NCBI RefSeq assembly: GCF_040546595.1 | Contig: NZ_JBEPOB010000001.1 | Coordinates: 317,501-381,500, forward strand | DNA: 64,000 nt | Source of the DNA: Bosea sp. OAE506 | GTDB taxonomy: Bacteria; Pseudomonadota; Alphaproteobacteria; Rhizobiales; Beijerinckiaceae | Direction of reading: 5' to 3' | Shown here: positions 1-64,000 of the stretch, piece after piece | Numbering within the stretch: the stretch's first letter is position 1 | How the letters are laid out: each line of letters begins with the position of its first letter | The notes under the pieces: model-generated | Seen by the model: the letters and a program-made list of their open reading frames with translations, nothing else | Database searches by the model: none | Told to the model about the DNA's origin: nothing | Program-made: the position numbers and the translations under genes

Positions 1-911
1 ACGTCGGCGGGGATGCCGGCCGGAGGCGTGCCGCGCGCGGCGGGGATGGGGCCGCCCGATCCGAGCAGGCCGGCCAGCGCAGTCGGCGCCTCTCCGGTGA
101 GAATACCGAGCTGGTGCAGGCTCTGGGCATAGGACGCCTCGAGCGTCGGGATCGCGGCCTCGGTCGTTGCGGCCTGGGCTGCGGCGCGCTCGACGTCGAG
201 CGCCGAGGCGGTACCGGCGGTGAAGCGATTTCGGGTCAGGCGCTCCGTCTCGCGCTGCGAGGCTGCCGTGCGGCGCGCGAGCGCGACACGGGCCTGGGAG
301 CCCCTCGCCTCGATGTAGTTGGTGGCGACGTCGCCGATCAGAGTCAGCAGCGTCGCGCGCAGGTCCTCGTCGGCGGCATCGACGCCATAGGTCGTCGCCT
401 CGACATTGCGATAGTTGGCGCCGAAGAGATCGAGTTCGAAGCTTGCGTCGAAGCCGGCCTGATACAGGCTGGAGGTGATGTTGGAGCCGCTCGCGGAGGT
501 CGCGGCAGACGAGCGCGAGCGCGTCGCGGAGCCCTGGCCGTCGACCTGCGGCAGGAGCGCGCCGATCGCCTGGCGACGGGTGGCGCGGGCCTCGCGGATG
601 CGGGCCTTGGCGGAGGCGACATCGAGATTGCCGGCGACCGCGCGCTCGACCACCTCGTTCAGCCGGCGGTCGCCGAGCTTCTTCCACCAGCCGCCGAGAC
701 GCGCCACGTCGAGTGGTCTGGCCGTCTTCGGCGCATTGCCCCACTGGCCGGGCAGAAACTGGCCTGGGGTGGCATAGTCCGGCCCGACGGCGCAGCCGGC
801 GAGCGCCACCGCGACGAGGCCGATCCCAGCCCAACCGGCGAGACCGGAAGGGCGCAGGGTCTTCGGCGCAGGGCCCGTCATGGCGAGAGGCGTCTTCGTC
901 ATCCGCATCAT
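1..911 (-). CDS. RND efflux outer-membrane factor (OprM/NodT-type lipoprotein), 3' end beyond window
   Basis: Outer-membrane channel of a tripartite drug/solvent efflux pump. It begins just after the pump gene and runs off the left edge, so only about 300 residues are visible. Three in-frame ATGs (911, 908, 902) follow a GAGG at 917-914 that overlaps the pump stop codon; 908 or 902 has the better spacing. The N-terminus has a hydrophobic stretch ending in a lipobox (VALAGC), then the PDYATP-type segment and the helical repeats typical of NodT/OprM proteins (GGWWKKLGD, NEVVERAVAGN, FELDLFG). It is the third gene of the adaptor-pump-channel operon. Family and operon role are secure; substrate is unknown. 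Confidence 0.9.
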   Translation of the reverse strand, partial: MMRMTKTPLAMTGPAPKTLRPSGLAGWAGIGLVAVALAGCAVGPDYATPGQFLPGQWGNAPKTARPLDVARLGGWWKKLGDRRLNEVVERAVAGNLDVASAKARIREARATRRQAIGALLPQVDGQGSATRSRSSAATSASGSNITSSLYQAGFDASFELDLFGANYRNVEATTYGVDAADEDLRATLLTLIGDVATNYIEARGSQARVALARRTAASQRETERLTRNRFTAGTASALDVERAAAQAATTEAAIPTLEASYAQSLHQLGILTGEAPTALAGLLGSGGPIPAARGTPPAGIPAD

Positions 912-915
912 GTCC

Positions 916-3900
916 TCAATGCGCCTCGACCGTCGCCACAGCCGGTGTCTCGGCCGGGGGCTTGCGCCAGCGCCGGACCGTGCTGGCGACGATGACATAG
1001 AGCAGCGGCACGAAGAACACGCCGAGCACGGTGGCGGCGATCATGCCGCCCATGACGCCGATGCCGATCGCGTTCTGGCTGCCGGAGCCCGCTCCGGTCG
1101 CAATCGCCAGCGGCAGAACGCCGAGGATAAAGGCAAAGGACGTCATCAGGATCGGGCGCAGGCGCTGGCGGGCGGCATCGACCGTCGCGTCGATCAGGCT
1201 CTTGCCCGCCGCCTCCTGCTCGATCGCGAATTCGACGATCAGGATCGCGTTCTTGGCCGCAAGACCGATTGTGGTGAGCAGGCCGACCTTGAAATAGACG
1301 TCATTGCTCTGGCCGAAGAGGGTCGCCGCGAGGAGTGCGCCGAAGATGCCGATCGGCACCGAGAGCATCACCGCGAAGGGCACCGACCAGCTCTCGTAGA
1401 GCGCCGCCAGGCAGAGGAACACGACCAGCATGGCGAGCGCGTAGAGCGCCGTCGCCTGGCTGCCCGAGAGCCGCTCCTGATAGGACAGGCCGGTCCATTC
1501 ATGGTTGAAGCCGGGCGGCAGCTTCTGGGCGATGGCGTCGATCTGGTCCATCGCCGCGCCGGAGCTGATGCCGGCAGCCGCAGCGCCCTGGATGTTGACC
1601 GCGGAGGCGCCGTTGTAGCGCTCGAGCCGCGGCGAGCCATAGGTCCAGTGGCCCGTGGCGAAGGCCGAGAACGGCACCATCGAGCCACCGCTGTTGCGGA
1701 CATACCAGCGCCCGATATCCTCCGGCTGCATCCGGAACGGCGCATCGGCCTGGACATAGACCGACTTCACGCGGCCACGGTCGATGAAGTCGTTGACATA
1801 GGCCGAGCCCCAGGCGGTCGAGAGCGTGGTGTTGATGTCGCCGAGCGAAAGGGTGAGCGCGCTCGCCTTCTCCTGGTCGATCGCCACGGCGTATTGCGGC
1901 GTGTCCTCCTGGCCATTGGGACGCGTGCCGGTCAGCGACGGGTTCTGGGCGGCCATGCCCAGCAGCTGGTTGCGCACCTCCATCAGCCGGGCATGGCCCG
2001 CGCCGGCGACGTCCTGCAGGTAGAACTCGAAGCCGGCGCTGTTGCCGAAGCCCTGGATCGAAGGCGGGGCGAGCGCGAAGACCATGCCGTCCTTGATGCC
2101 GCGGAAGACGGCCATGGCGCGACCGGCCACGGCCTGGGCCGTCGCCTGCTTGCCGATGCGCTCCTCGAAGGGCTTGAGGCGTACGAAGGCGATGCCGACA
2201 TTCTGGCCCGCGCCGCTGAAGCTGAAGCCCGTGACGGTCAGCACACCCTCGACGAGGTCCTTTTCCTTCTCCTGATAGTGCTGACGGACCTGGTCGAGCA
2301 CGGCGAGCGTGCGGTCCTGCGTCGCCCCGGCAGGCAGCTGGACGATGGTGAAGAGGACGCCCTGGTCCTCATCCGGCAGGAAGGAGTTGGGCAGCCGCGC
2401 GAACAGATAGGCCATGCCGCCGCCGATCAGCAGGAAGACCAGCATGAAGCGCATCGGCCTGGCGATCATGCCGGCGACGCCGCCGGTATAGCCGTTCAGC
2501 GTCCTGTCGAAGCCGCGGTTGAACCAGCCGAACGGGCCCTTCTTCGCGGCGTGATCGCCGGCGGGTTTTAGCATGGTGGCGCAGAGCGCTGGTGTCAGGA
2601 TCAGGGCCGTGACGACCGACAGCGCCATGGCGGTGACGATGGTGATCGAAAACTGCCGGTAGATGATGCCGACCGAGCCGCCGAAGAAGGCCATCGGCAC
2701 GAAGACCGCCGAGAGCACGGTGGCGATGCCGATCAGCGCGCCGGTGATCTCACCCATCGACTTGATGGTCGCCTCCTTGGGCGGAAGCTTCTCCTCCTGC
2801 ATGACGCGCTCGACATTCTCGACGACGACGATGGCGTCGTCGACGAGCAGGCCGATGGCGAGCACCATCGCGAACATGGTCAGCGTGTTGACGGAATAGC
2901 CGGCGACGGCGAGGACGCCGAAGGTGCCGAGCAGCACGACGGGGACCGTGATCATCGGGATCAGCGTCGCGCGGAAGTTCTGCAGGAAGACGTACATCAC
3001 GATGAAGACGAGGACGATCGCCTCGAACAGCGTGTGGACGACCTTCTCGATTGAGACCTGCACGAAGGGCGTGGTGTCGAAGGGATAGACGACGTCGATG
3101 CCCTCGGGCAGCGTCGGCTTGAGGCGCTCGATGGTCGCCTTCACCGCAGCGGCGGTATTGAGCGCATTGGCGCCGGTCGCGAGGCTGACGGCGAGGCCCG
3201 TCGCGGGCGAGCCGTTGTAGCGCGTGGCGGTGGTGTAGTCCTTGGCGCCAAGCTCGACGCGGGCGACGTCGTTGAGCCGCACGATCGAGCCCGACGAGCC
3301 GCTCTTCAGGATGATGTTCTCGAACTGCCCGACGGTCTGAAGCCGGCTGACGGCGGTCACGGTGGCGTTGAGCTGCTGGCCCTTGACCTGGGGAAGGCCG
3401 CCGAGCTGGCCGGCCGAAACCTGGACGTTCTGAGCCTGGATCGCCGTGACCACGTCGCTCGGCATCAGCGCGTATTTCTGAAGCCGGTCCGGATCGAGCC
3501 AGATCCGCATGGCGTAGCCGGCGCCGAAGAGCTGGGTCGAGCCGACGCCCGGCACGCGCTTGAGCGTGTCGTTGAGGGTGGAATCGACATAGTCGGCGAG
3601 GTCGTTGGTCGACATCCGACCGTCGCGCGAGACGAAGGCGGCGACCATCAGGAAGCCGCTGGAGGCCTTGGCGACGGTGATACCGGTGTTCTGCACCGTC
3701 TGCGGCAATTGCGCTGTGACGAGCTGCAGCTTGTTCTGCACCTGCATCTGCGCGACGTCAGGGTCGGCCCCGCTGGTGAAGGTCAGCGTGATCGTCGCTT
3801 GGCCCGAGGAGGTCGAGGTCGCCGACATGTATTGCAGGTTATCGACGCCGGTCATGCCCTGCTCGATGACCTTCGTCACCGAATTCTCGACGGTCTGCGC

Positions 3901-4059
3901 GTCGGCGCCGGGATAGCTCGCGCTGATGCTGACCGTCGTCGGCGCGATCTGCGGATACTGCGAGACCGGGAGGGTGCGCAGGGCGAGCAGCCCCGCCAGC
4001 ATGATGACGATGGCCACGACCCAGGCAAAGATCGGGCGCTCGATGAAGAAACGGGACAT
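916..4059 (-). CDS. RND efflux pump, HAE1 (AcrB/MexB/BepE) family
   Basis: Inner-membrane proton-driven multidrug exporter of 1047 residues, the usual HAE1 length. It opens with the family signature [11 protein letters not shown] and the first membrane helix, followed by a large periplasmic porter domain. TM4 carries the proton-relay pair in [18 protein letters not shown]. The second half repeats the 6-TM architecture ([23 protein letters not shown]). It lies 5 bases downstream of the adaptor gene and its stop overlaps the Shine-Dalgarno of the channel gene, so the three are co-transcribed. Regulation is probably by the divergent TetR gene. Substrates cannot be read from the sequence. Confidence 0.95.
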
Positions 4060-4064
4060 GGCGC

Positions 4065-5300
4065 TCAGTTCTTCGCGGTCTGGCCAGGAGCCTCGCCGGC
4101 GGGCAGCGCGGCCTGGCGGTTGGCGGCCTTGAGCTCACCGCTGGCCTCGTCGATCGTGACCTCGTTGCCGGTGACGGTCTGGCCGGAACGCACGAGCTGG
4201 GCGCCCTCGACGATGACGCGGTCACCATCCTTTACGCCCTGCTCGACCAGCCAATTGTTGCCGACATTGCGCGAGGACGAGAGCACGCGCTCCTCGACCT
4301 TGCCATCTGCCCCGACGAACTTGGCGGTCGCCTCGCCCTTGGTGTTGCGGCCGACCGCACGCTGCGGAACGAGGAAGCTGTTCTCGGCGACGCCCTCCTG
4401 GATGACGGCGCGAACGAACATGCCGGGCAGCAGCAGGCGGTCGGGATTGGGGAATTCGGCCCGCACCGTGAAGGTGCCTGTCGTCTCGTCGACATTGGCC
4501 TCGGCGAATTCGAGCTTGCCGCTCTGCGCGTATTCGGTGCCGGTATCGAGCTTCAGCTTCACGGCGACATTGGGCCCGGTGAAGCGCAGGCGCCCCTCGG
4601 CAACCGCGCTGCGGAACTTCAGCAGGTTGGTGCTGGACTGGATGACGTCGACATTGATCGGGTCGAGCTGGCGGATCGTGGTCAGGGCCGTCGTCTGGTT
4701 GGCGGTCACCAGCGCACCCGGCGTCAGCGTCGAACGGTCGACGCGGCCGCCGATCGGGGCCGTGACCTTGGTGAAGCCGAGATTGATGCGGGCGGTGTCG
4801 AGGCTCGCGCGGGCGGAGGCGACGTCGGCTCGGGCCTGGGCGAGCGCCGCAACGGCATCGTCATTGTCCTGCTTGCTGATCGCGTTCTGGCGGATGAGGT
4901 CGCGATACCGGTCGACCTTGGCCTGGGCGTTGGGTACCGCCGCTTCGGCTCGGGCGAGCGCGGCTTCGGCGCTGTCGAGCGCCGCCTGATAGGGCGCAGG
5001 GTCGATCTCGTAGAGCACGTCGCCCGCCTTGACCTCGCTGCCCTCGCGGAACAGGCGCGATTTGACGAGACCGCCGACCTGCGGGCGCACCTCGGCAACA
5101 AGGCTGGCGGCGACGCGACCCGGCAGCTCCGCACTGATGGCGACTGGCTTCGACCGCAGCACGACCACGCTGACCTGGGCCTGCGGCTGGGGCGGCGGCG
5201 CGGCCGCCTTCTCGCTGTTGCAGCCGGCCAGAGCGATGCCGAGAACGGCGGCCCCTGCGAGGAGCATCGGCCGGACGGGGACGGAGCGGTGACGGGACAT
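4065..5300 (-). CDS. RND efflux periplasmic adaptor (membrane fusion protein)
   Basis: AcrA/MexA/BepD-like adaptor of 411 residues that bridges pump and outer-membrane channel. A lipoprotein signal is visible at residues about 10-26 ([15 protein letters not shown]). After it come the split lipoyl half-motifs ([11 protein letters not shown] and the later PIGGRVDRS), the alpha-hairpin between them (about 95-165, [22 protein letters not shown]) and beta-barrel segments. First gene of the operon. The 90-bp gap to the divergent TetR gene must hold both promoters. Confidence 0.95.
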
Positions 5301-5315
5301 GCAGTGTCTCTTTTT

Positions 5316-5375
5316 GGAAACTCTCGGGTTTCTTAACGCTTGATTTCTTGGCCTGTCAAACCCAAAGATGTTTCC
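5316..5375. promoter_or_regulatory. Inverted repeat between efflux operon and tetR: candidate TetR operator
   Basis: Left half GGAAAC-N4-GGGTTT (5316-5331) is mirrored by AAACCC-N6-GTTTCC (5358-5375). The two halves are nested inverted pairs, lying between the divergent adaptor and tetR start codons. TetR-family proteins usually repress a divergent target from such a site. The differing inner spacing (4 versus 6) means it may be two half-operators and not one palindrome. Confidence 0.5.
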
Positions 5376-5390
5376 GGGGAGTGACGGTTC

Positions 5391-6056
5391 ATGAACGACA
5401 ACGAGATGGCGGTGCTCGGCGCCTCACCGGTGCGAGGCCGCGGACGGCCCAAGCAGCGACCCGATTCCGAGGAGCGCCGGCGCATCCTCGCCATCGCCTG
5501 CGAGCTTTTTCTCGATGTCGGCTATGGCGGCACGACGATGGATGCCGTCGCCTCTTATTGCGGCATTTCCAAGAAGACGCTCTATCGCCTGTTCCCGGCC
5601 AAGACCGACCTGTTCAAGGCGATGGTCGCCGATCACCGGCGGACCATGCTCGCCCTGCCCCGGGCGGATGATGGTCTGGCCACGGCCGAGGCGCTGGCGG
5701 CGATCTTCCGGCTCGACATCGACGAGAGCGAGAACCGCGAGCGCCTGGCCTTCATCCGCCTCGCCCTCGCCGATGCCGACCGTTATCCGGAAATCGGCGA
5801 GGCGATCGCGCTCGAAGGCGCGCAGGCGGCATTGCATCTGCTCGCGGACTGGCTCGGCGAGCAGCAGGCCCGCGGCGCGCTTCGCCCCTTCCCGCCGCAA
5901 GCCGCGGCCCGCATGCTGATGGACATGGTGTTCAGCGTGCTGGTGAAGCGCTACCCGGGCGATTCCCTGATGACCAGCGCGCAGCGGACCGACCATGCAC
6001 GGCGCTGCATCGAGGTGTTCCTGACCGGGCTAGCGGCGAGGCCAGCCGCCGCCTGA
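5391..6056 (+). CDS. TetR/AcrR-family transcriptional regulator
   Basis: 221-residue one-component repressor, probably controlling the divergent RND operon. The N-terminal TetR helix-turn-helix is seen at about residues 27-75 (RRRILAIACELFLDVGYGGT, then VASYCGISKKTLYRLFPAKT). The C-terminal half is an all-helical ligand and dimer domain that resembles AefR-like regulators. The ATG at 5391 has a CGGGGAG Shine-Dalgarno at 5375-5381. The inducer is unknown; regulation of the neighbouring pump is inferred from gene arrangement and the inverted repeat in the shared promoter region. Confidence 0.92.
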   Translation: MNDNEMAVLGASPVRGRGRPKQRPDSEERRRILAIACELFLDVGYGGTTMDAVASYCGISKKTLYRLFPAKTDLFKAMVADHRRTMLALPRADDGLATAEALAAIFRLDIDESENRERLAFIRLALADADRYPEIGEAIALEGAQAALHLLADWLGEQQARGALRPFPPQAAARMLMDMVFSVLVKRYPGDSLMTSAQRTDHARRCIEVFLTGLAARPAAA

Positions 6057-6081
6057 GCCTGCCCCCCGCGGGCCCGGCTCA
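6054..6081. terminator. Hairpin containing both convergent stop codons (tetR / amidohydrolase)
   Basis: TGAGCC (6054-6059) pairs with GGCTCA (6076-6081), with a GC-rich centre. The tetR TGA and the opposite-strand amidohydrolase stop are the two outer ends of the stem. There is no T-run, so bidirectional termination is likely but not proven. Confidence 0.45.
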
Positions 6082-7512
6082 GCAGCAGCCGAGGCGCGTG
6101 ACGTAGTGCCGGGTGACGGCGCTCTCCAGCGCCGGGAGCGCCGCGGCGAGGCCGGCGCGATCGGCGATGCCGGCGCGGTAGATGCCGCGCAGCTCGTCAT
6201 GGACGGCATCGAGATCGACACCCAGCACACGGCCATGGGCGACGATGCTGCGGCCATCGACGATCAGCTCGCGGATCTGGCGGCGGGTGGCGCGGGCGAA
6301 CATCAGCTCGAGCGGGTCGACCGGCATCAGCGCATCCTCGTCGAGCGCGGCACGGTCGAGGATCAGGAGATCGGCCGCCTGGCCTTCCGCGAGCTGGCCG
6401 CCTGCGGGCGCGCCGAGCGCGATGCGCCCGGTCTCGAGCGCCATGGCGAGAGCCTCGCGCGGGCTGATTTTGGCGTCGAAGCCCCAGCCGCCATGCAGCG
6501 ACCAGAGCAGTCGCAATTCGCGCAGCGCGTCGTCATCCTCGTCGAAGGCCTGGCCGTCGACGCCGAGCGCGACCTTGCAGCCGCGCGCCGCCATCTCGGC
6601 AACCGGCGCGAGCCCCGAGCGCAGCGCCAGGTTGGAGGAGGTGTTGGTGGCGATGACGCAGCCGGCCTCGGCGATCATCTCCAGTTCGTCGGGGCGGGCC
6701 CAGACGCAATGGGCCAGCGTCAGCCGCGGCGAGAGCAGGCCGATCTCCTTCCAGCGCCTGACCAGCCCGCCGGGATAGGTCCGGTCGGCCCAGTCGCGCT
6801 GGTATTTCGTCTCGAACAGATGGGTAGTGACGCGGCGCCCGGTGCGGGCGGAGGCCTCGGCGATCGCCTCCCAGAGTGCGTCCGAGCCCCATTGCGGGCC
6901 GTTGGGCGCATATTGGACATCGACCATCGGGCCGGCGATGGCCGCCGCAACGGCGTCGACGCGGGCGATCTGCTCCGCGATCGGCAGCATTGGCGACAGA
7001 TAGCGTGCTTCGATCTCGGCGCGGGCGACGGGGTCGAGATCCTCCAGCACGGGGGTATGGTCGCCATACACCAGCGGGTTCTGGTCACGCATGCCGACGC
7101 CGAAGGCGATGCGCACGCCGATGTCGCGGGCGGCGCGGGCCATGGCCGCGGCCTCGGTCGGAAGATCGGTCAGGCCCATCGGCCGGACATGGTGGATCAT
7201 CACGGCGCCCTGGCCGCCGAGCGCGGCGCGCCCGAGCGGCGCCAGCGTCGCAAGATAAGGGTCGACGGGGGCAAACAGCGCCAGGCGGTGCAGCCAGAGT
7301 TCGAGCGGCCGGGCGAAGCCGCCGACCGAGCTGGTGCGGATCGGCCGGGCATGGTCATGGGCGTTGACCAGCGCCGGCAGCACGACGACGTCGTCCGCGG
7401 TTCCGGCCGGCGCCTTGCCGATCGCGGCGATGGTGCCGCCCTCCAGCGTCAGCGCCTTATCCTGGAGGCTGCGGCGGGCATCGAAGGCATGGCCGGCGGT
7501 GATCTGGCGCAC
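6079..7512 (-). CDS. Amidohydrolase-superfamily deaminase/hydrolase (TRZ/ATZ, guanine-deaminase-like)
   Basis: 477-residue metal-dependent hydrolase. Visible ligands of the superfamily: HxH in LVNAHDHARP, the later His in TTHLFETK and LAHCVWARPDE, and the Asp in GVDGQAFDEDDD. The N-terminal beta-sandwich half and the C-terminal LILDRAALD segment complete the usual fold. It is the last gene of the ABC/amidohydrolase operon, 38 bases after the permease. Family members deaminate or dechlorinate N-heterocycles (guanine, cytosine, s-triazines). The exact substrate here is unknown; context suggests the same small nitrogenous compound that the ABC system imports. Confidence 0.85.
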   Translation of the reverse strand: MRQITAGHAFDARRSLQDKALTLEGGTIAAIGKAPAGTADDVVVLPALVNAHDHARPIRTSSVGGFARPLELWLHRLALFAPVDPYLATLAPLGRAALGGQGAVMIHHVRPMGLTDLPTEAAAMARAARDIGVRIAFGVGMRDQNPLVYGDHTPVLEDLDPVARAEIEARYLSPMLPIAEQIARVDAVAAAIAGPMVDVQYAPNGPQWGSDALWEAIAEASARTGRRVTTHLFETKYQRDWADRTYPGGLVRRWKEIGLLSPRLTLAHCVWARPDELEMIAEAGCVIATNTSSNLALRSGLAPVAEMAARGCKVALGVDGQAFDEDDDALRELRLLWSLHGGWGFDAKISPREALAMALETGRIALGAPAGGQLAEGQAADLLILDRAALDEDALMPVDPLELMFARATRRQIRELIVDGRSIVAHGRVLGVDLDAVHDELRGIYRAGIADRAGLAAALPALESAVTRHYVTRLGCC

Positions 7513-7550
7513 AATGCGTCTCCGTCGCGAACGGGGCCCTTGCCCAGGCC

Positions 7551-8333
7551 TCAGGCCGAGGCGACGTCGGTCTTGCGGTGGGCCCAGCCGGTGACGCGCC
7601 GCTCGATCAGAGAAAACAGCACGTAGAGCGTGACGCCAAGCCCGGCCAGGACGAAGAGCCCGGCGAAGACGAGCGGCACGTTGAAGCTCGACGAGGCGAT
7701 CATCATCATGTTGCCGATGCCGCGGTTGGAGGCGACGGTCTCGGCCACCACCGAGCCGACGAAGGCGAGCGTGATCGCGACCTTCAGCGCCGCGAAGAAA
7801 TAGGGCATCGCGCGCGGCAGGCTGACATTCCAGAGGATGTCGGTCTTCGAGGCCTTCAGCGTCTTCATCACGTCCTCGAGCTCGGGCTCGACGGTGGCGA
7901 TGCCGGTGGCGACGTTCACCACGATCGGGAAGATGCAGATGATCATCGCGGTCAGGATCGCCGGCACCGTGCCGGCGCCGTACCAGAGCACGAAGATCGG
8001 CACGACCGCGACCTTGGGGATCGAGGAGAAGCCGACGAGCAGGGGATAGGCGGTGTCATAGGCGAGCTTGGACGAGCCGATCAGGATGCCCAGCAGGAGC
8101 CCGATCACAACGCCGATGCCGAAGCCGACGATCGTCGTGTAGAGCGTCTGCCAGGTGTGCGGCCAGATCGCCGGCCAGTACTGGATCAGCGCCTTGATGA
8201 TCTGCGACGGGCGCGGCAGCAGGATGTCGGAGATGCCCGCCATCAGGCAGAACAGCTCCCAGAACAGGAAGACGCCGATGATGAGCGCCGTCGAGGCGCC
8301 CTTCTCGCGGATGATCTCGCCGAGACGTTCCAT
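7551..8333 (-). CDS. ABC transporter permease (SsuC/TauC/ThiX type)
   Basis: Inner-membrane permease of about 260 residues with six hydrophobic segments and the BPD_transp_1 EAA-like loop (ETVASNRGIGNMMMIA). ATG at 8333 is preferred because GGAGGG lies 7 bases upstream; a GTG at 8351 that overlaps the ATPase stop would add six residues. Pairs with the ATPase just upstream and the NMT1-type binding protein at the head of the operon. Such SsuABC-like systems import sulfonates, taurine, nitrate, hydroxymethylpyrimidine or hydantoin-type compounds. Confidence 0.9.
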   Translation of the reverse strand: MERLGEIIREKGASTALIIGVFLFWELFCLMAGISDILLPRPSQIIKALIQYWPAIWPHTWQTLYTTIVGFGIGVVIGLLLGILIGSSKLAYDTAYPLLVGFSSIPKVAVVPIFVLWYGAGTVPAILTAMIICIFPIVVNVATGIATVEPELEDVMKTLKASKTDILWNVSLPRAMPYFFAALKVAITLAFVGSVVAETVASNRGIGNMMMIASSSFNVPLVFAGLFVLAGLGVTLYVLFSLIERRVTGWAHRKTDVASA

Positions 8334-8347
8334 CAGAGTGCCCTCCC

Positions 8348-9217
8348 TCACGCCGCGCCGGGCGCGTGGTTGACGATGCCGGTGCCGCCGCGCGCGCCGA
8401 CGATCATCGCCCGCAGACGCTGGTTCAGCGCCACGAAATCCGGCTCAAAGGTCATGTCGATGGTGCGCGGCCGCGCCAGCGCGACGGGTGAATCGTCGAG
8501 GATGCGGCCGGGCCTGGCGCTCATCACGCAGATGCGGTCGGCGAGATAGGCGGCTTCCTTGAGGTCGTGCGTGACCAAAAGCACGGTCAGCTTCTTGGAA
8601 AGCCAGAGGTCCTGCATGATCGCCCAGAGCTCCTCGCGGGTGAACTGGTCGAGCGCGCCGAAGGGCTCGTCGAGCAGCAGGAGATCGGGATCGTGGATCA
8701 GGGCGCGGCAGAGATTGGCGCGCTGCATCATGCCGCCGGAGAGCTGCCAGGGATATTTGTCGCCGAAACCGCCGAGGCCGACCTGCGCCAGCAGCGCCTC
8801 GACGCGGTCGCGATACTCGCCCTTGCGCTTGGACCGGTAGCCCTGCCGGAAGGGCGGCACGATCTTGAGCGGCAGCATGACGTTGTCGCGGATGTTGAGC
8901 CAGGGCAGCAGGGTCGGGTTCTGATAGGCCATGCCGATGCGGATCGGCGTTGCGCCGATCTCACGGCCGGCGACGAAGACATGGCCCGTCGAGGGCTTCA
9001 GCAATTCGCCGACCATCTTCAGGATCGTCGACTTGCCGCAGCCGGAGGGGCCGACGAGGGCGACGAACTCCCCCTCGGCGATCTTCAGCGAGGTCGGCGC
9101 CAGCGCCTGCACAGCCTTGGCGCCGCGGCCATAGGTGATCGAGGCCTGCTCGAACTCGATGAAGGTCGTGGCCGGGGCTGTCTCGCCCGCCCGAATATCA
9201 GTGAGGATGGCGTTCAC
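8348..9217 (-). CDS. ABC transporter ATP-binding protein (SsuB/TauB type)
   Basis: 289-residue ATPase. Walker A GPSGCGKST, signature LSGGMMQRA, Walker B LLLLDEPFGALD and switch His in LLVTHDLKEA are all intact. A GTG start at 9217 overlaps the stop of the upstream cyclic amidohydrolase (GTGA) and has GGGAG 7 bases upstream. An insertion after the Q-loop (FRQGYRSKRKGEYRD) is typical of this subfamily. Energises uptake with the adjacent permease. Confidence 0.94.
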   Translation of the reverse strand: MNAILTDIRAGETAPATTFIEFEQASITYGRGAKAVQALAPTSLKIAEGEFVALVGPSGCGKSTILKMVGELLKPSTGHVFVAGREIGATPIRIGMAYQNPTLLPWLNIRDNVMLPLKIVPPFRQGYRSKRKGEYRDRVEALLAQVGLGGFGDKYPWQLSGGMMQRANLCRALIHDPDLLLLDEPFGALDQFTREELWAIMQDLWLSKKLTVLLVTHDLKEAAYLADRICVMSARPGRILDDSPVALARPRTIDMTFEPDFVALNQRLRAMIVGARGGTGIVNHAPGAA

Positions 9218-10668
9218 GAACCCGCTCCCTTGGCGCTGCCGACCGGCCCTTGCAAACAGGCGGCCAGCGTCTGGTCGGCGTTGCGGATGGTGGGTTTCGG
9301 CATGGCCTGGATGGCGGTGACCTGCCGGCCCCAGCCGCTCGTCTCGGCCACGAGTTGGCGGTCTCGCTGGACGAAGCGGCCGCGCACCAGCGTGTGGACG
9401 GGAATGCCGGTGACGGAAACGCCCTCGAAAGGCGTGATCTTGCCGCGCGAGTGCAGGGCCTCGGCGCGGATCGTCTCGGTCCGGTTCATGTCGACGACGG
9501 CGATGTCGGCTTCCGCGCCAGCCTCGATGCGCCCCTTGGCGGGCCAGAGCCCGAAGGCCTTGGCCGGCTTCTCAGCGGAGATGGTGACGTAATGCTCCAA
9601 GGTCATGCGCCCTTTCGAGACCTCGTTCAGCATCAGCGGCATCTGTGTCTCGACGCCGGGGAAGCCGCAATCGGCCTGCCAGATCACGTCCTTGGTCTTC
9701 TCCTCGACGGTATGGGGCGCGTGGTCGGTCGCGATCATGTCGACGACGCCCGATTGCAGCGCCGCCCAGATCGCCTCCGAGTCCGAGGCCTCCCGCACCG
9801 GCGGGTTGACGCGGATGATCGAGCCGAGCCGCGCATAGTCGCGCGAGTCGAGCAGGAGATAGCAGGGGCAGGTCTCGCCGGTGATCTCGACGCCGCGCGC
9901 CTTGGCCTCGGCGAGCGGGCGCAGTTCGGCGGCCGAAGAGATGTGCAGGATGTGGATGCGCGCGCCGGTCCATTCCGCCAGTTCCGCCGCGCGGCTGACG
10001 GCTTCCGCGGCGACGATGGCCGGGCGCGCCGCGATATGGGCGAGCGGGTCGTTGCGGCCGGCTTCCATCAGGCGCTTCTGGCGCCAGGCCATGATCGAGG
10101 CGGTCTCGGCATGGAGCGAGATGCGCAGGCCCGAAGGCGCGATGATCTCGAAGCCCTCGAGCATCGCCCCCGTGGAGGGCGAAGGCAGGTTGCCGAAGGT
10201 GTTGCCCATGAAGCATTTGAAGGCGTTGACGCCGCCGTCGATCAGGCCCTGAAGCTCGTCGATGTTGTCCTCGGCAAGCAGGCCATAGATGCCGTAATCG
10301 ACATGGGCCTTGGCGGCGGCCTCCTGCTTCTGGCGCAGCTCCTTGACCGAGCGCGTCGGCGGGTTGGTGTTGGGCATCTCGAAGACGGTGGTGGTGCCGC
10401 CCATCGCGGCCGCCGCGCTGCCCGTGCGCCAGTCCTCCTTGTGGGTGTAGCCGGGCTCGCGGAAATGAACGTGCACGTCGATGGCGCCGGGCAACAGGAA
10501 CTGGCCGGAGACGTCGACGGTCTCGCGCGCCGCCGGCATCGCAGCCGGCGCGCCGACCAGCGCGATCAGCCCGTCCTTGATCGCGACATCGGCACGATAG
10601 CGGGTCTGACCGGTCACGACGGTGCCGCCGGTGAGGACGAGATCGGCGATGAAGGGCGTGTCGGTCAT
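9214..10668 (-). CDS. Dihydroorotase/allantoinase/hydantoinase-like cyclic amidohydrolase
   Basis: 484-residue enzyme that opens a cyclic amide (hydantoin, allantoin or dihydropyrimidine ring). Binuclear metal motifs: DVHVHFREPGYTHKED, probable carboxylated Lys in NAFKCFMGN, His in SLHAET and ILHISSA, and Asp in ATDHAPH. The FREPGYTHKED and EMPNTNPPT strings favour the allantoinase/dihydroorotase branch. ATG 10668 has GAGG about 7 bases upstream; GTG 10680 would overlap the SDR stop. It is translationally coupled to both neighbours. It is not placed with pyrimidine biosynthesis genes, so a catabolic role is more likely than PyrC. Confidence 0.85.
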   Translation of the reverse strand: MTDTPFIADLVLTGGTVVTGQTRYRADVAIKDGLIALVGAPAAMPAARETVDVSGQFLLPGAIDVHVHFREPGYTHKEDWRTGSAAAAMGGTTTVFEMPNTNPPTRSVKELRQKQEAAAKAHVDYGIYGLLAEDNIDELQGLIDGGVNAFKCFMGNTFGNLPSPSTGAMLEGFEIIAPSGLRISLHAETASIMAWRQKRLMEAGRNDPLAHIAARPAIVAAEAVSRAAELAEWTGARIHILHISSAAELRPLAEAKARGVEITGETCPCYLLLDSRDYARLGSIIRVNPPVREASDSEAIWAALQSGVVDMIATDHAPHTVEEKTKDVIWQADCGFPGVETQMPLMLNEVSKGRMTLEHYVTISAEKPAKAFGLWPAKGRIEAGAEADIAVVDMNRTETIRAEALHSRGKITPFEGVSVTGIPVHTLVRGRFVQRDRQLVAETSGWGRQVTAIQAMPKPTIRNADQTLAACLQGPVGSAKGAGS

Positions 10669-10676
10669 GGGCGCCC

Positions 10677-11471
10677 TCACAGCATGGCCCAGCCGCCATC
10701 GACCGGCAGGTCGACGCCGGTGATCTGGCGGGAGACGTCGGAGGCGAGAAAGAGGCAGGCATTGGCCACGTCCTCATCGGTCGAGACGCGCTTTAGCGCG
10801 TAGTCGGCCGCGTGCTTCTCGAAGGCGGCCTCCTCCGAGATGCCAAGGCGCTTGGCCATTTCCGGCACGACCTTGCCGCGGAAGCGCGGCCCGTTGACCA
10901 TGCCGGGCGCAACGCAGTTGACGTTGATGCCGTAGGGACCGGCCTCGAGCGCGAAGCTCTTGGTGATGCCGCGCAGGCCCCATTTCGAGGCCGAATAGGC
11001 CATGCGCCCGGCCCGGCCGCGCATACCGAAGGTGCCGCCGACATTGACGATCTTGCCGCCCTGCTGCGCGATCATCGCCGGCAGGCAGGCGCGCATCGTG
11101 TTGAAGCAGCCGCGCATGTTGAGATCGACGATCTCGTCGAACTCCTCCTCTGTGGTCTCCCAGCCGGTCTTGCCGATCGGCCCCGAGCCACCGGCGACGT
11201 TGACGAGGATGTCGATGCGCCCGCCGAAGGCCGACAGCGTCTGTGCGATGGCGGCCTCGCAGTCGCTGCCCTTCGTGATGTCGCAGGCGATGACGATGGC
11301 CTGGGCGCCGTTCGCGCGGATCTCCGCCGCGACCGGCTCGATCGCTGCGATGTCGCGGCCGATCAGGGCGAGCTTGCAGCCCTCAGCGGCGAAGGCCCGG
11401 GTGACGGCGGCGCCCATGCCCTTGGCCGGGCCGGTGATGACCGCGACGCGGCCGGTGAGGTTCAGATCCAT
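10677..11471 (-). CDS. SDR-family NAD(P)-dependent oxidoreductase
   Basis: 264-residue short-chain dehydrogenase. Cofactor motif TGPAKGMGAAV near the N-terminus, NVAGG in the middle, catalytic Ser then YSASK (Tyr and Lys) and the C-terminal TGVDLPVDGGWAML. ATG 11471 (MDLNLTGRVAVIT) is the natural family start; the open frame extends upstream but that part is low-complexity and crosses a palindromic repeat. It lies in the uptake/amidohydrolase operon, where it could oxidise or reduce a ring-opening product. Substrate unknown. Confidence 0.88.
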   Translation of the reverse strand: MDLNLTGRVAVITGPAKGMGAAVTRAFAAEGCKLALIGRDIAAIEPVAAEIRANGAQAIVIACDITKGSDCEAAIAQTLSAFGGRIDILVNVAGGSGPIGKTGWETTEEEFDEIVDLNMRGCFNTMRACLPAMIAQQGGKIVNVGGTFGMRGRAGRMAYSASKWGLRGITKSFALEAGPYGINVNCVAPGMVNGPRFRGKVVPEMAKRLGISEEAAFEKHAADYALKRVSTDEDVANACLFLASDVSRQITGVDLPVDGGWAML

Positions 11472-11510
11472 CGTCAATCTCGTGTTCTTGTCGTCGCGTA
11501 GGCCACCCTG

Positions 11511-11559
11511 AGCCCTCATCCTGAGGAGGCCCGCAGGGACGTCTCGAAGGATGAGGGCT
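11511..11559. repeat. Palindromic intergenic repeat (AGCCCTCATCC...GGATGAGGGCT)
   Basis: Perfect 11-bp inverted arms at 11511-11521 and 11549-11559 around a CTGAGGAGGC...CGTCTCGAA core. It lies between the binding-protein stop and the SDR start within the operon. Its form is that of a REP-like element and differs in sequence from the GTCATCCCGG and CGTCATTCTCGGG elements elsewhere in the window. Could stabilise the upstream binding-protein message. Confidence 0.7.
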
Positions 11560-11580
11560 GGAGGGAGAGGAAGAAGGGCT

Positions 11581-12633
11581 TCACCCCAGCTTGGTGACGC
11601 GGTCGGCCAGGGGCGGCAGGAAGGCGCGGCTGAAGATCTCATCGGGAGCCGGCAGGCGCGGCAGGCCATCGGCCTCGACGACGATCGCGATCGACTTCTT
11701 GAAGCGGGCGTCGTCGATGTCGCCGATGCCGAGCTTGGCGACCTCGGGATGGCTCATTTCGGAGGCGAGCGTGGCGACCAGGCGCTCCTTCTCGACGGCC
11801 TTGTTGATCAGCGGCTCGCGCTTCGCCACCGCCTCGATGGCGGCGTCGTTGTCCTTGAGCGTGTCCTTGAGGCCGCGATCGATCGCGCGCAGCAGCCCCT
11901 GCAATGCCTTGGGGTTCTCGGTCGCGAGCTTGCGCGAGGCGATCATGGCGTTGGAGTACAGGTCCATCCCGTAATCGCCGAAGTTGATGAAGCGGAAGTC
12001 ATTGTTCGGGTCGATGCCGACGAGCTTGGCCGAGAAGGCGATGGTGTTGACGAAGCCGAAGACGCCGTCGACCTGCCCGCGCTGCAGCATCTGCTCGCGC
12101 AGATTGGGCTGCATGTTGGTGATGGCGACCTTGGACGCGTCGATGCCGGCGAGCTTGGCGAAGGCCGGGAAGAGCTTGAGCGCACCGTCGTTGGCCGGGC
12201 CGCCGATGGTGCGGCCTTCAAGATCCTTCGGCGTCTTGATCGGCCCGTCGGCCTTCACCGCGATGGTGAAGGGCGGGCGGTTGTAGAGGGCCGAGATCGC
12301 CAGCGGTGTGGCGGCGCCCGGCTGGCTGCGCGCGACGAGCTGGATCAGCGCGTTGATGTCGCCGAAGCCGATGTCGTAGGAGCCCGAGGCGACCGCACCG
12401 ACCGCCGCACCCGAGCCGTTGCCCTGGTCCATGACGATCTCGAGCCCTTCCTCGCGGAAGTAGCCGCGGTCATCGGCCAGGAAGAACCAGCCCTGCGGGC
12501 CCTGGTAGCGCCAGTTCAGGATCATCTTCAGGCGGGTGGGCGCCTGCGCCAGCGCCGGCCGCGGCAGGGCGGAGGCCAGTGCGGCGGCGCCAGTAGCGAG
12601 GGCGAAGCGGCGTCGGCTGATCGCGTGCGTCAT
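11581..12633 (-). CDS. ABC transporter substrate-binding protein, NMT1/THI5-like, Tat signal
   Basis: Periplasmic binding protein of 350 residues. ATG 12633 follows GGGAGAG at 5-base spacing and yields a twin-arginine leader (SRRRFALATGAAALA) with cleavage near PALAQA. The mature part starts RLKMILNWRYQGPQGWFFLADDRGYF, the classic NMT1/THI5 and SsuA-like opening. First gene of the operon and divergent from the LysR gene. The family binds hydroxymethylpyrimidine precursors, sulfonates, nitrate and hydantoins; here the two cyclic amidohydrolases suggest a nitrogen heterocycle or ureide. Confidence 0.9.
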   Translation of the reverse strand: MTHAISRRRFALATGAAALASALPRPALAQAPTRLKMILNWRYQGPQGWFFLADDRGYFREEGLEIVMDQGNGSGAAVGAVASGSYDIGFGDINALIQLVARSQPGAATPLAISALYNRPPFTIAVKADGPIKTPKDLEGRTIGGPANDGALKLFPAFAKLAGIDASKVAITNMQPNLREQMLQRGQVDGVFGFVNTIAFSAKLVGIDPNNDFRFINFGDYGMDLYSNAMIASRKLATENPKALQGLLRAIDRGLKDTLKDNDAAIEAVAKREPLINKAVEKERLVATLASEMSHPEVAKLGIGDIDDARFKKSIAIVVEADGLPRLPAPDEIFSRAFLPPLADRVTKLG

Positions 12634-12716
12634 GCGAACTCTCCCATCGCGGCCCAGCGCCGCTGCCATGGGAGAAGCCTAGGACGGCTTGACCGATGCC
12701 GTCTTGTGCTGACTTC

Positions 12717-12735
12717 TTGCATGATCTGTTCGCAA
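12717..12735. promoter_or_regulatory. LysR-type box TTGC-N11-GCAA
   Basis: A dyad TTGC (12717-12720), 11-base spacer, GCAA (12732-12735) matches the T-N11-A consensus of LysR-family binding sites. It is 26 bases upstream of the LysR ATG and about 85 bases upstream of the divergent binding-protein ATG, the usual position for autoregulation and divergent activation. Confidence 0.6.
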
Positions 12736-12760
12736 AACGCATCGCTTGGACATCCGCGCC

Positions 12761-13684
12761 ATGAGGCATCTGCGCCTGCTGAACTATATCGACGAGGTCG
12801 CGCGCGTCGGCTCGATCCGCAAGGCGGCGGAACGGCTGAACATCACCGCCTCGGCGCTGAACCGGCGCGTGCAGGACGTCGAGGACGAACTGGGCACCAA
12901 GATCTTCGAGCGGCTGCCGCGCGGGGTGCGGCTGAACGCGGCCGGCGAATTGCTGATCCGGCACATCCGCAGCCAGCTCGCCGATATGGGCCGGGTGCGC
13001 TCGCAGATCGAGGATTTGTCGGGTTTCCGGCGCGGCACGGTCGCGATCGCCTGCAGCCACGCGCTGGCGCATGACTTCCTGCCCGTCGAGATCGCCGCCT
13101 ATCGCAGTGCGTTTCCGCTGGTCGAATTCGATGTGCGCGTCGCCAGCCATGGCGAGGCCTTGCGGGCGCTGGCGAGTTACGAGGTCGATCTCGCTTTGAT
13201 CTTCCGGCTCGACACCAGCATCGGCTTCCAGATCATCGCATCCGCCGAGCAGCGCCTCGTCGCCATCATGCGGCAGGACCACCCGCTCGCGAAGGAGGGC
13301 AGCATCCGCCTGCGAGAGTGCAGCGGCTATCCACTGGCGCTTCCCGACCGCAGCTATGGCGGGCGTCAGCTGCTCGACCAGGCGGTCGCCAAGAGCTCGT
13401 TCAAGCTCGTCCCGGTGATCGAGTCGAACTCGTTCGAGTTCCTGCGCAACTATGTCCGGCTGGAGGACGCCATCACCTTTCAGATCGAGATCGGCGCACC
13501 CGCCAGCCTGAAGCATCGCGACGGGCTGATCTCGCGGCCAATCGACGAGCGCGACATCCAGCCGGCGCGCTTCGCGATGGGCCAGCTCCATGGAAGGCCT
13601 CTGCCAGTGGCGGCGGCGAAATTCGCCGAGCAGCTCGCCGCGCGCCTCGAGACCGGCCGGTCTAGAGCCATTTCGGGACGGTGA
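12761..13684 (+). CDS. LysR-family transcriptional regulator
   Basis: 307-residue regulator. N-terminal winged HTH at about 1-60 (MRHLRLLNYIDEVARVGSIRK, LNRRVQDVEDELGTKIFER), then a LysR substrate-binding domain. ATG 12761 is chosen over an in-frame TTG at 12746 because it puts the HTH at the family position. It is divergent from the ABC/amidohydrolase operon with a T-N11-A dyad between them, so it probably controls that operon in response to its substrate. Its 3' end overlaps the convergent LOG gene by 23 bases. Confidence 0.92.
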   Translation: MRHLRLLNYIDEVARVGSIRKAAERLNITASALNRRVQDVEDELGTKIFERLPRGVRLNAAGELLIRHIRSQLADMGRVRSQIEDLSGFRRGTVAIACSHALAHDFLPVEIAAYRSAFPLVEFDVRVASHGEALRALASYEVDLALIFRLDTSIGFQIIASAEQRLVAIMRQDHPLAKEGSIRLRECSGYPLALPDRSYGGRQLLDQAVAKSSFKLVPVIESNSFEFLRNYVRLEDAITFQIEIGAPASLKHRDGLISRPIDERDIQPARFAMGQLHGRPLPVAAAKFAEQLAARLETGRSRAISGR

Positions 13685-14240
13685 CGCGTTCGAAGGCGAC
13701 GAGCCCGTCGATCAGGCGGGCCGGATCGGGCTCGACGACGATGCCCTGCCGGTGGGCGGGCGGCAGGAAGCCCTGGGCGATCATGTGATCGATGAAGCCC
13801 ATGAAGGGCTGGTAGTAGCCGGCGATGTCGAACAGCCCGGCCGGCTTGTCGAAGTCACCGAGCTGATTCAGCGTCCAGGCCTCCATGAACTCCTCGAGCG
13901 TGCCGATGCCGCCGGGCATGGCGATGAAGCCGTCGGCGAGTTCAGCCATCCGCTCCTTGCGCGCACGCATGCCATCGACGATCTCGTGCCGGGTCAGCCC
14001 TTCGTGGAGATGGCCGAGATCGGCGAGGCGGCGGGTGATGACGCCGTGGACCGCCCCGCCCTGCGCCAGCACGGCGTCGGCGACGACACCCATCAGCCCC
14101 TTATGCGTGCCGCCATAGACCAGCGTCAGCCCGCGCCGGCCGATCTCGGCGCCGAGCCGTGCGGCGCCCTCGCGATAGGCCTCGCCCAGCCCGGCATTCG
14201 AGCCGCAGAACAGGGCGATGGCTTTCAGGTCTCTGGACAT
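13662..14240 (-). CDS. LOG-family protein (cytokinin riboside 5'-monophosphate phosphoribohydrolase)
   Basis: 192-residue Rossmann-like nucleoside-monophosphate phosphoribohydrolase. The LOG signature PGGIGTLEE is present with the upstream GGTHKGLMG nucleotide-binding segment and an Arg/Lys pair in GMRARKERM. Family members hydrolyse cytokinin nucleotides or purine nucleotides (AMP) to free base and ribose 5-phosphate. GAGGAG lies 9 bases before ATG 14240. It overlaps the LysR 3' end by 23 bases, tail to tail. A true cytokinin role is possible for a plant-associated genus but cannot be told from sequence. Confidence 0.9.
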   Translation of the reverse strand: MSRDLKAIALFCGSNAGLGEAYREGAARLGAEIGRRGLTLVYGGTHKGLMGVVADAVLAQGGAVHGVITRRLADLGHLHEGLTRHEIVDGMRARKERMAELADGFIAMPGGIGTLEEFMEAWTLNQLGDFDKPAGLFDIAGYYQPFMGFIDHMIAQGFLPPAHRQGIVVEPDPARLIDGLVAFERVTVPKWL

Positions 14241-14393
14241 CGGCAGGATCTCCTCGCATCGGGCGGACAGGACTGGCCCATGACGGCAACCGGGTCAGGA
14301 AGGCAAGCGCACGCAGCCGAGGGGCGCGTTATTTGCACTCGACAGTCTCTCCGGCGGCAGCCCATCCTGGTGCCACGCCGCGCGGGAGCGATC

Positions 14394-15335
14394 ATGACCC
14401 ATCATCTCAAGGCTTCGCCCAAGACCTGCCACTGGGGCTATTTCGACGCGCGCGTGCCGCCGGCGCTGACCATCGCCAGCGGCGAGAGCGTCACGATCGA
14501 GTCTGTCAGCGGAACGGTCGAGACCCTGCCGCCGGCGGGCTTCCACGTCCCGCCCGAGCTGCACGCGATCCACGCGGCGCAGAAGGGCCTGCCCTTCGGC
14601 CCGCATATCCTGACCGGGGCGGTTGCTGTGGAAGGTGCCTGGCCGGGCGACGTGCTGCAGATCGACATCGAGCAGGTCTCGCTGCGGCAGGACTGGGGCT
14701 ACAACCTCAACCGCCCGCTCGCCGGAACGCTGCCGGACGACTTCCCGCATTTCCACATGATGAACATCCCGCTCGACAAGACGCGCATGGTCGGCACCCT
14801 GCCCTGGGGGCTGGAGCTGCCGCTGTCGCCGTTCTTCGGCGTGATGGGCGTCGCGCCGCCGCTGGAGTGGGGGCGCTGCACCTCGATCATCCCGCGCGCC
14901 TTCGGCGGCAATCTCGACAACAAGGAGCTGGTCGCCGGCACGACGCTTTATCTGCCGGTCTTCGTGCCTGGCGCGCTGTTTTCAGTCGGTGACGGCCATG
15001 GCGTGCAGGGCGACGGCGAGGTCAACGTCACCGCAATCGAGACGGCTCTGTCAGGTACCTTCCGCCTGACGGTCCGCAAGGATCTGAGCTTCACCTATCC
15101 ACGGGCCGAGACGCCGACCCATGTCATCACCTGCGGCATGGACCCCGATCTCGACCGCTGCGCGGAAAAAGCGCTGCGGGATATGATCGTGCTGATCGTG
15201 GAGCGCACGGGCATTACCCGCGAGCAGGCCTATGCGCTCTGCTCGATGGCAGCGGATCTGCGCGTCACCCAGACGGTGAACCAGCACAAGGGCGTGCACT
15301 GCATGCTCAGGAAGAGCCTGCTCGGCGGCCGCTGA
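14394..15335 (+). CDS. Acetamidase/formamidase family protein
   Basis: 313-residue FmdA/AmdA-family amidase that would release ammonia from formamide or acetamide. Family strings include HAIHAAQ, GAVAVEGAWPGDVLQIDIE, GVMGVAPP and SVGDGHGVQGDGEV, where the GDGH/QGDGE residues are the conserved metal/active-site region. ATG 14394 has GGGAG at 14384-14388. It could use amide products of the neighbouring amidohydrolase operon; that link is inferred only from proximity. Confidence 0.92.
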   Translation: MTHHLKASPKTCHWGYFDARVPPALTIASGESVTIESVSGTVETLPPAGFHVPPELHAIHAAQKGLPFGPHILTGAVAVEGAWPGDVLQIDIEQVSLRQDWGYNLNRPLAGTLPDDFPHFHMMNIPLDKTRMVGTLPWGLELPLSPFFGVMGVAPPLEWGRCTSIIPRAFGGNLDNKELVAGTTLYLPVFVPGALFSVGDGHGVQGDGEVNVTAIETALSGTFRLTVRKDLSFTYPRAETPTHVITCGMDPDLDRCAEKALRDMIVLIVERTGITREQAYALCSMAADLRVTQTVNQHKGVHCMLRKSLLGGR

Positions 15336-15358
15336 CCGCGACGAGACCCCGCTTGCGA

Positions 15359-15381
15359 CGCCGCCCGGCGAACGGGCGGCG
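15359..15381. terminator. Hairpin between convergent amidase and mucR-like genes
   Basis: A 9-bp perfect stem, CGCCGCCCG (15359-15367) with CGGGCGGCG (15373-15381), loop GCGAA, sits between two convergent stop codons (15335 and 15405). No T-run follows on either strand, so it is a putative bidirectional terminator. Confidence 0.5.
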
Positions 15382-15404
15382 CGCCATGCAGAGCAATTGC
15401 CGTC

Positions 15405-15854
15405 TCAGGCCTTGGCGCGGGGGGCGCGCTTGGCCTTGGGAGCGGCGGCCGGCGTCGCGGCCTTGCGGCCGAGGCCCATCGACTTCGCCAGGGCGGAGCG
15501 CGCCTCGGCATAGGCGGGGGCGACCATCGGGTAATCCGCCGGCAGGCCCCATTTGGCGCGGTACTGCTCGGGCGTCAGGTCATACTTGCTGCTGAGATGG
15601 CGCTTCAGCGACTTGAAGGACTTTCCGTCCTCCAGGCAGATGATCGCCTCGGGCGTCACCGACTTCCGGATCGGTACGGCAGGAACGAGGGGAGCGGCCG
15701 GAGGCGCCTCTGGCTCACCGCCCAGCTTGGCAAGTGACGCATGGACACTCGCGATGAGATCGGCGAGGTCGGAGCGCGGGACGTTATTGCGGGCGACATA
15801 CGCCGACACAATGGATGTCGTCAGGTCGAGCAGCTCTTCGTTGTTGTCTGCCAT
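15405..15854 (-). CDS. MucR/Ros-family transcriptional regulator, probably zinc-lacking
   Basis: 149-residue Ros/MucR regulator of the kind that controls exopolysaccharide, motility and virulence genes in Rhizobiales. The core is C73-LED76-GKSFKSLKRH86 followed by LTPEQYRAKWGLPADYPM and the basic AYAEARSALAKSMGLG. In zinc-binding Ros the ligands sit at C, C+3, C+13 and C+18; here these are Cys73, Asp76, His86 and Tyr91, so two of four are lost. Zinc-lacking MucR homologues (the Ml proteins of Mesorhizobium) are known to fold and bind DNA. A Pro/Ala linker (47-65) and basic tail are present. The target genes are unknown; adjacency to the che operon hints at motility control. Confidence 0.9.
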   Translation of the reverse strand: MADNNEELLDLTTSIVSAYVARNNVPRSDLADLIASVHASLAKLGGEPEAPPAAPLVPAVPIRKSVTPEAIICLEDGKSFKSLKRHLSSKYDLTPEQYRAKWGLPADYPMVAPAYAEARSALAKSMGLGRKAATPAAAPKAKRAPRAKA

Positions 15855-16055
15855 TTGGCGTTCCGATCACGGGAGAAGTTGAAATTTGCTGTAGCGCGGA
15901 TTCGGCCTTAGGACGAAGACACGGGCCTGTCTATCCGCGCAAGGGCGAATTCTGGCGCAAAAGGTTGACGTTGTGCTTCTTCATCGCGAGAAAAGGCGCC
16001 CCACACACGCTTCGCGTGCAGGATGCGGCGCTTTCGCGGCCGAAAGACGGCGACG

Positions 16056-17852
16056 TCAGAACAGGAAGTCGTCGGCGTCGTCCTGCACGGGTGCATTGAC
16101 GACGACGGGAGCGGCGGCACCGGCCTGGGAAGGCAGAAGAGCGGCGACGACCGTCTGGTGGATCGTCCGTTCGCCGACCATGGTGTAGTTCGGCCAGACA
16201 TGGCGCTCGATCAGGCCGGCCGCCGCGACGGCGGCCTCCGGGTCGTCCGGCATCTCCGCCTCGGCGGCGGAGCGGTCGAGCTCGGCCGCGCCCGAGGCGA
16301 TGAGATCGCTCATCGCCCCCGCATTGGAGAAGGACAGCCGCGCCTGCGCCACCACCGAGGCGAAGCCGCCGCCCTCGCGGGTGAGCTGGTCGAGCGTCGC
16401 GGCAAGGCGGTCACCGGTCTGGCGCAGGGCAGCCAGAGATTCCCCCATCGCCTCGTTGAGCGCAGTGAAATGCGCCGCGTCGAGCCGCCCGCCCGATTTC
16501 AGCCCGCCGGAGGTCTCCTGCATCTGGGCGAAGGTCGGCGTCAGCTGGGCCGCATCGGCCGCGACCTGATCGGCTGCGAATTTCAGCTCCTGCGCGATGA
16601 CGACGAGGCTGCGTCCACCGGTGCCGATGCGGGCTGCGCGCAGGCCGGCATTCATGCCGATCAGCACGATGCTCGAGACGGTGCCCGCCAGCGCCGCCAC
16701 GGTTTCCTGGCAGGTTTCCAGCACCGTCGACATGGCGCTCGTGACGCGGTCGACACCGGCGCGGGCGCGGTCGCATTTGGCGAGCAGGTCGGAGGCCTCG
16801 GCGAGGTCTGCCTCCAGATCGGCGAGGAAGGAGCCGCTGCGTCCGCCATCACCCTGGTAGAGCGAGCGCACGAGATCGAGCAGGCCGGCGGTGTCCCCGG
16901 CCAGCAGGGCGAGCGCGGCCTCGATCGCATCGGCATCCTGGGCGAGCATGCGCGCGCTCTCGTCGAGCTGGGCGGCCTCGAGGCGGCGCAGCACGACATC
17001 GACGGCCGCGCGGGCGTCGATGTCGAGAGCAGCGCCCTCGCCTGTCCCCGTGGCGACGGTCGCGAGCAGGCGCAGCGCCTTGATGGCGTGCTCGAGCTGC
17101 TGGCGGATGCTGTCGCCCGACTGCAGGGCGATGATCGCGCCGCCGGCGGCCATGGCGATCTTGCCGGAATGCGTCGCCGCATCGCTGGTCAGCGCGCCGC
17201 TGCGCTGTTGACGGCCGGCGACCTCGACCAGCGTCTGCTCCAGCTTGGCCGCGAGCGCCGAGAGCGCCTGGCCGTAGCGGCCCTCGAAATCGCGCTGTGC
17301 CTCGAGCGCTGAGCCCAGCAGGGCGCTGAGATGGTCATGGTCGCGGGCGCAGTTCTGGATGGTGCGCTGGGCCTGGGTGGTGAGGGCAACGATCTCGCTG
17401 GTGAAGTCGCCGAAATCCCGTCCCGCCGCTTGGACCGAGACGGCCTCGATGCGGGCGCTGCGGGCCAGGATGGTGATCAGGCGCATATGCTCGAGCAGAC
17501 GCTCCAGCGCCTGCGAGGCGTCCTTGCTGTGCGCGGCGAGCTCCTGCAGCACGCCGGTCTCCTGGAGCAGGCCGTCATTGATGGCGCGCAGCTCGCCGGC
17601 GAGACCAGAGAGCGTCGTCCCGGCGCGGGCGATCTCGGGCCCCGAGAGGTCCGTGGAGAGCGTGGTCAGCCGTTCCTTCAGCCCCTCGAAGAGGCCCAGC
17701 CCCTCGCCGAGCTGGCTGCCGGCGCGGGCAAAGGTGACGTCGATCTCGCGAGCGGTACCCTCCAGCGCCTCGATCAGCCGCGACAGGCCGGGTTCCTGAG
17801 CCAGCATCACCGTCGTCCCCCCGACGCCACCCATCTCAGACGCAACGCGCAT
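16056..17852 (-). CDS. Soluble chemotaxis-operon protein with two degenerate receptor-tip-like motifs
   Basis: 598 residues, predicted almost entirely helical, no signal peptide or membrane segment. Two stretches look like diverged MCP signalling-tip hairpins: about 126-164 (ITILARSARIEAVS, then AAGRDFGDFTSEI) and about 395-431 (VLIGMNAGLRAARIG, then GGRSLVVIAQEL). Each keeps the NA-x-EA-x-AG-x-GR-x-F-like pattern of receptors but lacks the exact conserved tip. Between them lies ALQSGDSIRQQLEH. The C-terminus is the acidic-aromatic tail DDADDFLF. ATG 17852 (GAGGA upstream) is preferred to GTG 17855. It follows cheB by 9 bases and is the last gene of the operon. No named family was recognised; function unknown, chemotaxis role inferred. 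Confidence 0.75.
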   Translation of the reverse strand: MRVASEMGGVGGTTVMLAQEPGLSRLIEALEGTAREIDVTFARAGSQLGEGLGLFEGLKERLTTLSTDLSGPEIARAGTTLSGLAGELRAINDGLLQETGVLQELAAHSKDASQALERLLEHMRLITILARSARIEAVSVQAAGRDFGDFTSEIVALTTQAQRTIQNCARDHDHLSALLGSALEAQRDFEGRYGQALSALAAKLEQTLVEVAGRQQRSGALTSDAATHSGKIAMAAGGAIIALQSGDSIRQQLEHAIKALRLLATVATGTGEGAALDIDARAAVDVVLRRLEAAQLDESARMLAQDADAIEAALALLAGDTAGLLDLVRSLYQGDGGRSGSFLADLEADLAEASDLLAKCDRARAGVDRVTSAMSTVLETCQETVAALAGTVSSIVLIGMNAGLRAARIGTGGRSLVVIAQELKFAADQVAADAAQLTPTFAQMQETSGGLKSGGRLDAAHFTALNEAMGESLAALRQTGDRLAATLDQLTREGGGFASVVAQARLSFSNAGAMSDLIASGAAELDRSAAEAEMPDDPEAAVAAAGLIERHVWPNYTMVGERTIHQTVVAALLPSQAGAAAPVVVNAPVQDDADDFLF

Positions 17853-17861
17853 CACTCGTCC

Positions 17862-18947
17862 TCAACCCGATCCCGACGTGGATTGCGGCCAAGCCATGAT
17901 CTCCTGAGGTACACGAGAGAGCTTGACGATCCGTTCCGCCGCACCGAGGTCGATCGCCTCCTTCGGCATGCCGAAGACGACGCAGCTCTCGGCATCCTGC
18001 GCCAGGGTGCGGGCGCCGGCCTTGCGCATCTCCAGCAGGCCGCGGGCGCCATCGTCGCCCATGCCGGTCATGATGATGCCGAGCGCGTTGGCGCCGGCAT
18101 ATTGCGCCGCCGAGCGGAAGAGCACGTCGACCGAGGGGCGGTGGCGCGAGACATGAGGCCCATCCTTGATCGCGACACGGTATTGCTGGCCGACGCGCTG
18201 CAGCAGCATGTGGCGGTTGCCCGGCGCGATCAGGACGCGACCGGTCGAGACCTCATCGCCATCCTCCGCCTCCTTGATCTCCATCGCGCAGAGGCCGTTC
18301 AGCCGGCGCGCGAAGGCGAGCGTGAACTTCTCGGGCATGTGCTGGACGACCGCGATGCCCGGGCAGTTGGCCGGCAACTGCTCCAGCACCTCGCGCAGCG
18401 TCTCGGTGCCGCCGGTGGAGATGCCGATGCAGACGATCTTGTCGGTCGAGTGCCGGACCCGGCCGAGGACCGGCGGCGGCAGGATCGCGTCGGCGGTGAG
18501 CTTCTTCTCGACCTGCATGCGCGGCTCGCGCGGACGCAGCTTGGCCTGGGCTGCGGCGCGCACGGCATGGCGCAGCCGGTCGGCGGTTTCCATCAGCGCC
18601 GCGCGGGTGTCGATCCGCGGCTTGGGCAGCACATCGACGGCACCGGCCTCGAGCGCATCGAAGAGCGCACGGGAGCCGGCTTCGGTCAGGGTCGAGCAGA
18701 TGATGACGGGGATCGGCCGCTGCGCCATGATCTTGCGCAGGAAGGTCAGCCCGTCCATCCCCGGCATCTCGATGTCGAGGATCATGACGTCGGGCAGTTC
18801 GCTCTGCAGCCGCCGGGCGGCGGCGAACGCATCGGCCGCCGTGCCCATCACCTCCATGCCGGGATCCTCGGTGAGGATCGTCGTCAGCACCTGCCGCACC
18901 GAGGCGGAGTCGTCGACGATCAGGACGCGGATCGGTTTGCGGTTCAT
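17862..18947 (-). CDS. cheB: CheB: chemotaxis protein-glutamate methylesterase/deamidase
   Basis: 361 residues: receiver domain (phospho-acceptor D58 in MILDIEMPGMDG, acidic pair VDD) joined by a linker of about 40 residues to a CheB methylesterase domain with catalytic Ser177 (GISTGGT), His203 (QHMP) and Asp299 (MTGMGDDG). Removes methyl groups from, and deamidates, receptor glutamates. ATG 18947 overlaps the cheR stop (ATGA). With CheR it provides adaptation for the three receptors encoded upstream. Confidence 0.97.
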   Translation of the reverse strand: MNRKPIRVLIVDDSASVRQVLTTILTEDPGMEVMGTAADAFAAARRLQSELPDVMILDIEMPGMDGLTFLRKIMAQRPIPVIICSTLTEAGSRALFDALEAGAVDVLPKPRIDTRAALMETADRLRHAVRAAAQAKLRPREPRMQVEKKLTADAILPPPVLGRVRHSTDKIVCIGISTGGTETLREVLEQLPANCPGIAVVQHMPEKFTLAFARRLNGLCAMEIKEAEDGDEVSTGRVLIAPGNRHMLLQRVGQQYRVAIKDGPHVSRHRPSVDVLFRSAAQYAGANALGIIMTGMGDDGARGLLEMRKAGARTLAQDAESCVVFGMPKEAIDLGAAERIVKLSRVPQEIMAWPQSTSGSG

Positions 18948-19831
18948 GCGGCAGTCCTTGCTCCGGCGCTTGGCGCCGCCTGATAGACGGTCGGGACGAC
19001 CTGCCGAAGCGGGCCGACGCCGCTGCCGGCCATGGATTCGGAGTGGCCCAGCATCAGGTAGCCACCAGGGCGAAGATGCGAGGCGAGGCGGCTGAGGACC
19101 GCCTGCTGCGTCGGCTTGTCGAAGTAGATCAGCACGTTGCGGCACAGGATCACGTCGACGTCGCGGTCGAACGGGTAGGAGTCGTCCATCAGGTTGAGAC
19201 GCTCGAAATTGACCGTGCGGCGCAGCTCAGGCGTGACGCGCACGACGTCTTCGCGGGTATCGCGCGAACGCATCAGATAGCGCTGCTGCATCGCGGCCGG
19301 CACGGGGGCCACGAAGGCGCGTGGATAGATCGCGGTGCGGGCCTCCCGCAGCACCTCGGTCGAGATGTCGGTGCCCAGGATCGAGAAGCGCGCGACCTTG
19401 CCGGCGGCCACGAGGTCCTGCAGCACCATCGCGGCCGTATAGGCCTCGGCGCCCGTCGACGAGGCGGCGCTCCAGACCTTCAGCTGCGGCGGGCGACCGC
19501 CCTGACGGGCGGTGAGCTGCGGCACCGCGACGTCGCGCAGGAACTCGAAATGGCTCGGCTCGCGGAAGAAGTCGGTCTTGTTTGTGGTGACGCAGTCGAT
19601 CAGGTGGACGGTTTCCGCCTCCAGCCCGCCCTTGTCGAAGAGATGCGAACCATAGGCGGTCAGCCCCGGCAGCTGCAGCGCCCGCACGCGCTTGCGCAGG
19701 CGTCCCTCGACCATGGTGCGCTTGGTCTGGGGCAGCTTGATGCCGACGCGCGACTCGATGAACTTCGCGATCGCGTTGAAATGCTTGTCAGAGAGGTGAT
19801 CGTAGGCATCTGGCGCCTGCTGCTTGCTCAC
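18944..19831 (-). CDS. cheR: CheR: chemotaxis protein-glutamate O-methyltransferase
   Basis: 295 residues. N-terminal all-helical CheR domain (HLSDKHFNAIAKFIESRVGI, RLRKRVRAL) and C-terminal SAM-binding domain (VWSAASSTGAEAYTAAM, ILGTDIST, VDVILCRNVLIYFD, LGHSES). Methylates receptor glutamates using S-adenosylmethionine. GTG 19831 is chosen: it follows the cheW stop by one base and has AAAGGG 9 bases upstream; a longer frame exists inside cheW but lacks family residues. Confidence 0.96.
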   Translation of the reverse strand: MSKQQAPDAYDHLSDKHFNAIAKFIESRVGIKLPQTKRTMVEGRLRKRVRALQLPGLTAYGSHLFDKGGLEAETVHLIDCVTTNKTDFFREPSHFEFLRDVAVPQLTARQGGRPPQLKVWSAASSTGAEAYTAAMVLQDLVAAGKVARFSILGTDISTEVLREARTAIYPRAFVAPVPAAMQQRYLMRSRDTREDVVRVTPELRRTVNFERLNLMDDSYPFDRDVDVILCRNVLIYFDKPTQQAVLSRLASHLRPGGYLMLGHSESMAGSGVGPLRQVVPTVYQAAPSAGARTAA

Positions 19832-19832
19832 G

Positions 19833-20315
19833 TCACGCGGCCCTTTCCGGTGCCATGGCCGCCAGCTGGGGCAGATCATCCGCCTCCATCAGCCGCTCGA
19901 GATCGAAGACCACGATGAAGGATTCGCCCTTGCGGCCGATCCCGGCGATGTAGTTCGACTGCCAGCGGCCGCCGACGTCGGGCGCCGCCTCGGTATGGTC
20001 ATCATCGAGGCCCGTGACCTCGAAGACGCGGTCGGCGACGAAGCCGACGCCGAGCGTGCGGCCCTTGACCGGCACGTCCAGGATGATGATGCGGGTCGCG
20101 TCGGTGGGCTCGGCACGGGGCAGCCCGAGCTTGGTGCGCAGATCGACGATCGGATAGCCGGCGCCGCGCACATCGATCATGCCGAGCAGGAAGTTGGGCG
20201 CGTGCGGCAGCTTCGAGATCGGCCGCATGTCGAGGATCTCGCGGACGTTGCGGATGTCGATGCCGAACAGTTCCTGATCGATGCCGAGCGTCAGATATTG
20301 GGCGGTATCAGCCAT
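19833..20315 (-). CDS. cheW: CheW-like coupling protein (copy 1)
   Basis: 160-residue single CheW domain (YLTLGIDQELFGIDIRNVREI, then LLGMIDVRGAGYPIVDLR and RIIILDV) that couples receptors to CheA. It is placed between the receptor genes and cheR. A long insert near the C-terminus (DDDHTEAAPDVGGRWQSNYIAG) precedes the last strand. It is clearly diverged from the second CheW at 26698-27180, so the two may serve different receptors. Confidence 0.94.
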   Translation of the reverse strand: MADTAQYLTLGIDQELFGIDIRNVREILDMRPISKLPHAPNFLLGMIDVRGAGYPIVDLRTKLGLPRAEPTDATRIIILDVPVKGRTLGVGFVADRVFEVTGLDDDHTEAAPDVGGRWQSNYIAGIGRKGESFIVVFDLERLMEADDLPQLAAMAPERAA

Positions 20316-20347
20316 GGCGACCTCGTTGTGAGCGACGTGTGAAAGCG

Positions 20348-20373
20348 GCCGGCCCCTGCCTCCAGGGGCCGGC
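20348..20373 (-). terminator. Strong hairpin after the soluble receptor gene
   Basis: Perfect 11-bp stem: GCCGGCCCCTG (20348-20358) with CAGGGGCCGGC (20363-20373), loop CCTC, in the 63-base gap between the receptor stop (20379) and the cheW start (20315). No U-tract follows, so it may be an attenuator or an mRNA 3'-end stabiliser and not a full stop. Confidence 0.5.
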
Positions 20374-20378
20374 TCGGA

Positions 20379-22148
20379 TCAGTTGCGGTGGAAGGCGGCG
20401 TCGTCCTGATCGTCGCCGCCATTCATGTCGAAGGCGAAGCCGCCGCTGGCGACCTTGCGCGCCGGGCGAGCGGCGGGAGCATTCGCCGGACGGATGGCGG
20501 CCGCCATGGTCGCGGCCTTGCCGCGAAGCTGCGTGACCGCCTTGGCCATGCCGCGGGCGTGAACCGGCGCGGAACCGTCGTCGAGCTTGAAGAAGGCGAT
20601 GGTGGCCTGGAGCTGCTCGGCCTGGGAGGCGAGTTCCTCGGACGTCGCGGAGACCTCCTCGGAGGCCGCGGCGTTCTGCTGGGTCACCTTGTCGAGCTGC
20701 TGGATCGCCTGGTTGATCTGGCTGGAGCCGACATCCTGCTCGCGGCAGGCGGCGGTAATCTCCTCGACCAGCTCGGCGGTCTTCTTGATGTCGGGCACCA
20801 GCTTGGCGAGCATCGAGCCCGCCTCCTGCGCAACCTTCACCGTGTCGGCCGACAGCGTGCCGATCTCGGCGGCCGCCGCCTGGCTGCGCTCGGCGAGCTT
20901 GCGCACCTCGGAGGCCACCACCGCGAAGCCCTTGCCGTGCTCGCCGGCACGGGCCGCTTCCACCGCCGCGTTGAGGGCGAGCAGGTCGGTCTGCCGCGCG
21001 ATTTCCTGCACGATGTTGATCTTCTGCGCGATGGTCTGCATCGCATCGACCGCCTTGCCGACGGCGACGCCCGAGGCTTCCGCATCCAGCGAGGACTGGG
21101 CCGCCATCTTCTCGGTGGTCGCCGCGTTCTCGGCGTTCTGCTTCACGTTCGCCGCCATCTCCTCCATCGAGGAGGAGGCCTCCTCGGTCGAAGCCGCCTG
21201 CTCGGTGGAGCCCTGCGAGAGCTGCTCGGCGCTGGCGGAGAGCTCCTGCGAACCGGCCGACATGTTCTCGGCGGCAGCGTTCACCTGGCCAACAACCTCG
21301 CGCAGCTTGATCATCATGTTCTCGAGCGCGATGCCGAGCGTGTCCTTGTCCGAGAGCGGCTTGGCCTCGACCGTCAGGTCGCCGTCGGCGATGGCGTTGG
21401 CGACCGTCGCCGTGGATTTGAGGTTGGCTCTCACCGCCTCGATCGTGTCGTTGATAAAGGCCTTCTTGCCGGGGAACTGGTCGATCGGCGCGTTGAAATC
21501 GCCTTCGCCGAACGCCTTGACGCAGGCCATGGCCTTTTTCTTCACGGCAATGTGGCCGGCCACCATGTCGTTGATGCCCTGCGCCATGATCGCAAAATCG
21601 CCGTGGAAGCGGTCGGCGGGAACCATCACGTCGATGTCGCCCCTGTCGTGCTCGGCCGACATGGTGTTCATTTCCGCGATGAGATTTTTGAGATTGCCCC
21701 TGAGCGTCTCGATCGTATCGTTGATGAACGCCTTCTTGCCGGGGAACTGATCGAGCGGTGCGTTGAAATCGCCTTCGCCCAGGGATTTGACGCAGGCCAT
21801 GGCCTTCTTCTTCACGGCGATGTGGCCGGCGACCATCTCGTTGATGCCCTGGGCCATGCGGGCAAAGTCGCCGTGGAAGCGGTCGGCGGGAATGACCACG
21901 TCGATATCGCCCTTGTCGTGCTCCGACGACATCTGGCTGATTGAGTCGTCGAGCGAGATGGCCGGACGCGTCGCCGCCTCGAGCATTTCATTGACTGAGG
22001 AAAGGATCTCCAGGGCCCCTCCCGTCGCCAGACCCAAATCTGCGCGCGCGGAAAGATTGCCGCTGGCCAACGTCTGCTTGAGACGTGCGATTTCGGTCAG
22101 AGCAATGCTCGTCCTGGATGTTTTCTTCAGCCTCACGAAGAACGACAT
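20379..22148 (-). CDS. Soluble methyl-accepting chemotaxis protein with two tandem 90-residue repeats
   Basis: 589-residue receptor with no transmembrane segment, so cytoplasmic. After a short N-terminal segment (1-70) come two near-identical units offset by exactly 90 residues (about 73-154 and 163-244), each with [41 protein letters not shown] and [23 protein letters not shown]. They resemble poly-HAMP-like modules and could sense a cytoplasmic signal. A HAMP-like segment ([13 protein letters not shown]) leads to the MCP signalling domain with tip [20 protein letters not shown]. The tail ends [16 protein letters not shown] at 22155-22160 precedes ATG 22148. Coupled to CheA through CheW. Confidence 0.93.
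21417..21932 (-). repeat. Tandem 270-bp repeat within the soluble receptor gene
   Basis: DNA encoding the two 90-residue units (about 21687-21932 and 21417-21662). Long matching stretches are seen at DNA level, for example around the [13 protein letters not shown] and [16 protein letters not shown] codons, which points to an in-gene duplication with continuing homogenisation. Confidence 0.8.
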
Positions 22149-22325
22149 GATATTCTCCCCAGCGCCTGGCTAAGAGTGATGTTTTGATGGCCTGCGTCAG
22201 ATTTCGTGACACATGCCGGACTGTGTTCTTTGGTGTTTCGGGCGCCGCGAGGGCTTCTGCTCTCGTTTGAAGCAACAGCGTCCGAAACCGTTTCAACGGG
22301 TCTCCCCGGCCGCGTGGCGGTCTCG

Positions 22326-24518
22326 TCAGTTACGGTGGAAGGCGGCGTCGTCCTGGTCCTCGCCTGCAGCGAGATCGAAGGAGAACCCGCCCGCGGCAGC
22401 CTTGCGGGCCGGCCGCGCCGGAGGCGCCTTCTTCGGCTGGATGGCGGCGGCCATCGTCGCCGCCTTGCCGCGCAGCTGCTTGACCGCCTTCGCGACCGGC
22501 TGCGCGATCTCGACCGCCGCCATCCGCTCGTCGAGCTTGAAGAAGGCGATGGTGTTCTGGAGCTGCTCGGCCTGGGAGGCGAGTTCCTCGGAGGTCGCGG
22601 AGACCTCCTCGGAGGCCGCGGCGTTCTGCTGGGTGACCTTGTCGAGCTGCTGGATCGCCTGGTTGATCTGGGTGGAGCCGACGTCCTGCTCGCGACAGGC
22701 GGCGGTGATCTCCTCGACCAGTTCGGCGGTCTTCTTGATGTCGGGCACCAGCTTCGCCAGCATCGAGCCGGCATCCTGCGCGACCTTCACCGTGTCGACA
22801 GAGAGCGTTCCGATCTCGGCGGCCGCCGCCTGGCTGCGCTCGGCGAGCTTGCGCACTTCGGAGGCCACCACCGCGAAGCCCTTGCCGTGCTCGCCGGCAC
22901 GGGCCGCCTCGACGGCCGCGTTGAGGGCGAGCAGATCGGTCTGACGAGCGATCTCCTGCACGATGTTGATCTTCTGCGCGATGGTCTGCATCGCATCGAC
23001 CGCCTTGCCGACGGCGACGCCCGAGGCTTCCGCATCCAGCGAGGACTGGGCCGCCATCCTCTCGGTGGTCGCCGCATTCTCGGCGTTCTGCTTCACGTTG
23101 GCGGCCATCTCCTCCATCGAGGAGGAAGCCTCTTCTGTGGACGAGGCCTGCTCGGTCGAGCCCTGCGAGAGCTGCTCGGCGCTGGCGGAGAGCTCCTGCG
23201 AACCGGCCGACATGTTTTCGGCAGCCGAGCTGACCTGGCCGACGACCTCGCGCAGCTTGGTGACCATGTTCTCGAGCGCGATGCCGAGCGTGTCCTTGTC
23301 CGAGAGCGGCCTGGCCTCGATCGTCAGGTCGCCGGAGGCGATCGCATCCGCCACCGCGGAGGTCGCGTTGAGATTGGCCGTCATCGTGTTGAGCGCGGTG
23401 ACGAGATCGCCGACCTCGTCATTGCTGTTGACGCTGATCGTCTGGCTGAGGTCACCGATGGCAACGGCATTGGCGAGGCCGACCGCGCTGGCCAGACCAC
23501 GGCTGATGCTGAGCGCAATCCAGGTGGCGGCGACGATGGCGATCAGCAGCGACAGGCCGAGAATCCCGAGCAGGAGCTGCTTGGCAAAGGCCGCCGCCTC
23601 GGCGGCGGTCGCGGCGGCCTGACCGGCCGCCTTCTCGACGAAATGCGCGTATTCCTCGAGCGTCTTGGTCAGTTCGCCGGCAGCGTCGCGGCCCGTGGTC
23701 AGCGACGCATTGGTCGCCTTGATGGTGCCGGCCTCGGCGGCGATCGCGACCGTCTTCAGCACGGAGACGATGCCCTTGTCGAAGGCGGCGACCATCGCCG
23801 TGGTGGGAATGTCGAAGGCGGCGAGGTCGGCGGCCGATTTGGCCAGGCGCGCACGCACCTGCGTGGCCTGCTGCTGGATGTCGACGTTGAGCTTCTCGAT
23901 CTCGGCGACGCTCGCCATGTTGAAGGACAGAGCCGCGGTCCGGGTCATGCGGATCCATTCGAGGCGCGCCTCCTGGAAGCCCATCGCGGCGCGCAGCATC
24001 TCGGCGGAGGCATCAGGACGCGAGACCTGCGCGATCACCGGATTGGTCGTGGCGGTGACCGCCTGGATGAGCGGGATCGTCTCGGAGAGCCAGGCCTGGG
24101 TGGCGCGGTTGTTCGAGTTCAGCTTGGCGAAGCCCAGGGTCTCATCCTGCGCGCTCGCGAAGCGGTTGGCCTTGGCGACGATGTCGCCGATCCGGCGCTT
24201 GCCGTCCTCATCGGCGATCTGCGCGAGCTCATCCTTGCGCTTCATGGCGCTCTGGCGAAGCTCGACTGCCGTCGCGATGAAGCCGGCAATGTCCTTGTCG
24301 TCGGAGGACATCACGGCATTCTTCTCGGCGCGGACCGAATTGCTGACGTATTCGGAGATATCGCCGAGTGCGTTGAGGCGCTGCGTCCAGGTGACCAGCT
24401 CCTGCTGGGTCTCCGTCATGTTCGACAGCTTCACATAGGCCAACCCTCCCGCCGCCATGGAGAGGGCGATGACGACGCCGAATGTGGCGGCCAGCTTGGC
24501 TTTGATGGTCAGGCGCAT
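22326..24518 (-). CDS. Transmembrane methyl-accepting chemotaxis protein (copy 2)
   Basis: 730-residue receptor: TM1 at about 8-28 ([17 protein letters not shown]), a helical periplasmic sensor of about 285 residues (30-313), TM2 at about 314-336 ([19 protein letters not shown]), HAMP, then the MCP signalling domain with tip [20 protein letters not shown] and tail [10 protein letters not shown]. The sensor length and all-helical look fit a 4-helix-bundle or helical bimodular domain, though ligand is unknown. It carries a second HAMP-like segment ([13 protein letters not shown]) shared with the soluble receptor. Signalling DNA is almost identical to the adjacent copy 3. Confidence 0.95.
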
Positions 24519-24577
24519 GGCGAAAACTCACACAGTTTGTTTGGGGGCATTCCGATACGGCAGGCCCGAGAGGCGGT

Positions 24578-24603
24578 GGAGCCTCCGCCGGGGCGGAGGC
24601 TCC
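24578..24603 (-). terminator. Hairpin between receptor genes copy 3 and copy 2
   Basis: Perfect 10-bp stem GGAGCCTCCG (24578-24587) with CGGAGGCTCC (24594-24603), 6-base loop, directly after the stop of receptor copy 3 (24613). No U-tract is seen. Likely an attenuator or processing/stability element within the che operon. Confidence 0.5.
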
Positions 24604-24612
24604 GTGTCATGG

Positions 24613-26667
24613 TCAGGAGGCGCGGCTGAAGGCGGCGTCGTGCTCGTCGCCGCCATCGTCGAGGGCGAAGTCGAAGCCGCCCTTCGCACTCTTGGGGGCA
24701 CGCGCCGGCGCCTTGCGGGGCTGGGAGACGGCCTTCATCTGCCGGGCCTTGGCCTTGAGCTGGCCGACCGCCCGGTCGGTGGCTGCGCCCGAATCGTCCG
24801 TCTTGAAGAAGGCGATGGTCGACTGCAGCTGCTCGGCCTGCGCGGCGAGCTCCTCGGAGGTCGCGGAGACCTCTTCGGAGGCCGCGGCGTTCTGCTGGGT
24901 GACCTTGTCGAGCTGCTGGATCGCCTGGTTGATCTGGGTGGAGCCGACGTCCTGCTCGCGACAGGCGGCGGTGATCTCCTCGACCAGTTCGGCGGTCTTC
25001 TTGATGTCGGGCACCAGCTTCGCCAGCATCGAGCCGGCATCCTGCGCGACCTTCACCGTGTCGACAGAGAGCGTTCCGATCTCGGCGGCCGCCGCCTGGC
25101 TGCGCTCGGCGAGCTTGCGCACTTCGGACGCCACCACCGCGAAGCCCTTGCCGTGCTCGCCGGCACGGGCCGCCTCGACGGCCGCGTTGAGGGCCAGCAG
25201 ATCGGTCTGGCGCGCGATCTCCTGCACGATGTTGATCTTCTGCGCGATGGTCTGCATCGCCTCGACCGCCTTGCCGACCGCCTCGCCTGACGCCTCGGCG
25301 TCCTTGGCCGACTGGGCGGCCATCTTCTCGGTGGTCTGGGCGTTCTCGGCATTCTGCTTCACGTTGGCGGCCATCTCCTCCATCGAGGAGGAGGCCTCCT
25401 CGGTCGACGAGGCCTGCTCGGTCGAGCCTTGCGAGAGCTGCTCGGCGCTGGCCGAGAGCTCCTGCGAACCGGCCGACATGTTCTCGGCGGCGGAGGTCAC
25501 CTGGCCGACGACCTCGCGCAGCTTCTCGACCGTGCCGTTCAGCGCCGTGACGAGATCGCCGACCTCGTCATTGGACTGAACCTTGGCGGTCTGGGTGAGA
25601 TCCCCTGCCGCGACGGCATTGGCGATGGCGACCGCACCGGCGACACCACGGCTGATGTTGAGCGCAATCCAGACGGCGGCGGCGATGGCGATGAGCAGGG
25701 ACGCAGCGACGATGGAGAGCAGCAGCATCTTTGCGAAGGCGGCCGCAGAGGTAGCCTCAGCAGCGATGTCCGACATGCGCTTCTCGGCGAAATCGGCATA
25801 AGCCTCGTAGGCGGCCAGCGTCTCGAGCAGCGCCTTGCGGCCTTCGTTCCGGGTCATCTCGATCGCCTTGATGACACCGCCTTCACGCGCGATGTCCGAA
25901 GCGCGCGCGCCGACGACAAGCACCTGCTCGCCACGGCTGTCGATGTCCTGCGTCGCGATGCCGAGGTCCTTCAGGGCCGCGACCGTGGCGCCCTTGGAGC
26001 GCTTGAGAGCCTCGCCCTGGTTCGTCAGCGCCTGTCGCTTGGTGTCGAGGTCGGCCATGGTCGTGGCCGTGAAGGTCTCGATCAGCATGCGCAGATAGCG
26101 CGCGGTCTCGTAGCGCGCAGTCATGACCGTGCGGCCAGCAACGGCATGCTGCATCGACTCGGGGTGCTTGGCGAGCTCGGCCAGAACGACGTCATAGGCG
26201 GCGTTCTGAGCGGACAGGGCCGGGACGCCCTCGGCAGCCCAAACATCATAGGCGCGGTTGGCCGAGTTCAGCTTGGCGTTACGGACGGTCTCGTCCTGCA
26301 CATCATTCAGGACCTTGCCTTTGGCCATGGCCTGGTCGAGGAGCCGTTTGCCCTGCTCGACGGCGATGGCGTAGAGTTCAGAGGTGATGCGCGCCGCATT
26401 GGCCCGGCGAGTCATCATCTCTGCCGCGGCGGCTTCGATGTCTTTCGCCTCAGAGGCCAGGATTGCGTTTTTCTCGGCGCGGATCTGGGCCTGAAGCTCG
26501 GTCTGAATGTCGCCGATCTTCGAAATCCGCTGTCCCTGACCGATGATGGTCTGCTGCGACGCATCCATCTTGGTCAGCTCCTGATAGGAGAGCCCACCGG
26601 CAACCATCGATAAGGTGATGATGATGCCAAACGCTGTTGCGAGCTTGGCCTTGATCGTAAACCGCAT
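24613..26667 (-). CDS. Transmembrane methyl-accepting chemotaxis protein (copy 3)
   Basis: 684-residue receptor. TM1 near residues 8-28 ([17 protein letters not shown]), a helical periplasmic domain to about residue 310, TM2 ([20 protein letters not shown]), HAMP, and MCP signalling domain with the same tip as its neighbours. It lacks the extra [13 protein letters not shown] segment of the other two. Tail HDAAFSRAS is a variant of the DDAAFHRN end. Second gene group after cheA-cheW; ligand unknown. Confidence 0.95.
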
Positions 26668-26697
26668 CTTTACTAGCCCCCAATCGAAAGCAAATAC

Positions 26698-27180
26698 TCA
26701 ACCCAGAATCCGGGACATGTCCGGGACGATGACGAATTCTTCGTTCCATTTGGTGATGAAGCGGATGAACTCGGGTCGCCAATGCGTTCCGAGGCGCGGC
26801 GTCTGCTGCATGTGCCGCGTCGAGACCTCGGTGACTTCGTAGACCTTGTCGGCGAGCAGCCCGAGGGTGACGGGGTCGCCGTCGATCTCGACCTCGATCA
26901 CGACGATGCGCGTATCGGCGGTCTGGTCGGTCTTCTGCATGCCGAAGCGGATGCGCAGATCCGCCAGCGGGATGACGTTGCCGCGCACATTGATCAGGGC
27001 CGGCAGGAAGCTGCGGGCGCCTGCGACGCGCGTCACCGGCACGGGGTCGATGATCTCGCGGACCATGTCGGTCTCGACCGCGAAGATCTCGTTGCCGAGG
27101 CCGACCATCAGGACCTGGAGCCGGGTCTCGACCAGCGGCGGCTGGCCTGCGCCGGCGGCCTGCATCTGAAGCTGGGTCAT
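26698..27180 (-). CDS. cheW: CheW-like coupling protein (copy 2)
   Basis: 160-residue CheW domain (RLQVLMVGLGNEIFAVETDMVREI, ALINVRGNVIPLADLRIRFGM, RIVVIEVEIDG, LGLLADKVYEVTEVS). ATG 27180 overlaps the cheA stop (ATGA), indicating translational coupling with CheA; the longer open frame upstream is a cheA shadow. Links CheA to the three receptors encoded next. Confidence 0.95.
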   Translation of the reverse strand: MTQLQMQAAGAGQPPLVETRLQVLMVGLGNEIFAVETDMVREIIDPVPVTRVAGARSFLPALINVRGNVIPLADLRIRFGMQKTDQTADTRIVVIEVEIDGDPVTLGLLADKVYEVTEVSTRHMQQTPRLGTHWRPEFIRFITKWNEEFVIVPDMSRILG

Positions 27181-29261
27181 CACGCGGCCTCCGGGGTTCT
27201 GTCGCTCTCGGCGCGGGACTGGCCGAGCGTGACGAGCTGGGCGACGTCGAGGATCAGCGCCGCCGAGCCATCGCCGAGGATGGTCGCGCCCGAGAACATG
27301 GTGACGTCCGCATGCAGCTTGGACAGCGACTTGATCACCGTCTGGTGGCTGCCGATGATCTGGTCGACGACGAGGCCGACGCGGGTGTCGCCGATCGAGG
27401 TGACGATGACCTTCTGGTGCGGGTCGGGCTGGCCGTCGGATTCGAAGAGGTCGCGCAGGCGTAGGAAGGGCACGAGGTCGCCGCGGACATTGAGGAAGCT
27501 GCGGCCCTTGGCGCGGGCCTCGTCGGCCGCCGTCAGCTCGATGCACTCCTCGACCGCCGAGAGCGGGATGATGTAGCGCGCCTCGCCGACGCGGATCAGC
27601 AGGCCGTCGATGATGGCCAGCGTCAGCGGCAGGCGCAGCGTCACCGAAGAGCCGTGGCCGGGGATCGTGGTCAGGTCGATGGTGCCGCGCATCGCCTCGA
27701 TGGTGCGCTTGACCACGTCCATGCCGACGCCGCGGCCCGACAAAGCCGAGATCGTCTTGGCCGTCGAGAAGCCCGGATGGAACAGGAACTGGTGGATCTC
27801 GTGCTCGCTGAGATTGGCGCCGGGCGCGATCAGCCCGTTCTCCTCGGCCTTGGCGCGGATGCGGGCGGTGTTGAGCCCGGCGCCGTCGTCCTGCACCGTC
27901 ACCAGCACCTGCGCGCCGACATAGCGGGCGGCGAGCTCGATGCGGCCCGTCGGCGATTTCGAGGTCGTGGCGCGGTCCTGCGCACTCTCGATGCCGTGGT
28001 CGATGGCGTTGCGGATGAGATGGACCAGCGGATCGGCGAGACGCTCGATCATGGTCTTGTCCATCTCGGTGTCCTCGCCGACCGTGACGAAGTCGACCGG
28101 CTTGCCGAGATCGCGCGAGAGGTCGTGGACGAGGCGGCGGAAGCGGGCGAAGAGCGAGCCCATCGGCACCATGCGCACGCCCATCGTCGAATCGCGCAGG
28201 CCAGACGCCAAGCGCTCGATCTCCTCGGCGATCGCCTTGATGGCGAGGTCGGTGCCGGAATGGGCGATCTGGCTGAGGCGGGCCTGGGCGATGACGAGCT
28301 CGCCGACGCGGTCCATCAGCTCGTCGAGGCGCTCGGCCTGGACGCGCACCGTCGTGTTGCCCTTGTCCTCGGCGCGGCGGTTGAGCTCGGCCTTCTCGGG
28401 AGCGGGCGCGGCGGGGGCCGGCGCAGCCGCACGAGCAACCGGAGCCGGCGCGGCCTCGGCCTTCACGGGCTCGGCCTTCACGGGCTCGGCGGCGGCGGGG
28501 GCGACATCGCCCGGCATCGACATGTCCAGGCCGAAACCGCCCTTCCCGGCTTCGGCGAGCGGGGTGATGACGAGCTTCATCTCGTCGCGGACGAACATGA
28601 AGACGTCCTCGATCTCGTCCTGCGAGCAGGCGCTCTCGAGCGTCACCGTCCAGGTGATCAGGCAGGTCTGCGGGTCGAGCTCGCCCAGGACGGGAATCGC
28701 GGCCGTGTCGGCCTCGACCGTGCAGGGGCCGAGCGCGCGCAGATCGTCGAGCAGGACGAGCGGGTTGGTGCCGTTACGCAGGATGCCGGGCTCGAAGGCG
28801 ATCGCGATCCGCCAGCCGGCGGCGGCCTCGTCAGCCGGCGCCTCGTCTGAGGGCGCTTCCGCCGCCGGGGCCGCCTTCTTCCCGGCCGGGCCAGCGCCGA
28901 TCAGGCGCTGCAGTTCCTCGACGATCGCCTCGCCGATGATCGGGTCGGTGGAATCGGGATCCTCGATCAGCGTGCGGATGTAGTCGCGCGCCGAGAGCGA
29001 GACCGTGACGATCTCGTGGTTGGCGTCGATCTTGCCCTTGCGGATCAGGTCAAAGGCCGTCTCGAAATCATGGGTGAAGGCTGCGACCTTGTCGAAGCCG
29101 AACATCGCACCCGAGCCCTTGATCGTGTGCAGCGCCCGGAATGCGGCGTCGATCAAATCGCGGTTCTGCGGCGACTGGCCGAGATCGAGCAGGACGCTTT
29201 CGAGCGAGTCGAGCAGCTCGGACGCTTCCTGCCGGAATGTTTCCGTCGGATCGAGTTCCAT
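27180..29261 (-). CDS. cheA: CheA: chemotaxis sensor histidine kinase
   Basis: 693 residues with all expected domains: HPt (P1) with phospho-His45 in ALHTIKGSGAMFGF; a P2-like region at about 145-245; an Ala/Pro/Glu linker with a short PVKAE repeat (about 255-300); dimerisation helices (ERLDELMDRVGELVIAQ); HATPase with N box HLIRNAIDHGIE, G1 DDGAGLN and GRGVGMDVV; and a C-terminal CheW-like domain (LIRVGEARYIIPLSAVEEC). Phosphorylates CheY and CheB. Its ATG overlaps the cheY stop by one base. Confidence 0.97.
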   Translation of the reverse strand: MELDPTETFRQEASELLDSLESVLLDLGQSPQNRDLIDAAFRALHTIKGSGAMFGFDKVAAFTHDFETAFDLIRKGKIDANHEIVTVSLSARDYIRTLIEDPDSTDPIIGEAIVEELQRLIGAGPAGKKAAPAAEAPSDEAPADEAAAGWRIAIAFEPGILRNGTNPLVLLDDLRALGPCTVEADTAAIPVLGELDPQTCLITWTVTLESACSQDEIEDVFMFVRDEMKLVITPLAEAGKGGFGLDMSMPGDVAPAAAEPVKAEPVKAEAAPAPVARAAAPAPAAPAPEKAELNRRAEDKGNTTVRVQAERLDELMDRVGELVIAQARLSQIAHSGTDLAIKAIAEEIERLASGLRDSTMGVRMVPMGSLFARFRRLVHDLSRDLGKPVDFVTVGEDTEMDKTMIERLADPLVHLIRNAIDHGIESAQDRATTSKSPTGRIELAARYVGAQVLVTVQDDGAGLNTARIRAKAEENGLIAPGANLSEHEIHQFLFHPGFSTAKTISALSGRGVGMDVVKRTIEAMRGTIDLTTIPGHGSSVTLRLPLTLAIIDGLLIRVGEARYIIPLSAVEECIELTAADEARAKGRSFLNVRGDLVPFLRLRDLFESDGQPDPHQKVIVTSIGDTRVGLVVDQIIGSHQTVIKSLSKLHADVTMFSGATILGDGSAALILDVAQLVTLGQSRAESDRTPEAA

Positions 29262-29626
29262 CAGGCCCTCACGAGTTTGGCGACGACGGCCAGCAGCTGC
29301 TCGGGCTTGAACGGCTTGGTGATCCAGCCCGTCGCGCCGGCGGCCTTGGCCTCCTGCTTGACGGCGTCGTCGGATTCGGTGGTCAGGAAGACGATGGGCG
29401 TGCCCATGAAGGCCGGCAGGGCGCGCAGCGCCTTGATCATCTGCATGCCGTTCATCACCGGCATGTTGAGGTCGGTGATGACGAGGTCGAAGCCCTGGGC
29501 CTTGGCCTTGGCCAGCCCTTCAGAGCCGTCGCCGGCCTCGACGACGGTGTGCCCGGCCGGGCCGAGCACGAGCTTGATCATCTGCCGGACGCTCGGTGAA
29601 TCGTCGACGGTGAGGATGGTGGCCAT
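29261..29626 (-). CDS. cheY: CheY-type single-domain response regulator
   Basis: 121-residue receiver. Acidic pair D8/D9 (TVDDS), phospho-acceptor D52 (VITDLNMP), conserved Thr near 82 (FLTTES) and Lys104 (ITKPF). It precedes cheA in the operon and would carry the signal to the flagellar motor or act as a phosphate sink. Whether it is the motor-binding CheY cannot be told. Confidence 0.95.
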   Translation of the reverse strand: MATILTVDDSPSVRQMIKLVLGPAGHTVVEAGDGSEGLAKAKAQGFDLVITDLNMPVMNGMQMIKALRALPAFMGTPIVFLTTESDDAVKQEAKAAGATGWITKPFKPEQLLAVVAKLVRA

Positions 29627-29628
29627 GG

Positions 29629-29940
29629 TCAGATCCCGGACAGTTCGGACGGCATCGAGCCGGGCGGCGTCACGCCGGCCCGCTGAAAGGCGGAGGCGAC
29701 GACGTCGCTCATCCCGCTGAGGGCGAAGGGAACCCCGCTGGCCGCGCAGCTGCGCTGCGCCGCAATGAGCGTCTGCACAAAGGTGATGTCAGCCTGCTCG
29801 ACACCCGAGCAGTCGACGTCCAGGCCTGCGCGCGACTCAAGCATCTGGGCGAGAGCGCCGGCCATCGCCTTGGCGTGGCGAAGCGTACAATCGGCCTCGG
29901 CCCGGAACCTTTTCAGGTCACTGGCATTTGTCTTGCTCAT
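29629..29940 (-). CDS. STAS-domain protein, first gene of the che operon
   Basis: 103-residue single STAS domain (anti-sigma-antagonist fold): the LDVDCSGVEQADITFVQTLIAAQ segment carries the loop where SpoIIAA-like proteins are phosphorylated on Ser; here Ser46 (DCSGV) precedes an AD-ITFVQ core. Three bases separate it from cheY. STAS proteins at the head of alphaproteobacterial che operons are common but their role is not settled; possibly a regulatory partner of CheA-type kinases. Confidence 0.85.
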   Translation of the reverse strand: MSKTNASDLKRFRAEADCTLRHAKAMAGALAQMLESRAGLDVDCSGVEQADITFVQTLIAAQRSCAASGVPFALSGMSDVVASAFQRAGVTPPGSMPSELSGI

Positions 29941-30227
29941 CTTGTCGGCCCCAAGCCCACGTTACTTGTGATTGTTGCGCTGCTTACAGAAAAACTAGGC
30001 GAACAAACTTATATTTCACTTAAAAATGCGGCCTTTTGTTTTAAGGCGTTGGATACGAATCTGCGCGTCTGGAGTCGGAGTCGCGTTGGCGGAGTCGCGC
30101 GGACCCGGCCCGTCAGGACTTGATTCACCATGTTCGCTGGGAGTGCATTACGTATGGGCAGATCGCCCATCGGTCGGTGTCGCAGGGAGGGTGCTGTGCC
30201 GAAACGAACCGCCCGAGCCGGGCTGGG
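29941..30227. other. Leader region upstream of the che operon
   Basis: A 287-base gap between two minus-strand genes. It holds an unusually AT-rich patch at about 29985-30050 (TTATATTTCACTTAAAAATG) in a GC-rich setting, the likely che promoter zone, followed by GGAGTCGG/GGAGTCGCG short repeats near 30071-30097. No promoter consensus was found that I would commit to. Confidence 0.4.
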
Positions 30228-31244
30228 TCAGCGACGGCGGCGGGTTTCGGAGGGCTGCTCGCCGAAGACGTTGCGGTAATCGAGCGCGAAGTGGCCGCGG
30301 TTCACGAAGCCCCAGTGCCGGGCGATCGCCTCGATCGAGCGGGTCGAGGCCGGGTCGAGCAGTTCTCTGCGGGCCCGCGCGAGCCGCGCCTGCTTGATGT
30401 AGTCGTGCGGCGAGACGTGCTTGTGCTTGCGGAAACCGTCCTGCAGCGACCGCAGGCCGATGCCGACCGCCTCGGCGACCTCCTGGACCGTCAGCGGCCC
30501 GGCCTCATGGGCGTCGATGAAGGCGACGGCACGCCGGATCTGCCAGGGCGCGGGTGAAGCAGCCGCGGTTTCGAACCAGGCGGCATAGGGATTCGGAAAG
30601 CGCGACAGCAGCAGCAGCACCAGCGCGTCGCGCAACAGGCGCGCGGCCTGGGGCGTCGCCGCGAGTGGCGCCTCGCCTTCGAAGCCAGAGGTCATCGCGG
30701 CCATCAAGCCCGAGATCGTGGCACCATCCGCCGAGGCGAGATCGATGCTCGCGGCGATGTCGAGGCGGTCGGTCGCCGGCCGTCCGAAGGTGGCCTGGAG
30801 AATTCGGGCGACCTCCTCCCAAGGCAGGGTGAAGGTCGTGTGTGCGCTGCCGCGCCCGTACTCGCCGGATTCGCAGAGTCCGGTGTTGAGGACAAGCCCG
30901 CGCCCCGGCACCGCGGCCAGAGTCTGCCGCCCGGCGGAATAGAGGCTGCCTCCAGCGGTGACGATGCGGATGCTCAAATCGTCCCGCGCCGCGCCGCGTT
31001 TCAGCCGCATCCCGGCGGGATACTCGGCCCGGATGAGATGGGCCCCGGCCATCGCATGGGCCGTCAGCCGGGCCTCGAAGCCGTCAGGCCCCAGCGGCTC
31101 CAGCCGCATGTCACGGCGCAGCAGGGCATTGAGCCAGGCCTGCGTTTCCGCGATGTCGTGGCTGACGAAGGCGTGGGCGGGCGCACCGGGAACGTCCTCG
31201 GTCGTCGGCAGGGGAGAGTGTCGTGGCGGCAGCGTCGGCGTCAC
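30228..31244 (-). CDS. AraC-family transcriptional regulator
   Basis: About 338 residues. The C-terminal AraC double HTH is clear (LTVQEVAEAVGIGLRSLQDGFRKHKHVSPHDYIKQARL, then SIEAIARHWGFVNRGHFALDYRNVFGEQPSE). The N-terminal half is a cupin-like sensor of the AraC_binding_2 type (IRIVTAGGSLYSAGRQTLAAVPGRGLVLN). The open frame extends to 31355 but its first ~37 residues are Pro/Arg-rich and non-family-like, so GTG 31244 is taken as a tentative start. It lies downstream of eutBC across the DUF924 gene; a role as an ethanolamine-responsive EutR analogue is possible but unproven. Confidence 0.8.
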   Translation of the reverse strand: MTPTLPPRHSPLPTTEDVPGAPAHAFVSHDIAETQAWLNALLRRDMRLEPLGPDGFEARLTAHAMAGAHLIRAEYPAGMRLKRGAARDDLSIRIVTAGGSLYSAGRQTLAAVPGRGLVLNTGLCESGEYGRGSAHTTFTLPWEEVARILQATFGRPATDRLDIAASIDLASADGATISGLMAAMTSGFEGEAPLAATPQAARLLRDALVLLLLSRFPNPYAAWFETAAASPAPWQIRRAVAFIDAHEAGPLTVQEVAEAVGIGLRSLQDGFRKHKHVSPHDYIKQARLARARRELLDPASTRSIEAIARHWGFVNRGHFALDYRNVFGEQPSETRRRR

Positions 31245-31357
31245 CGGCCTAGATGACGTCGCGGGCCTTGGGTTAGCAAGCCCTCCCGGCGCGTGGCGCG
31301 GCGTCCTCGCGCGGATGGAGCGGCCGGACTGGGGCCCCAAACAGGAGAACAGCACGC

Positions 31358-31933
31358 ATGCAGCAGGACATCACGGCCGAGCCGCGTCGCGAAACCGGCG
31401 ACATGGCCCAGTCCGTCATCGATTTCTGGCGCGACGCCGGGGCCGAGTGCTGGTTCAGGAAGGATGCAGCCTTCGACACCCTGTTCCGTGAGCGCTTCAT
31501 GGCGCTGCATTATGCAGCGGCGCGGCGCGAACTGGATGGCTGGGCGGACACTGCACTGGGCAGCCTGGCGCTGGCGATCCTGCTCGACCAGTTCCCGCGC
31601 AACAGCTTCCGCGGCACGGCGCATATGTATGCCACCGACCCGCTGGCCCGGCATTTCGCGCGGTTGGCGCAGGCGCGCGGCCATGGCGAGGCGACCGAGC
31701 CGGCGCTGCGGCTGTTCCTGCACCTGCCGTTCTGCCATTCGGAGGATCTGGCGGATCAGGACCTCTCGGTCGCGCTCAGCACACCGCTCGGCGGCGAGGC
31801 GGCGGAGCATGCCGAAGGCCACCGCGCGGTGATCCGCCGCTTCGGGCGCTTCCCGCATCGCAATGCCCTGCTCGGGCGGGAGACGACGCTGGAGGAGGCC
31901 GCCTTCCTGACCGAGGGCGGCTTTGCGGGCTGA
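31358..31933 (+). CDS. DUF924 family protein
   Basis: 191 residues. Recognised from the DUF924 core: VIDFWRDAGAECWFRKDAAFDTLFRERF, LALAILLDQFPRN-FRGTA-MYATDPLAR, FLHLPFCHSEDLADQ and RFGRFPHRNALLGRE. The fold is TPR-like all-helical; biochemical function is unknown. AGGAGA lies about 10 bases before ATG 31358. Stop codons of this gene and the convergent eutC abut at 31933/31934. Confidence 0.88.
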   Translation: MQQDITAEPRRETGDMAQSVIDFWRDAGAECWFRKDAAFDTLFRERFMALHYAAARRELDGWADTALGSLALAILLDQFPRNSFRGTAHMYATDPLARHFARLAQARGHGEATEPALRLFLHLPFCHSEDLADQDLSVALSTPLGGEAAEHAEGHRAVIRRFGRFPHRNALLGRETTLEEAAFLTEGGFAG

Positions 31934-32725
31934 TCAGGCGCCTTCGATGAGCGCAGAGCCCGGCCCAGCCTCCAGCGCCGCGTCGCTCTCATCCTTGAGA
32001 TCGACCCCTGTCAGGGCACGGCGGAAGCCTTGGTCGATCAGCCAGGCCAGCCGGAAGGCCGCCTCGGCGAAGCCCATCCCACCGGGCCGGATATTGGAGA
32101 TGCAGTTGCGCGCCTCGTCGGTCAGACCGATCCGCGGCGCGAAGGTGAGATAGGCGCCCAGCGAATCCGGCGAGGACAGGCCGGGCCGCTCGCCAATCAG
32201 CACGAGAACCATCTGCGCGCCCAGCGCCTGGCCCACCGCATCGCCGAGCGCGACACGCGCCTGCGAGGCGATGACGACAGGCGACAGCGTCAACGTCTGG
32301 CGCCTAAGGTGCGGCAGCATCGCCTCGACGAGCGGCGCGGCGTTCTGGTGGATTGCGGTGGAGGACAGCCCGTCGGCGACCACGATGGCGAGATCGAACG
32401 CCGCGTGACGGCTCTCCAGCGCGGCACGGCTCTCCGGCGACAGGCTGCGGCCCCAGTCCGGCCGGCGCAGATAATCCGCGCGGGAGCGGGCCGCGCCCTC
32501 GACGGCCAGCGTCTCGATGCCGAGCCCCGCCAGTTCCGCCGCGACCTCGTCGGGCCGGAAGGGCGCGTGCACCGCATCGCGCGCCTGGGCATGGGCGAGT
32601 CCGAAGCGCAGCACTTCGCTTGTTGGCATTGACGAGCCGGAGCGGCCGAGCGCGATCCTGGCCGGCGTGAGCCGCGCGAGATCGGCGAAGCGGCCCGGGG
32701 CAGGCGGCTTGTCCCGCCCGCTCAT
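31934..32725 (-). CDS. eutC: Ethanolamine ammonia-lyase small subunit
   Basis: 263-residue EutC. Family motifs: LTPARIALGRSGSSMPTSEVLRF, AHAQARDAVH, FDLAIVVADGLSSTAIHQ, QARVALGDAVG, VLIGERPGLSSPDSLGAYLTF and the Cys-containing ARNCISNIRPGG. With EutB it forms the adenosylcobalamin-dependent enzyme that splits ethanolamine to acetaldehyde and ammonia. ATG 32725 overlaps the eutB stop (ATGA). No microcompartment shell genes are nearby, as is usual for non-enteric eutBC. Confidence 0.96.
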   Translation of the reverse strand: MSGRDKPPAPGRFADLARLTPARIALGRSGSSMPTSEVLRFGLAHAQARDAVHAPFRPDEVAAELAGLGIETLAVEGAARSRADYLRRPDWGRSLSPESRAALESRHAAFDLAIVVADGLSSTAIHQNAAPLVEAMLPHLRRQTLTLSPVVIASQARVALGDAVGQALGAQMVLVLIGERPGLSSPDSLGAYLTFAPRIGLTDEARNCISNIRPGGMGFAEAAFRLAWLIDQGFRRALTGVDLKDESDAALEAGPGSALIEGA

Positions 32726-34110
32726 GCAGCGCGGTCCTGCATCGCCGCGAGCAGGGCCGGCCCGCCCTGCCCGGCACTGAGGCGTCCGGCTGAATCGGTG
32801 ATGTCCATGCGCAGCAGCCAGTTCTCGAATTCCGGGGCGCGCTTCAGGCCCAGCACCTCGCGGATGTAGAGCTGGTCGTGGAAGGAGGTCGACTGGTAGT
32901 TCAGCATCACGTCGTCGGCCCCGGGCACGCCCATGATGAAGTTGACGCCGGCCGTGCCCAGCAGGGTGAGCAGCGTGTCCATGTCGTCCTGATCGGCCTC
33001 GGCATGGTTGGTGTAGCAGATGTCGCAGCCCATCGGCACGCCCATCAGCTTGCCGCAGAAATGGTCCTCCAGCCCGGCCCGGATGATCTGCTTGCCGTCA
33101 TAGAGATATTCCGGGCCGATGAAGCCGACGACGGTGTTGACCAGCAACGGTTGGTAGGCCCGGCAGACGGCATAGGCGCGCGCCTCGAGCGTCTGCTGGT
33201 CGACGCCGTGATGGGCGTTGGCCGAGAGCGCGGCGCCCTGCCCGGTCTCGAAATACATGACGTTGTCGCCGACCGTGCCGCGCTTCTGCGAACGGCCGGC
33301 CTCCAGCCCCTCCTGCAGCAGCGCCAGCGTGACGCCGAAGGAGGCGTTGGCGGCTTGCGTGCCCGCGACCGACTGGAAGACGAGATCGACCGGCGCGCCC
33401 TGCTCGATCAGCGCAATCGAGGAGGTGACATGGGTCAGGATGCAGGCCTGAGTGGGGATGTCGAAGCGGGCAATGACTCCGTCGAGCAGGCGCAGGAGTT
33501 CGCCGATCCGGGCCGTGCTGTCGGAGGCCGGGTTGATGCCGATGACCGCATCGCCGCAGCCATAGCTCAGCCCGTCGATGGTCGAGGCGAGGATGCCGGC
33601 GGCATCGTCGGTCGGGTGGTTGGGCTGGATGCGCACCGCCATCCGCCCGGGCAGGCCGAGCGTGTTGCGGAAACGCGTGACGACGCGGCATTTGCGGGCG
33701 ACGAGGATCAGGTCCTGGTTGCGCATCAGCTTGGAGACCGCAGCCGCCATCTCGGGCGTGATGCCCGGCGCGAGCCTCGCCAGCACCTCGGTCGTCGCCA
33801 CCTCCGAGCAGAGCCAGTCGCGGAAGGCGCCGACCGTGAGCGAGGCGATCGGCGCGAAGGCCGCCGGATCGTGGCCGTCGACGATCAGCCGCGTGACCTC
33901 GTCGGTCTCATAGGGAATCAGCGCCTCGTGCAGGAAGGTGCGCAGCGGCAGGTCGGCGAGCGCCATCTTGGCCGCCATCATCTCTTCCATCGACTCGGCC
34001 GCGAGCCCCGCCAGCCGGTCGCCCGAGCGCGGCGGCGTCGCCTTCGCCATCAGCTCCTTCAGATCGCTGAAGAGATAGCTGCGCGTGCCGATCGCGACGC
34101 GATATCCCAT
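32722..34110 (-). CDS. eutB: Ethanolamine ammonia-lyase large subunit
   Basis: 462-residue EutB, the TIM-barrel catalytic subunit. Recognisable strings: LADLPLRTFL, PYETDEVTRLI, IQPNHPTDDAAGILASTIDGLSYG, GINPASDS, FQSVAGTQAANASFG, YFETGQGAALSANAHHG and MGCDICYTNHAEADQDD. Requires adenosylcobalamin, so it is a customer of the cob genes in this window. ATG 34110 is used (GGGAGAG 5 bases upstream) and not GTG 34116. The Shine-Dalgarno lies in one arm of an 11-bp inverted repeat. Confidence 0.96.
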   Translation of the reverse strand: MGYRVAIGTRSYLFSDLKELMAKATPPRSGDRLAGLAAESMEEMMAAKMALADLPLRTFLHEALIPYETDEVTRLIVDGHDPAAFAPIASLTVGAFRDWLCSEVATTEVLARLAPGITPEMAAAVSKLMRNQDLILVARKCRVVTRFRNTLGLPGRMAVRIQPNHPTDDAAGILASTIDGLSYGCGDAVIGINPASDSTARIGELLRLLDGVIARFDIPTQACILTHVTSSIALIEQGAPVDLVFQSVAGTQAANASFGVTLALLQEGLEAGRSQKRGTVGDNVMYFETGQGAALSANAHHGVDQQTLEARAYAVCRAYQPLLVNTVVGFIGPEYLYDGKQIIRAGLEDHFCGKLMGVPMGCDICYTNHAEADQDDMDTLLTLLGTAGVNFIMGVPGADDVMLNYQSTSFHDQLYIREVLGLKRAPEFENWLLRMDITDSAGRLSAGQGGPALLAAMQDRAA

Positions 34111-34173
34111 CGACACTCTCCCGGGCGGACGGCGCGAGGCCGCGGCGCTATAACAACCCTTCGAGAGTGTCGA
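34110..34173 (-). promoter_or_regulatory. Inverted repeat covering the eutB Shine-Dalgarno and start
   Basis: TCGACACTCTC (34110-34120) is the exact reverse complement of GAGAGTGTCGA (34163-34173), separated by 42 bases. On the minus strand the downstream arm holds the eutB SD (GAGAG) and reaches the A of the ATG. If the leader RNA includes both arms, pairing would hide the ribosome site; if transcription starts within the loop, the repeat may be a protein operator. Confidence 0.45.
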
Positions 34174-34345
34174 AGCAAGCAGCGGGCCGGGCTTCCGCTC
34201 GCTCTTGGCCGCCGCTCCGGATCAGCGTGGACGTGAGGCCTCACGCAAAGTCCATCCGCACTTTAGCGCCATTGCCGCCACTGGCCGCGCCGCTTATCCG
34301 TTGCCGCAGAGCGGGCGGTACCCGCCATCGCACCGAGGGAACGCC

Positions 34346-35995
34346 ATGGCCGACGCCGCCGAGACCGACCGCCGCTGCATCGGCCGCTTCGACTATGTCG
34401 TCATCGGCGCGGGCTCGGCGGGCTGCGTCGTCGCCAACCGGCTGTCGCGCAACCGCAAGACGCGGGTGCTGGTGCTGGAGGCCGGAGGGCGCGACGACTG
34501 GATCTGGTTCCACATCCCGGTCGGCTATCTCTTCGCCATCGGCAATCCGCGCGCCGACTGGCTGTTCAAGACGGAAGCGCAGCCGGGCCTCGGCGGCCGG
34601 GCGCTGGCCTATCCGCGCGGCAAGGTCGTCGGCGGCTCCTCGGCGATCAACGCCATGGTCTATATGCGCGGCCAAGCCGCCGACTACGATGGCTGGCGCC
34701 AGCTCGGGCTGTCCGGCTGGGGCTGGGACGACGTTCTGCCCTATTTTCTGAAGCACGAGGACCATATCGGCCCGGGCGAGAGCGGGGTCCACCGCAGCGG
34801 CGGGGAATGGCGCGTCGAGCATCCGCGCGTGCGCTGGGCGATCCTCGACGCCATCCGGGAGGCCGCGGCCGAGGCGGGCATCGCCAAGATCGACGACTTC
34901 AACACCGGCGACAACGAGGGCTCCTCCTATTTCCAGGTCAACCAGCGGCGCGGGCGGCGGCTGAGCGCCTTCAACGCCTTCCTGCGGCCGGTGCTCGACG
35001 CCCGGGAGGACAATCTGCGGCTGGAGATCAAGGTGCTCGTCGAGCGCGTCGTGATCGAGGACGGCCAAGCGACGGCGGTCGAGTTCAGCCATGGCGGCGA
35101 GAAGCTGCGGGCCGAGGTCTCGGGCGAGGTCGTGCTCTCGGCCGGCGCGATCGGCTCGCCGGCGCTGCTCGAACGATCGGGTATCGGCGACGGGGCGCGG
35201 CTGCAGGGCCTGGGCATCGCGACGGTGGCGGACCTGCCCGGCGTCGGCGAGAACCTGCAGGACCATCTCCAGATCCGCCCCGTCTACAAGGTCGAGGGCG
35301 TGCGGACCCTCAACAGCGACTACGCCAAGATCTGGCGCCGGCCGCTGATGGCGCTGCAATATGCGGCGATGCGCAGCGGGCCGCTGACGATGGCGCCCTC
35401 GCAGGTCGGTGCCTTCGCGAAATCCTCGCCCGAGCACGCAACCGCCAATCTGCAGTATCATTTCCAGCCGCTCTCGCTGGATTCCTGGGGCTCGGGGCTG
35501 CATCCCTTCGATGCGTTCACCGCCAGCGTCTGCAATCTGCGCCCGACCAGCCGCGGCCATGTCCATATCGCGACGCCCCACGCCGAGGACGCGCCCGCGA
35601 TCTCGCCGAACTATCTCGACACGCAGGCCGACCGGCAGGTCGCGATCGACGCGATGAAGCTGACGCGCCGCATCGTCGGGCAGGCGCCGCTGGCGCGGTT
35701 CCGGCCGCAGGAGCATCTGCCGGGGCCGGCGGCGACGAGCGACGAGGACCTGCTCGACGCCTCGGCCCGGCTGGGAACGACGATCTTCCATCCCGTCGGC
35801 ACCGCGAAGATGGGCCGTTCGGACGATGCCCGCGCCGTGCTCGACGAGCGGCTGCGGGTGCGCGGCGTGGCGGGCCTGCGCGTCATCGACGCCTCCGTCA
35901 TGCCCGCGATCACCTCCGGCAACACCGCCAACCCGACGATGATGATCGCCGAGAAGGGCGCCGCGATGATGCTGGAGGACGCGAAGGCGGGGTGA
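34346..35995 (+). CDS. GMC-family FAD oxidoreductase (choline/alcohol dehydrogenase-like)
   Basis: 549 residues. N-terminal FAD motif VIGAGSAGCVVANRLS and LEAGG, GMC signature 1 in GGSSAINAMVYMRGQ, signature 2 in SAGAIGSPALLERSGIG, and C-terminal catalytic region FHPVGTAKMG with NTANPTMMIAEKGA. Oxidises an alcohol, possibly an amino or aromatic alcohol. ATG 34346 has GAGGGA 5 bases upstream; the open frame before it has no family sequence. Divergent from eutB; a shared substrate theme (choline/ethanolamine) is only a guess. Confidence 0.92.
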   Translation: MADAAETDRRCIGRFDYVVIGAGSAGCVVANRLSRNRKTRVLVLEAGGRDDWIWFHIPVGYLFAIGNPRADWLFKTEAQPGLGGRALAYPRGKVVGGSSAINAMVYMRGQAADYDGWRQLGLSGWGWDDVLPYFLKHEDHIGPGESGVHRSGGEWRVEHPRVRWAILDAIREAAAEAGIAKIDDFNTGDNEGSSYFQVNQRRGRRLSAFNAFLRPVLDAREDNLRLEIKVLVERVVIEDGQATAVEFSHGGEKLRAEVSGEVVLSAGAIGSPALLERSGIGDGARLQGLGIATVADLPGVGENLQDHLQIRPVYKVEGVRTLNSDYAKIWRRPLMALQYAAMRSGPLTMAPSQVGAFAKSSPEHATANLQYHFQPLSLDSWGSGLHPFDAFTASVCNLRPTSRGHVHIATPHAEDAPAISPNYLDTQADRQVAIDAMKLTRRIVGQAPLARFRPQEHLPGPAATSDEDLLDASARLGTTIFHPVGTAKMGRSDDARAVLDERLRVRGVAGLRVIDASVMPAITSGNTANPTMMIAEKGAAMMLEDAKAG

Positions 35996-36040
35996 TTTCC
36001 ACTCCCCCCCTGGCCGCTGCCGTTCGCCTCATCCACGCCG

Positions 36041-36076
36041 GTCGTCCCGGGCGACCGCAGGGAGACCCGGGATGAC
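36041..36076. repeat. Short GTCGTCCCGGG...CCCGGGATGAC palindrome
   Basis: Arms at 36041-36051 and 36066-36076 with one G:U-compatible mismatch; REP-like intergenic element between the GMC gene and the membrane-protein gene. Confidence 0.65.
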
Positions 36077-36172
36077 CTGCGCTTGATGGGGACGCCTCAG
36101 AATTGCTGGGATCTGTCGGGATAGGATGATGAACCACGGCTGCGGCACGGCGTAACCGTTCAAGGACGATCG

Positions 36173-36694
36173 ATGACGCAGCCGCCGACCCGGGACGAGA
36201 CACGCGCCCCCTTCGCCCGCCTCCTCTTCGCCATCCTGCGCGCGGTACTGACCGTCGTCGTTGTGTTCGATGAGATCGCCCGGCCGCTCTACCGGCCGCT
36301 GGTCGAGTGGGTCGCATCGCTGCGCATCGTGGCACGGATGGAGGCCGTGATCGCGCGGCAGTCGCGGCTTTCGATCCTGGCGCTGCTGGCGGTGCCCTTC
36401 GCGATCGCCGAGCCGCTGAAGCTGCTCGGGCTGGTGATGATGGCCGATGGCCGGTTCCGGACCGGGCTCGTCGTCTTCGCCTTCGCCCATCTCGTCAGCT
36501 TCCTGCTGGTCGAGCGCATCTACCATGCCGGCCGGGAGAAACTGCTGACCTATGGCTGGCTGAACTGGCTGATGACGCTCCTGGACCGGCTGCGGCGCCG
36601 GGCGCTCGACTGGGTCCGCAGCAGCGCGGCTTACGGCTTTGCCATCCGGGCCCGTGACGCGGCGCGAAGCTGGTGGCGTGGCCTGCGGGCGTGA
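36173..36694 (+). CDS. Hypothetical membrane protein
   Basis: 173 residues, not recognised. Three hydrophobic stretches are visible: about 16-36 (ARLLFAILRAVLTVVVVF), about 66-90 (LSILALLAVPFAIAEPLKLLGLVMM) and about 96-115 (TGLVVFAFAHLVSFLLVER), followed by a basic amphipathic C-terminus (LLDRLRRRALDWVRSSAAYG). Codon use matches its neighbours. It stands alone between two palindromic repeats; no operon context suggests a role. Confidence 0.75.
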   Translation: MTQPPTRDETRAPFARLLFAILRAVLTVVVVFDEIARPLYRPLVEWVASLRIVARMEAVIARQSRLSILALLAVPFAIAEPLKLLGLVMMADGRFRTGLVVFAFAHLVSFLLVERIYHAGREKLLTYGWLNWLMTLLDRLRRRALDWVRSSAAYGFAIRARDAARSWWRGLRA

Positions 36695-36730
36695 GTGCGG
36701 CGCGACATTCAGCTTGGCAAGGATACACCC

Positions 36731-36757
36731 GTCATCCCGGGCTTGCCCCGGGATGAC
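36731..36757. repeat. Perfect GTCATCCCGGG palindrome
   Basis: 11-bp arms GTCATCCCGGG (36731-36741) and CCCGGGATGAC (36747-36757) with loop CTTGC, between convergent stop codons of the membrane-protein gene (36694) and the dehydrogenase gene (36779). It could act as a bidirectional terminator. Confidence 0.75.
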
Positions 36758-36778
36758 CAAAGGTTTCGAGGGCGCTGG

Positions 36779-37750
36779 TCAAACCACCTGATTGCGCAAC
36801 GCCGTCTCGCCGCGCGCGAGCCGGGCGAGGTTGTCCACCAGCAGGTCGACGACATTGGTCTCGTAGGCGCGGGTCTCACCGGCGCTGTGGGGCGTGACGA
36901 TGACGTTCTTCATCGCCCAGAGTGGCGAAGCGGCCGCCAGCGGCTCCTCGACGAAGGTGTCGAGGCCGGCGCCCGCGATGCGCCCTTCCGACAGCGCCGC
37001 GACCAGCGCCTTCTCGTCGACGACCTTGCCGCGCGCGACATTGATCAGGAGCGCGCCGGGCTTCATTGCCGCGAGTGCGGCGGCGTCGATGAGGTTCTCG
37101 GTTTCGGGCGTCAGCGGGCAGGTCAGCGCGACGATATCGGCCTGCGCCAGCACCTCGTGAAGCTGGTCGGGCCGGACGATCGCCTCGATGTCGGGATGCG
37201 GCTCGGGGCTGCGGCGCACGCCGATGATGCGCAGGCCGAAAGCGGCAGCCAGCGTCGCCAGCCGCAGGCCGATGCGGCCCAAGCCCACGATGACCAACGT
37301 CTTGCCGCCGAGCTCGTCCTCGCGCCGGGCACGGTCGCCGATCATCGGGCGCCAGGTCGCGGCGGTCTGGTTGTCGCGGGCGAGGTGGATCTGGCGGGTC
37401 AGGCCGAGGATCAGCGCCATGGCGTGCTCGGACACGGCGCGCTCATTGGCTCCCTGAGCGCTCGCGAGCCGGATGCCCGCCGCCGCAAGAGCGGCCTTGT
37501 CGTACTGGTCCGTGCCGGCGGAAACCGACTGGACGAAGCGCAGCCTCGGGCAGGACGCGATCAGCTCGTTGCGCCAGAGCCCGGACACCACCACGACATC
37601 AGCCTCGGGCGCCCGCGCCTTCAGCTCGTCGAGCGAGCGGACCTCGAAGCTCTTGGCGGCATGCCCGCGCGTCGCGAATTCGGCCTGCAACTGATAGGCG
37701 GCATGGGCGAAGCAGATGGTCAGGTCGCTTCCGGTCGGCAGAGCAGGCAT
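36779..37750 (-). CDS. D-2-hydroxyacid dehydrogenase family protein
   Basis: 323-residue NAD(P)-dependent oxidoreductase of the D-isomer 2-hydroxyacid family (glyoxylate/hydroxypyruvate reductase, phosphoglycerate dehydrogenase). Rossmann motif VIVGLGRIGLRLA, substrate Arg in INVARGKVVDE, then Glu (FVEEPL) and catalytic His in VTPHSAGET. ATG 37750 with GAGGA 8 bases upstream; TTG at 37753 is less likely. Transcribed in the same direction as cobD 90 bases away but probably unrelated to it. Confidence 0.9.
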   Translation of the reverse strand: MPALPTGSDLTICFAHAAYQLQAEFATRGHAAKSFEVRSLDELKARAPEADVVVVSGLWRNELIASCPRLRFVQSVSAGTDQYDKAALAAAGIRLASAQGANERAVSEHAMALILGLTRQIHLARDNQTAATWRPMIGDRARREDELGGKTLVIVGLGRIGLRLATLAAAFGLRIIGVRRSPEPHPDIEAIVRPDQLHEVLAQADIVALTCPLTPETENLIDAAALAAMKPGALLINVARGKVVDEKALVAALSEGRIAGAGLDTFVEEPLAAASPLWAMKNVIVTPHSAGETRAYETNVVDLLVDNLARLARGETALRNQVV

Positions 37751-37840
37751 CAACGCAATCCTCGGGGGGTGAGACAGGCGGCGGCCACCTTAGCCTGCCA
37801 CCGCGGCATCCCGCCACGGCACAGACGCGGCGCCAGCCGC

Positions 37841-38854
37841 TCAACCGCCATGCGGGAAACAGGCCAGTGCCGCTTCCAGCCGCGCCCAGCCCGTCGCATC
37901 GCCTGGCAGGCCGAAGCGCAGCCGGGTCGGATCGGCCTGGAAGCGGCGCACATAGAGGCCGTTGGCGCCGAGATGGGCGAAGAGCGCTGGAGCGTCAGGC
38001 GTGGCGAGGAGCCGGAACAGCGCGGTGCCGCCGATGATCTCGCCCAGAGGAGCCAGCAGCGCATCGAGCCTCGTGGCGTCGGCGGCCCGCGCGGCGCCGG
38101 CCTGCGCCAGCCACTCGGCATCGGCGAGCGCGTGCGCGCCGATGCCGAGTGCGGGGCCGGCCACGGCCCAGGGGCCCATCGCGTCGCGCAGCGCCGACAC
38201 CAGATCCGCCTCGCCGATGGCGAAGCCGAGCCGGACACCGGCCAGGCCATAGGTCTTGCCGAAGGAGCGCAGCACCAGCGTCGCAGGCGGCAGGGCCGGG
38301 ATCAGGCTCGCCTCCGACGTGAAATCGCAGAAGGCCTCGTCCACGACCAGCAGCCCGCCACGGGCAGCGCAGCGTCCGGCGAGCGCGGTGAGGTCCGAGA
38401 CCGACAGCAGGCGCCCATCCGGGTTGTTGGGGTTTACGACCACCACCGTCGCGGCGTCGTCGGCATGAGCCAAGCTGCCTGCCTCGACGACCGTCGCGCC
38501 CATCTTGCGCCAGGCGAGTGCGTGTTCAGCATAGGTCGGCCCCAGCACCGCGACCGGCCCGGCCCTGATGAGATCCGGGACAACCCGCGGCAGGAGATCG
38601 ATCAGGATCTGCGTACCGGGCGCGGCGACGATGCCGGCATCGGCCGGCACGCGATAGGCGTTTCGCGCCGCTGCCAGCAGCGCCGCCTCGTCATCGGCGG
38701 CGGGCAGGCGCTGCCAGAGGCTTAACGGCAGCGCGGGAAGCGGATAGGGGATCGGGTTGATCCCGGTGGAGAGATCGATCCAGGGCTCGGACGCTTCCGG
38801 AAACAGCGCCCGCGCCCGGCCGAGATCGCCGCCATGCCAGATGCCCTCCGTCAC
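37841..38854 (-). CDS. cobD: Threonine-phosphate decarboxylase (CobD; CobC in Pseudomonas nomenclature)
   Basis: 337-residue PLP enzyme of aminotransferase fold I that makes (R)-1-aminopropanol phosphate for the nucleotide loop of B12. Strings: WIDLSTGINPIPYPLP, VNPNNPDGR, LVVDEAF, PLP Lys in LRSFGKTYGLAGVRLGF and RLRFGLPG. GTG 38854 is preferred because GAGG lies 5 bases upstream and it removes the overlap with the divergent cbiB; ATG 38872 is the alternative. Confidence 0.93.
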   Translation of the reverse strand: MTEGIWHGGDLGRARALFPEASEPWIDLSTGINPIPYPLPALPLSLWQRLPAADDEAALLAAARNAYRVPADAGIVAAPGTQILIDLLPRVVPDLIRAGPVAVLGPTYAEHALAWRKMGATVVEAGSLAHADDAATVVVVNPNNPDGRLLSVSDLTALAGRCAARGGLLVVDEAFCDFTSEASLIPALPPATLVLRSFGKTYGLAGVRLGFAIGEADLVSALRDAMGPWAVAGPALGIGAHALADAEWLAQAGAARAADATRLDALLAPLGEIIGGTALFRLLATPDAPALFAHLGANGLYVRRFQADPTRLRFGLPGDATGWARLEAALACFPHGG

Positions 38855-38870
38855 GTTTGCCTCGCCGCCC

Positions 38871-39860
38871 ATGGCCCTGCCCGACACACTGCTTCTGCTG
38901 CTGGCCGCGCTCGCGATCGAGGCCGCGTTCGGCTATCCGCAGCGCTTGTATGCGCGGATCGGCCATCCCGTCACCTGGATTGGCGCGCTGATCGCCGGGC
39001 TCGACCGCCGGCTGAACCGGGAGACGGCCGGCTTCGCCGCCCGGAAGGCGGCGGGCGTGGCCGCGCTCCTCATCCTGCTCGCGGTGACGCTGGCCGGGGC
39101 GCTCGCGCTGACCGCGTTGTGCAAGCTGCTGGGGCCGGCGGGACTTTTGCCGCTGGCGGTGCTGGCCTCAACGCTGCTGGCGCAGCGCAGCCTGCACGAG
39201 CATGTCGCGGCCGTCGCACACGGGCTGGAGACGGGAGGGCTCACCGAGGGGCGCAAGGCGGTGTCGATGATCGTCGGCCGCAACCCTGACAGCCTGGACG
39301 AGGCCGGCGTCTCGCGCGCCGCCATCGAGAGCCTGTCGGAGAATTTCTCCGACGGGGTGGTGGCTCCGGCCTTCTGGCTCGGGGTCGCAAGCCTGCCCGG
39401 CATCATCATGTACAAGGCGATCAACACCGCCGATTCGATGATCGGCCACAGGACGCCGCGCCACCTCGCCTTCGGCTGGGCCTCGGCGCGACTCGACGAC
39501 CTCGTCAACCTGCCCGCTTCGCGGCTGACCGCACTGCTGATCGTCGCGGCCGCGGCGCTTGACGGCGACGCCGATGCGGCCGGCGCCTTCCGGGCCGTGC
39601 GCCGCGACGCGCGCCGCCACCGCTCGCCCAATGCCGGCTGGCCGGAGGCGGCGATGGCGGGCGCACTGGGCCTGAGGCTCGCTGGGCCGCGCATCTATGG
39701 CGACGTCACGGTCGAGGATGGCTGGATGGGAGATGGCCGGGCCGAGGCGACGGCGGCCGACATCCGGCGGGGCTTGCGGCTGTACTGGAAGGCTTGCGGG
39801 CTGTTGTGGGGGCTGGCGGGGTGTGGCGCGCTGATCGCGCTGGTGCTGTCGCCGGGGTGA
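38871..39860 (+). CDS. cbiB: Adenosylcobinamide-phosphate synthase
   Basis: 329-residue membrane protein, called CobD in the Pseudomonas scheme. Motifs: GYPQRLYARIGHPVTWIG, SMIVGRNPDSLDEAGVSRAAIESLSENFSDGVVAP split over membrane helices, YKAINTADSMIGHR, WASARLDDLVNLPASRL. Attaches aminopropanol (phosphate) to adenosylcobyric acid. Divergent from cobD with only 16 bases between the chosen starts. No good Shine-Dalgarno was seen before ATG 38871. Confidence 0.95.
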   Translation: MALPDTLLLLLAALAIEAAFGYPQRLYARIGHPVTWIGALIAGLDRRLNRETAGFAARKAAGVAALLILLAVTLAGALALTALCKLLGPAGLLPLAVLASTLLAQRSLHEHVAAVAHGLETGGLTEGRKAVSMIVGRNPDSLDEAGVSRAAIESLSENFSDGVVAPAFWLGVASLPGIIMYKAINTADSMIGHRTPRHLAFGWASARLDDLVNLPASRLTALLIVAAAALDGDADAAGAFRAVRRDARRHRSPNAGWPEAAMAGALGLRLAGPRIYGDVTVEDGWMGDGRAEATAADIRRGLRLYWKACGLLWGLAGCGALIALVLSPG

Positions 39861-39927
39861 GCCTGCGCAGCTTCCGGCGCGGTGCCGGTTGCGATAAGAT
39901 CGCGTCCGCAGCCGCTGGGAAGCGATC

Positions 39928-40155
39928 ATGGGCACGCATGTGACGATCGACGACGATGTCGTCCGCGCCGCCGAGAAGCTGGCGCGGGAGCAGGACCGCA
40001 CAGTCGGAGAGGTGATCTCAGATCTGGCCCGACGCGCCCTGCCGGCGGAGCCGAAGATCACCTACCGAAACGGCTTCCCTCATCTGCCAATCAGCAACCC
40101 CGACGCCGTCATCACTTTGGAGCACGTCAACCAGCTGCGTGACGAATTGCCGTGA
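39928..40155 (+). CDS. Orphan VapB-type antitoxin
   Basis: 75-residue protein: THVTIDDDVVRAAEKLARE then TVGEVISDLARRAL is the ribbon/AbrB-like VapB N-terminal segment, and YRNGFPHLP followed by VITLEHVNQLRDELP is the C-terminal toxin-wrapping tail. GGGAAG lies 5 bases before the ATG. The vapC toxin that should follow is absent: the overlapping GTG at its 3' end reads only GTG-ACC-AAT-CTG-CGC-TGA. It is therefore an orphan, possibly anti-addiction or leftover. Confidence 0.8.
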   Translation: MGTHVTIDDDVVRAAEKLAREQDRTVGEVISDLARRALPAEPKITYRNGFPHLPISNPDAVITLEHVNQLRDELP

Positions 40156-40169
40156 CCAATCTGCGCTGA
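40152..40169 (+). pseudogene. Possible remnant of vapC start
   Basis: At the antitoxin stop a GTG start overlaps in the position usual for vapC, but the frame closes after five codons (VTNLR, then TGA). What follows is a palindromic repeat with no PIN-domain sequence. Suggests a toxin gene lost or replaced by the repeat; short length makes this tentative. Confidence 0.3.
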
Positions 40170-40188
40170 TCGTTCCTGTTGAACGCGG

Positions 40189-40301
40189 GTCATCCCGGAC
40201 GCAGCGAAGCGGAGATCCGGGATCCATTCCGGAACGCTTGCCGGAAAGGTTCAGGCATGGATCCCGGATCGGCGCCGCTGACGCGGCTTGTCCGGGATGA
40301 C
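40189..40301. repeat. Long GTCATCCCGGAC compound palindrome
   Basis: Outer arms GTCATCCCGGAC (40189-40200) and GTCCGGGATGAC (40290-40301) are perfect complements. Inside lies a second pair (GATCCGGGATCC near 40212 and GGATCCCGGATC near 40259). Two nested hairpins, a BIME-like element between vapB and cobO. Confidence 0.75.
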
Positions 40302-40331
40302 GGCGCGGGGTCGATCAGCGCCTGTGCCCCT

Positions 40332-40943
40332 TCAAAACTCGATCCCCTCCTGCGCCTTCACGCCGGCGTTGAAATGGTGCTTCACCAGCGTCATCTCGGT
40401 CACGAGGTCGGCGGCCTCGATCAGCTCCGGCTTGGCGTTGCGACCGGTGACGACGATGTGGAGATCGAGCCGGCGGGCCTGCAGCGTGGCGATGACTTCG
40501 GCCAGCGGCAGATAATCGTAGCGCAGCGCGATGTTGAGCTCGTCGAGCACGATCAGGCGGATGCTGTCATCGGCCATCAGCTCCCTGACCTTCTCGAAGG
40601 CGCGGGTGGCGGCGGCGATGTCGCGGGCCTTGTCCTGCGTCTCCCAGGTGAAGCCCTCTCCCATGGTGTGCCAGGCGATCTGATCGCCAAAGGCCTCCAG
40701 CGCTCGGCGCTCGCCGGTCTCCCAGGCGCCCTTGATGAACTGCACCACGCCGACACGCCAGCCATGGCCGAGCGCGCGCAGCATCAGCCCGAAGGCCGCC
40801 GTCGACTTGCCCTTGCCGGGGCCGGTGTTGACGATCAGCAGCCCCTTCTCGACCGTCTTGGAGGCGACTTCGGCGTCCTGCAGCGCCTTGCGCTTTTCCA
40901 TTTTCGCCTTGTAGCGAGCGGCCTCATCCGTCTCGTTCGTCAT
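40332..40943 (-). CDS. cobO: Cob(I)yrinic acid a,c-diamide adenosyltransferase
   Basis: 203-residue CobO/BtuR. P-loop NTGPGKGKSTAAFG near residue 40, VQFIKGAWETGE, VLDELNIALRYDYL and VVTGRNAKPELIEAADLVTEM are diagnostic. Transfers the adenosyl group of ATP to cobalt. Seven bases downstream of cobU, same transcript. Confidence 0.97.
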   Translation of the reverse strand: MTNETDEAARYKAKMEKRKALQDAEVASKTVEKGLLIVNTGPGKGKSTAAFGLMLRALGHGWRVGVVQFIKGAWETGERRALEAFGDQIAWHTMGEGFTWETQDKARDIAAATRAFEKVRELMADDSIRLIVLDELNIALRYDYLPLAEVIATLQARRLDLHIVVTGRNAKPELIEAADLVTEMTLVKHHFNAGVKAQEGIEF

Positions 40944-40950
40944 AGCATTC

Positions 40951-41463
40951 TCACTTTACCAGCATGGGCAGGCCGGCGACCATGAAGACCACGCGTCCGG
41001 CCCTTGCTGCAATCGCCTGATGCAGCCGGCCGGCCTCGTCGCGGAAGCGCCGCGCCAGCGCATTGTCGGGCACGATGCCCAGCCCAACCTCGTTGGAGAC
41101 GAGCACGACCGGTGCGGTGGCCTGCGCGCAGGCCTCGATCAGGGCGCTCCCGGCGGCGGCGGTGTCCTGCTCGGCCAGGATCAGGTTGGTGAGCCAGAGC
41201 GTCAGGCAATCCACCAAGACAGGGCGCCCCTCGGGCAGGCCACGAATCGCCCCGGGCAGGTCGAGGGGCGCGTCGAGCGTGATCCAGTCCGCGGGCCGGC
41301 GGGCGCGGTGCTCGGCGATGCGCGCGGTCATCTCGTCGTCCCAGGCCTGGGCGGTCGCGATATAGGCCCAAGGGCCCGGCAGCGCCTCGATCAGCGCTTC
41401 GGCATGGCGGCTCTTGCCCGAGCGGGCGCCGCCGAGGACGAGGGTGAGGTGGGGGATGTTCAC
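40951..41463 (-). CDS. cobU: Adenosylcobinamide kinase / adenosylcobinamide-phosphate guanylyltransferase
   Basis: 170-residue CobU (CobP). P-loop LVLGGARSGKSRHAE, guanylylation region with the EHRARRP His, DCLTLWLTNL and LVSNEVGLGIVPDNALARRFRDEAG. Phosphorylates and then activates adenosylcobinamide with GTP. GTG start at 41463, AAGG about 9 bases upstream. Precedes cobO. Confidence 0.96.
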   Translation of the reverse strand: MNIPHLTLVLGGARSGKSRHAEALIEALPGPWAYIATAQAWDDEMTARIAEHRARRPADWITLDAPLDLPGAIRGLPEGRPVLVDCLTLWLTNLILAEQDTAAAGSALIEACAQATAPVVLVSNEVGLGIVPDNALARRFRDEAGRLHQAIAARAGRVVFMVAGLPMLVK

Positions 41464-41479
41464 AGGCAGTGACCTTCGC

Positions 41480-41556
41480 CGTCATGCTCGGGCTCGACCC
41501 GAGCATCTCTTGAGAGGGATTCTCGGCTCTGCGCTTCGCTTCGCCCGAGAATGACG
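41480..41556. repeat. CGTCATGCTCGGG compound palindrome
   Basis: CGTCATGCTCGGG (41480-41492) forms a local hairpin with CCCGAGCATC (41498-41507), and its outer end matches the inverted CCCGAGAATGACG (41544-41556). Same family as elements at 55955 and 62553. Lies between the cobU start and the riboswitch. Confidence 0.75.
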
Positions 41557-41601
41557 GCGCACTGCATTGCACAGCCTCCCTCACATGGCTAATGATCGTC
41601 G

Positions 41602-41762
41602 CCGACGGTGCCTCCGCGAGGAGGTGAAAAGGGAACGCGGTGCAATGCCGCGGCTGCCCCCGCAACTGTAAGCGGCGAGTTTCGCGCCATCGGCCACTGG
41701 GAGCGATCCCGGGAAGGCGGCGTGGAATGACCAGACCCGCGAGCCAGGAGACCTGCCGTCGA
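41602..41762 (+). ncRNA. Cobalamin riboswitch
   Basis: Canonical B12-sensing leader. P1 strands GACGG (41604-41608) and CCGTC (41756-41760); GGTGCC with AGGGAACGCGGTGCAA-type segment (41631-41645); the highly conserved core GCCCCCGCAACTGTAAGCGG (41656-41674 region); GCCACTGGGA (41693-41702); and the closing GAGCCAGGAGACCTGCC (41741-41757). It lies about 134 bases upstream of the hupE-like ATG, so it controls the downstream cobalt-uptake and cob operon and would shut it down when adenosylcobalamin is abundant. Confidence 0.97.
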
Positions 41763-41853
41763 CAGTGTTCCTATGGGCCCATCGGACGGGGTGTTCCGAC
41801 GGCGGCTGTGTTCGCGTGGCGAAGGCCATGCGGCTCCGTCCTTGGGAACGTAT

Positions 41854-41871
41854 GCCGGTCGCAAGACCGGC
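41854..41871 (+). promoter_or_regulatory. GNRA-capped hairpin in riboswitch expression platform
   Basis: GCCGGTC (41854-41860), loop GCAA, GACCGGC (41865-41871), 11 bases before the GGAG Shine-Dalgarno (41883-41886) of the hupE-like gene. No U-run follows, so control is more likely at translation initiation than by termination; this hairpin may be part of the SD-sequestering switch. Confidence 0.45.
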
Positions 41872-41895
41872 CGCCTTCTGACGGAGACCGGAACC

Positions 41896-42519
41896 ATGAC
41901 GCTGCGCAACCGCCTGACCCTCGCCTTCACCGCCCTGCTCTGCAGCCCGGCGCTGGCCCACCATCCGATGGGCGGCAAGACGCCGTCGACGCTGACGGAA
42001 GGGCTGCTGTCAGGCCTCGGCCACCCCATTCTCGGGCTCGATCACCTCGCCGCGCTGGTTGCGGTCGGCCTCGTCGCCTCGCGCTACGCGTCCGGCGCGC
42101 TGCTGCTGCCAGTGCTCTGGATCGCCGGCATGGGGCTCGGTGCCTTCGCCCATATGAACAGCATCGACCTGCCCGCCGGTGAGATCCTGGTTGCGGGCAG
42201 CCTCGTGCTGATCGGCGCCATCGGCGTGCTCAAGCCCTCGCTGCCGCTGCCGGCGCTCGCCGCTCTCTTCGCGGCCGCCGGCTTTGCCCATGGCCATGCG
42301 CTCGCCGAATCGATCATCGGCGCCGAGACCGCCGTGGTCGGCGCCTATCTCGTCGGCCTCGTCGCGATCCAGGCCACCATCACCGTCGGCACGATCCTGC
42401 TGGTGCGCCGGCTGGTCTCGCCGGAGACGAGCCTGTCCATGCCGGTGCGCGCGGCGGCCGCTGCCATGGCCTGCGTCGGCCTCATCTTCCTGATTGCCGC
42501 CCTGCCCGCGACGGCCTGA
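41896..42519 (+). CDS. HupE/UreJ-family protein, probable cobalt permease
   Basis: 207 residues. Cleavable-looking signal (LTLAFTALLCSPALA) then a His-rich start HHPMGGKTP, family motif GLGHPILGLDHLAALVAVG, and GFAHGHALAESIIG, with about six membrane helices. HupE/UreJ proteins move nickel or cobalt; those located behind a B12 riboswitch, as here, are predicted cobalt importers. ATG 41896 follows GGAG at 41883; the longer open frame is leader. First gene of the B12-controlled operon. Confidence 0.9.
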   Translation: MTLRNRLTLAFTALLCSPALAHHPMGGKTPSTLTEGLLSGLGHPILGLDHLAALVAVGLVASRYASGALLLPVLWIAGMGLGAFAHMNSIDLPAGEILVAGSLVLIGAIGVLKPSLPLPALAALFAAAGFAHGHALAESIIGAETAVVGAYLVGLVAIQATITVGTILLVRRLVSPETSLSMPVRAAAAAMACVGLIFLIAALPATA

Positions 42520-42532
42520 CGCCAGGCGGATC

Positions 42533-42952
42533 ATGAGCACGCAACTACAGCAGCCGCGCCCGGAAACGGGCACGGCTCCCGTCCGCATCCTCGTTTGCGC
42601 AACCTGCCGCGCCGCCGGAGGCGACCCCAACGCGCCCCGCCCGGGGGCCGTTCTCGCCGCCGGCCTTCGCGATGCGCTCGACTCAACGCTCGATGCCGCG
42701 GTCAGCGTCGAGACGGTCGAATGCCTCTCCGTCTGCAAGCGTCCCTGCACGGTGGCGCTCAGCGGCGAGGGCCGCTGGACCTATGTCTATGGCGATCTCG
42801 ACCCCGCGACGGGCGTCGAGACGCTGCTCACCTTCGCGCGGCAGTATCGCGAGGCCCCGGACGGAATCGTGCCCTGGCGTGAGCGCGCCGAGGCGATCCG
42901 CAAGGGCGTGGTCGCGCGCCTTCCTCCCCTCCCGATCGCGGGTTCCCGATGA
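42533..42952 (+). CDS. DUF1636 protein, putative metal-binding ferredoxin-like
   Basis: 139-residue DUF1636 protein. Four cysteines are arranged CATC (about 24-27) and CLSVCKRPC (about 64-72), in a thioredoxin-like ferredoxin pattern, with the family string GEGRWTYVYGDLDP. The family regularly sits between B12-regulated cobalt transport genes and cobW; function not established, metal handling or electron transfer likely. Its stop overlaps the cobW start (ATGA). Confidence 0.88.
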   Translation: MSTQLQQPRPETGTAPVRILVCATCRAAGGDPNAPRPGAVLAAGLRDALDSTLDAAVSVETVECLSVCKRPCTVALSGEGRWTYVYGDLDPATGVETLLTFARQYREAPDGIVPWRERAEAIRKGVVARLPPLPIAGSR

Positions 42953-43986
42953 ATTCCCTGACAAAGACTCCCTGCACCATCATCACCGGCTTCCTCGGCG
43001 CCGGAAAGACGACGCTGGTGCGCCATCTGCTCGAGAACGCGCAGGGCAAGAAGCTCGCGGTGCTCGTCAACGAGTTCGGCGATCTCGGCTTCGACGGCGA
43101 ATTCCTCAAGGGCTGCGGCATTTCCGGCTGCACCGAGGAGGACGTCGTCGAGCTCCCCAATGGCTGCATCTGCTGCACGGTGGCGGATGATTTCGTGCCG
43201 GCGCTGGAAAAGCTCCTGAACCGGGCCGATCCGCCGCAGCACATCCTGATCGAGACCTCGGGTCTGGCTTTGCCCAAGCCGCTGGTCCAGGCCTTCAACT
43301 GGCCGGCGATCCGCGCCCGCGTCACGGTCGACGGTGTCATCGCAGTCGTGGATGGCCCGGCGGTGGCCGAAGGCCAGTTCGCCGACGATCCCGAGGCGCT
43401 CGCCGCCCAGCGCGCGCAGGATGCCTCCGTCGAGCACGACAACCCGCTGGAGGAGGTCTTCGAGGACCAGATCCTCTGCGCCGACCTGATCCTCCTCAAC
43501 AAGAGCGACCTGATCGACGCGGCGACCCGCGAGCGGGTCAAAAGCGAGATTTCGGCGCATCTGCCGAAGGCGATCAAGATCGTCGAGACGAGCCGTGGCA
43601 CGATCGAGCCTGCGCTGATCCTCGGCCTCAGCGCTGCGGCGGAGGCTGATCTGGCCTCGCGCCCGTCGCATCACGGCGATGGCGACGACCATGAGCATGA
43701 CGATTTTGATTCGGTCGCGCTGGCGCTGCCGGCCGGGCTCGCGCCCGAAGTGCTCTCGGCCCGTCTCGGCAGGGCGGCCGAGGCGCAGGGCGTGCTGCGG
43801 CTCAAGGGCTTCGCCGCCGTGCCGGGCAAGCCGATGCGGCTCGTGGTGCAGGGCGTCGGCCGCCGCATCAGCCATCATTTCGACCGGGCCTGGACGGAAG
43901 GCGAAGCGCGCGACGGGCGTCTCACCGTGATCGGGCTCAAGGGCTTCGATGTGAAGGCGGTGGAGGCTGCGCTCGCCGGCGCCTGA
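42949..43986 (+). CDS. cobW: CobW GTPase (COG0523 cobalt chaperone)
   Basis: 345 residues. Walker A GFLGAGKTTLVRHLL, the metal-binding CxCC in NGCICCTV, GTPase motifs LIETSGLALP and LLNKSDLID, a His/Asp-rich loop (HHGDGDDHEHDD, about 240-250) and the C-terminal CobW_C domain. Thought to deliver cobalt to the CobNST chelatase, which fits its place directly before cobN. Confidence 0.96.
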   Translation: MNSLTKTPCTIITGFLGAGKTTLVRHLLENAQGKKLAVLVNEFGDLGFDGEFLKGCGISGCTEEDVVELPNGCICCTVADDFVPALEKLLNRADPPQHILIETSGLALPKPLVQAFNWPAIRARVTVDGVIAVVDGPAVAEGQFADDPEALAAQRAQDASVEHDNPLEEVFEDQILCADLILLNKSDLIDAATRERVKSEISAHLPKAIKIVETSRGTIEPALILGLSAAAEADLASRPSHHGDGDDHEHDDFDSVALALPAGLAPEVLSARLGRAAEAQGVLRLKGFAAVPGKPMRLVVQGVGRRISHHFDRAWTEGEARDGRLTVIGLKGFDVKAVEAALAGA

Positions 43987-44012
43987 GCGGCAGCCCTTTT
44001 CGAAAGCCAGGC

Positions 44013-47000
44013 ATGCATCTCCTCCCGACCAGCGAGATCAGGCTCGACGACGGCGAAGACGCCGTCGATCTTGCCCTGCCGCCGGGGGATGTCGTCGTGC
44101 TTTCCTTCGCCGACAGCGATCTCTCGGCGCTGGCGGCGGCGGACAGTGACTGTGATCTCACCGTCCGCCTCGCCTCGCTGCGGCGGCTGCGACACCCGCT
44201 CTCGGTCGATCTCCTGATCGAGAAGACCGTGGCGAAGAGCCGTTTTGTGCTGGTGCGCTGCCTCGGCGGGCTGGATTACTGGCGCTACGGCATCGAGCAG
44301 CTCAGCGAGACCTGCCGCGCCAGGGGCATCGCGTTGGCGGTGCTGCCCGGCGACGACCGCGACGACGCGCGGTTGGCAGAGTACGGAACCGTGCCGCCCG
44401 CCTGCGCGAGGGCGATCCTGTCGTATTTCCACGCCGGTGGCGGGGCGGAGAACATGCGCCGGCTGCTGGCGGTGGCGGCGGGGTATCTCGGCCGCGACCG
44501 GCGGCCGTCTCACCTCGCCCCCCTGCCCCTCTCGCCGCTGTTCGCGCTGGGCGCCAACGCCGCGCCGATGCCCTGGCGCGAGGCGCTCGCCGCCCTGCCC
44601 GACCGGCCCTTCGTGCCGATCCTGGTCTACCGTTCCGCTGTCAGCGCCGGCGACACGGCGATGGGCGAGGCTCTGGCGGCGGCGCTGGCCGCGCGCGGAC
44701 ACGCCCCGCTGATCCTCGCCCTCACCAGCCTGAAGGACCCCGCCGTCACAGCCGAGCTCGCGGCACTGATCGCGACGCGGCGGCCGACGGCCATCGTCAC
44801 AACCACAGCGTTCTCGGCCCGCGAGGGCGCCGGCTTCGTGCTCGACGGCGCCGATTGTCCCGTCTTCCAGGCAATGCCGGTCGGCAGCGCCCGTGACGCC
44901 TGGGCAGCCTCGCCGCGGGGGCTTTCGGCTACCGATCTCGCCATGCAGGTGGCGCTGCCGGAATTCGACGGGCGGCTGGGCACCATTCCCGTCGCCTTCA
45001 AGGCCGAGATCACCGACCCCGAAACCGGATTGGTGACGCGGCGGCTGGTGCCCGACGCAAACGGCGTCGCCGCGCTCGCCGATCTTGCGACCAACTGGAT
45101 CGCGCTGGCGTCGAAGCCGGCCGCCGCGCGCCGGCTGGCGCTGGTGATGTCGGATTATCCCGCGCGCGGCGGCCGGGCGGGCTTCGCCGTCGGGCTCGAC
45201 ACGCCGGCGAGCGTCGGCGCGATCCGGGGGCTTCTGGCGGAGGCGGGGTACGACATCCCATCCCGTCATTGCGAGCGCAGCGAAGCAATCCAGGGGGACG
45301 TCGAGCGAGACGGTTCTGGATTGCTTCGCTGCGCTCGCAATGACGGCCAAACCCTCATGGCCGCCCTCACCACCGGCCCGGCCAACCTCGCCCTCCCGCT
45401 CGACGCTTACAGGGCCTGGCTCGCCACCATCCCCCCCGACGCCCGCGAGGCGCTGATCGCCGCCCATGGCGCGCCCGAGGCCGATCCGGCCGTCAGCGAC
45501 GGCGCCTTCCGCTTCCGCGCCGTCCGCGACGGCGCTCTCACCATCGCGCTGCAGCCGCCGCGCGATGCGACCCCTGACCGGAAGGCGCGTTATCACGACC
45601 CCGACGCGCCGCCGGGTCATGGCTATCTCGCCTTCTATCGCGCGCTGCGCGACACGGCCGGCATCGACGCGCTGATCCATCTGGGCACCCATGGCACGAC
45701 CGAATGGCTGCCGGGCAAGGCGGTGGCGCTGTCGGCCTCCTGCTGGCCGCGGTTGGTCACGCAGGGGCTGCCGGTGGTCTATCCTTACGTGGTCGACGAC
45801 CCCGGCGAGGCCGCGCCGGCCAAGCGGCGGCTCTCGGCGGTGACGCTCGGCCATCTGCCGCCGCCGCTGGCGGAGATCGGGGCCTCAGGCGAGACCGCGC
45901 TGCTGCGCGATCTCGTCGAGGAGTTCAGCCAGGCGCAGGTGCTCGATCCGCGCCGGGCCGACATCGTCGCGAGCGAAATTCGGGCGCGGGCCCAGGCCAG
46001 CGGGCTGGCGGAATCCAGCGGCGTGACGCCCGATCTGCCGATGAGCGAGGCGCTGACGCGGCTCGACGCGCATCTCTGCGACATCGCCGAGTTGCCCTTC
46101 CGCGATGGCTTACATGTCTTCGGCCGGTCGGCGCTCGACCCCGTCTCCGCGCAGGCCGAGCGCGAGGGATTGCTGCGCGCGCTCGACGGGCGCTTCGTGG
46201 CGCCCGGCCCCGCCGGCTCGCCGCATCGCGGCCGGCCCGACGTGCTGCCGACCGGGCGCAACCTCTCGACGCTGGACCCGCGCGCGATCCCGACGCGGGC
46301 GGCTGCGCGGCTGGGCGCGCTGGCGGCGCAGGCCGTGATCGCGCGCCATCTACAGGATGAGGGCGAGCCGCCGCGCCGGATCGTGATGGATCTCTGGGCC
46401 TCGCCGACGCTGCGCTCGGGCGGCGAGGACATCGCCCATGCGCTGGCGCTGATGGGCGCAGCCCCTCTTTGGGACGATGCCTCGACGCGCGTCACCGGAT
46501 TCGCGATCACGCCGCAGCCGAAGCTCGCGCATCCGCGCGTCGACGTCACCGTGCGGATCTCGGGCGCCTTCCGCGACACATTTCCGAGCCAGGTCGCGTT
46601 GCTCGATGCCGCCGCGCGCGCCGTCGCGCTGCTGGACGAACCCGACGACTGGAACGAGCCCGCCGCCGCGCGACGTCGTGGCGAAGCCAGGGCGCGGGTG
46701 TTCGGCGCCGCGCCGGGCCGCTATGGCGCGGCCGTCGCCGACCGTGCGCTCGACGGCGACTGGAGCGGCCGCGACGAGCTGGGCGCCGCCTATCTCGCCG
46801 CCTCGAGCCATGCCTATGGCGGGCCGGAGGGCGCGGGGCATGCCGATGACAGCTTTTCCACCCGAGTCCGGACCGCCGACGCCTTCGTCCATGTCAGCGA
46901 CACCGCCGGACGCGACATTTTGGAGGCGTCGAGCGCCGCCGACGTCATCGGCGGACTGGCGGCCGCGGCACAGTCGCTCGGCGCGAACCCCTCGCTCTAC

Positions 47001-47399
47001 AGCCTCGACAGCTCTAATCCGGAGACGCCGAAGGCGCGCACGCTGGCGGAGGACATCGCCCGCATCGTCCATGGCCGGCTGACGCATCCGCGCTGGATCG
47101 CCTCCCATCTCGCCCATGGCTGGCGCGGTGCGGCGGAGCTCGCGGAAGCGATCGACACGCTTTTCGTCTTCGCCGCCAGCACGAATGCCGTGTCGGACGG
47201 GCTGTTCGACGCCGTGTTCCAGGCCTGGTGCGCCGATGCCGCGGTCTGGAGCGCGATCGAAACCGCCAACGCCCCGGCCGCCGAGGCAATCCGCTCGCGG
47301 CTGGCGGAGGCGGCGCGGCGGGGCCTCTGGACCAGCCGGCGCAACTCGGTCGGGGCGTTTCTGGCGGGCACGCCCGCGACGCGAGAGGCGGCGGAATGA
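44013..47399 (+). CDS. cobN: Aerobic cobaltochelatase subunit CobN
   Basis: 1128-residue large subunit that inserts cobalt into hydrogenobyrinic acid a,c-diamide with CobS and CobT (not in window). Family strings: SYFHAGGGAENMRRLL, FQAMPVGSARDAW, YHDPDAPPGHGYLAFYRALRD, LIHLGTHGTTEWLPGKAVALS, PYVVDDPGEAAPAKRRLSAVTLGHLPPPL split along the chain, and HVSDTAGRDILE. Residues about 417-445 are encoded by an in-frame palindromic insertion (SRHCERSEAIQ...LLRCARNDG) between DIP and LMAALTTGP. The frame stays open, so the gene is probably functional. Stop overlaps cobG start. Confidence 0.96.
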   Translation: MHLLPTSEIRLDDGEDAVDLALPPGDVVVLSFADSDLSALAAADSDCDLTVRLASLRRLRHPLSVDLLIEKTVAKSRFVLVRCLGGLDYWRYGIEQLSETCRARGIALAVLPGDDRDDARLAEYGTVPPACARAILSYFHAGGGAENMRRLLAVAAGYLGRDRRPSHLAPLPLSPLFALGANAAPMPWREALAALPDRPFVPILVYRSAVSAGDTAMGEALAAALAARGHAPLILALTSLKDPAVTAELAALIATRRPTAIVTTTAFSAREGAGFVLDGADCPVFQAMPVGSARDAWAASPRGLSATDLAMQVALPEFDGRLGTIPVAFKAEITDPETGLVTRRLVPDANGVAALADLATNWIALASKPAAARRLALVMSDYPARGGRAGFAVGLDTPASVGAIRGLLAEAGYDIPSRHCERSEAIQGDVERDGSGLLRCARNDGQTLMAALTTGPANLALPLDAYRAWLATIPPDAREALIAAHGAPEADPAVSDGAFRFRAVRDGALTIALQPPRDATPDRKARYHDPDAPPGHGYLAFYRALRDTAGIDALIHLGTHGTTEWLPGKAVALSASCWPRLVTQGLPVVYPYVVDDPGEAAPAKRRLSAVTLGHLPPPLAEIGASGETALLRDLVEEFSQAQVLDPRRADIVASEIRARAQASGLAESSGVTPDLPMSEALTRLDAHLCDIAELPFRDGLHVFGRSALDPVSAQAEREGLLRALDGRFVAPGPAGSPHRGRPDVLPTGRNLSTLDPRAIPTRAAARLGALAAQAVIARHLQDEGEPPRRIVMDLWASPTLRSGGEDIAHALALMGAAPLWDDASTRVTGFAITPQPKLAHPRVDVTVRISGAFRDTFPSQVALLDAAARAVALLDEPDDWNEPAAARRRGEARARVFGAAPGRYGAAVADRALDGDWSGRDELGAAYLAASSHAYGGPEGAGHADDSFSTRVRTADAFVHVSDTAGRDILEASSAADVIGGLAAAAQSLGANPSLYSLDSSNPETPKARTLAEDIARIVHGRLTHPRWIASHLAHGWRGAAELAEAIDTLFVFAASTNAVSDGLFDAVFQAWCADAAVWSAIETANAPAAEAIRSRLAEAARRGLWTSRRNSVGAFLAGTPATREAAE
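45263..45346. repeat. Palindromic element inserted in frame within cobN
   Basis: Perfect 31-bp inverted arms at 45263-45293 and 45316-45346 with a 22-base loop. The arms start CCGTCATTGCGAGCG and end CGCTCGCAATGACGG, the form of the genome's intergenic palindromes. It is translated as SRHCERSEAIQ, a loop part, then LLRCARNDG. Confidence 0.92.
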
Positions 47400-48703
47400 A
47401 CGCCCCCTCCCCCGAAACCCTGCGGCGCGGCTGGTGCCCGAGCACGCTCAAACCCATGGAGACCGGCGATGGCTGGCTGGTGCGGCTGCATCCGCCGGGT
47501 GCGCGGCTGACCCCGGCGCAGCTGCGGCGCATCGCGGCGCTGGCCGCACGGCACGGTAACGGGCTGATCGAGATCTCGGCGCGTGGCAATATGCAGCTGC
47601 GCGGGGTGACGGCGGACAGCCATCCGGCGCTGGTCGCGACGCTGCTGGCGGAGCGGCTGGTCGACGAGCATGAGGGCGACGGGCCGCAGCGGCTGACTCT
47701 GGTCTCGCCGCTGGCGTGCCCGCCACATCCTTCTGGGGCTTCGCGGAGCGACCTGATCGACGCGCTCGCCCTCGCCGCCGCCATCGAGGCGCGCGGGCGC
47801 GACGTCGCCGGGCTGCCCGCGAAGTTCGCCGTCATCGTCGATGGCGGTGGCGCGTCTTCGCTCGAGGCCTTGGCGGGAGACATCCGCATCGTCGCGACCG
47901 AGCCGGGGCGGGTGGTGATCGCGCTGGCGGATCGGCTCTGGTTCGGCCCCGTCGCCGAAGGCGAGGCCGCAGCCGCCGTCGCCCAGACCATGACCCGCTT
48001 CGCCGCGCGACGGGCGCAGGCGCCCGATGCCATCCGCCGCATGGGCGATCTCGCGACCACGGAACTGGCGGCGCTCTGCGATCTCCCCCTGACCGAGCCG
48101 CCACCCCATCGCCCCGCGCCGCGACGGGCCGGGCTGTTTGCGGTTCGCGCGAGCCATGCCGCGCTGGTCGGGCTGCCCTTCGGACGCGCCGATGCGGCAT
48201 CGCTCGACCGTCTCGCGCAGGCGGCCGGAAGGCTGGGCTGCCCAGAGATTCGCCTCTCCCCCTGGCGCGGCATCGCTTTTCGCGGGCTATCGCAGTCCGA
48301 TGCGATGGCCCTGCTGGACGGCGCGGCGGCGGATGGCCTGATCACCCGTGACGACGACCCGCGCCTGTCGGTGCAGGCCTGCGCCGGCGCTCCCGCCTGC
48401 AGCCGGGCGGAGGCTCCGGCTATGGCGGATGCGGCGGCGCTGGCCGCAGCGCTGGCGCCCGACCTCGCCGAGGGGCTGGCCCTGCATGTCTCGGGCTGCG
48501 TCAAATCCTGCGCCCGGCCCGCAGCCAGCGATCTCACGCTGGTCGGCGAGGGCGGGCGCTACCGCATCGTCATCGGCGGCGGCGCACGGGACAGCGCCGT
48601 CGCCACCCTTGACCTTTCCGCCCTGCTGACGCGATTGCAGCCCGGACAGGACCTTCATGCCCGCCTGATCGCGGCGGGCCGGCTTTCAGGACCGACCAAG
48701 TGA
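47396..48703 (+). CDS. cobG: Precorrin-3B synthase
   Basis: 435-residue monooxygenase with sirohaem/4Fe-4S sulfite-reductase-like domains, needed for aerobic ring contraction. N-terminal RRGWCPSTLKPMETGDGWLVRL and EISARGNMQLRGV; cluster cysteines in QACAGAPACSRAE and HVSGCVKSCARP. Its presence marks the oxygen-dependent pathway. ATG 47396 overlaps the cobN stop (ATGA); the open frame upstream is a cobN shadow. Confidence 0.95.
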   Translation: MNAPSPETLRRGWCPSTLKPMETGDGWLVRLHPPGARLTPAQLRRIAALAARHGNGLIEISARGNMQLRGVTADSHPALVATLLAERLVDEHEGDGPQRLTLVSPLACPPHPSGASRSDLIDALALAAAIEARGRDVAGLPAKFAVIVDGGGASSLEALAGDIRIVATEPGRVVIALADRLWFGPVAEGEAAAAVAQTMTRFAARRAQAPDAIRRMGDLATTELAALCDLPLTEPPPHRPAPRRAGLFAVRASHAALVGLPFGRADAASLDRLAQAAGRLGCPEIRLSPWRGIAFRGLSQSDAMALLDGAAADGLITRDDDPRLSVQACAGAPACSRAEAPAMADAAALAAALAPDLAEGLALHVSGCVKSCARPAASDLTLVGEGGRYRIVIGGGARDSAVATLDLSALLTRLQPGQDLHARLIAAGRLSGPTK

Positions 48704-49332
48704 CGACGGGCTACGACTATATCCGCGATGGCGGGGCGATCTATGAGCGCTCCTTCGCGATCATCCGGGCCGAGGCCGACCTGTCGCGCTTTGCCGGCCG
48801 CGCCGCCCATGTCGTGGTGCGGATGATCCATGCCTGCGGCATGACCGATCTGCCCACGGATGTGGAGATGTCCCCCGATTTCGCGGGTGCCGCCGAGGCT
48901 GCGCTGAAGGCGGGCGCGCCGATCCTCTGCGACGCCAAGATGGTCGCCAATGGCGTGACGCCGTCCCGCCTTCCGGCGCGCAACCCGGTGATCTGCACGC
49001 TCGATGACCCGCGCACCGCGCCGCTGGCCGCCGAGATGGGCACGACGCGCTCGGCCGCCGCGATGGAGCTGTGGCGGCCGCATCTGGCCGGCGCGCTCGT
49101 CGTCATCGGCAATGCACCGACCTCGCTGTTCCGGCTTCTGGAGATGCTCGACGCGGGGGCGCCCAAGCCGGCCGCCGTGATCGGCATCCCCGTCGGCTTC
49201 GTCGGCGCGGCGGAATCGAAGCAGGCGCTGGCCCAGGACGGGCGCGTGCCCTTCCTGGTCGTGCATGGGCGGCGCGGCGGCTCGGCGATGGCGGCGGCAG
49301 CCGTCAACGCGCTGGCGCAAGAGAAGGAGTAA
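48700..49332 (+). CDS. cobH: Precorrin-8X methylmutase
   Basis: 210 residues. YDYIRDGGAIYERSF, catalytic His in RMIHACGMTDLP, DAKMVANGVTPSRLP, and GIPVGFVGAAESKQAL are diagnostic. Moves the C-11 methyl to C-12 to give hydrogenobyrinic acid. GTG start overlaps the cobG stop (GTGA). Confidence 0.97.
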   Translation: MTTGYDYIRDGGAIYERSFAIIRAEADLSRFAGRAAHVVVRMIHACGMTDLPTDVEMSPDFAGAAEAALKAGAPILCDAKMVANGVTPSRLPARNPVICTLDDPRTAPLAAEMGTTRSAAAMELWRPHLAGALVVIGNAPTSLFRLLEMLDAGAPKPAAVIGIPVGFVGAAESKQALAQDGRVPFLVVHGRRGGSAMAAAAVNALAQEKE

Positions 49333-49336
49333 GCCG

Positions 49337-50095
49337 GTGAGCTTTGAGCCGGCCAAGAATCCTTTGGGAAAAACACTGCTGTTCGGCGTGGGCCTGGGCC
49401 CTGGCGACCCCGACTACATGACCGTGCGCGCCCGCGACATCATCCTGAGCGCCGACCGGCTGGTGCATTTCTGCAAGCGCGGCCGGCGCGGACATGCCCG
49501 CATCACGGCCGATGCCGTCGTCGGGCAAGATGCCGCCCGCGAGATCGAACTCGCCTTCCCGGTGACGATCGAGGTCCCGGTCGAGGACGACGGCTATAGC
49601 GGCCCGATCACGCGGTTCTACGACGAATCCGCGGCCCTGCTCGCCGCCGAGATGGAGGCCGGGCGCAGCGTCGCCGTGCTCTGCGACGGCGATCCGTTCT
49701 TCTACGGCTCCTTCATGCATCTCTGGCGGCGGCTTTCGCATCGCTTCCCGACCGAGGTGGTGCCCGGCGTCACCGGCATGGCCGGCGCCTGGACGCGCGC
49801 CAACGCGCCGATCACCTGGGGCGACGACATCCTGACCGTGCTGCCCGGCACGCTGCCCGAGGCCGAACTGGTGCGGCGCCTCGCCGACACGGACGCAGCC
49901 GTGATCATGAAGCTCGGCCGCAACCTGCCCAAGGTGCGCCGCGCGCTGGAGGCCACCGGCCTGATCGAGCGGGCGATCTATGTCGAGCAGGCGACGATGG
50001 CCGGCCAGGCAATCATCCGCCTCAGCGAGCGCGGTGATGCCGAGGCGCCCTATTTTTCGATGGTGCTGGTCCCCGGCGAGGGGCGGCGGCTGTGA
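49337..50095 (+). CDS. cobI: Precorrin-2 C20-methyltransferase
   Basis: 252-residue SAM-dependent tetrapyrrole methylase. GVGLGPGDPDYMTVRA, VLCDGDPFFYGSFMHL, EVVPGVTGMAGAW and IMKLGRNLPKVRRAL follow the CobI pattern. GTG 49337 follows the cobH stop by four bases with GGAG at 49326-49329. Confidence 0.96.
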   Translation: MSFEPAKNPLGKTLLFGVGLGPGDPDYMTVRARDIILSADRLVHFCKRGRRGHARITADAVVGQDAAREIELAFPVTIEVPVEDDGYSGPITRFYDESAALLAAEMEAGRSVAVLCDGDPFFYGSFMHLWRRLSHRFPTEVVPGVTGMAGAWTRANAPITWGDDILTVLPGTLPEAELVRRLADTDAAVIMKLGRNLPKVRRALEATGLIERAIYVEQATMAGQAIIRLSERGDAEAPYFSMVLVPGEGRRL

Positions 50096-50886
50096 GCGGC
50101 TCCCTCACCATCGTCGGCCTGGGGCCCGGCCCGGCGCAATGGCTGACACCCGCCGCGCAGACGGCGATCGACGCCGCCAGCGACCTGATCGGCTACGGGC
50201 CTTATCTCGACCGCATCCCCGCACGCGACGGCCAGACGAAGCACGCCTCCGACAACCGCGTCGAGATCGACCGGGCGACCCATGCGCTGCAGCTGGCGGC
50301 GGCGGGGAAGAATGTCGCGGTCGTCTCCGGCGGCGACCCCGGCGTCTTCGCCATGGCAGCGGCCGTGTTCGAAGCGCTCGAGGCGGGCGATCCGGCCTGG
50401 CTGTCCCTGCCGATCGCGATCGAGCCCGGCGTCACCGCGATGCTGGCGGCGGCGGCGAAGGCCGGCGCGCCGCTGGGCGGCGATTTCTGCGCGATCTCGC
50501 TCTCGGACAACCTAAAGCCCTGGGAGGTGGTGACCGCGCGGCTCGAGGCCGTGCTTACTGCCGATCTGGTGACCTGCCTCTACAACCCGATCTCGAAGGC
50601 GCGGCCGTGGCAGCTGCGCGCCGCACTCGAACTGGCCGCCGGCCATCGCGAGCCGAAGACGCCGGTGATCTTCGCCCGCGCCATCGGACGCCCCGACGAG
50701 GCCTTGCGCATCCTGACGCTGGAACAGGCCATCGAAGCGGCGGCGACGGCCGACATGGCGACGCTGGTGATGATCGGGGCGTCGAGCACGCGGCTGATCG
50801 CACGGCCCGGCGACGCCGCGCCTTACGTCTATACGCCGCGCTCGGTGACGAAGAGCCCCTGCGCCACCAGCCAGGGCAGGACCTGA
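50092..50886 (+). CDS. cobJ: Precorrin-3B C17-methyltransferase
   Basis: 264-residue methylase that contracts the ring. GLGPGPAQWLTPAA, GYGPYLDRIP, SGGDPGVFAMAAAV, PGVTAMLAAAAKAGAPLGGDF and LYNPISKARPWQL are typical. GTG start overlaps the cobI stop. Its last 58 bases overlap the 3' end of the opposite-strand cobK. Confidence 0.96.
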   Translation: MSGSLTIVGLGPGPAQWLTPAAQTAIDAASDLIGYGPYLDRIPARDGQTKHASDNRVEIDRATHALQLAAAGKNVAVVSGGDPGVFAMAAAVFEALEAGDPAWLSLPIAIEPGVTAMLAAAAKAGAPLGGDFCAISLSDNLKPWEVVTARLEAVLTADLVTCLYNPISKARPWQLRAALELAAGHREPKTPVIFARAIGRPDEALRILTLEQAIEAAATADMATLVMIGASSTRLIARPGDAAPYVYTPRSVTKSPCATSQGRT

Positions 50887-51593
50887 TCGACATGGGCGAC
50901 GGTCTCGACAGCGGGCTTGGGCGGGCGGGCGACCATGATCACTGGCAGGCCGAGCCGGCGCGCGGCAACGAGCTTGCCCGCCGTCGCGTCGCCGCCGGAA
51001 TTCTTGCTGACGAGCAGCTCGATGCGCTTTTCGCGCAGCAGCGCCTCCTCGTCCTGCGCGCGGAAGGGGCCGCGCTGCTGGATGACCTCTACATGGGGCA
51101 CGGGCAGGCGGTCGCCGATCGGCTCGATGGCGCGCACGAGGTAGTGATGCTGCGGCGCCTCCGCGAAGACCGGCAGGTCGAGCCGGCCGATCGTCAGGAA
51201 GACGCGACGCGGCGCTTCGCCGAGCGCAGCCGCGGCAGCCTCCATATCGGGCACGTCGTGCCAGTCGTCGCCCACTTCCGGCGTCCAGGCTGCCCGGCGG
51301 ATGGCGAGCAGCGGCACGCCTTCGGCCTTGCAGGCATGCTCGGCATTGAAGGGCATGATCGCCGCGAAAGGATGCGTCGCGTCGATAACGGCGATGATGC
51401 CCTCGTCGCGCAGATATTGCCTGAGGCCCTCGACACCGCCGAATCCGCCGACGCGCACGGGAAGATTCACAGGCCGGGGGTCGACGGTATGGCCCGCCAG
51501 CGAGATGATGGCGCGGATGTCGGGCGCCTGCTCGGCCAGATGCTGGTCGAGCGCCGCCGCTTCACCGGTTCCACCGAGGATGAGCACGGTCAT
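50829..51593 (-). CDS. cobK: Precorrin-6A reductase
   Basis: 254 residues. MTVLILGGTGEAAALDQHLAE, VIDATHPFA, RRVFLTIGRLDLPVF and SKNSGGDATAGKLVAARRLGLPVIMV are diagnostic; NADPH-dependent. It is the only gene of the series on the minus strand. Its 3' end overlaps cobJ by 58 bases, and its ATG (51593-51591) overlaps the cobL ATG (51592-51594) in the tetranucleotide CATG. Confidence 0.95.
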   Translation of the reverse strand: MTVLILGGTGEAAALDQHLAEQAPDIRAIISLAGHTVDPRPVNLPVRVGGFGGVEGLRQYLRDEGIIAVIDATHPFAAIMPFNAEHACKAEGVPLLAIRRAAWTPEVGDDWHDVPDMEAAAAALGEAPRRVFLTIGRLDLPVFAEAPQHHYLVRAIEPIGDRLPVPHVEVIQQRGPFRAQDEEALLREKRIELLVSKNSGGDATAGKLVAARRLGLPVIMVARPPKPAVETVAHVDQVLPWLVAQGLFVTERGV

Positions 51594-52845
51594 GTCCGCA
51601 GTTACGCTTGAAACCGAGAGCCTGTCGAGCGGCGAGGCTTCTCCCTCTCCCTGGCTGTGCCTGATCGGGCTGGGCGAGGACGGCGCGGCCGGGCTCTGCG
51701 CGCAGGCGAAGGCGGCGCTGGCGGAGGCCGAGATCGTCTTCGGCGGCGAGCGCCATATTGCGCTGGTCGGCTCGGTGCCCGGCGAACTCAGGCCCTGGCC
51801 GCAGCCCTTCCGCAATGCCCTGCCGCAGATCCTGGCGGAGCGCGGCCGGAGGGTCTGCGTGCTCGCGACCAGCGACCCGTTCCATTACGGCATCGGCAAC
51901 AGCCTGAGCCGAGCCATTCCCGCCGCGGAAATGCGGATCATCCCGCAATCCTCCTCTTTCTCGATGGCCTGCACCCGGCTGCGCTGGCCGCAGGAGGAGT
52001 GCGCGCTGGTCTCGCTGCATGGCCGCACGCTGTTTCGGATCGTGCCGCATCTGCAGCCACAGGCGCGCATTCTCGCTCTGTCCTGGGACGAGACGACGCC
52101 GCGGGCGGTGGCGGAGCTGCTGACCGCGCGCGGCATGGGGGCAAGCCGCATCACGGTTCTGGAATCGCTCGGCGGGCCGCAGGAGCGCATCCGCGAGACT
52201 CGTGCCGATGCCTTTGCCTTCGACGACATCGTGCCGCTCAACATGATCGCGGTGGCTGTCGAGGCCGGGCCTGAGGCGCGCGTGCTGCCGCTGGCGCCGG
52301 GGCTGGACGAGGAGTGGTTCGCCCATGACGGGCAGATCACCAAATCCGAGGTCCGCGCGATCACGCTCTCCGCGCTCGCCCCGCGGGCGGGCGGGCTGCT
52401 CTGGGATGTCGGCGCGGGATCGGGCTCGGTCGGCATCGAATGGTGCCAGCGCCATCCGCGCAACGCGGCCATCGCCTTCGAATGCAAGGCGGAGCGCATC
52501 GAGCGGATCACCCGCAACAGCCTCGAACTGGGCGGGCTTGCGGTAACGGTGACCGGCGCGGCACCTGCAGGCTTTGCCGGCCAGCCCGCGCCTGATGCCG
52601 TGTTCATAGGCGGCGGGCTGACGGTCGAGGGGCTGTTCGAGGGCGCCTGGGCGGCGCTGAAGCCCGGCGGGCGCCTCGTCGCCAATGTCGTCACGCTGGA
52701 GGGCGAGGCGAAGCTCGCGGCGCTGCATGCGCTGCATGGCGGCTCGCTGCGGCGCATCGCGATCGACCGGCTCGTCCCCGTCGGCGGCAAGCATGGCTGG
52801 CGCCCGGCGATGCCGGTGACGCAGTGGCGGGTCGAGAAGCCGTGA
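51592..52845 (+). CDS. cobL: Precorrin-6Y C5,15-methyltransferase (decarboxylating)
   Basis: 417 residues, a fusion of CbiE (about 20-220: CLIGLGEDGAAGLC, ATSDPFHYGIGNSL, MIAVAVE) and CbiT (about 240-410: GQITKSEVRAITLSALAPR, WDVGAGSGSVGIEW, VFIGGGLTVEGL). Methylates C-5 and C-15 and decarboxylates the C-12 acetate. ATG 51592 lies 11 bases after GAGGA; ATG 51580 (MSTVMSAV) is a possible alternative start. Its start codon overlaps that of divergent cobK. Confidence 0.95.
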   Translation: MSAVTLETESLSSGEASPSPWLCLIGLGEDGAAGLCAQAKAALAEAEIVFGGERHIALVGSVPGELRPWPQPFRNALPQILAERGRRVCVLATSDPFHYGIGNSLSRAIPAAEMRIIPQSSSFSMACTRLRWPQEECALVSLHGRTLFRIVPHLQPQARILALSWDETTPRAVAELLTARGMGASRITVLESLGGPQERIRETRADAFAFDDIVPLNMIAVAVEAGPEARVLPLAPGLDEEWFAHDGQITKSEVRAITLSALAPRAGGLLWDVGAGSGSVGIEWCQRHPRNAAIAFECKAERIERITRNSLELGGLAVTVTGAAPAGFAGQPAPDAVFIGGGLTVEGLFEGAWAALKPGGRLVANVVTLEGEAKLAALHALHGGSLRRIAIDRLVPVGGKHGWRPAMPVTQWRVEKP

Positions 52846-53231
52846 GCGGCCGTCTCGTCGTCGGGCTGGGCCTACGCGCCGATACCAGCGAGGCCGACAT
52901 TCTCGCCTGCCTCGACGAAGCGCTGGCGATCGCCGGGCTGTCGGGCGAGGCGACGCCGCGGCTGGCGACGCTGGCGAGCCGGATCGGCGAGCCCGGGCTC
53001 GCCGCCGCCGCCGTCAGCCGGGCCGCCGAGCTGGTCGGCGTGCCCGACGAGGCACTCAAGGGGTTCGAGGCCAGTTGCGCGACCCGCTCGACGCGGATCG
53101 CCTCGCTCTACGGCGTCGGCTCGGTGGCGGAAGCGGCCGCGCTCGCGGCCGCCGGGCCGGGCGGGACGCTGGTGCAGCCGCGCATCGCCACCGCCCGCGT
53201 CACCTGCGCGCTGGCCCGGTCATCCTCATGA
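52842..53231 (+). CDS. cobE: CobE/CbiG C-terminal domain protein
   Basis: 129-residue Cob[50 protein letters not shown] and [25 protein letters not shown] split across the chain. In cobalt-late B12 synthesis CobE is linked to precorrin processing but its exact step is uncertain. GTG 52842 overlaps the cobL stop (GTGA). Confidence 0.92.
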
Positions 53232-53241
53232 AGCGCGCCTC

Positions 53242-54006
53242 ATGACCATCCATTTCATCGGCGCCGGGCCCGGCGCGCCCGATCTCATCACGCTACGCGG
53301 GCGCGACCTGATCGCCTCCTGCCCGGTCTGCCTCTATGCGGGATCACTGATCCCGAAGGCGATGCTCGACTGGTGTCCGCCGGGCGCGCGGATCGTCGAC
53401 ACCGCCCCGCTCGATCTCGACGCGATCATCGCAGAGATGCAGGGCGCCCATGAGGCCGGGCAGGATGTGACGCGGCTGCATTCCGGCGATCTCTCGATCT
53501 GGAGCGCGATTGGCGAACAGATGCGCCGGCTCGATGCGCTCGCCATCCCCTACAGCGTGACGCCGGGCGTGCCGGCCTTCGCGGCCGCCGCCGCAACGCT
53601 TAAACGCGAGCTGACCCTGCCGGGGCTCGCGCAGTCGCTGGTGCTGACGCGGACCTCTGGCCGGGCTTCCGCCATGCCGGAGCGGGAGCGGCTCGCCACC
53701 TTCGCGGCCTCGGGCGCGACGCTGGCGATCCATCTCTCGATCCATGTCATCGAGCAGGTCGTGGCGGAGCTGTCGCCCTTCTACGGCGAGGCCTGTCCAG
53801 TCGCGATCGTCTTCCGCGCCTCCTGGCCGGACGAGCGCGTGCTGCGCGGCACGCTGTCCACGATCGCGGCGCAGGTGCGCGAGTCCGGGCTGGAGCGCAC
53901 CTCGCTGATCCTGGTCGGCCCGGCGCTGGCGGCGGAGGATTTCGGCGAGAGCGCGCTCTATTCCACAGGCTACGACCGCCGCTTCCGGCCGGGGGGCGGG
54001 GTATGA
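53242..54006 (+). CDS. cobM: Precorrin-4 C11-methyltransferase
   Basis: 254-residue SAM methylase: [65 protein letters not shown] and [15 protein letters not shown]. Eleven bases separate it from cobE; stop overlaps the cobB start. Confidence 0.97.
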
Positions 54007-55322
54007 CCGCGCCCGGCCTCATCATCGCCGCGCCGCGCTCCGGCTCGGGCAAAACCACGATCACGCTCGGCCTGCAGCGGGCGCTGACGCGGCACGGGCT
54101 CGTGGTGCGCGGGCTGAAATGCGGGCCTGATTACATCGACCCGGCCTTCCATGCCGCCGCGACCGGCGCACCCAGCGCCAATCTCGATTCCTTCGCCATG
54201 CCCGACGCGCTGCTGCGCGCGATTGCGGGCGATGCGGCCGATGGAGCCGATCTCGTCATCGCGGAAGGCTCGATGGGGCTGTTTGACGCCGTGCCGGGGC
54301 CGGAGGGGCACACCGGCGCGAGCGCCGACATCGCCGCGCTGCTGGGCTGGCCGATCGTGCTGGTGATCGACGTCTCCGGCCAGGCGCAGTCGGCGGCGGC
54401 CATCGCGCTCGGCTGCAGGCTTTACGACCCGCGCATCACCATCGCGGGCGTGATCCTCAACAAGGTCGCCAGCGAGCGCCATCGCCGGCTGGTGTCGCAG
54501 GGCATGGAGCGGATCGGCCTGCCCGTGCTCGGCGCGCTGCCGCGCGAGGCCAGCCTGATCCTGCCCGAGCGCCATCTCGGGCTGGTGCAGGCGGGCGAGA
54601 CCGCCGATCTCGAGGCGCGTCTCGAGGCGCTCGCCGATGCGGTAGCCGGTGCGGTCGATCTCGACGCCGTCAGGGCGGCCGCCCAGTCGACTCATTTGCC
54701 GGCTTCTCCGGCGGCGATCCCGCGGTTGCCGGCGCCCGGCCGTCGCATCGCGATCGCGCGCGATGCCGCTTTCAGCTTCGTCTATCCGCATGTCGAGGCG
54801 GGCTGGCGGGCGGCAGGCGCCGTGCTGGTGCCGTTCTCGCCGCTGGCGGACGAGCCGCCGCCGGAGGATTGCGATGCCTGCTGGCTGCCGGGCGGCTATC
54901 CGGAGCTTCATGCGGGCGCGATCGCCGGCGCCGACCGCTTCCTTTCTGGCCTGCGCGCCTTCGCGCAGACCCGGCCGGTGCATGGCGAGTGCGGCGGCTA
55001 CATGGTGCTGGGGCGGACGCTGATCGATGCGGACGGGGTCTGCCACGCCATGGCCGGGCTGCTCTCGGTCGAGACCTCCTTCGCGAAGCGGAAGATGAAT
55101 CTCGGCTATCGCCGTGCCGTGCTCGAGGCCGACGCGCCGCTCGGCGCAGCCGGCGACGCGCTGACCGGCCATGAGTTCCACTACGCGACGATCGTCACCC
55201 AGGGCGAGGACCCGCCGCTGGCGATGGTGACCGACCCGCATGGCTCGGCACCCGCCCCCGCCGGCAGCCGGCGCGGCCGCGTCACGGGCTCGTTCTTCCA
55301 TGCGATCGCGGTGGCGGGGTGA
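54003..55322 (+). CDS. cobB: Hydrogenobyrinic acid a,c-diamide synthase
   Basis: 439 residues: N-terminal dethiobiotin-synthetase-like ATPase ([37 protein letters not shown]) and C-terminal class I glutamine amidotransferase with nucleophile Cys in [11 protein letters not shown]. Amidates the a and c side chains before cobalt insertion. Start overlaps cobM stop (ATGA); stop overlaps bluB start. Confidence 0.96.
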
Positions 55323-55948
55323 GCGTGAACCAGCCCGGCCACCCTCCCCGCTTCGACGAGGCGTTCGCCGCCCAGTTCGCCGAGCTCCTGGCATGGCGGC
55401 GCGATGTCCGGCGCTTCCGGCGCGACGCTTTGCCGGAGGGCCTGGTCGAGCGGCTGCTGGCGCAGGCGGAGCTGTCACCCTCGGTCGGCCATTCGCAGCC
55501 CTGGCGCTGGGTTCGCGTGACCGATGCGGCGCAGCGCCAGGCGGCGCAGGACAGCTTTGAACGCTGCAATGCCGATGCGCTGGCCGATTACGAGGGTGAG
55601 CGGGCGCGGCTCTATGCGACCCTGAAGTTGGAGGGAATGCGCGAGGCGCCCGAGCAGATCGCGGTATTCTGCGACCATGGCACGGCGCAGGGCCGCGGCC
55701 TCGGCCGCAAGACGATGCCCGAAATGCTCGACTATTCGGTGGTGGCGGCGATCACGCAGTTCTGGCTGGCGGCGCGGGTCGCAGGCGTCGGCGTCGGCTG
55801 GGTCTCGATCCTCGAGCCGGAGATCGTGCGGGAGGCGCTGGGCGCGCCGCCGGAGTGGAAGCTGATCGCCTGGCTCTGCGTCGGCTGGCCGGAAGCCGAG
55901 AGCGATGTGCCTGAGCTGGTCAAGGCGGGCTGGGAGCGCGGGCGGTAG
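55319..55948 (+). CDS. bluB: 5,6-dimethylbenzimidazole synthase
   Basis: 209-residue BluB, a nitroreductase-fold flavin enzyme that fragments FMNH2 with oxygen to yield the lower ligand of B12. RRDVRRFRRDALP, SVGHSQPWRWVRV, CNADALADYEGERARLYATLKLEG and VGWVSILEPEIV are typical. GTG start overlaps the cobB stop (GTGA); last gene of the cob series. Confidence 0.96.
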   Translation: MSVNQPGHPPRFDEAFAAQFAELLAWRRDVRRFRRDALPEGLVERLLAQAELSPSVGHSQPWRWVRVTDAAQRQAAQDSFERCNADALADYEGERARLYATLKLEGMREAPEQIAVFCDHGTAQGRGLGRKTMPEMLDYSVVAAITQFWLAARVAGVGVGWVSILEPEIVREALGAPPEWKLIAWLCVGWPEAESDVPELVKAGWERGR

Positions 55949-55954
55949 CTCAGC

Positions 55955-56049
55955 CGTCATTCTCGGGCGCTGCAAAGCGGCGACCCGAGAATCTCACGCA
56001 AAAGGAGGCCAACGATCCTGAGATGCTCGGGTCGAGCCCGAGCATGACG
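55955..56049. repeat. CGTCATTCTCGGG compound palindrome
   Basis: Starts CGTCATTCTCGGG (55955) and ends CCCGAGCATGACG (56049), with two inner hairpins meeting at GAATCTC...GAGATGCTC. Lies between convergent bluB and scoB stops; probable bidirectional terminator or REP element. Confidence 0.75.
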
Positions 56050-56056
56050 CCTGGCC

Positions 56057-56710
56057 TCAAACCGCCACCTTGAACGCCGCGCCCGTCTTCGCCTTGATCT
56101 CGTCGAGCGTCACGCCCTCGGCCAGTTCGATCAGCGTCATGCCGCCGCCGTTCTCGTCGATCGAGAAGACGCCGAGATCGGTGATGACCATGTCGACGAC
56201 GCCCGCGCCCGTCAGCGGCAGATCGCAGGCCGACAGCAGCTTCGGCGACTCGGTGCCGTCCTTGTTCTTGGCCACGTGCTCCATCACCACGACGACCTTC
56301 TTGACGCCGGCGACGAGGTCCATGGCGCCGCCCATGCCCTTCACCATCTTGCCGGGGATCATCCAGTTGGCGAGGTCGCCGTTCTCCGCGACCTGCATGG
56401 CGCCGAGGATGGAAAGGTCGATATGGCCGCCGCGGATCATCCCGAAGGAATCGGCCGAGGAGAAGAAGCTCGTCGTCGGCAGCTGGGTGATGGTCTGCTT
56501 GCCGGCATTGATCAGGTCGGGATCCTCGTCGCCCTCATAGGGGAACGGGCCCATGCCGAGCATGCCGTTCTCGGACTGGAGCTGCACCGAGACGCCGTCG
56601 GGAATGTAGTTCGAGACCAGCGTGGGGATGCCGATGCCGAGATTGACGTAGAAACCGTCCTTCAGCTCCTTGGCGGCGCGCTGGGCGATCTGTTCGCGGG
56701 TCCATGCCAT
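56057..56710 (-). CDS. scoB: Succinyl-CoA:3-ketoacid CoA-transferase subunit B
   Basis: 217-residue beta subunit. Active-site Glu47 in [11 protein letters not shown], with [11 protein letters not shown] and [19 protein letters not shown] strings ([18 protein letters not shown]). With subunit A it moves CoA between succinyl-CoA and acetoacetate, feeding ketone bodies or PHB products to the TCA cycle. Twelve bases after scoA. Confidence 0.95.
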
Positions 56711-56722
56711 GTCGGTGTCTCC

Positions 56723-57427
56723 TCAGGCCGCGCGCTTGCGGACGGTGCGCTGCTCGATGCGCTTGACGCTTTGGGGCGTGTGGACGATCCGCTTCACGAA
56801 GATGCCCGGCGTGTGCATGTGATCGGGGTCGATCTGACCGGCCTCGACGAGATGCTCGACCTGCGCGACGGTGAAGCGCGAGGCCGAGGCCATCATCGGA
56901 TTGAAGTTGCGCGCCGTCTTCCGGTAGACGAGGTTGCCTTCGGTGTCGCCCTTCCAGGCATGCACCAGCGAGACGTCGGCGAAGATGCCGCGCTCCATGA
57001 TGTAGCGCTCGCCGTCGAATTCGCGCTCCTCCTTGCCCTCGGCCACCAGCGTGCCGACGCCGGTCTTGGTGAAGAAGGCCGGGATGCCGGCGCCGCCGGC
57101 GCGGATGCGCTCGGCCAGCGTGCCCTGCGGGGTGAATTCGAGTTCGAGCTGGCCGGAGAGGTAGAGCTCGGCGAAGAGCTTGTTCTCGCCGACATAGGAC
57201 GAGATCATCTTCCGGATCTGGCGGGTCTCGAGCAGGATGCCGAGGCCTGCGCCGTCGACGCCGGCATTGTTGGAGACGAAGGTCAGGTCCTTCGCGCCGC
57301 TGGCACGGACCGCCTCGATCAGGATGTCGGGAATGCCGCACAGGCCGAAGCCGCCGGCCATGATCGTCATGCCGTCCTTGATGACGCCGGCAAGGGCCGC
57401 CGTGGCGTCCGGATAGACCTTCTTCAT
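56723..57427 (-). CDS. scoA: Succinyl-CoA:3-ketoacid CoA-transferase subunit A
   Basis: 234-residue alpha subunit: IMAGGFGLCGIPDILIEAV, TFVSNNAGVDGAGLGILL, KMISSYVGENKLFAELYLSGQLELEFTPQGTLAERIRAGGAGIPAFFT split over the chain, and GDTEGNLVYRKTARNFNP. ATG 57427 with GAGG 7 bases upstream; a longer open frame upstream has no family sequence. Confidence 0.95.
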   Translation of the reverse strand: MKKVYPDATAALAGVIKDGMTIMAGGFGLCGIPDILIEAVRASGAKDLTFVSNNAGVDGAGLGILLETRQIRKMISSYVGENKLFAELYLSGQLELEFTPQGTLAERIRAGGAGIPAFFTKTGVGTLVAEGKEEREFDGERYIMERGIFADVSLVHAWKGDTEGNLVYRKTARNFNPMMASASRFTVAQVEHLVEAGQIDPDHMHTPGIFVKRIVHTPQSVKRIEQRTVRKRAA

Positions 57428-57627
57428 CGTATCGCCTCTGCCGCTGAAAGGATGCCGCCCGACGGCGCGGCCCAGAACTAGCCGAGCCGGCGGCACGGTG
57501 GCAACTCCCCGTTGGAGGGAGACGACGTCTTGCCGCGGCGGGTGCGAGATCACAGCAAAACGCGGCGCGCTGCGCCGCGTCTCGCCTGTTTCGGAGGAGG
57601 CCTGCCGCGCTGCGGCGGACGGCCCTG

Positions 57628-59295
57628 TCAGCGACGGAAGCCGCCGCCCAATGCACCGCCGATGGCGCCGCCGACGATGGTGCCGAAGATCGCGGCGCCC
57701 GCCGCGCTGCCACCGCTGCCCTGGCCAGCCCGCTCGCGCTCCAGATCGCGCCGGATCACCGGGTCGCGCTCATAGGCGACGCCGCCGCGGGTGCGGGGCT
57801 GAGGCTCGGCCGGCTCGCGGGCGACGGCGCGGGTGCGCGGGGTCGGAGCGGGCTTGGCCTCCTCGGCGAGAGCACGCTGATAGGCGGGCTCGGTCTGGGC
57901 GCGCAGCGCCTTGAGCTGCATCGGGGCGAGGAAGCCGGTAGCGGTCAGCGCACGCGTCGACTGCCATTCCTTGATCGCGGCGCGCTGGCTCGGCCCGAAA
58001 TTCGGGCTGGTCTTGCCCGGCTTGAAGCCGGCGAGGCTGAGGCGGCGCTGGAGTTCGCGGCGATCCTTGGCGGTGAGCTTGAGCGCAGCCTCCGTTTCGG
58101 CACTGGCGACCTCGCCCTTCATGGCCTCGTCGGCAACGGCATGGCCCGTCTCCCGCGAGGCCGGCAGGGCGGCGGCGGCGGCCGAGGACAGGGCAACGGC
58201 TCCCGCCGCGGCCGGCAGCGCCGCAACCGCGACGGAGGAAGGCTCCAGCCGCGCCAGGCGGTTCTTGGCGAAGGCCGCGAACTGACCGGTGGGGAAGGCG
58301 TCGAGATAGGCCTTGTAGTCGCCGGCCGTGTTGCCGCGCTCGGCCGTCTCCCACATGCGGATATCCATCTGGGCGCGGTCGAGCCCGACGGGGGCCGGGG
58401 CGGCCGGGACAGGCACGGCGCCGTCGATCGCCTTGATCGTCATGGAGGGATCGACCGCGGCGAGCTTCAGCGTCGGGTTGAGCTTGAACTCGCCGATGAT
58501 GGAGGAATTGGTCCAGGGCTTCTGCTTCTTGCCGGTCGATTCCCAGACATCGGCACGCACCCGGTCCATCACGGTCGTGATCGACACTTCGGGCGTCTCG
58601 ATGTGCTTCAGCAGGGCTGCGGTGAAGGGGCTGTTGCCGTCCTTCTCGCCATCGAGCGCGGTGGAGCGCGGATCGGTGGCGAAGGCGATCAGGATGCCCG
58701 AGGCCGACTGCGTCTCGATCGCGGTCAGGCCGCGCGCGACCGAGCGCGACTTGGCGGCGAGCTGGGTCGCGAAGGGGTTGTCGCGGCAGGCGTCGAGGAT
58801 CAGGACATTGACGCGCTCGTCGCGCTGCATCTGGCGCAGGATGAGCTGCACGTTGACGGCGCGGAAATCGAGATCGGCCTCGGATTTGAGCGAGGCGTCG
58901 ACGGGGATGAGATAGTTCTCGTCGCCCACCGCGATGCCGTGACCGGCATAGTAGACGACGCCGGCCTTGGCGCCGTCGAGCTTCTGCGCGAATTCGCGGA
59001 CGATGCCGGTCATCTCGTCCATCTTGAGGTCGTAGCCCTCGACGACCTCGAAGCCGAGGCGCTTCAGCGCGCTCGAGATCGCGGTGGCGTCCCGCTGCGG
59101 ATTGGCGAGGCGGGGAACGGCCGTGTAGGCGCTGTTGCCGATGACGAGAGCGACGCGACGCTCGGGCACGGCCTGCGCAGGCGCAGCGAACAGCACCGCG
59201 ACGACGCCGAGCAGGCTCGCCGTGACGACGCATCGCGCCAGGGTCGCGAGCGTGGCGAAACGGGCGCGGATGTCCAAACCCAAAGCGAAGTTCAA
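57628..59295 (-). CDS. Exported caspase-fold (peptidase C14) protein with peptidoglycan-binding-like domain
   Basis: 555 residues from TTG 59295, chosen because AGGGAGGG lies 4 bases upstream; it gives a signal peptide (ASLLGVVAVLFAAPAQA, about 26-42). Caspase p20-like domain at about 45-270 with catalytic His119 (YYAGHG) and Cys170 (LDACRDNPF). A Leu/Ala-rich linker follows, then a PG_binding_1-like segment at about 425-490 (RRELQRRLSLAGFKPGK, FGPSQRAAIKEWQ) and a basic Pro-rich stretch, ending in a glycine zipper (AAIFGTIVGGAIGGALGGG). Probably periplasmic or envelope-anchored. Substrate and role unknown. In-frame ATG 59361 is an alternative start. Confidence 0.85.
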   Translation of the reverse strand: MNFALGLDIRARFATLATLARCVVTASLLGVVAVLFAAPAQAVPERRVALVIGNSAYTAVPRLANPQRDATAISSALKRLGFEVVEGYDLKMDEMTGIVREFAQKLDGAKAGVVYYAGHGIAVGDENYLIPVDASLKSEADLDFRAVNVQLILRQMQRDERVNVLILDACRDNPFATQLAAKSRSVARGLTAIETQSASGILIAFATDPRSTALDGEKDGNSPFTAALLKHIETPEVSITTVMDRVRADVWESTGKKQKPWTNSSIIGEFKLNPTLKLAAVDPSMTIKAIDGAVPVPAAPAPVGLDRAQMDIRMWETAERGNTAGDYKAYLDAFPTGQFAAFAKNRLARLEPSSVAVAALPAAAGAVALSSAAAAALPASRETGHAVADEAMKGEVASAETEAALKLTAKDRRELQRRLSLAGFKPGKTSPNFGPSQRAAIKEWQSTRALTATGFLAPMQLKALRAQTEPAYQRALAEEAKPAPTPRTRAVAREPAEPQPRTRGGVAYERDPVIRRDLERERAGQGSGGSAAGAAIFGTIVGGAIGGALGGGFRR

Positions 59296-59738
59296 GGTAC
59301 CCTCCCTGATCGGCCCGCCATGACCCGATGAGCCCGAGCGCGCGTCGGCGGAAACGCGCATCCGGAAGTCGCCGTCACGGGACGGCCGCAAGGTCGCCAG
59401 GAAACAGCCCGAAACATTACTTGAAAACGTCTCGGGCGCCAACGGCCTTCCTTGCGATCACTGCTGCTTGGTCGCGCCGCAGGCGGGATCGGTTCAAACC
59501 GTCGGGCGACATAGCCCATCCCCGGCCCGCCTCGCGTCATGCATATGGAGGAGCCGCGCCGCATCGGGCGGCCGGTGCCCAGCGCGCGACGTCTAAGACG
59601 AAGGGATGAGCCTTGATTCACAAGGCCGTATTCCCGCCCGCGCAGCGTTGACTCATGCGGCGAGCGCGGTGCAGCATGACATACAAGGGAGACGGTCGAT
59701 AACAAGAAAGACCAAGATGACGACGACAAGCGTTGCGC
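59296..59738. other. 443-base intergenic region between divergent caspase-like and liv genes
   Basis: Must hold both promoters. TTGACT at 59648-59653 could be a -35 for the liv operon, but no convincing -10 follows at 17 bases. AAGGGAG at 59686-59692 is a good Shine-Dalgarno with no start codon at the right distance. A nine-codon frame (ATG 59717 to TGA 59746, MTTTSVAHG) overlaps the livG-like start. No palindromic repeat was found. Confidence 0.4.
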
Positions 59739-60503
59739 ATGGCTGAGGACATCATTCTCGCCACGACGGGTTTGACCAAGGAATTCGGGGGATTCACGGC
59801 GGTGAACGGCGTGGACCTGCAGGTCAGGCGCGGGACGATTCATGCGCTGATCGGGCCCAACGGCGCCGGCAAGACGACCTGCTTCAACCTGCTTACGAAA
59901 TTTCTTGCGCCGACCAAGGGGTCGATCGTCTATAACGGTCGCGACATCACCCGCCAGAAGCCGGCGGACATCGCCCGGCTGGGCATGGTCCGGTCCTTCC
60001 AGATCTCGGCGGTGTTCCCGCAGCTGAGCGTCAAAACGAATGTGCGGATCGCGCTGCAGCGCAAGCGCGGCGATTCCTTCGATTTCTGGCGTTCGGAAGA
60101 GGTGCTGCAGCCGCTGGACGACGAGGCGCTACGCCTTGTCGACGCGGTCGGGCTCTCGGCCTTTGCCGAGCTTCCCGCCGGAGAGCTCTCCTATGGCCGC
60201 AAGCGCGCGCTGGAGATCGCGACCACGCTGGCGCTCGATCCTGAGATGATGCTGCTCGACGAGCCGATGGCCGGCATGGGCCGCGAGGATGTCGAGCGGA
60301 TCGAGGCGCTGATCCGCAAGGTCTCGGCGAATCGCACCATTTTGATGGTCGAGCACAATCTCTCGGTGGTCGCCTCGCTGTCCGACCGCATCACCGTGCT
60401 GGCGCGCGGTCAGGTGCTGGCGGAGGGCGACTATGCCACGGTGTCGAAGGACCCACGCGTGATCGAGGCCTATATCGGTTCGGGAGTCGGCCATGCCCAT
60501 TGA
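59739..60503 (+). CDS. livG: Branched-chain amino acid type ABC transporter ATPase (LivG)
   Basis: 254-residue ATPase. Walker A GPNGAGKTTC, LivG-type signature LSYGRKRALEIATTLAL, Walker B MMLLDEPMAGMG and switch His MVEHNLSVV. No clear Shine-Dalgarno before ATG 59739; a tiny overlapping upstream frame may provide coupling. Overlaps livF by 11 bases. Confidence 0.9.
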   Translation: MAEDIILATTGLTKEFGGFTAVNGVDLQVRRGTIHALIGPNGAGKTTCFNLLTKFLAPTKGSIVYNGRDITRQKPADIARLGMVRSFQISAVFPQLSVKTNVRIALQRKRGDSFDFWRSEEVLQPLDDEALRLVDAVGLSAFAELPAGELSYGRKRALEIATTLALDPEMMLLDEPMAGMGREDVERIEALIRKVSANRTILMVEHNLSVVASLSDRITVLARGQVLAEGDYATVSKDPRVIEAYIGSGVGHAH

Positions 60504-61236
60504 GGCCGCGCGGTCCCCGGCCGCCGCCGGAGCGGCGGCACCGATGCTAAAGGTACGCGGGCTCGAGGCCTGGTACGGCGAATCGCATGTGCTGCACGGC
60601 ATCGATTTCGACGTCGCGCCGGGCGAGGTGGTGACGCTTCTCGGCCGCAACGGCGCCGGCAAGACGACGACCCTGAAGTCGATCATGGGCGTCATCGGCA
60701 AGCGCAAGGGCTCGGTCGTGCTGGAAGGCACGGAGACGATCGGCCTGCCCTCGCGTGCGATCGCACGGCTCGGCATCGGCTATGTGCCCGAGGAGCGCGG
60801 CATCTACGCCTCGCTCAGCGTCGAGGAGAACCTGATGCTGCCGCCGCGGGTGCGGCCCGGCGGGCTCTCGCTCGACGAGATCTTCACGCTCTTCCCCAAC
60901 ATCAAGGAGCGCCTGAAGAGCCAGGGCACCAAGCTCTCGGGCGGCGAGCAGCAGATGCTCGCGATCGGGCGCATCCTGCGCACGGGCGCGCATTTCCTGC
61001 TGCTCGACGAGCCGACGGAGGGGCTGGCGCCCGTCATCATCGACCAGATCGGCGCGACCATCCGCAAGCTCAAGCAGGAAGGGTACACGATCATTCTGGT
61101 CGAGCAGAACTTCCGCTTCGCCGCGACGGTCGCCGACCGGCACTATGTCGTCGAGCAGGGCAAGGTGATCGACATGATCGAGAACGACCAGCTCGACGCC
61201 AATATCGACAAGCTGCACGGCTATCTCGGGGTCTGA
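60493..61236 (+). CDS. livF: Branched-chain amino acid type ABC transporter ATPase (LivF)
   Basis: 247 residues. Walker A GRNGAGKTTTLKS, signature LSGGEQQMLAIGR, Walker B FLLLDEPTEGLAP, LVEQNFRFA. A 17-residue Ala-rich extension precedes the usual MLKVRGLEAWYGESHVL start. GGGAG 6 bases before ATG 60493. Confidence 0.92.
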   Translation: MPIEAARSPAAAGAAAPMLKVRGLEAWYGESHVLHGIDFDVAPGEVVTLLGRNGAGKTTTLKSIMGVIGKRKGSVVLEGTETIGLPSRAIARLGIGYVPEERGIYASLSVEENLMLPPRVRPGGLSLDEIFTLFPNIKERLKSQGTKLSGGEQQMLAIGRILRTGAHFLLLDEPTEGLAPVIIDQIGATIRKLKQEGYTIILVEQNFRFAATVADRHYVVEQGKVIDMIENDQLDANIDKLHGYLGV

Positions 61237-61333
61237 CCGGCCGCGCCTGCGGGCACGGCGGTCGAAGGCCCCCAATCCGATCCATATCGGACATCACGTC
61301 GAAAACGACGCCATTTCCAGGGAGAGACAGATC

Positions 61334-62539
61334 ATGAAGTTCAAGATGTTCCTGACCACGACCGCCTTCGCCGCGCTGATGGCGGCACCTGCGCTCGCCC
61401 AGCAGATCAGCGTGAAGGCCGGCGTGCTGAACGACCGTTCCGGCCTCTATGCCGACCTCTCGGGCGAAGGCTCGGTGATCGCCGCGCGCATGGCGGTCGA
61501 GGACTTCAAGGCGGCCGAGAAGGGCATCAAGGTCGAGATCGTCTCGGCCGACCACCAGAACAAGCCGGACGTCGGCTCGACCATCGCCCGCACCTGGTAC
61601 GACCAGGACGGCGTCGACATCATCCTCGACGTGCCGACCTCCTCGGTCGCGCTGGCGGTCAACCAGATCACGCGCGAGAAGAACAAGATCCACATCAATT
61701 CCGGCGCGGCCTCCTCCGACCTGACCGGCAAGGCCTGCTCGCCCAACACGGTGCACTGGACCTACGACACCTATGCGCTGGCCCAGGGCACCGGCGGCGC
61801 CATGGTCAAGGCCGGCGGCGACAGCTGGTACTTCCTCACCGCCGACTACGCCTTCGGCCACGCGCTGGAGCGCGACACCGCCGCCATCGTCACAAAGAAC
61901 GGCGGCAAGGTCGTCGGCGCGGTTCGCACGCCCTTCCCGGGCACGGACTTCTCCTCGTTCCTGCTGCAGGCGCAGGCTTCCAAGGCCAAGGTGATCGGGC
62001 TCGCGAACGCCGGCGGCGACACCATTAACTCGATCAAGCAGGCGAACGAATTCGGCATCACCGCCGGCGGCCAGAAGCTCGCGGGGTTGCTCGTCTTCCT
62101 CTCGGACGTGCATTCGCTGGGCTTGGCCACGGCGCAGGGGCTGGTGCTGACGGAGTCCTTCTACTGGGACACCAACGACCAGACCCGGACCTGGTCCGAC
62201 CGCTTCGCCAAGGCCAATGGCGGCAAGAAGCCGACCATGGTCCAGGCCGGCGTCTATTCCGGCATGCTGCACTATCTCAAGGCGGTCGAGGCTGCGAAGT
62301 CGAAGGACTCCGCGGCGGTTATGGCCAAGATGAAGGAACTGCCGACCGAGGACCCGCTCTTCGGCAAGGGTTCTGTGCGCGCCGACGGCCGCAAGATGCA
62401 CGACATGTACCTGTTCGAGGTCAAGAAGCCGGGCGAGTCGAAGGGTGCTTGGGACTACTACAAGCAGATCTCGGTGCTGCCGGCCGAGCAGGCCTTCCGC
62501 CCGCTCGCGGAGAGCGAGTGCCCGCTCGTCAAGAAGTGA
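61334..62539 (+). CDS. ABC transporter substrate-binding protein (Peripla_BP_6, LivK-like)
   Basis: 401-residue periplasmic binding protein. Signal peptide MKFKMFLTTTAFAALMAA with cleavage after PALAQ. The mature start VKAGVLNDRSGLYADLSGEGSV and DVPTSSVALAVNQITREKNKI fit the type I fold of the Liv/amide-urea class. This subgroup often binds aromatic acids, amides or short-chain compounds and not leucine; ligand unknown. GGAGAG 7 bases before ATG. Confidence 0.92.
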   Translation: MKFKMFLTTTAFAALMAAPALAQQISVKAGVLNDRSGLYADLSGEGSVIAARMAVEDFKAAEKGIKVEIVSADHQNKPDVGSTIARTWYDQDGVDIILDVPTSSVALAVNQITREKNKIHINSGAASSDLTGKACSPNTVHWTYDTYALAQGTGGAMVKAGGDSWYFLTADYAFGHALERDTAAIVTKNGGKVVGAVRTPFPGTDFSSFLLQAQASKAKVIGLANAGGDTINSIKQANEFGITAGGQKLAGLLVFLSDVHSLGLATAQGLVLTESFYWDTNDQTRTWSDRFAKANGGKKPTMVQAGVYSGMLHYLKAVEAAKSKDSAAVMAKMKELPTEDPLFGKGSVRADGRKMHDMYLFEVKKPGESKGAWDYYKQISVLPAEQAFRPLAESECPLVKK

Positions 62540-62552
62540 GCGTTTGAGACAG

Positions 62553-62636
62553 CGTCATTCTCGGGCCTGACCCGAGAATCTCTCAAACCAGAGTGCTCTG
62601 GTTTCCGAGATGGTCGGGGCAGGCCCGACCATGACG
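62553..62636. repeat. CGTCATTCTCGGG compound palindrome
   Basis: CGTCATTCTCGGG start, two hairpins meeting around AAACCAGAGTGCTCTGGTTT, end CCCGACCATGACG. Lies just after the binding-protein stop, where it may protect that mRNA end and set binding-protein excess over the permeases. Confidence 0.75.
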
Positions 62637-62645
62637 CCGATTAGG

Positions 62646-62675
62646 ATCATCCCGGACCGCCCCGTCCGGGATGAT
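62646..62675. repeat. ATCATCCCGGAC hairpin
   Basis: Perfect 12-bp arms ATCATCCCGGAC (62646-62657) and GTCCGGGATGAT (62664-62675). Second, separate palindrome class directly after the previous element. Confidence 0.75.
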
Positions 62676-62719
62676 GGCGACCACCTTGCCAATGCCCGCA
62701 AAGATGATCTGAGCCCCGC

Positions 62720-63607
62720 ATGTTCGAACTTCTCGGTGTCCCGCCCCAGGCGCTGTTTGGCCAGGTCCTTCTCGGCCTGATCAACGGCTCGTTCTACGCG
62801 ATCCTCAGCCTCGGGCTGGCGGTGATCTTCGGGCTGCTCAACATCATCAACTTCACCCATGGCGCGCAGTACATGATGGGCGCCTTCGTCGCCTGGATGT
62901 GCCTGACCTATCTCGGCATCAACTACTGGGTGGCCCTCCTGCTGGCGCCGCTGGCGGTTGGCGCGACGGGCATCGTGATCGAGAGGCTGCTGCTCAAACG
63001 CATCGCCCATGTCGATCATCTCTACGGGCTGCTGCTCACATTCGGCCTTGCCCTGATCATCCAGGGTCTGTTCCGCAACGGATATGGTTCGTCCGGCCTG
63101 CCCTACCAGATTCCCGCCGAGCTGCGCGGGGGCGTCAATCTCGGCTTCATGTTTCTGCCCTGGTATCGCGGCTGGGTCGTCGTCGCCTCGCTCGTGGTCT
63201 GCCTGTCGACCTGGTTCCTGATCGAGAAGACCAAGCTCGGCGCCTACTTACGCGCCGCGACCGAGAACCCGACGCTGACCCAGGCCTTCGGCATCAATGT
63301 GCCGCTGATGGTGACGCTGACCTATGGCTTCGGCGTGGCGCTGGCGGGATTTGCCGGCGTGCTGGCGGCGCCGATCTATTCGGTCAACCCGAACATGGGC
63401 GCCGATCTCATCATCGTCGTCTTCGCCGTCGTCGTCATCGGCGGCATGGGCTCGATCCTGGGCGCCATCGTCACCGGCTTCTCGCTCGGCTTGATCGAGG
63501 GGCTGACCAAGGTCTTCTATCCGGAGGCCTCGGCGACGGTGATCTTCATCATCATGGTGCTGGTGCTGCTGGTGCGGCCGGCCGGCCTGTTCGGACGGGC
63601 CGCGTGA
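62720..63607 (+). CDS. livH: Branched-chain amino acid type ABC permease (LivH)
   Basis: 295-residue permease with about eight hydrophobic segments. LGLINGSFYAILSLGLAVIFGLLNIINFTHG is the LivH opening (split here: LINGSFYAILSLGLAVIFG, LLNIINFTHGAQYMMGA); GMGSILGAIVTGFSLGLIEGL is the conserved C-terminal loop. Forms the membrane channel with LivM. Confidence 0.93.
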   Translation: MFELLGVPPQALFGQVLLGLINGSFYAILSLGLAVIFGLLNIINFTHGAQYMMGAFVAWMCLTYLGINYWVALLLAPLAVGATGIVIERLLLKRIAHVDHLYGLLLTFGLALIIQGLFRNGYGSSGLPYQIPAELRGGVNLGFMFLPWYRGWVVVASLVVCLSTWFLIEKTKLGAYLRAATENPTLTQAFGINVPLMVTLTYGFGVALAGFAGVLAAPIYSVNPNMGADLIIVVFAVVVIGGMGSILGAIVTGFSLGLIEGLTKVFYPEASATVIFIIMVLVLLVRPAGLFGRAA

Positions 63608-63638
63608 TGGCCGCCCGCCGCGAGACGAGGATTTGACC

Positions 63639-64000
63639 ATGGCCGACATCGCCGCCACCGAAGCTCCCGCCGCCCTCCTCCCGGGCGAGGCCGACAAGGG
63701 CACGCTGCGCCTGCATCGCGCCATCATGATCGGCATCGCGATCCTGCTCGTGATCGCGCCATTCGTGGCCTATCCGGTCTTCGTCATGAAGGTCCTGTGC
63801 TTCGCGCTGTTCGCGCTCGCCTTCAACCTGCTGCTCGGCTATGGCGGCCTGCTCTCCTTCGGCCACGCCGCCTATTTTGGCATGGCGAGCTATGTCTGCG
63901 CCTTCACAGCCAAGAACTGGGGGCTGACGCCGGAGCTCGCTATCCTGCTCGGCACAGCGGTTTCCGGGGGGCTCGGCCTGGTCTTCGGCGCGCTGGCGAT
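63639..64000 (+). CDS. livM: Branched-chain amino acid type ABC permease (LivM), 3' end beyond window
   Basis: First 120 codons only. Short cytoplasmic N-terminus (MADIAATEAPAALLPGEAD) then membrane helices and the LivM string NLLLGYGGLLSFGHAAYFGMASYV. Partner of LivH 31 bases upstream; runs off the right edge. Confidence 0.9.
   Translation, partial: MADIAATEAPAALLPGEADKGTLRLHRAIMIGIAILLVIAPFVAYPVFVMKVLCFALFALAFNLLLGYGGLLSFGHAAYFGMASYVCAFTAKNWGLTPELAILLGTAVSGGLGLVFGALA

Follow-up and report, generated by a model that had tools for sequence, protein, structure and literature searches.

Why does a B12 enzyme of Bosea sp. OAE506 carry a perfect palindrome inside its reading frame, and does this insert stand alone or belong to a wider pattern? 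The best reading of the data, which we regard as very probable, is that palindromic repeats have been inserted recurrently, and filtered selectively, in the loops of CobN, the 84-bp dimer of CGTC-tagged repeats at this locus included. The gene concerned, its upstream context, and the parts of the palindrome lie as follows in the window, that is, the whole stretch of 64,000 nucleotides that was analysed.

41589..41774, + strand: cobalamin riboswitch, 5' of the cob gene run (RF00174, 140.7 bits)
42949..43986, + strand: cobW, immediately 5' of cobN (open reading frame and profile match)
44013..47399, + strand: cobN, large subunit of aerobic cobaltochelatase, 1128 aa, bearing the insert (open frame; Pfam PF02514, E 2.6e-256)
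45263..45293, + strand: left arm, a putative CGTC-tagged REP monomer with CGTC tag, ATTGC...GCAAT and CCAG tail (repeat search, fold, and the tag layout published in PMC3733652, as far as available)
45294..45315, + strand: 22-nt spacer of the head-to-head dimer, with near-identical spacers in dimers elsewhere in the Bosea genomes G019, G006, and G064
45316..45346, - strand: right arm, an inverted copy of the left monomer (repeat search)

On the same strand, the riboswitch is followed in the 3' direction by hupE, a DUF1636 gene, cobW, and cobN, and further along the cob run by a nitrite/sulfite reductase-type gene, presumably cobG from its position, and then by precorrin-8X methylmutase. An Rfam scan of the window yielded the riboswitch alone at the gathering score. 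The riboswitch, hupE, DUF1636, cobW, and cobN would be co-transcribed given this arrangement, and the original prediction's description of a riboswitch-controlled mRNA is plausible. A pseudogene was ruled out, the frame being open in three sister species and dN/dS of cobN among them being 0.15-0.19 with the insert sites excluded.

The palindrome itself is exactly as had been predicted, a perfect 31-bp inverted repeat with a 22-base loop: the arms are 31 nt each, 100% complementary and 22 nt apart, and the whole element occupies 45263-45346. The frame was likewise confirmed to stay open, with one open frame running over 44013-47399 and the insert reading as RHCERSEAIQGDVERDGSGLLRCARNDG, 28 residues, between ...GYDIPS and QTLMAALT... 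of CobN. Folded as RNA, the 84 nt reach -71.7 kcal/mol (z -14.0), with 0 of 200 shuffles equally good, and the 31-nt arm, with at most three mismatches, has two matches in the window versus 0.00 expected; a chance palindrome is ruled out by these two results. The bare 13-mer GTCATTGCGAGCG, with at most two mismatches, occurs in the window no more often than chance predicts (5 found, 5.7 expected), and the case for a repeat therefore rests on the full arm and on the copies in the genome.

The layout of each monomer places the element more precisely. CGTC stands at 45264-45267, with its complement at the opposite end, and the order is CGTC-ATTGC...GCAAT-CCAG, in which AT opens the stem, CCA lies at the inner end, and both tag and tail are unpaired in the left-arm fold. 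The lone left arm folds into 5 bp, an internal loop, 2 bp, and a 3-nt loop, no better than its own shuffles, and the right arm folds differently. According to the available part of their paper, Di Nocera, De Gregorio and Rocco (2013; PMC3733652) described CGTC REPs as mainly head-to-head dimers, predominantly in alphaproteobacteria and sometimes in open reading frames, without a linked transposase; dimers or groups within open reading frames encode 20-30 residues, RPE-6 and RPE-4 of Rickettsia conorii are counted as CGTC repeats, and CCTC is a variant tag. As far as that source goes, the element here shares with CGTC REPs the outer CGTC tag, the AT at the stem start, the CCA tail, the head-to-head arrangement, the mostly intergenic location, and, for the Y1 family searched, the lack of a linked transposase; the stem of the left monomer, however, would consist of 5 bp and 2 bp on either side of an internal loop, less regular than the 8-9 bp stem and 4-5 nt loop reported there. 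Judged from sequence, the 84-bp element fits a head-to-head dimer of a CGTC-tagged REP. The comparison with the Rickettsia palindromic elements made in the original prediction is apt, since the available text of PMC3733652 places RPE-6 and RPE-4 among the CGTC repeats; the link is by publication, not by Rickettsia sequence.

Copies outside cobN support this assignment. The genome (5.0 Mb, one contig) holds 14 distinct loci of the element (28 matches over both strands), arranged as head-to-head pairs of approximately 30 bp, namely CCGTCATTGCGAG...GCAATCCAG in the main form, a spacer of variable sequence, and the inverse, so that a copy reads CCGTCAT...CCAG-spacer-CTGG...ATGACGG, with longer variants among the arms and a degraded left arm at one locus. 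The element was also matched in 60 of 67 Bosea genomes, and the further copies expected for a repeat were thus found both within and beyond its own genome. Dimers at other places in G019, G006, and G064 are 95-97% identical to the cobN copy, spacer included (best of many copies). In G010, 86 matches to the 84-bp element fall in just 13 scored stretches, pointing to dense clusters or arrays. A RAYT-driven GTAG REP was ruled out for this genome: no match to Y1_Tnp (PF01797), Y1 being the sole transposase family searched, was found anywhere in it, and the tag is CGTC rather than GTAG.

The length of the matched stretch is divisible by three in only 4 of the 14 loci, and every copy has a stop in at least one of the six frames, so that many landings in a gene would break it. 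Within 860 kb of the genome, 22 copies of the repeat families described below were located, 20 between genes and 2 within (cobN and uvrC). Landings inside genes are rare survivors, because 20 of the 22 copies are intergenic though genes, by crude calling, take up 77% and 87% of the two blocks making up the 860 kb. For family A, that of the cobN element, 4 of 5 copies in the 860 kb are intergenic; with the 14 genome loci, this bears out the earlier view that the arms are of the intergenic-repeat type.

Occupation of CobN was then scored across the genus and its relatives. Among the named loci, the closest CobN sequences were those of Bosea, and the genus set comprised 67 genomes, 65 of them with a match to CobN or its paralogue. 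From the Bosea genomes and named relatives 148 sequences were taken, 109 of them distinct, and scoring covered one CobN for each of 57 genomes of the Bosea set plus 50 others (49 from other genera and the divergent same-genus L158). Outside the Bosea 57 were the second fragments L157 and L160, L158 (placed among the 50 others), G021 (fragments only), and eight genomes without a usable CobN. Besides S4, the site of the 84-bp element, four internal positions were distinguished, all empty in the gene studied here.

44144..44146, + strand: site S1, following CobN residue 44; filled in 12/57 Bosea CobN
44510..44512, + strand: site S2, following residue 166; filled in 27/57 Bosea CobN
44561..44563, + strand: site S3, following residue 183; filled in 6/50 other CobN (Microvirga, Chelatococcus)
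45530..45532, + strand: site S5, following residue 506; filled in 21/50 other CobN (Methylobacterium, Methylorubrum)

At least one insert was present in 47 of the 57 Bosea CobN, at one to three of four recurring sites (S1, S2, S4, and the C-terminus); none of these sites was occupied in 10 proteins, one in 23, two in 15, and three in 9. S4, the loop 418-445 with the 84-bp element, was occupied in 39/57, a count that includes seven short remnants with 21-24-codon linkers (L073, L081, L106, L119, L125, L130, and L134), and the C-terminus in 2/57. The check for the roughly 28 residues in related CobN came out in favour of the original prediction: S4 is unoccupied in 18/57 Bosea proteins and in 50/50 others, and family A stands there in 8/57. 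Methylobacterium and Microvirga CobN carry inserts at sites of their own. The S1 inserts of L142 and L148 are compound, and in four Bosea S2 inserts (L039, L045, L136, and L139) small hairpins (ISGLPEM...SRQQPTL and a variant) are nested within the S2 palindrome, in both arms in L039 and L139.

The control genes behaved differently. GlnD showed 0 inserts, with a single match per genome, gaps of no more than a few residues, and a match in 65/67 genomes (read from the match table); one match spans only 7-847 of 914, and GlnD, at 914 aa, is both shorter than CobN and more strongly conserved. BchH, the CobN paralogue, had inserts in 0/16; 17 sequences were aligned and L280 was dropped as a different protein (30% identical), and of the 16, contig ends cut L277, L281, and L283, and L281 and L282 are split over two frames. 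The repeat library gave no match in BchH L281 or L282, and a weak 35-nt repeat match in BchH L277 (E 9e-4) was ruled out as an insert, the protein match running through it. For L282, the bchH of G019, the two overlapping matches (11-949 and 919-1251) point to an assembly error or frameshift, and no repeat lies there. GlnD and BchH replaced a first control gene, dropped because its query had paralogues and mostly partial matches (39/67 genomes). CobN is unusual against these two control genes.

The inserts at S4 are of several kinds, namely family A (CERSEAIQ..., 8/57), C (VIPGLTRDP...), H (VIPDAAERRSGIHSG...), B (PHPEEPRSGVSKD...), and F (PLPPACGGEG...), plus unassigned ones. The family labels are motifs written after inspection of the insert peptides, with "F" pooling several GC-rich hairpins; without a label remained 1/27 inserts at S2, 1/39 at S4, 2/6 at S3, and 6/21 at S5. 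In a library comparison C and H proved related (78% over 117 nt), and A, B, C/H, D, and F gave no match to one another. S4 thus holds no fewer than four different repeat families. Members of families B, C, D, F, and H also lie at several further places in several of seven Bosea genomes, among the matches listed, with 40 stretches scored per genome. Family E, among the matches listed for the seven genomes, was seen only at its own place and is absent from the 860 kb, and its status as a repeat is therefore weaker.

Terminal tags tie most of these families together. The pair GTCAT...ATGAC was found in 33/39 inserts of families A, C, D, and H over all sites, versus 19/2180 random 160-nt windows of the same genes, and the pair CTCAT...ATGAG in 35/40 inserts of families B and E, versus 10/2180 such windows. 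As CCTC is a variant tag in the available part of PMC3733652, the families may represent one superfamily. The fold of 66 of the 99 inserts of at least 60 nt beats all 30 same-length windows of its own gene; the 33 that fail to do so include 11 of family C, 6 of family D, and five S5 inserts (L070, L076, L079, L086, and L093) that resemble ordinary variable sequence. The encoded peptide varies too: translation passes through the second arm in different frames in L038 and L042, and through the first arm in a different frame at S5 of Methylobacterium brachythecii L090.

Whether such a pattern reflects one landing or many was addressed with a CobN tree. S4 required 20 state changes, with C and H kept apart or merged, and 11 for presence or absence alone; shuffled labels required a mean of 37 and a minimum of 33, so that part of the S4 pattern is inherited. 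S2, S1, and S5 required 12, 10, and 16 state changes, respectively. Family A inserts at S4 in five other, more distant Bosea are 85-89% identical to the cobN element in four cases and 56% in the fifth, which is badly trimmed, and are no closer to it than ordinary copies in the same genome, which reach up to 93% identity. Repeated insertion, rather than one diverging insert, is favoured at S4 by these sequence comparisons, because identities at the site are 56-89% versus 95-97% elsewhere, unoccupied alleles exist, and different families are found. No target-site duplication or exact empty allele is definable at S4, because the loop itself varies. Among 14 orthologous intergenic comparisons, nine showed the same family with 1-13 mismatches, some gapped, four a different element in the same spacer, and one no element (L014 in G047), the last with a further deletion. 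The spacers at L010, L016, and L018, compared with those of G015 and G019 (L287, L289, L294, and L296), hold different palindromic elements in sister species.

In structural terms, an AlphaFold2 model of CobN built from 30 sequences (mean pLDDT 78, pTM 0.61) places the insert in a low-confidence loop, residues 419-441 scoring under 50 in pLDDT and lying between the helices 398-410 and 439-454, a result in line with the original prediction. S1 (44) is predicted to lie close to where helix 34-46 ends, S2 (166) next to the low-confidence residues 162-164, and S5 (506) at the turn joining strands 503-506 and 509-513. CobN relatives have been solved (9uk9 and 7c6o), and in alignments their linker at S4 is shorter; Foldseek returned 7c6o as the top match of the model at a TM-score of 0.49 and rmsd of 13, so that the domain arrangement of the model is not trustworthy. 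The proposal that a B12 enzyme tolerates a mobile palindrome as a surface loop held for the repeat status, the in-frame position, and the recurrence, while the surface position would correspond to the low-confidence loop of the model. Overall, the original prediction was right on the object and its kind, but saw one insert where the data support a recurrent multi-family pattern.

A sequence of events compatible with these results can be outlined. A CGTC REP dimer in head-to-head form, mobile now or in the past, would have entered cobN in an ancestor of three sister Bosea species, probably with the whole dimer inserted by transposition. It would owe its retention to a length that is a multiple of three, to the lack of a stop in the frame read, and to a peptide lying in a flexible loop that joins two helices. 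The same process would have occurred many times, different palindromic repeats landing and surviving in a few CobN loops of Bosea, Methylobacterium, and Microvirga, with selection presumably deciding survival by removing landings that are out of frame or damage the structure, and the insert peptide itself would have no task of its own.

The age of the present insert is a separate matter. In G000 (the genome studied here), G015, and G019, the 84 nt are identical at 84/84 positions while cobN differs at 8.7-9.6% of sites (90-91% identity), with dS of 0.25-0.30, and while orthologous intergenic copies of the family differ at 1-13 positions. Such identity is unexpected under plain neutral descent, and the cobN copy is either constrained or recently exchanged. 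A short insert-bearing tract may have passed among the three sister species by homologous recombination, explaining the identity and making the landing single and recent, and this seems to us possible, if on the unlikely side. Identical runs spanning the insert measure 156 nt for G000-G015 and 113 nt for the other two pairs, the longest in the gene for each pair; however, other parts of cobN also hold identical runs of 100-110 nt in these pairs, and the tract is not clearly out of line. Exchange would, moreover, bear on the age of the insert and not on its nature.

The filling of the same few sites could also be mechanical, with existing palindromes or particular sequences attracting further elements, rather than a matter of tolerance only. 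The elements nested in the S2 inserts, those in both arms of L039 and L139 above all, the compound S1 inserts of L142 and L148, and the different elements in the same spacer in 4 of the 14 intergenic comparisons would all agree with targeting, yet recurrence is explicable by survival in permissive loops and spacers alone, and no common target sequence was shown; we regard targeted insertion as unlikely. A stronger version, which we think decidedly unlikely, makes CobN of Bosea and related genera a standing landing platform, at which machinery common to a CGTC/CCTC superfamily inserts or swaps dimers at the same few positions. If this were true, families would replace each other at one protein site, as they seemingly do in orthologous intergenic spacers.

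The same 84/84 identity, the perfect arms, and the location within a gene run that follows a riboswitch would be expected of an insert kept for a function, either as an RNA hairpin (-72 kcal/mol) pacing translation or mRNA decay or as a peptide modulating CobN. Against a function stand the 10/57 Bosea CobN without an insert at every scored site, the variation of peptide and frame among species, the different hairpin families at the same site, and the 33/99 inserts without an outstanding fold, and we consider it improbable. Finally, a single ancient insert that predates the genus and has diverged beyond recognition, the "families" being its versions, has in its favour the same sites filled in many species, the outer tags CGTCAT or CCTCAT common to most families, the relatedness of C and H, and the preference for this reading in Rickettsia in the available part of PMC3767692, but is most improbable in view of the empty S4 of 18/57 Bosea and 50/50 other CobN, the close genomic copies elsewhere, among the matches listed, for different S4 families, and the S4 family A inserts of other species, which are no nearer to this one than ordinary genome copies.

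The pattern can be set beside the palindromic elements of Rickettsia. The R. japonica paper (PMC3767692), in its available part, reports different RPE groups in orthologues and prefers one diverged insert, with hotspots "still not negligible". The Bosea inserts resemble the RPE-4, RPE-6, and RPE-7 described in that text in being in-frame palindromes in enzymes (in exposed parts, in Rickettsia), in the different groups found in orthologues, and in the ATGAC motif. According to the same portion of that paper, insertions are present in all compared Rickettsia orthologues, whereas Bosea has unoccupied alleles and several families at one site. Because occupied and unoccupied alleles, several families per site, and up to three sites per protein are available, the Rickettsia debate between hotspot insertions of different origin and one old diverged insert becomes directly testable in Bosea. 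R. conorii guanylate kinase was shown by experiment to be active with its palindrome-encoded insert (Abergel et al., 2006, as presented in the available part of the review PMC2229807); CobN is likewise an enzyme with a palindrome-encoded insert, its case being known from sequence whereas activity is experimental there.

With respect to earlier descriptions, "cobN" and "cobalt" are absent from the main text of PMC3733652, and the available part of that paper gives no description of multi-family occupation of one protein over a genus. In open-licence full texts, among the papers listed, no description of recurrent multi-family occupation of CobN loops was found, nor any paper on cobN or Bosea with palindromic repeats. 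The single insert belongs to a known kind, and the recurrent multi-family pattern in CobN goes beyond what those texts describe. The pattern can serve as a natural test of where an enzyme of 1100 residues takes up 12-80 additional residues in its loops, and it makes Bosea CobN a system in which to seek the mover of CGTC repeats, which is not named in the available parts of PMC12306157 and PMC6006769, both citing the 2013 REP paper.

A further parallel concerns uvrC: the available part of PMC3767692 names excinuclease ABC subunit C in its list for the Rickettsia RPEs, and uvrC of this genome also has an insert. This Pfam-confirmed uvrC (G000:C1:2345734-2347047 = L206:5734-7047, minus strand) carries an in-frame family B insert, TPHPEEAEPAAVSK...APQDEGS, in its RNase H domain. 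Within the window, a palindromic repeat lies between two genes at 40190-40318, seemingly composed of an H-type arm and a C-type arm (TCATCCCGGACGC...GGGATGACGG), with a fold z of -3.8 over 40214-40318. In addition, families B and C have short intergenic matches in the window at 11505-11554, 36039-36073, and 36729-36754, which may be remnants or single arms.
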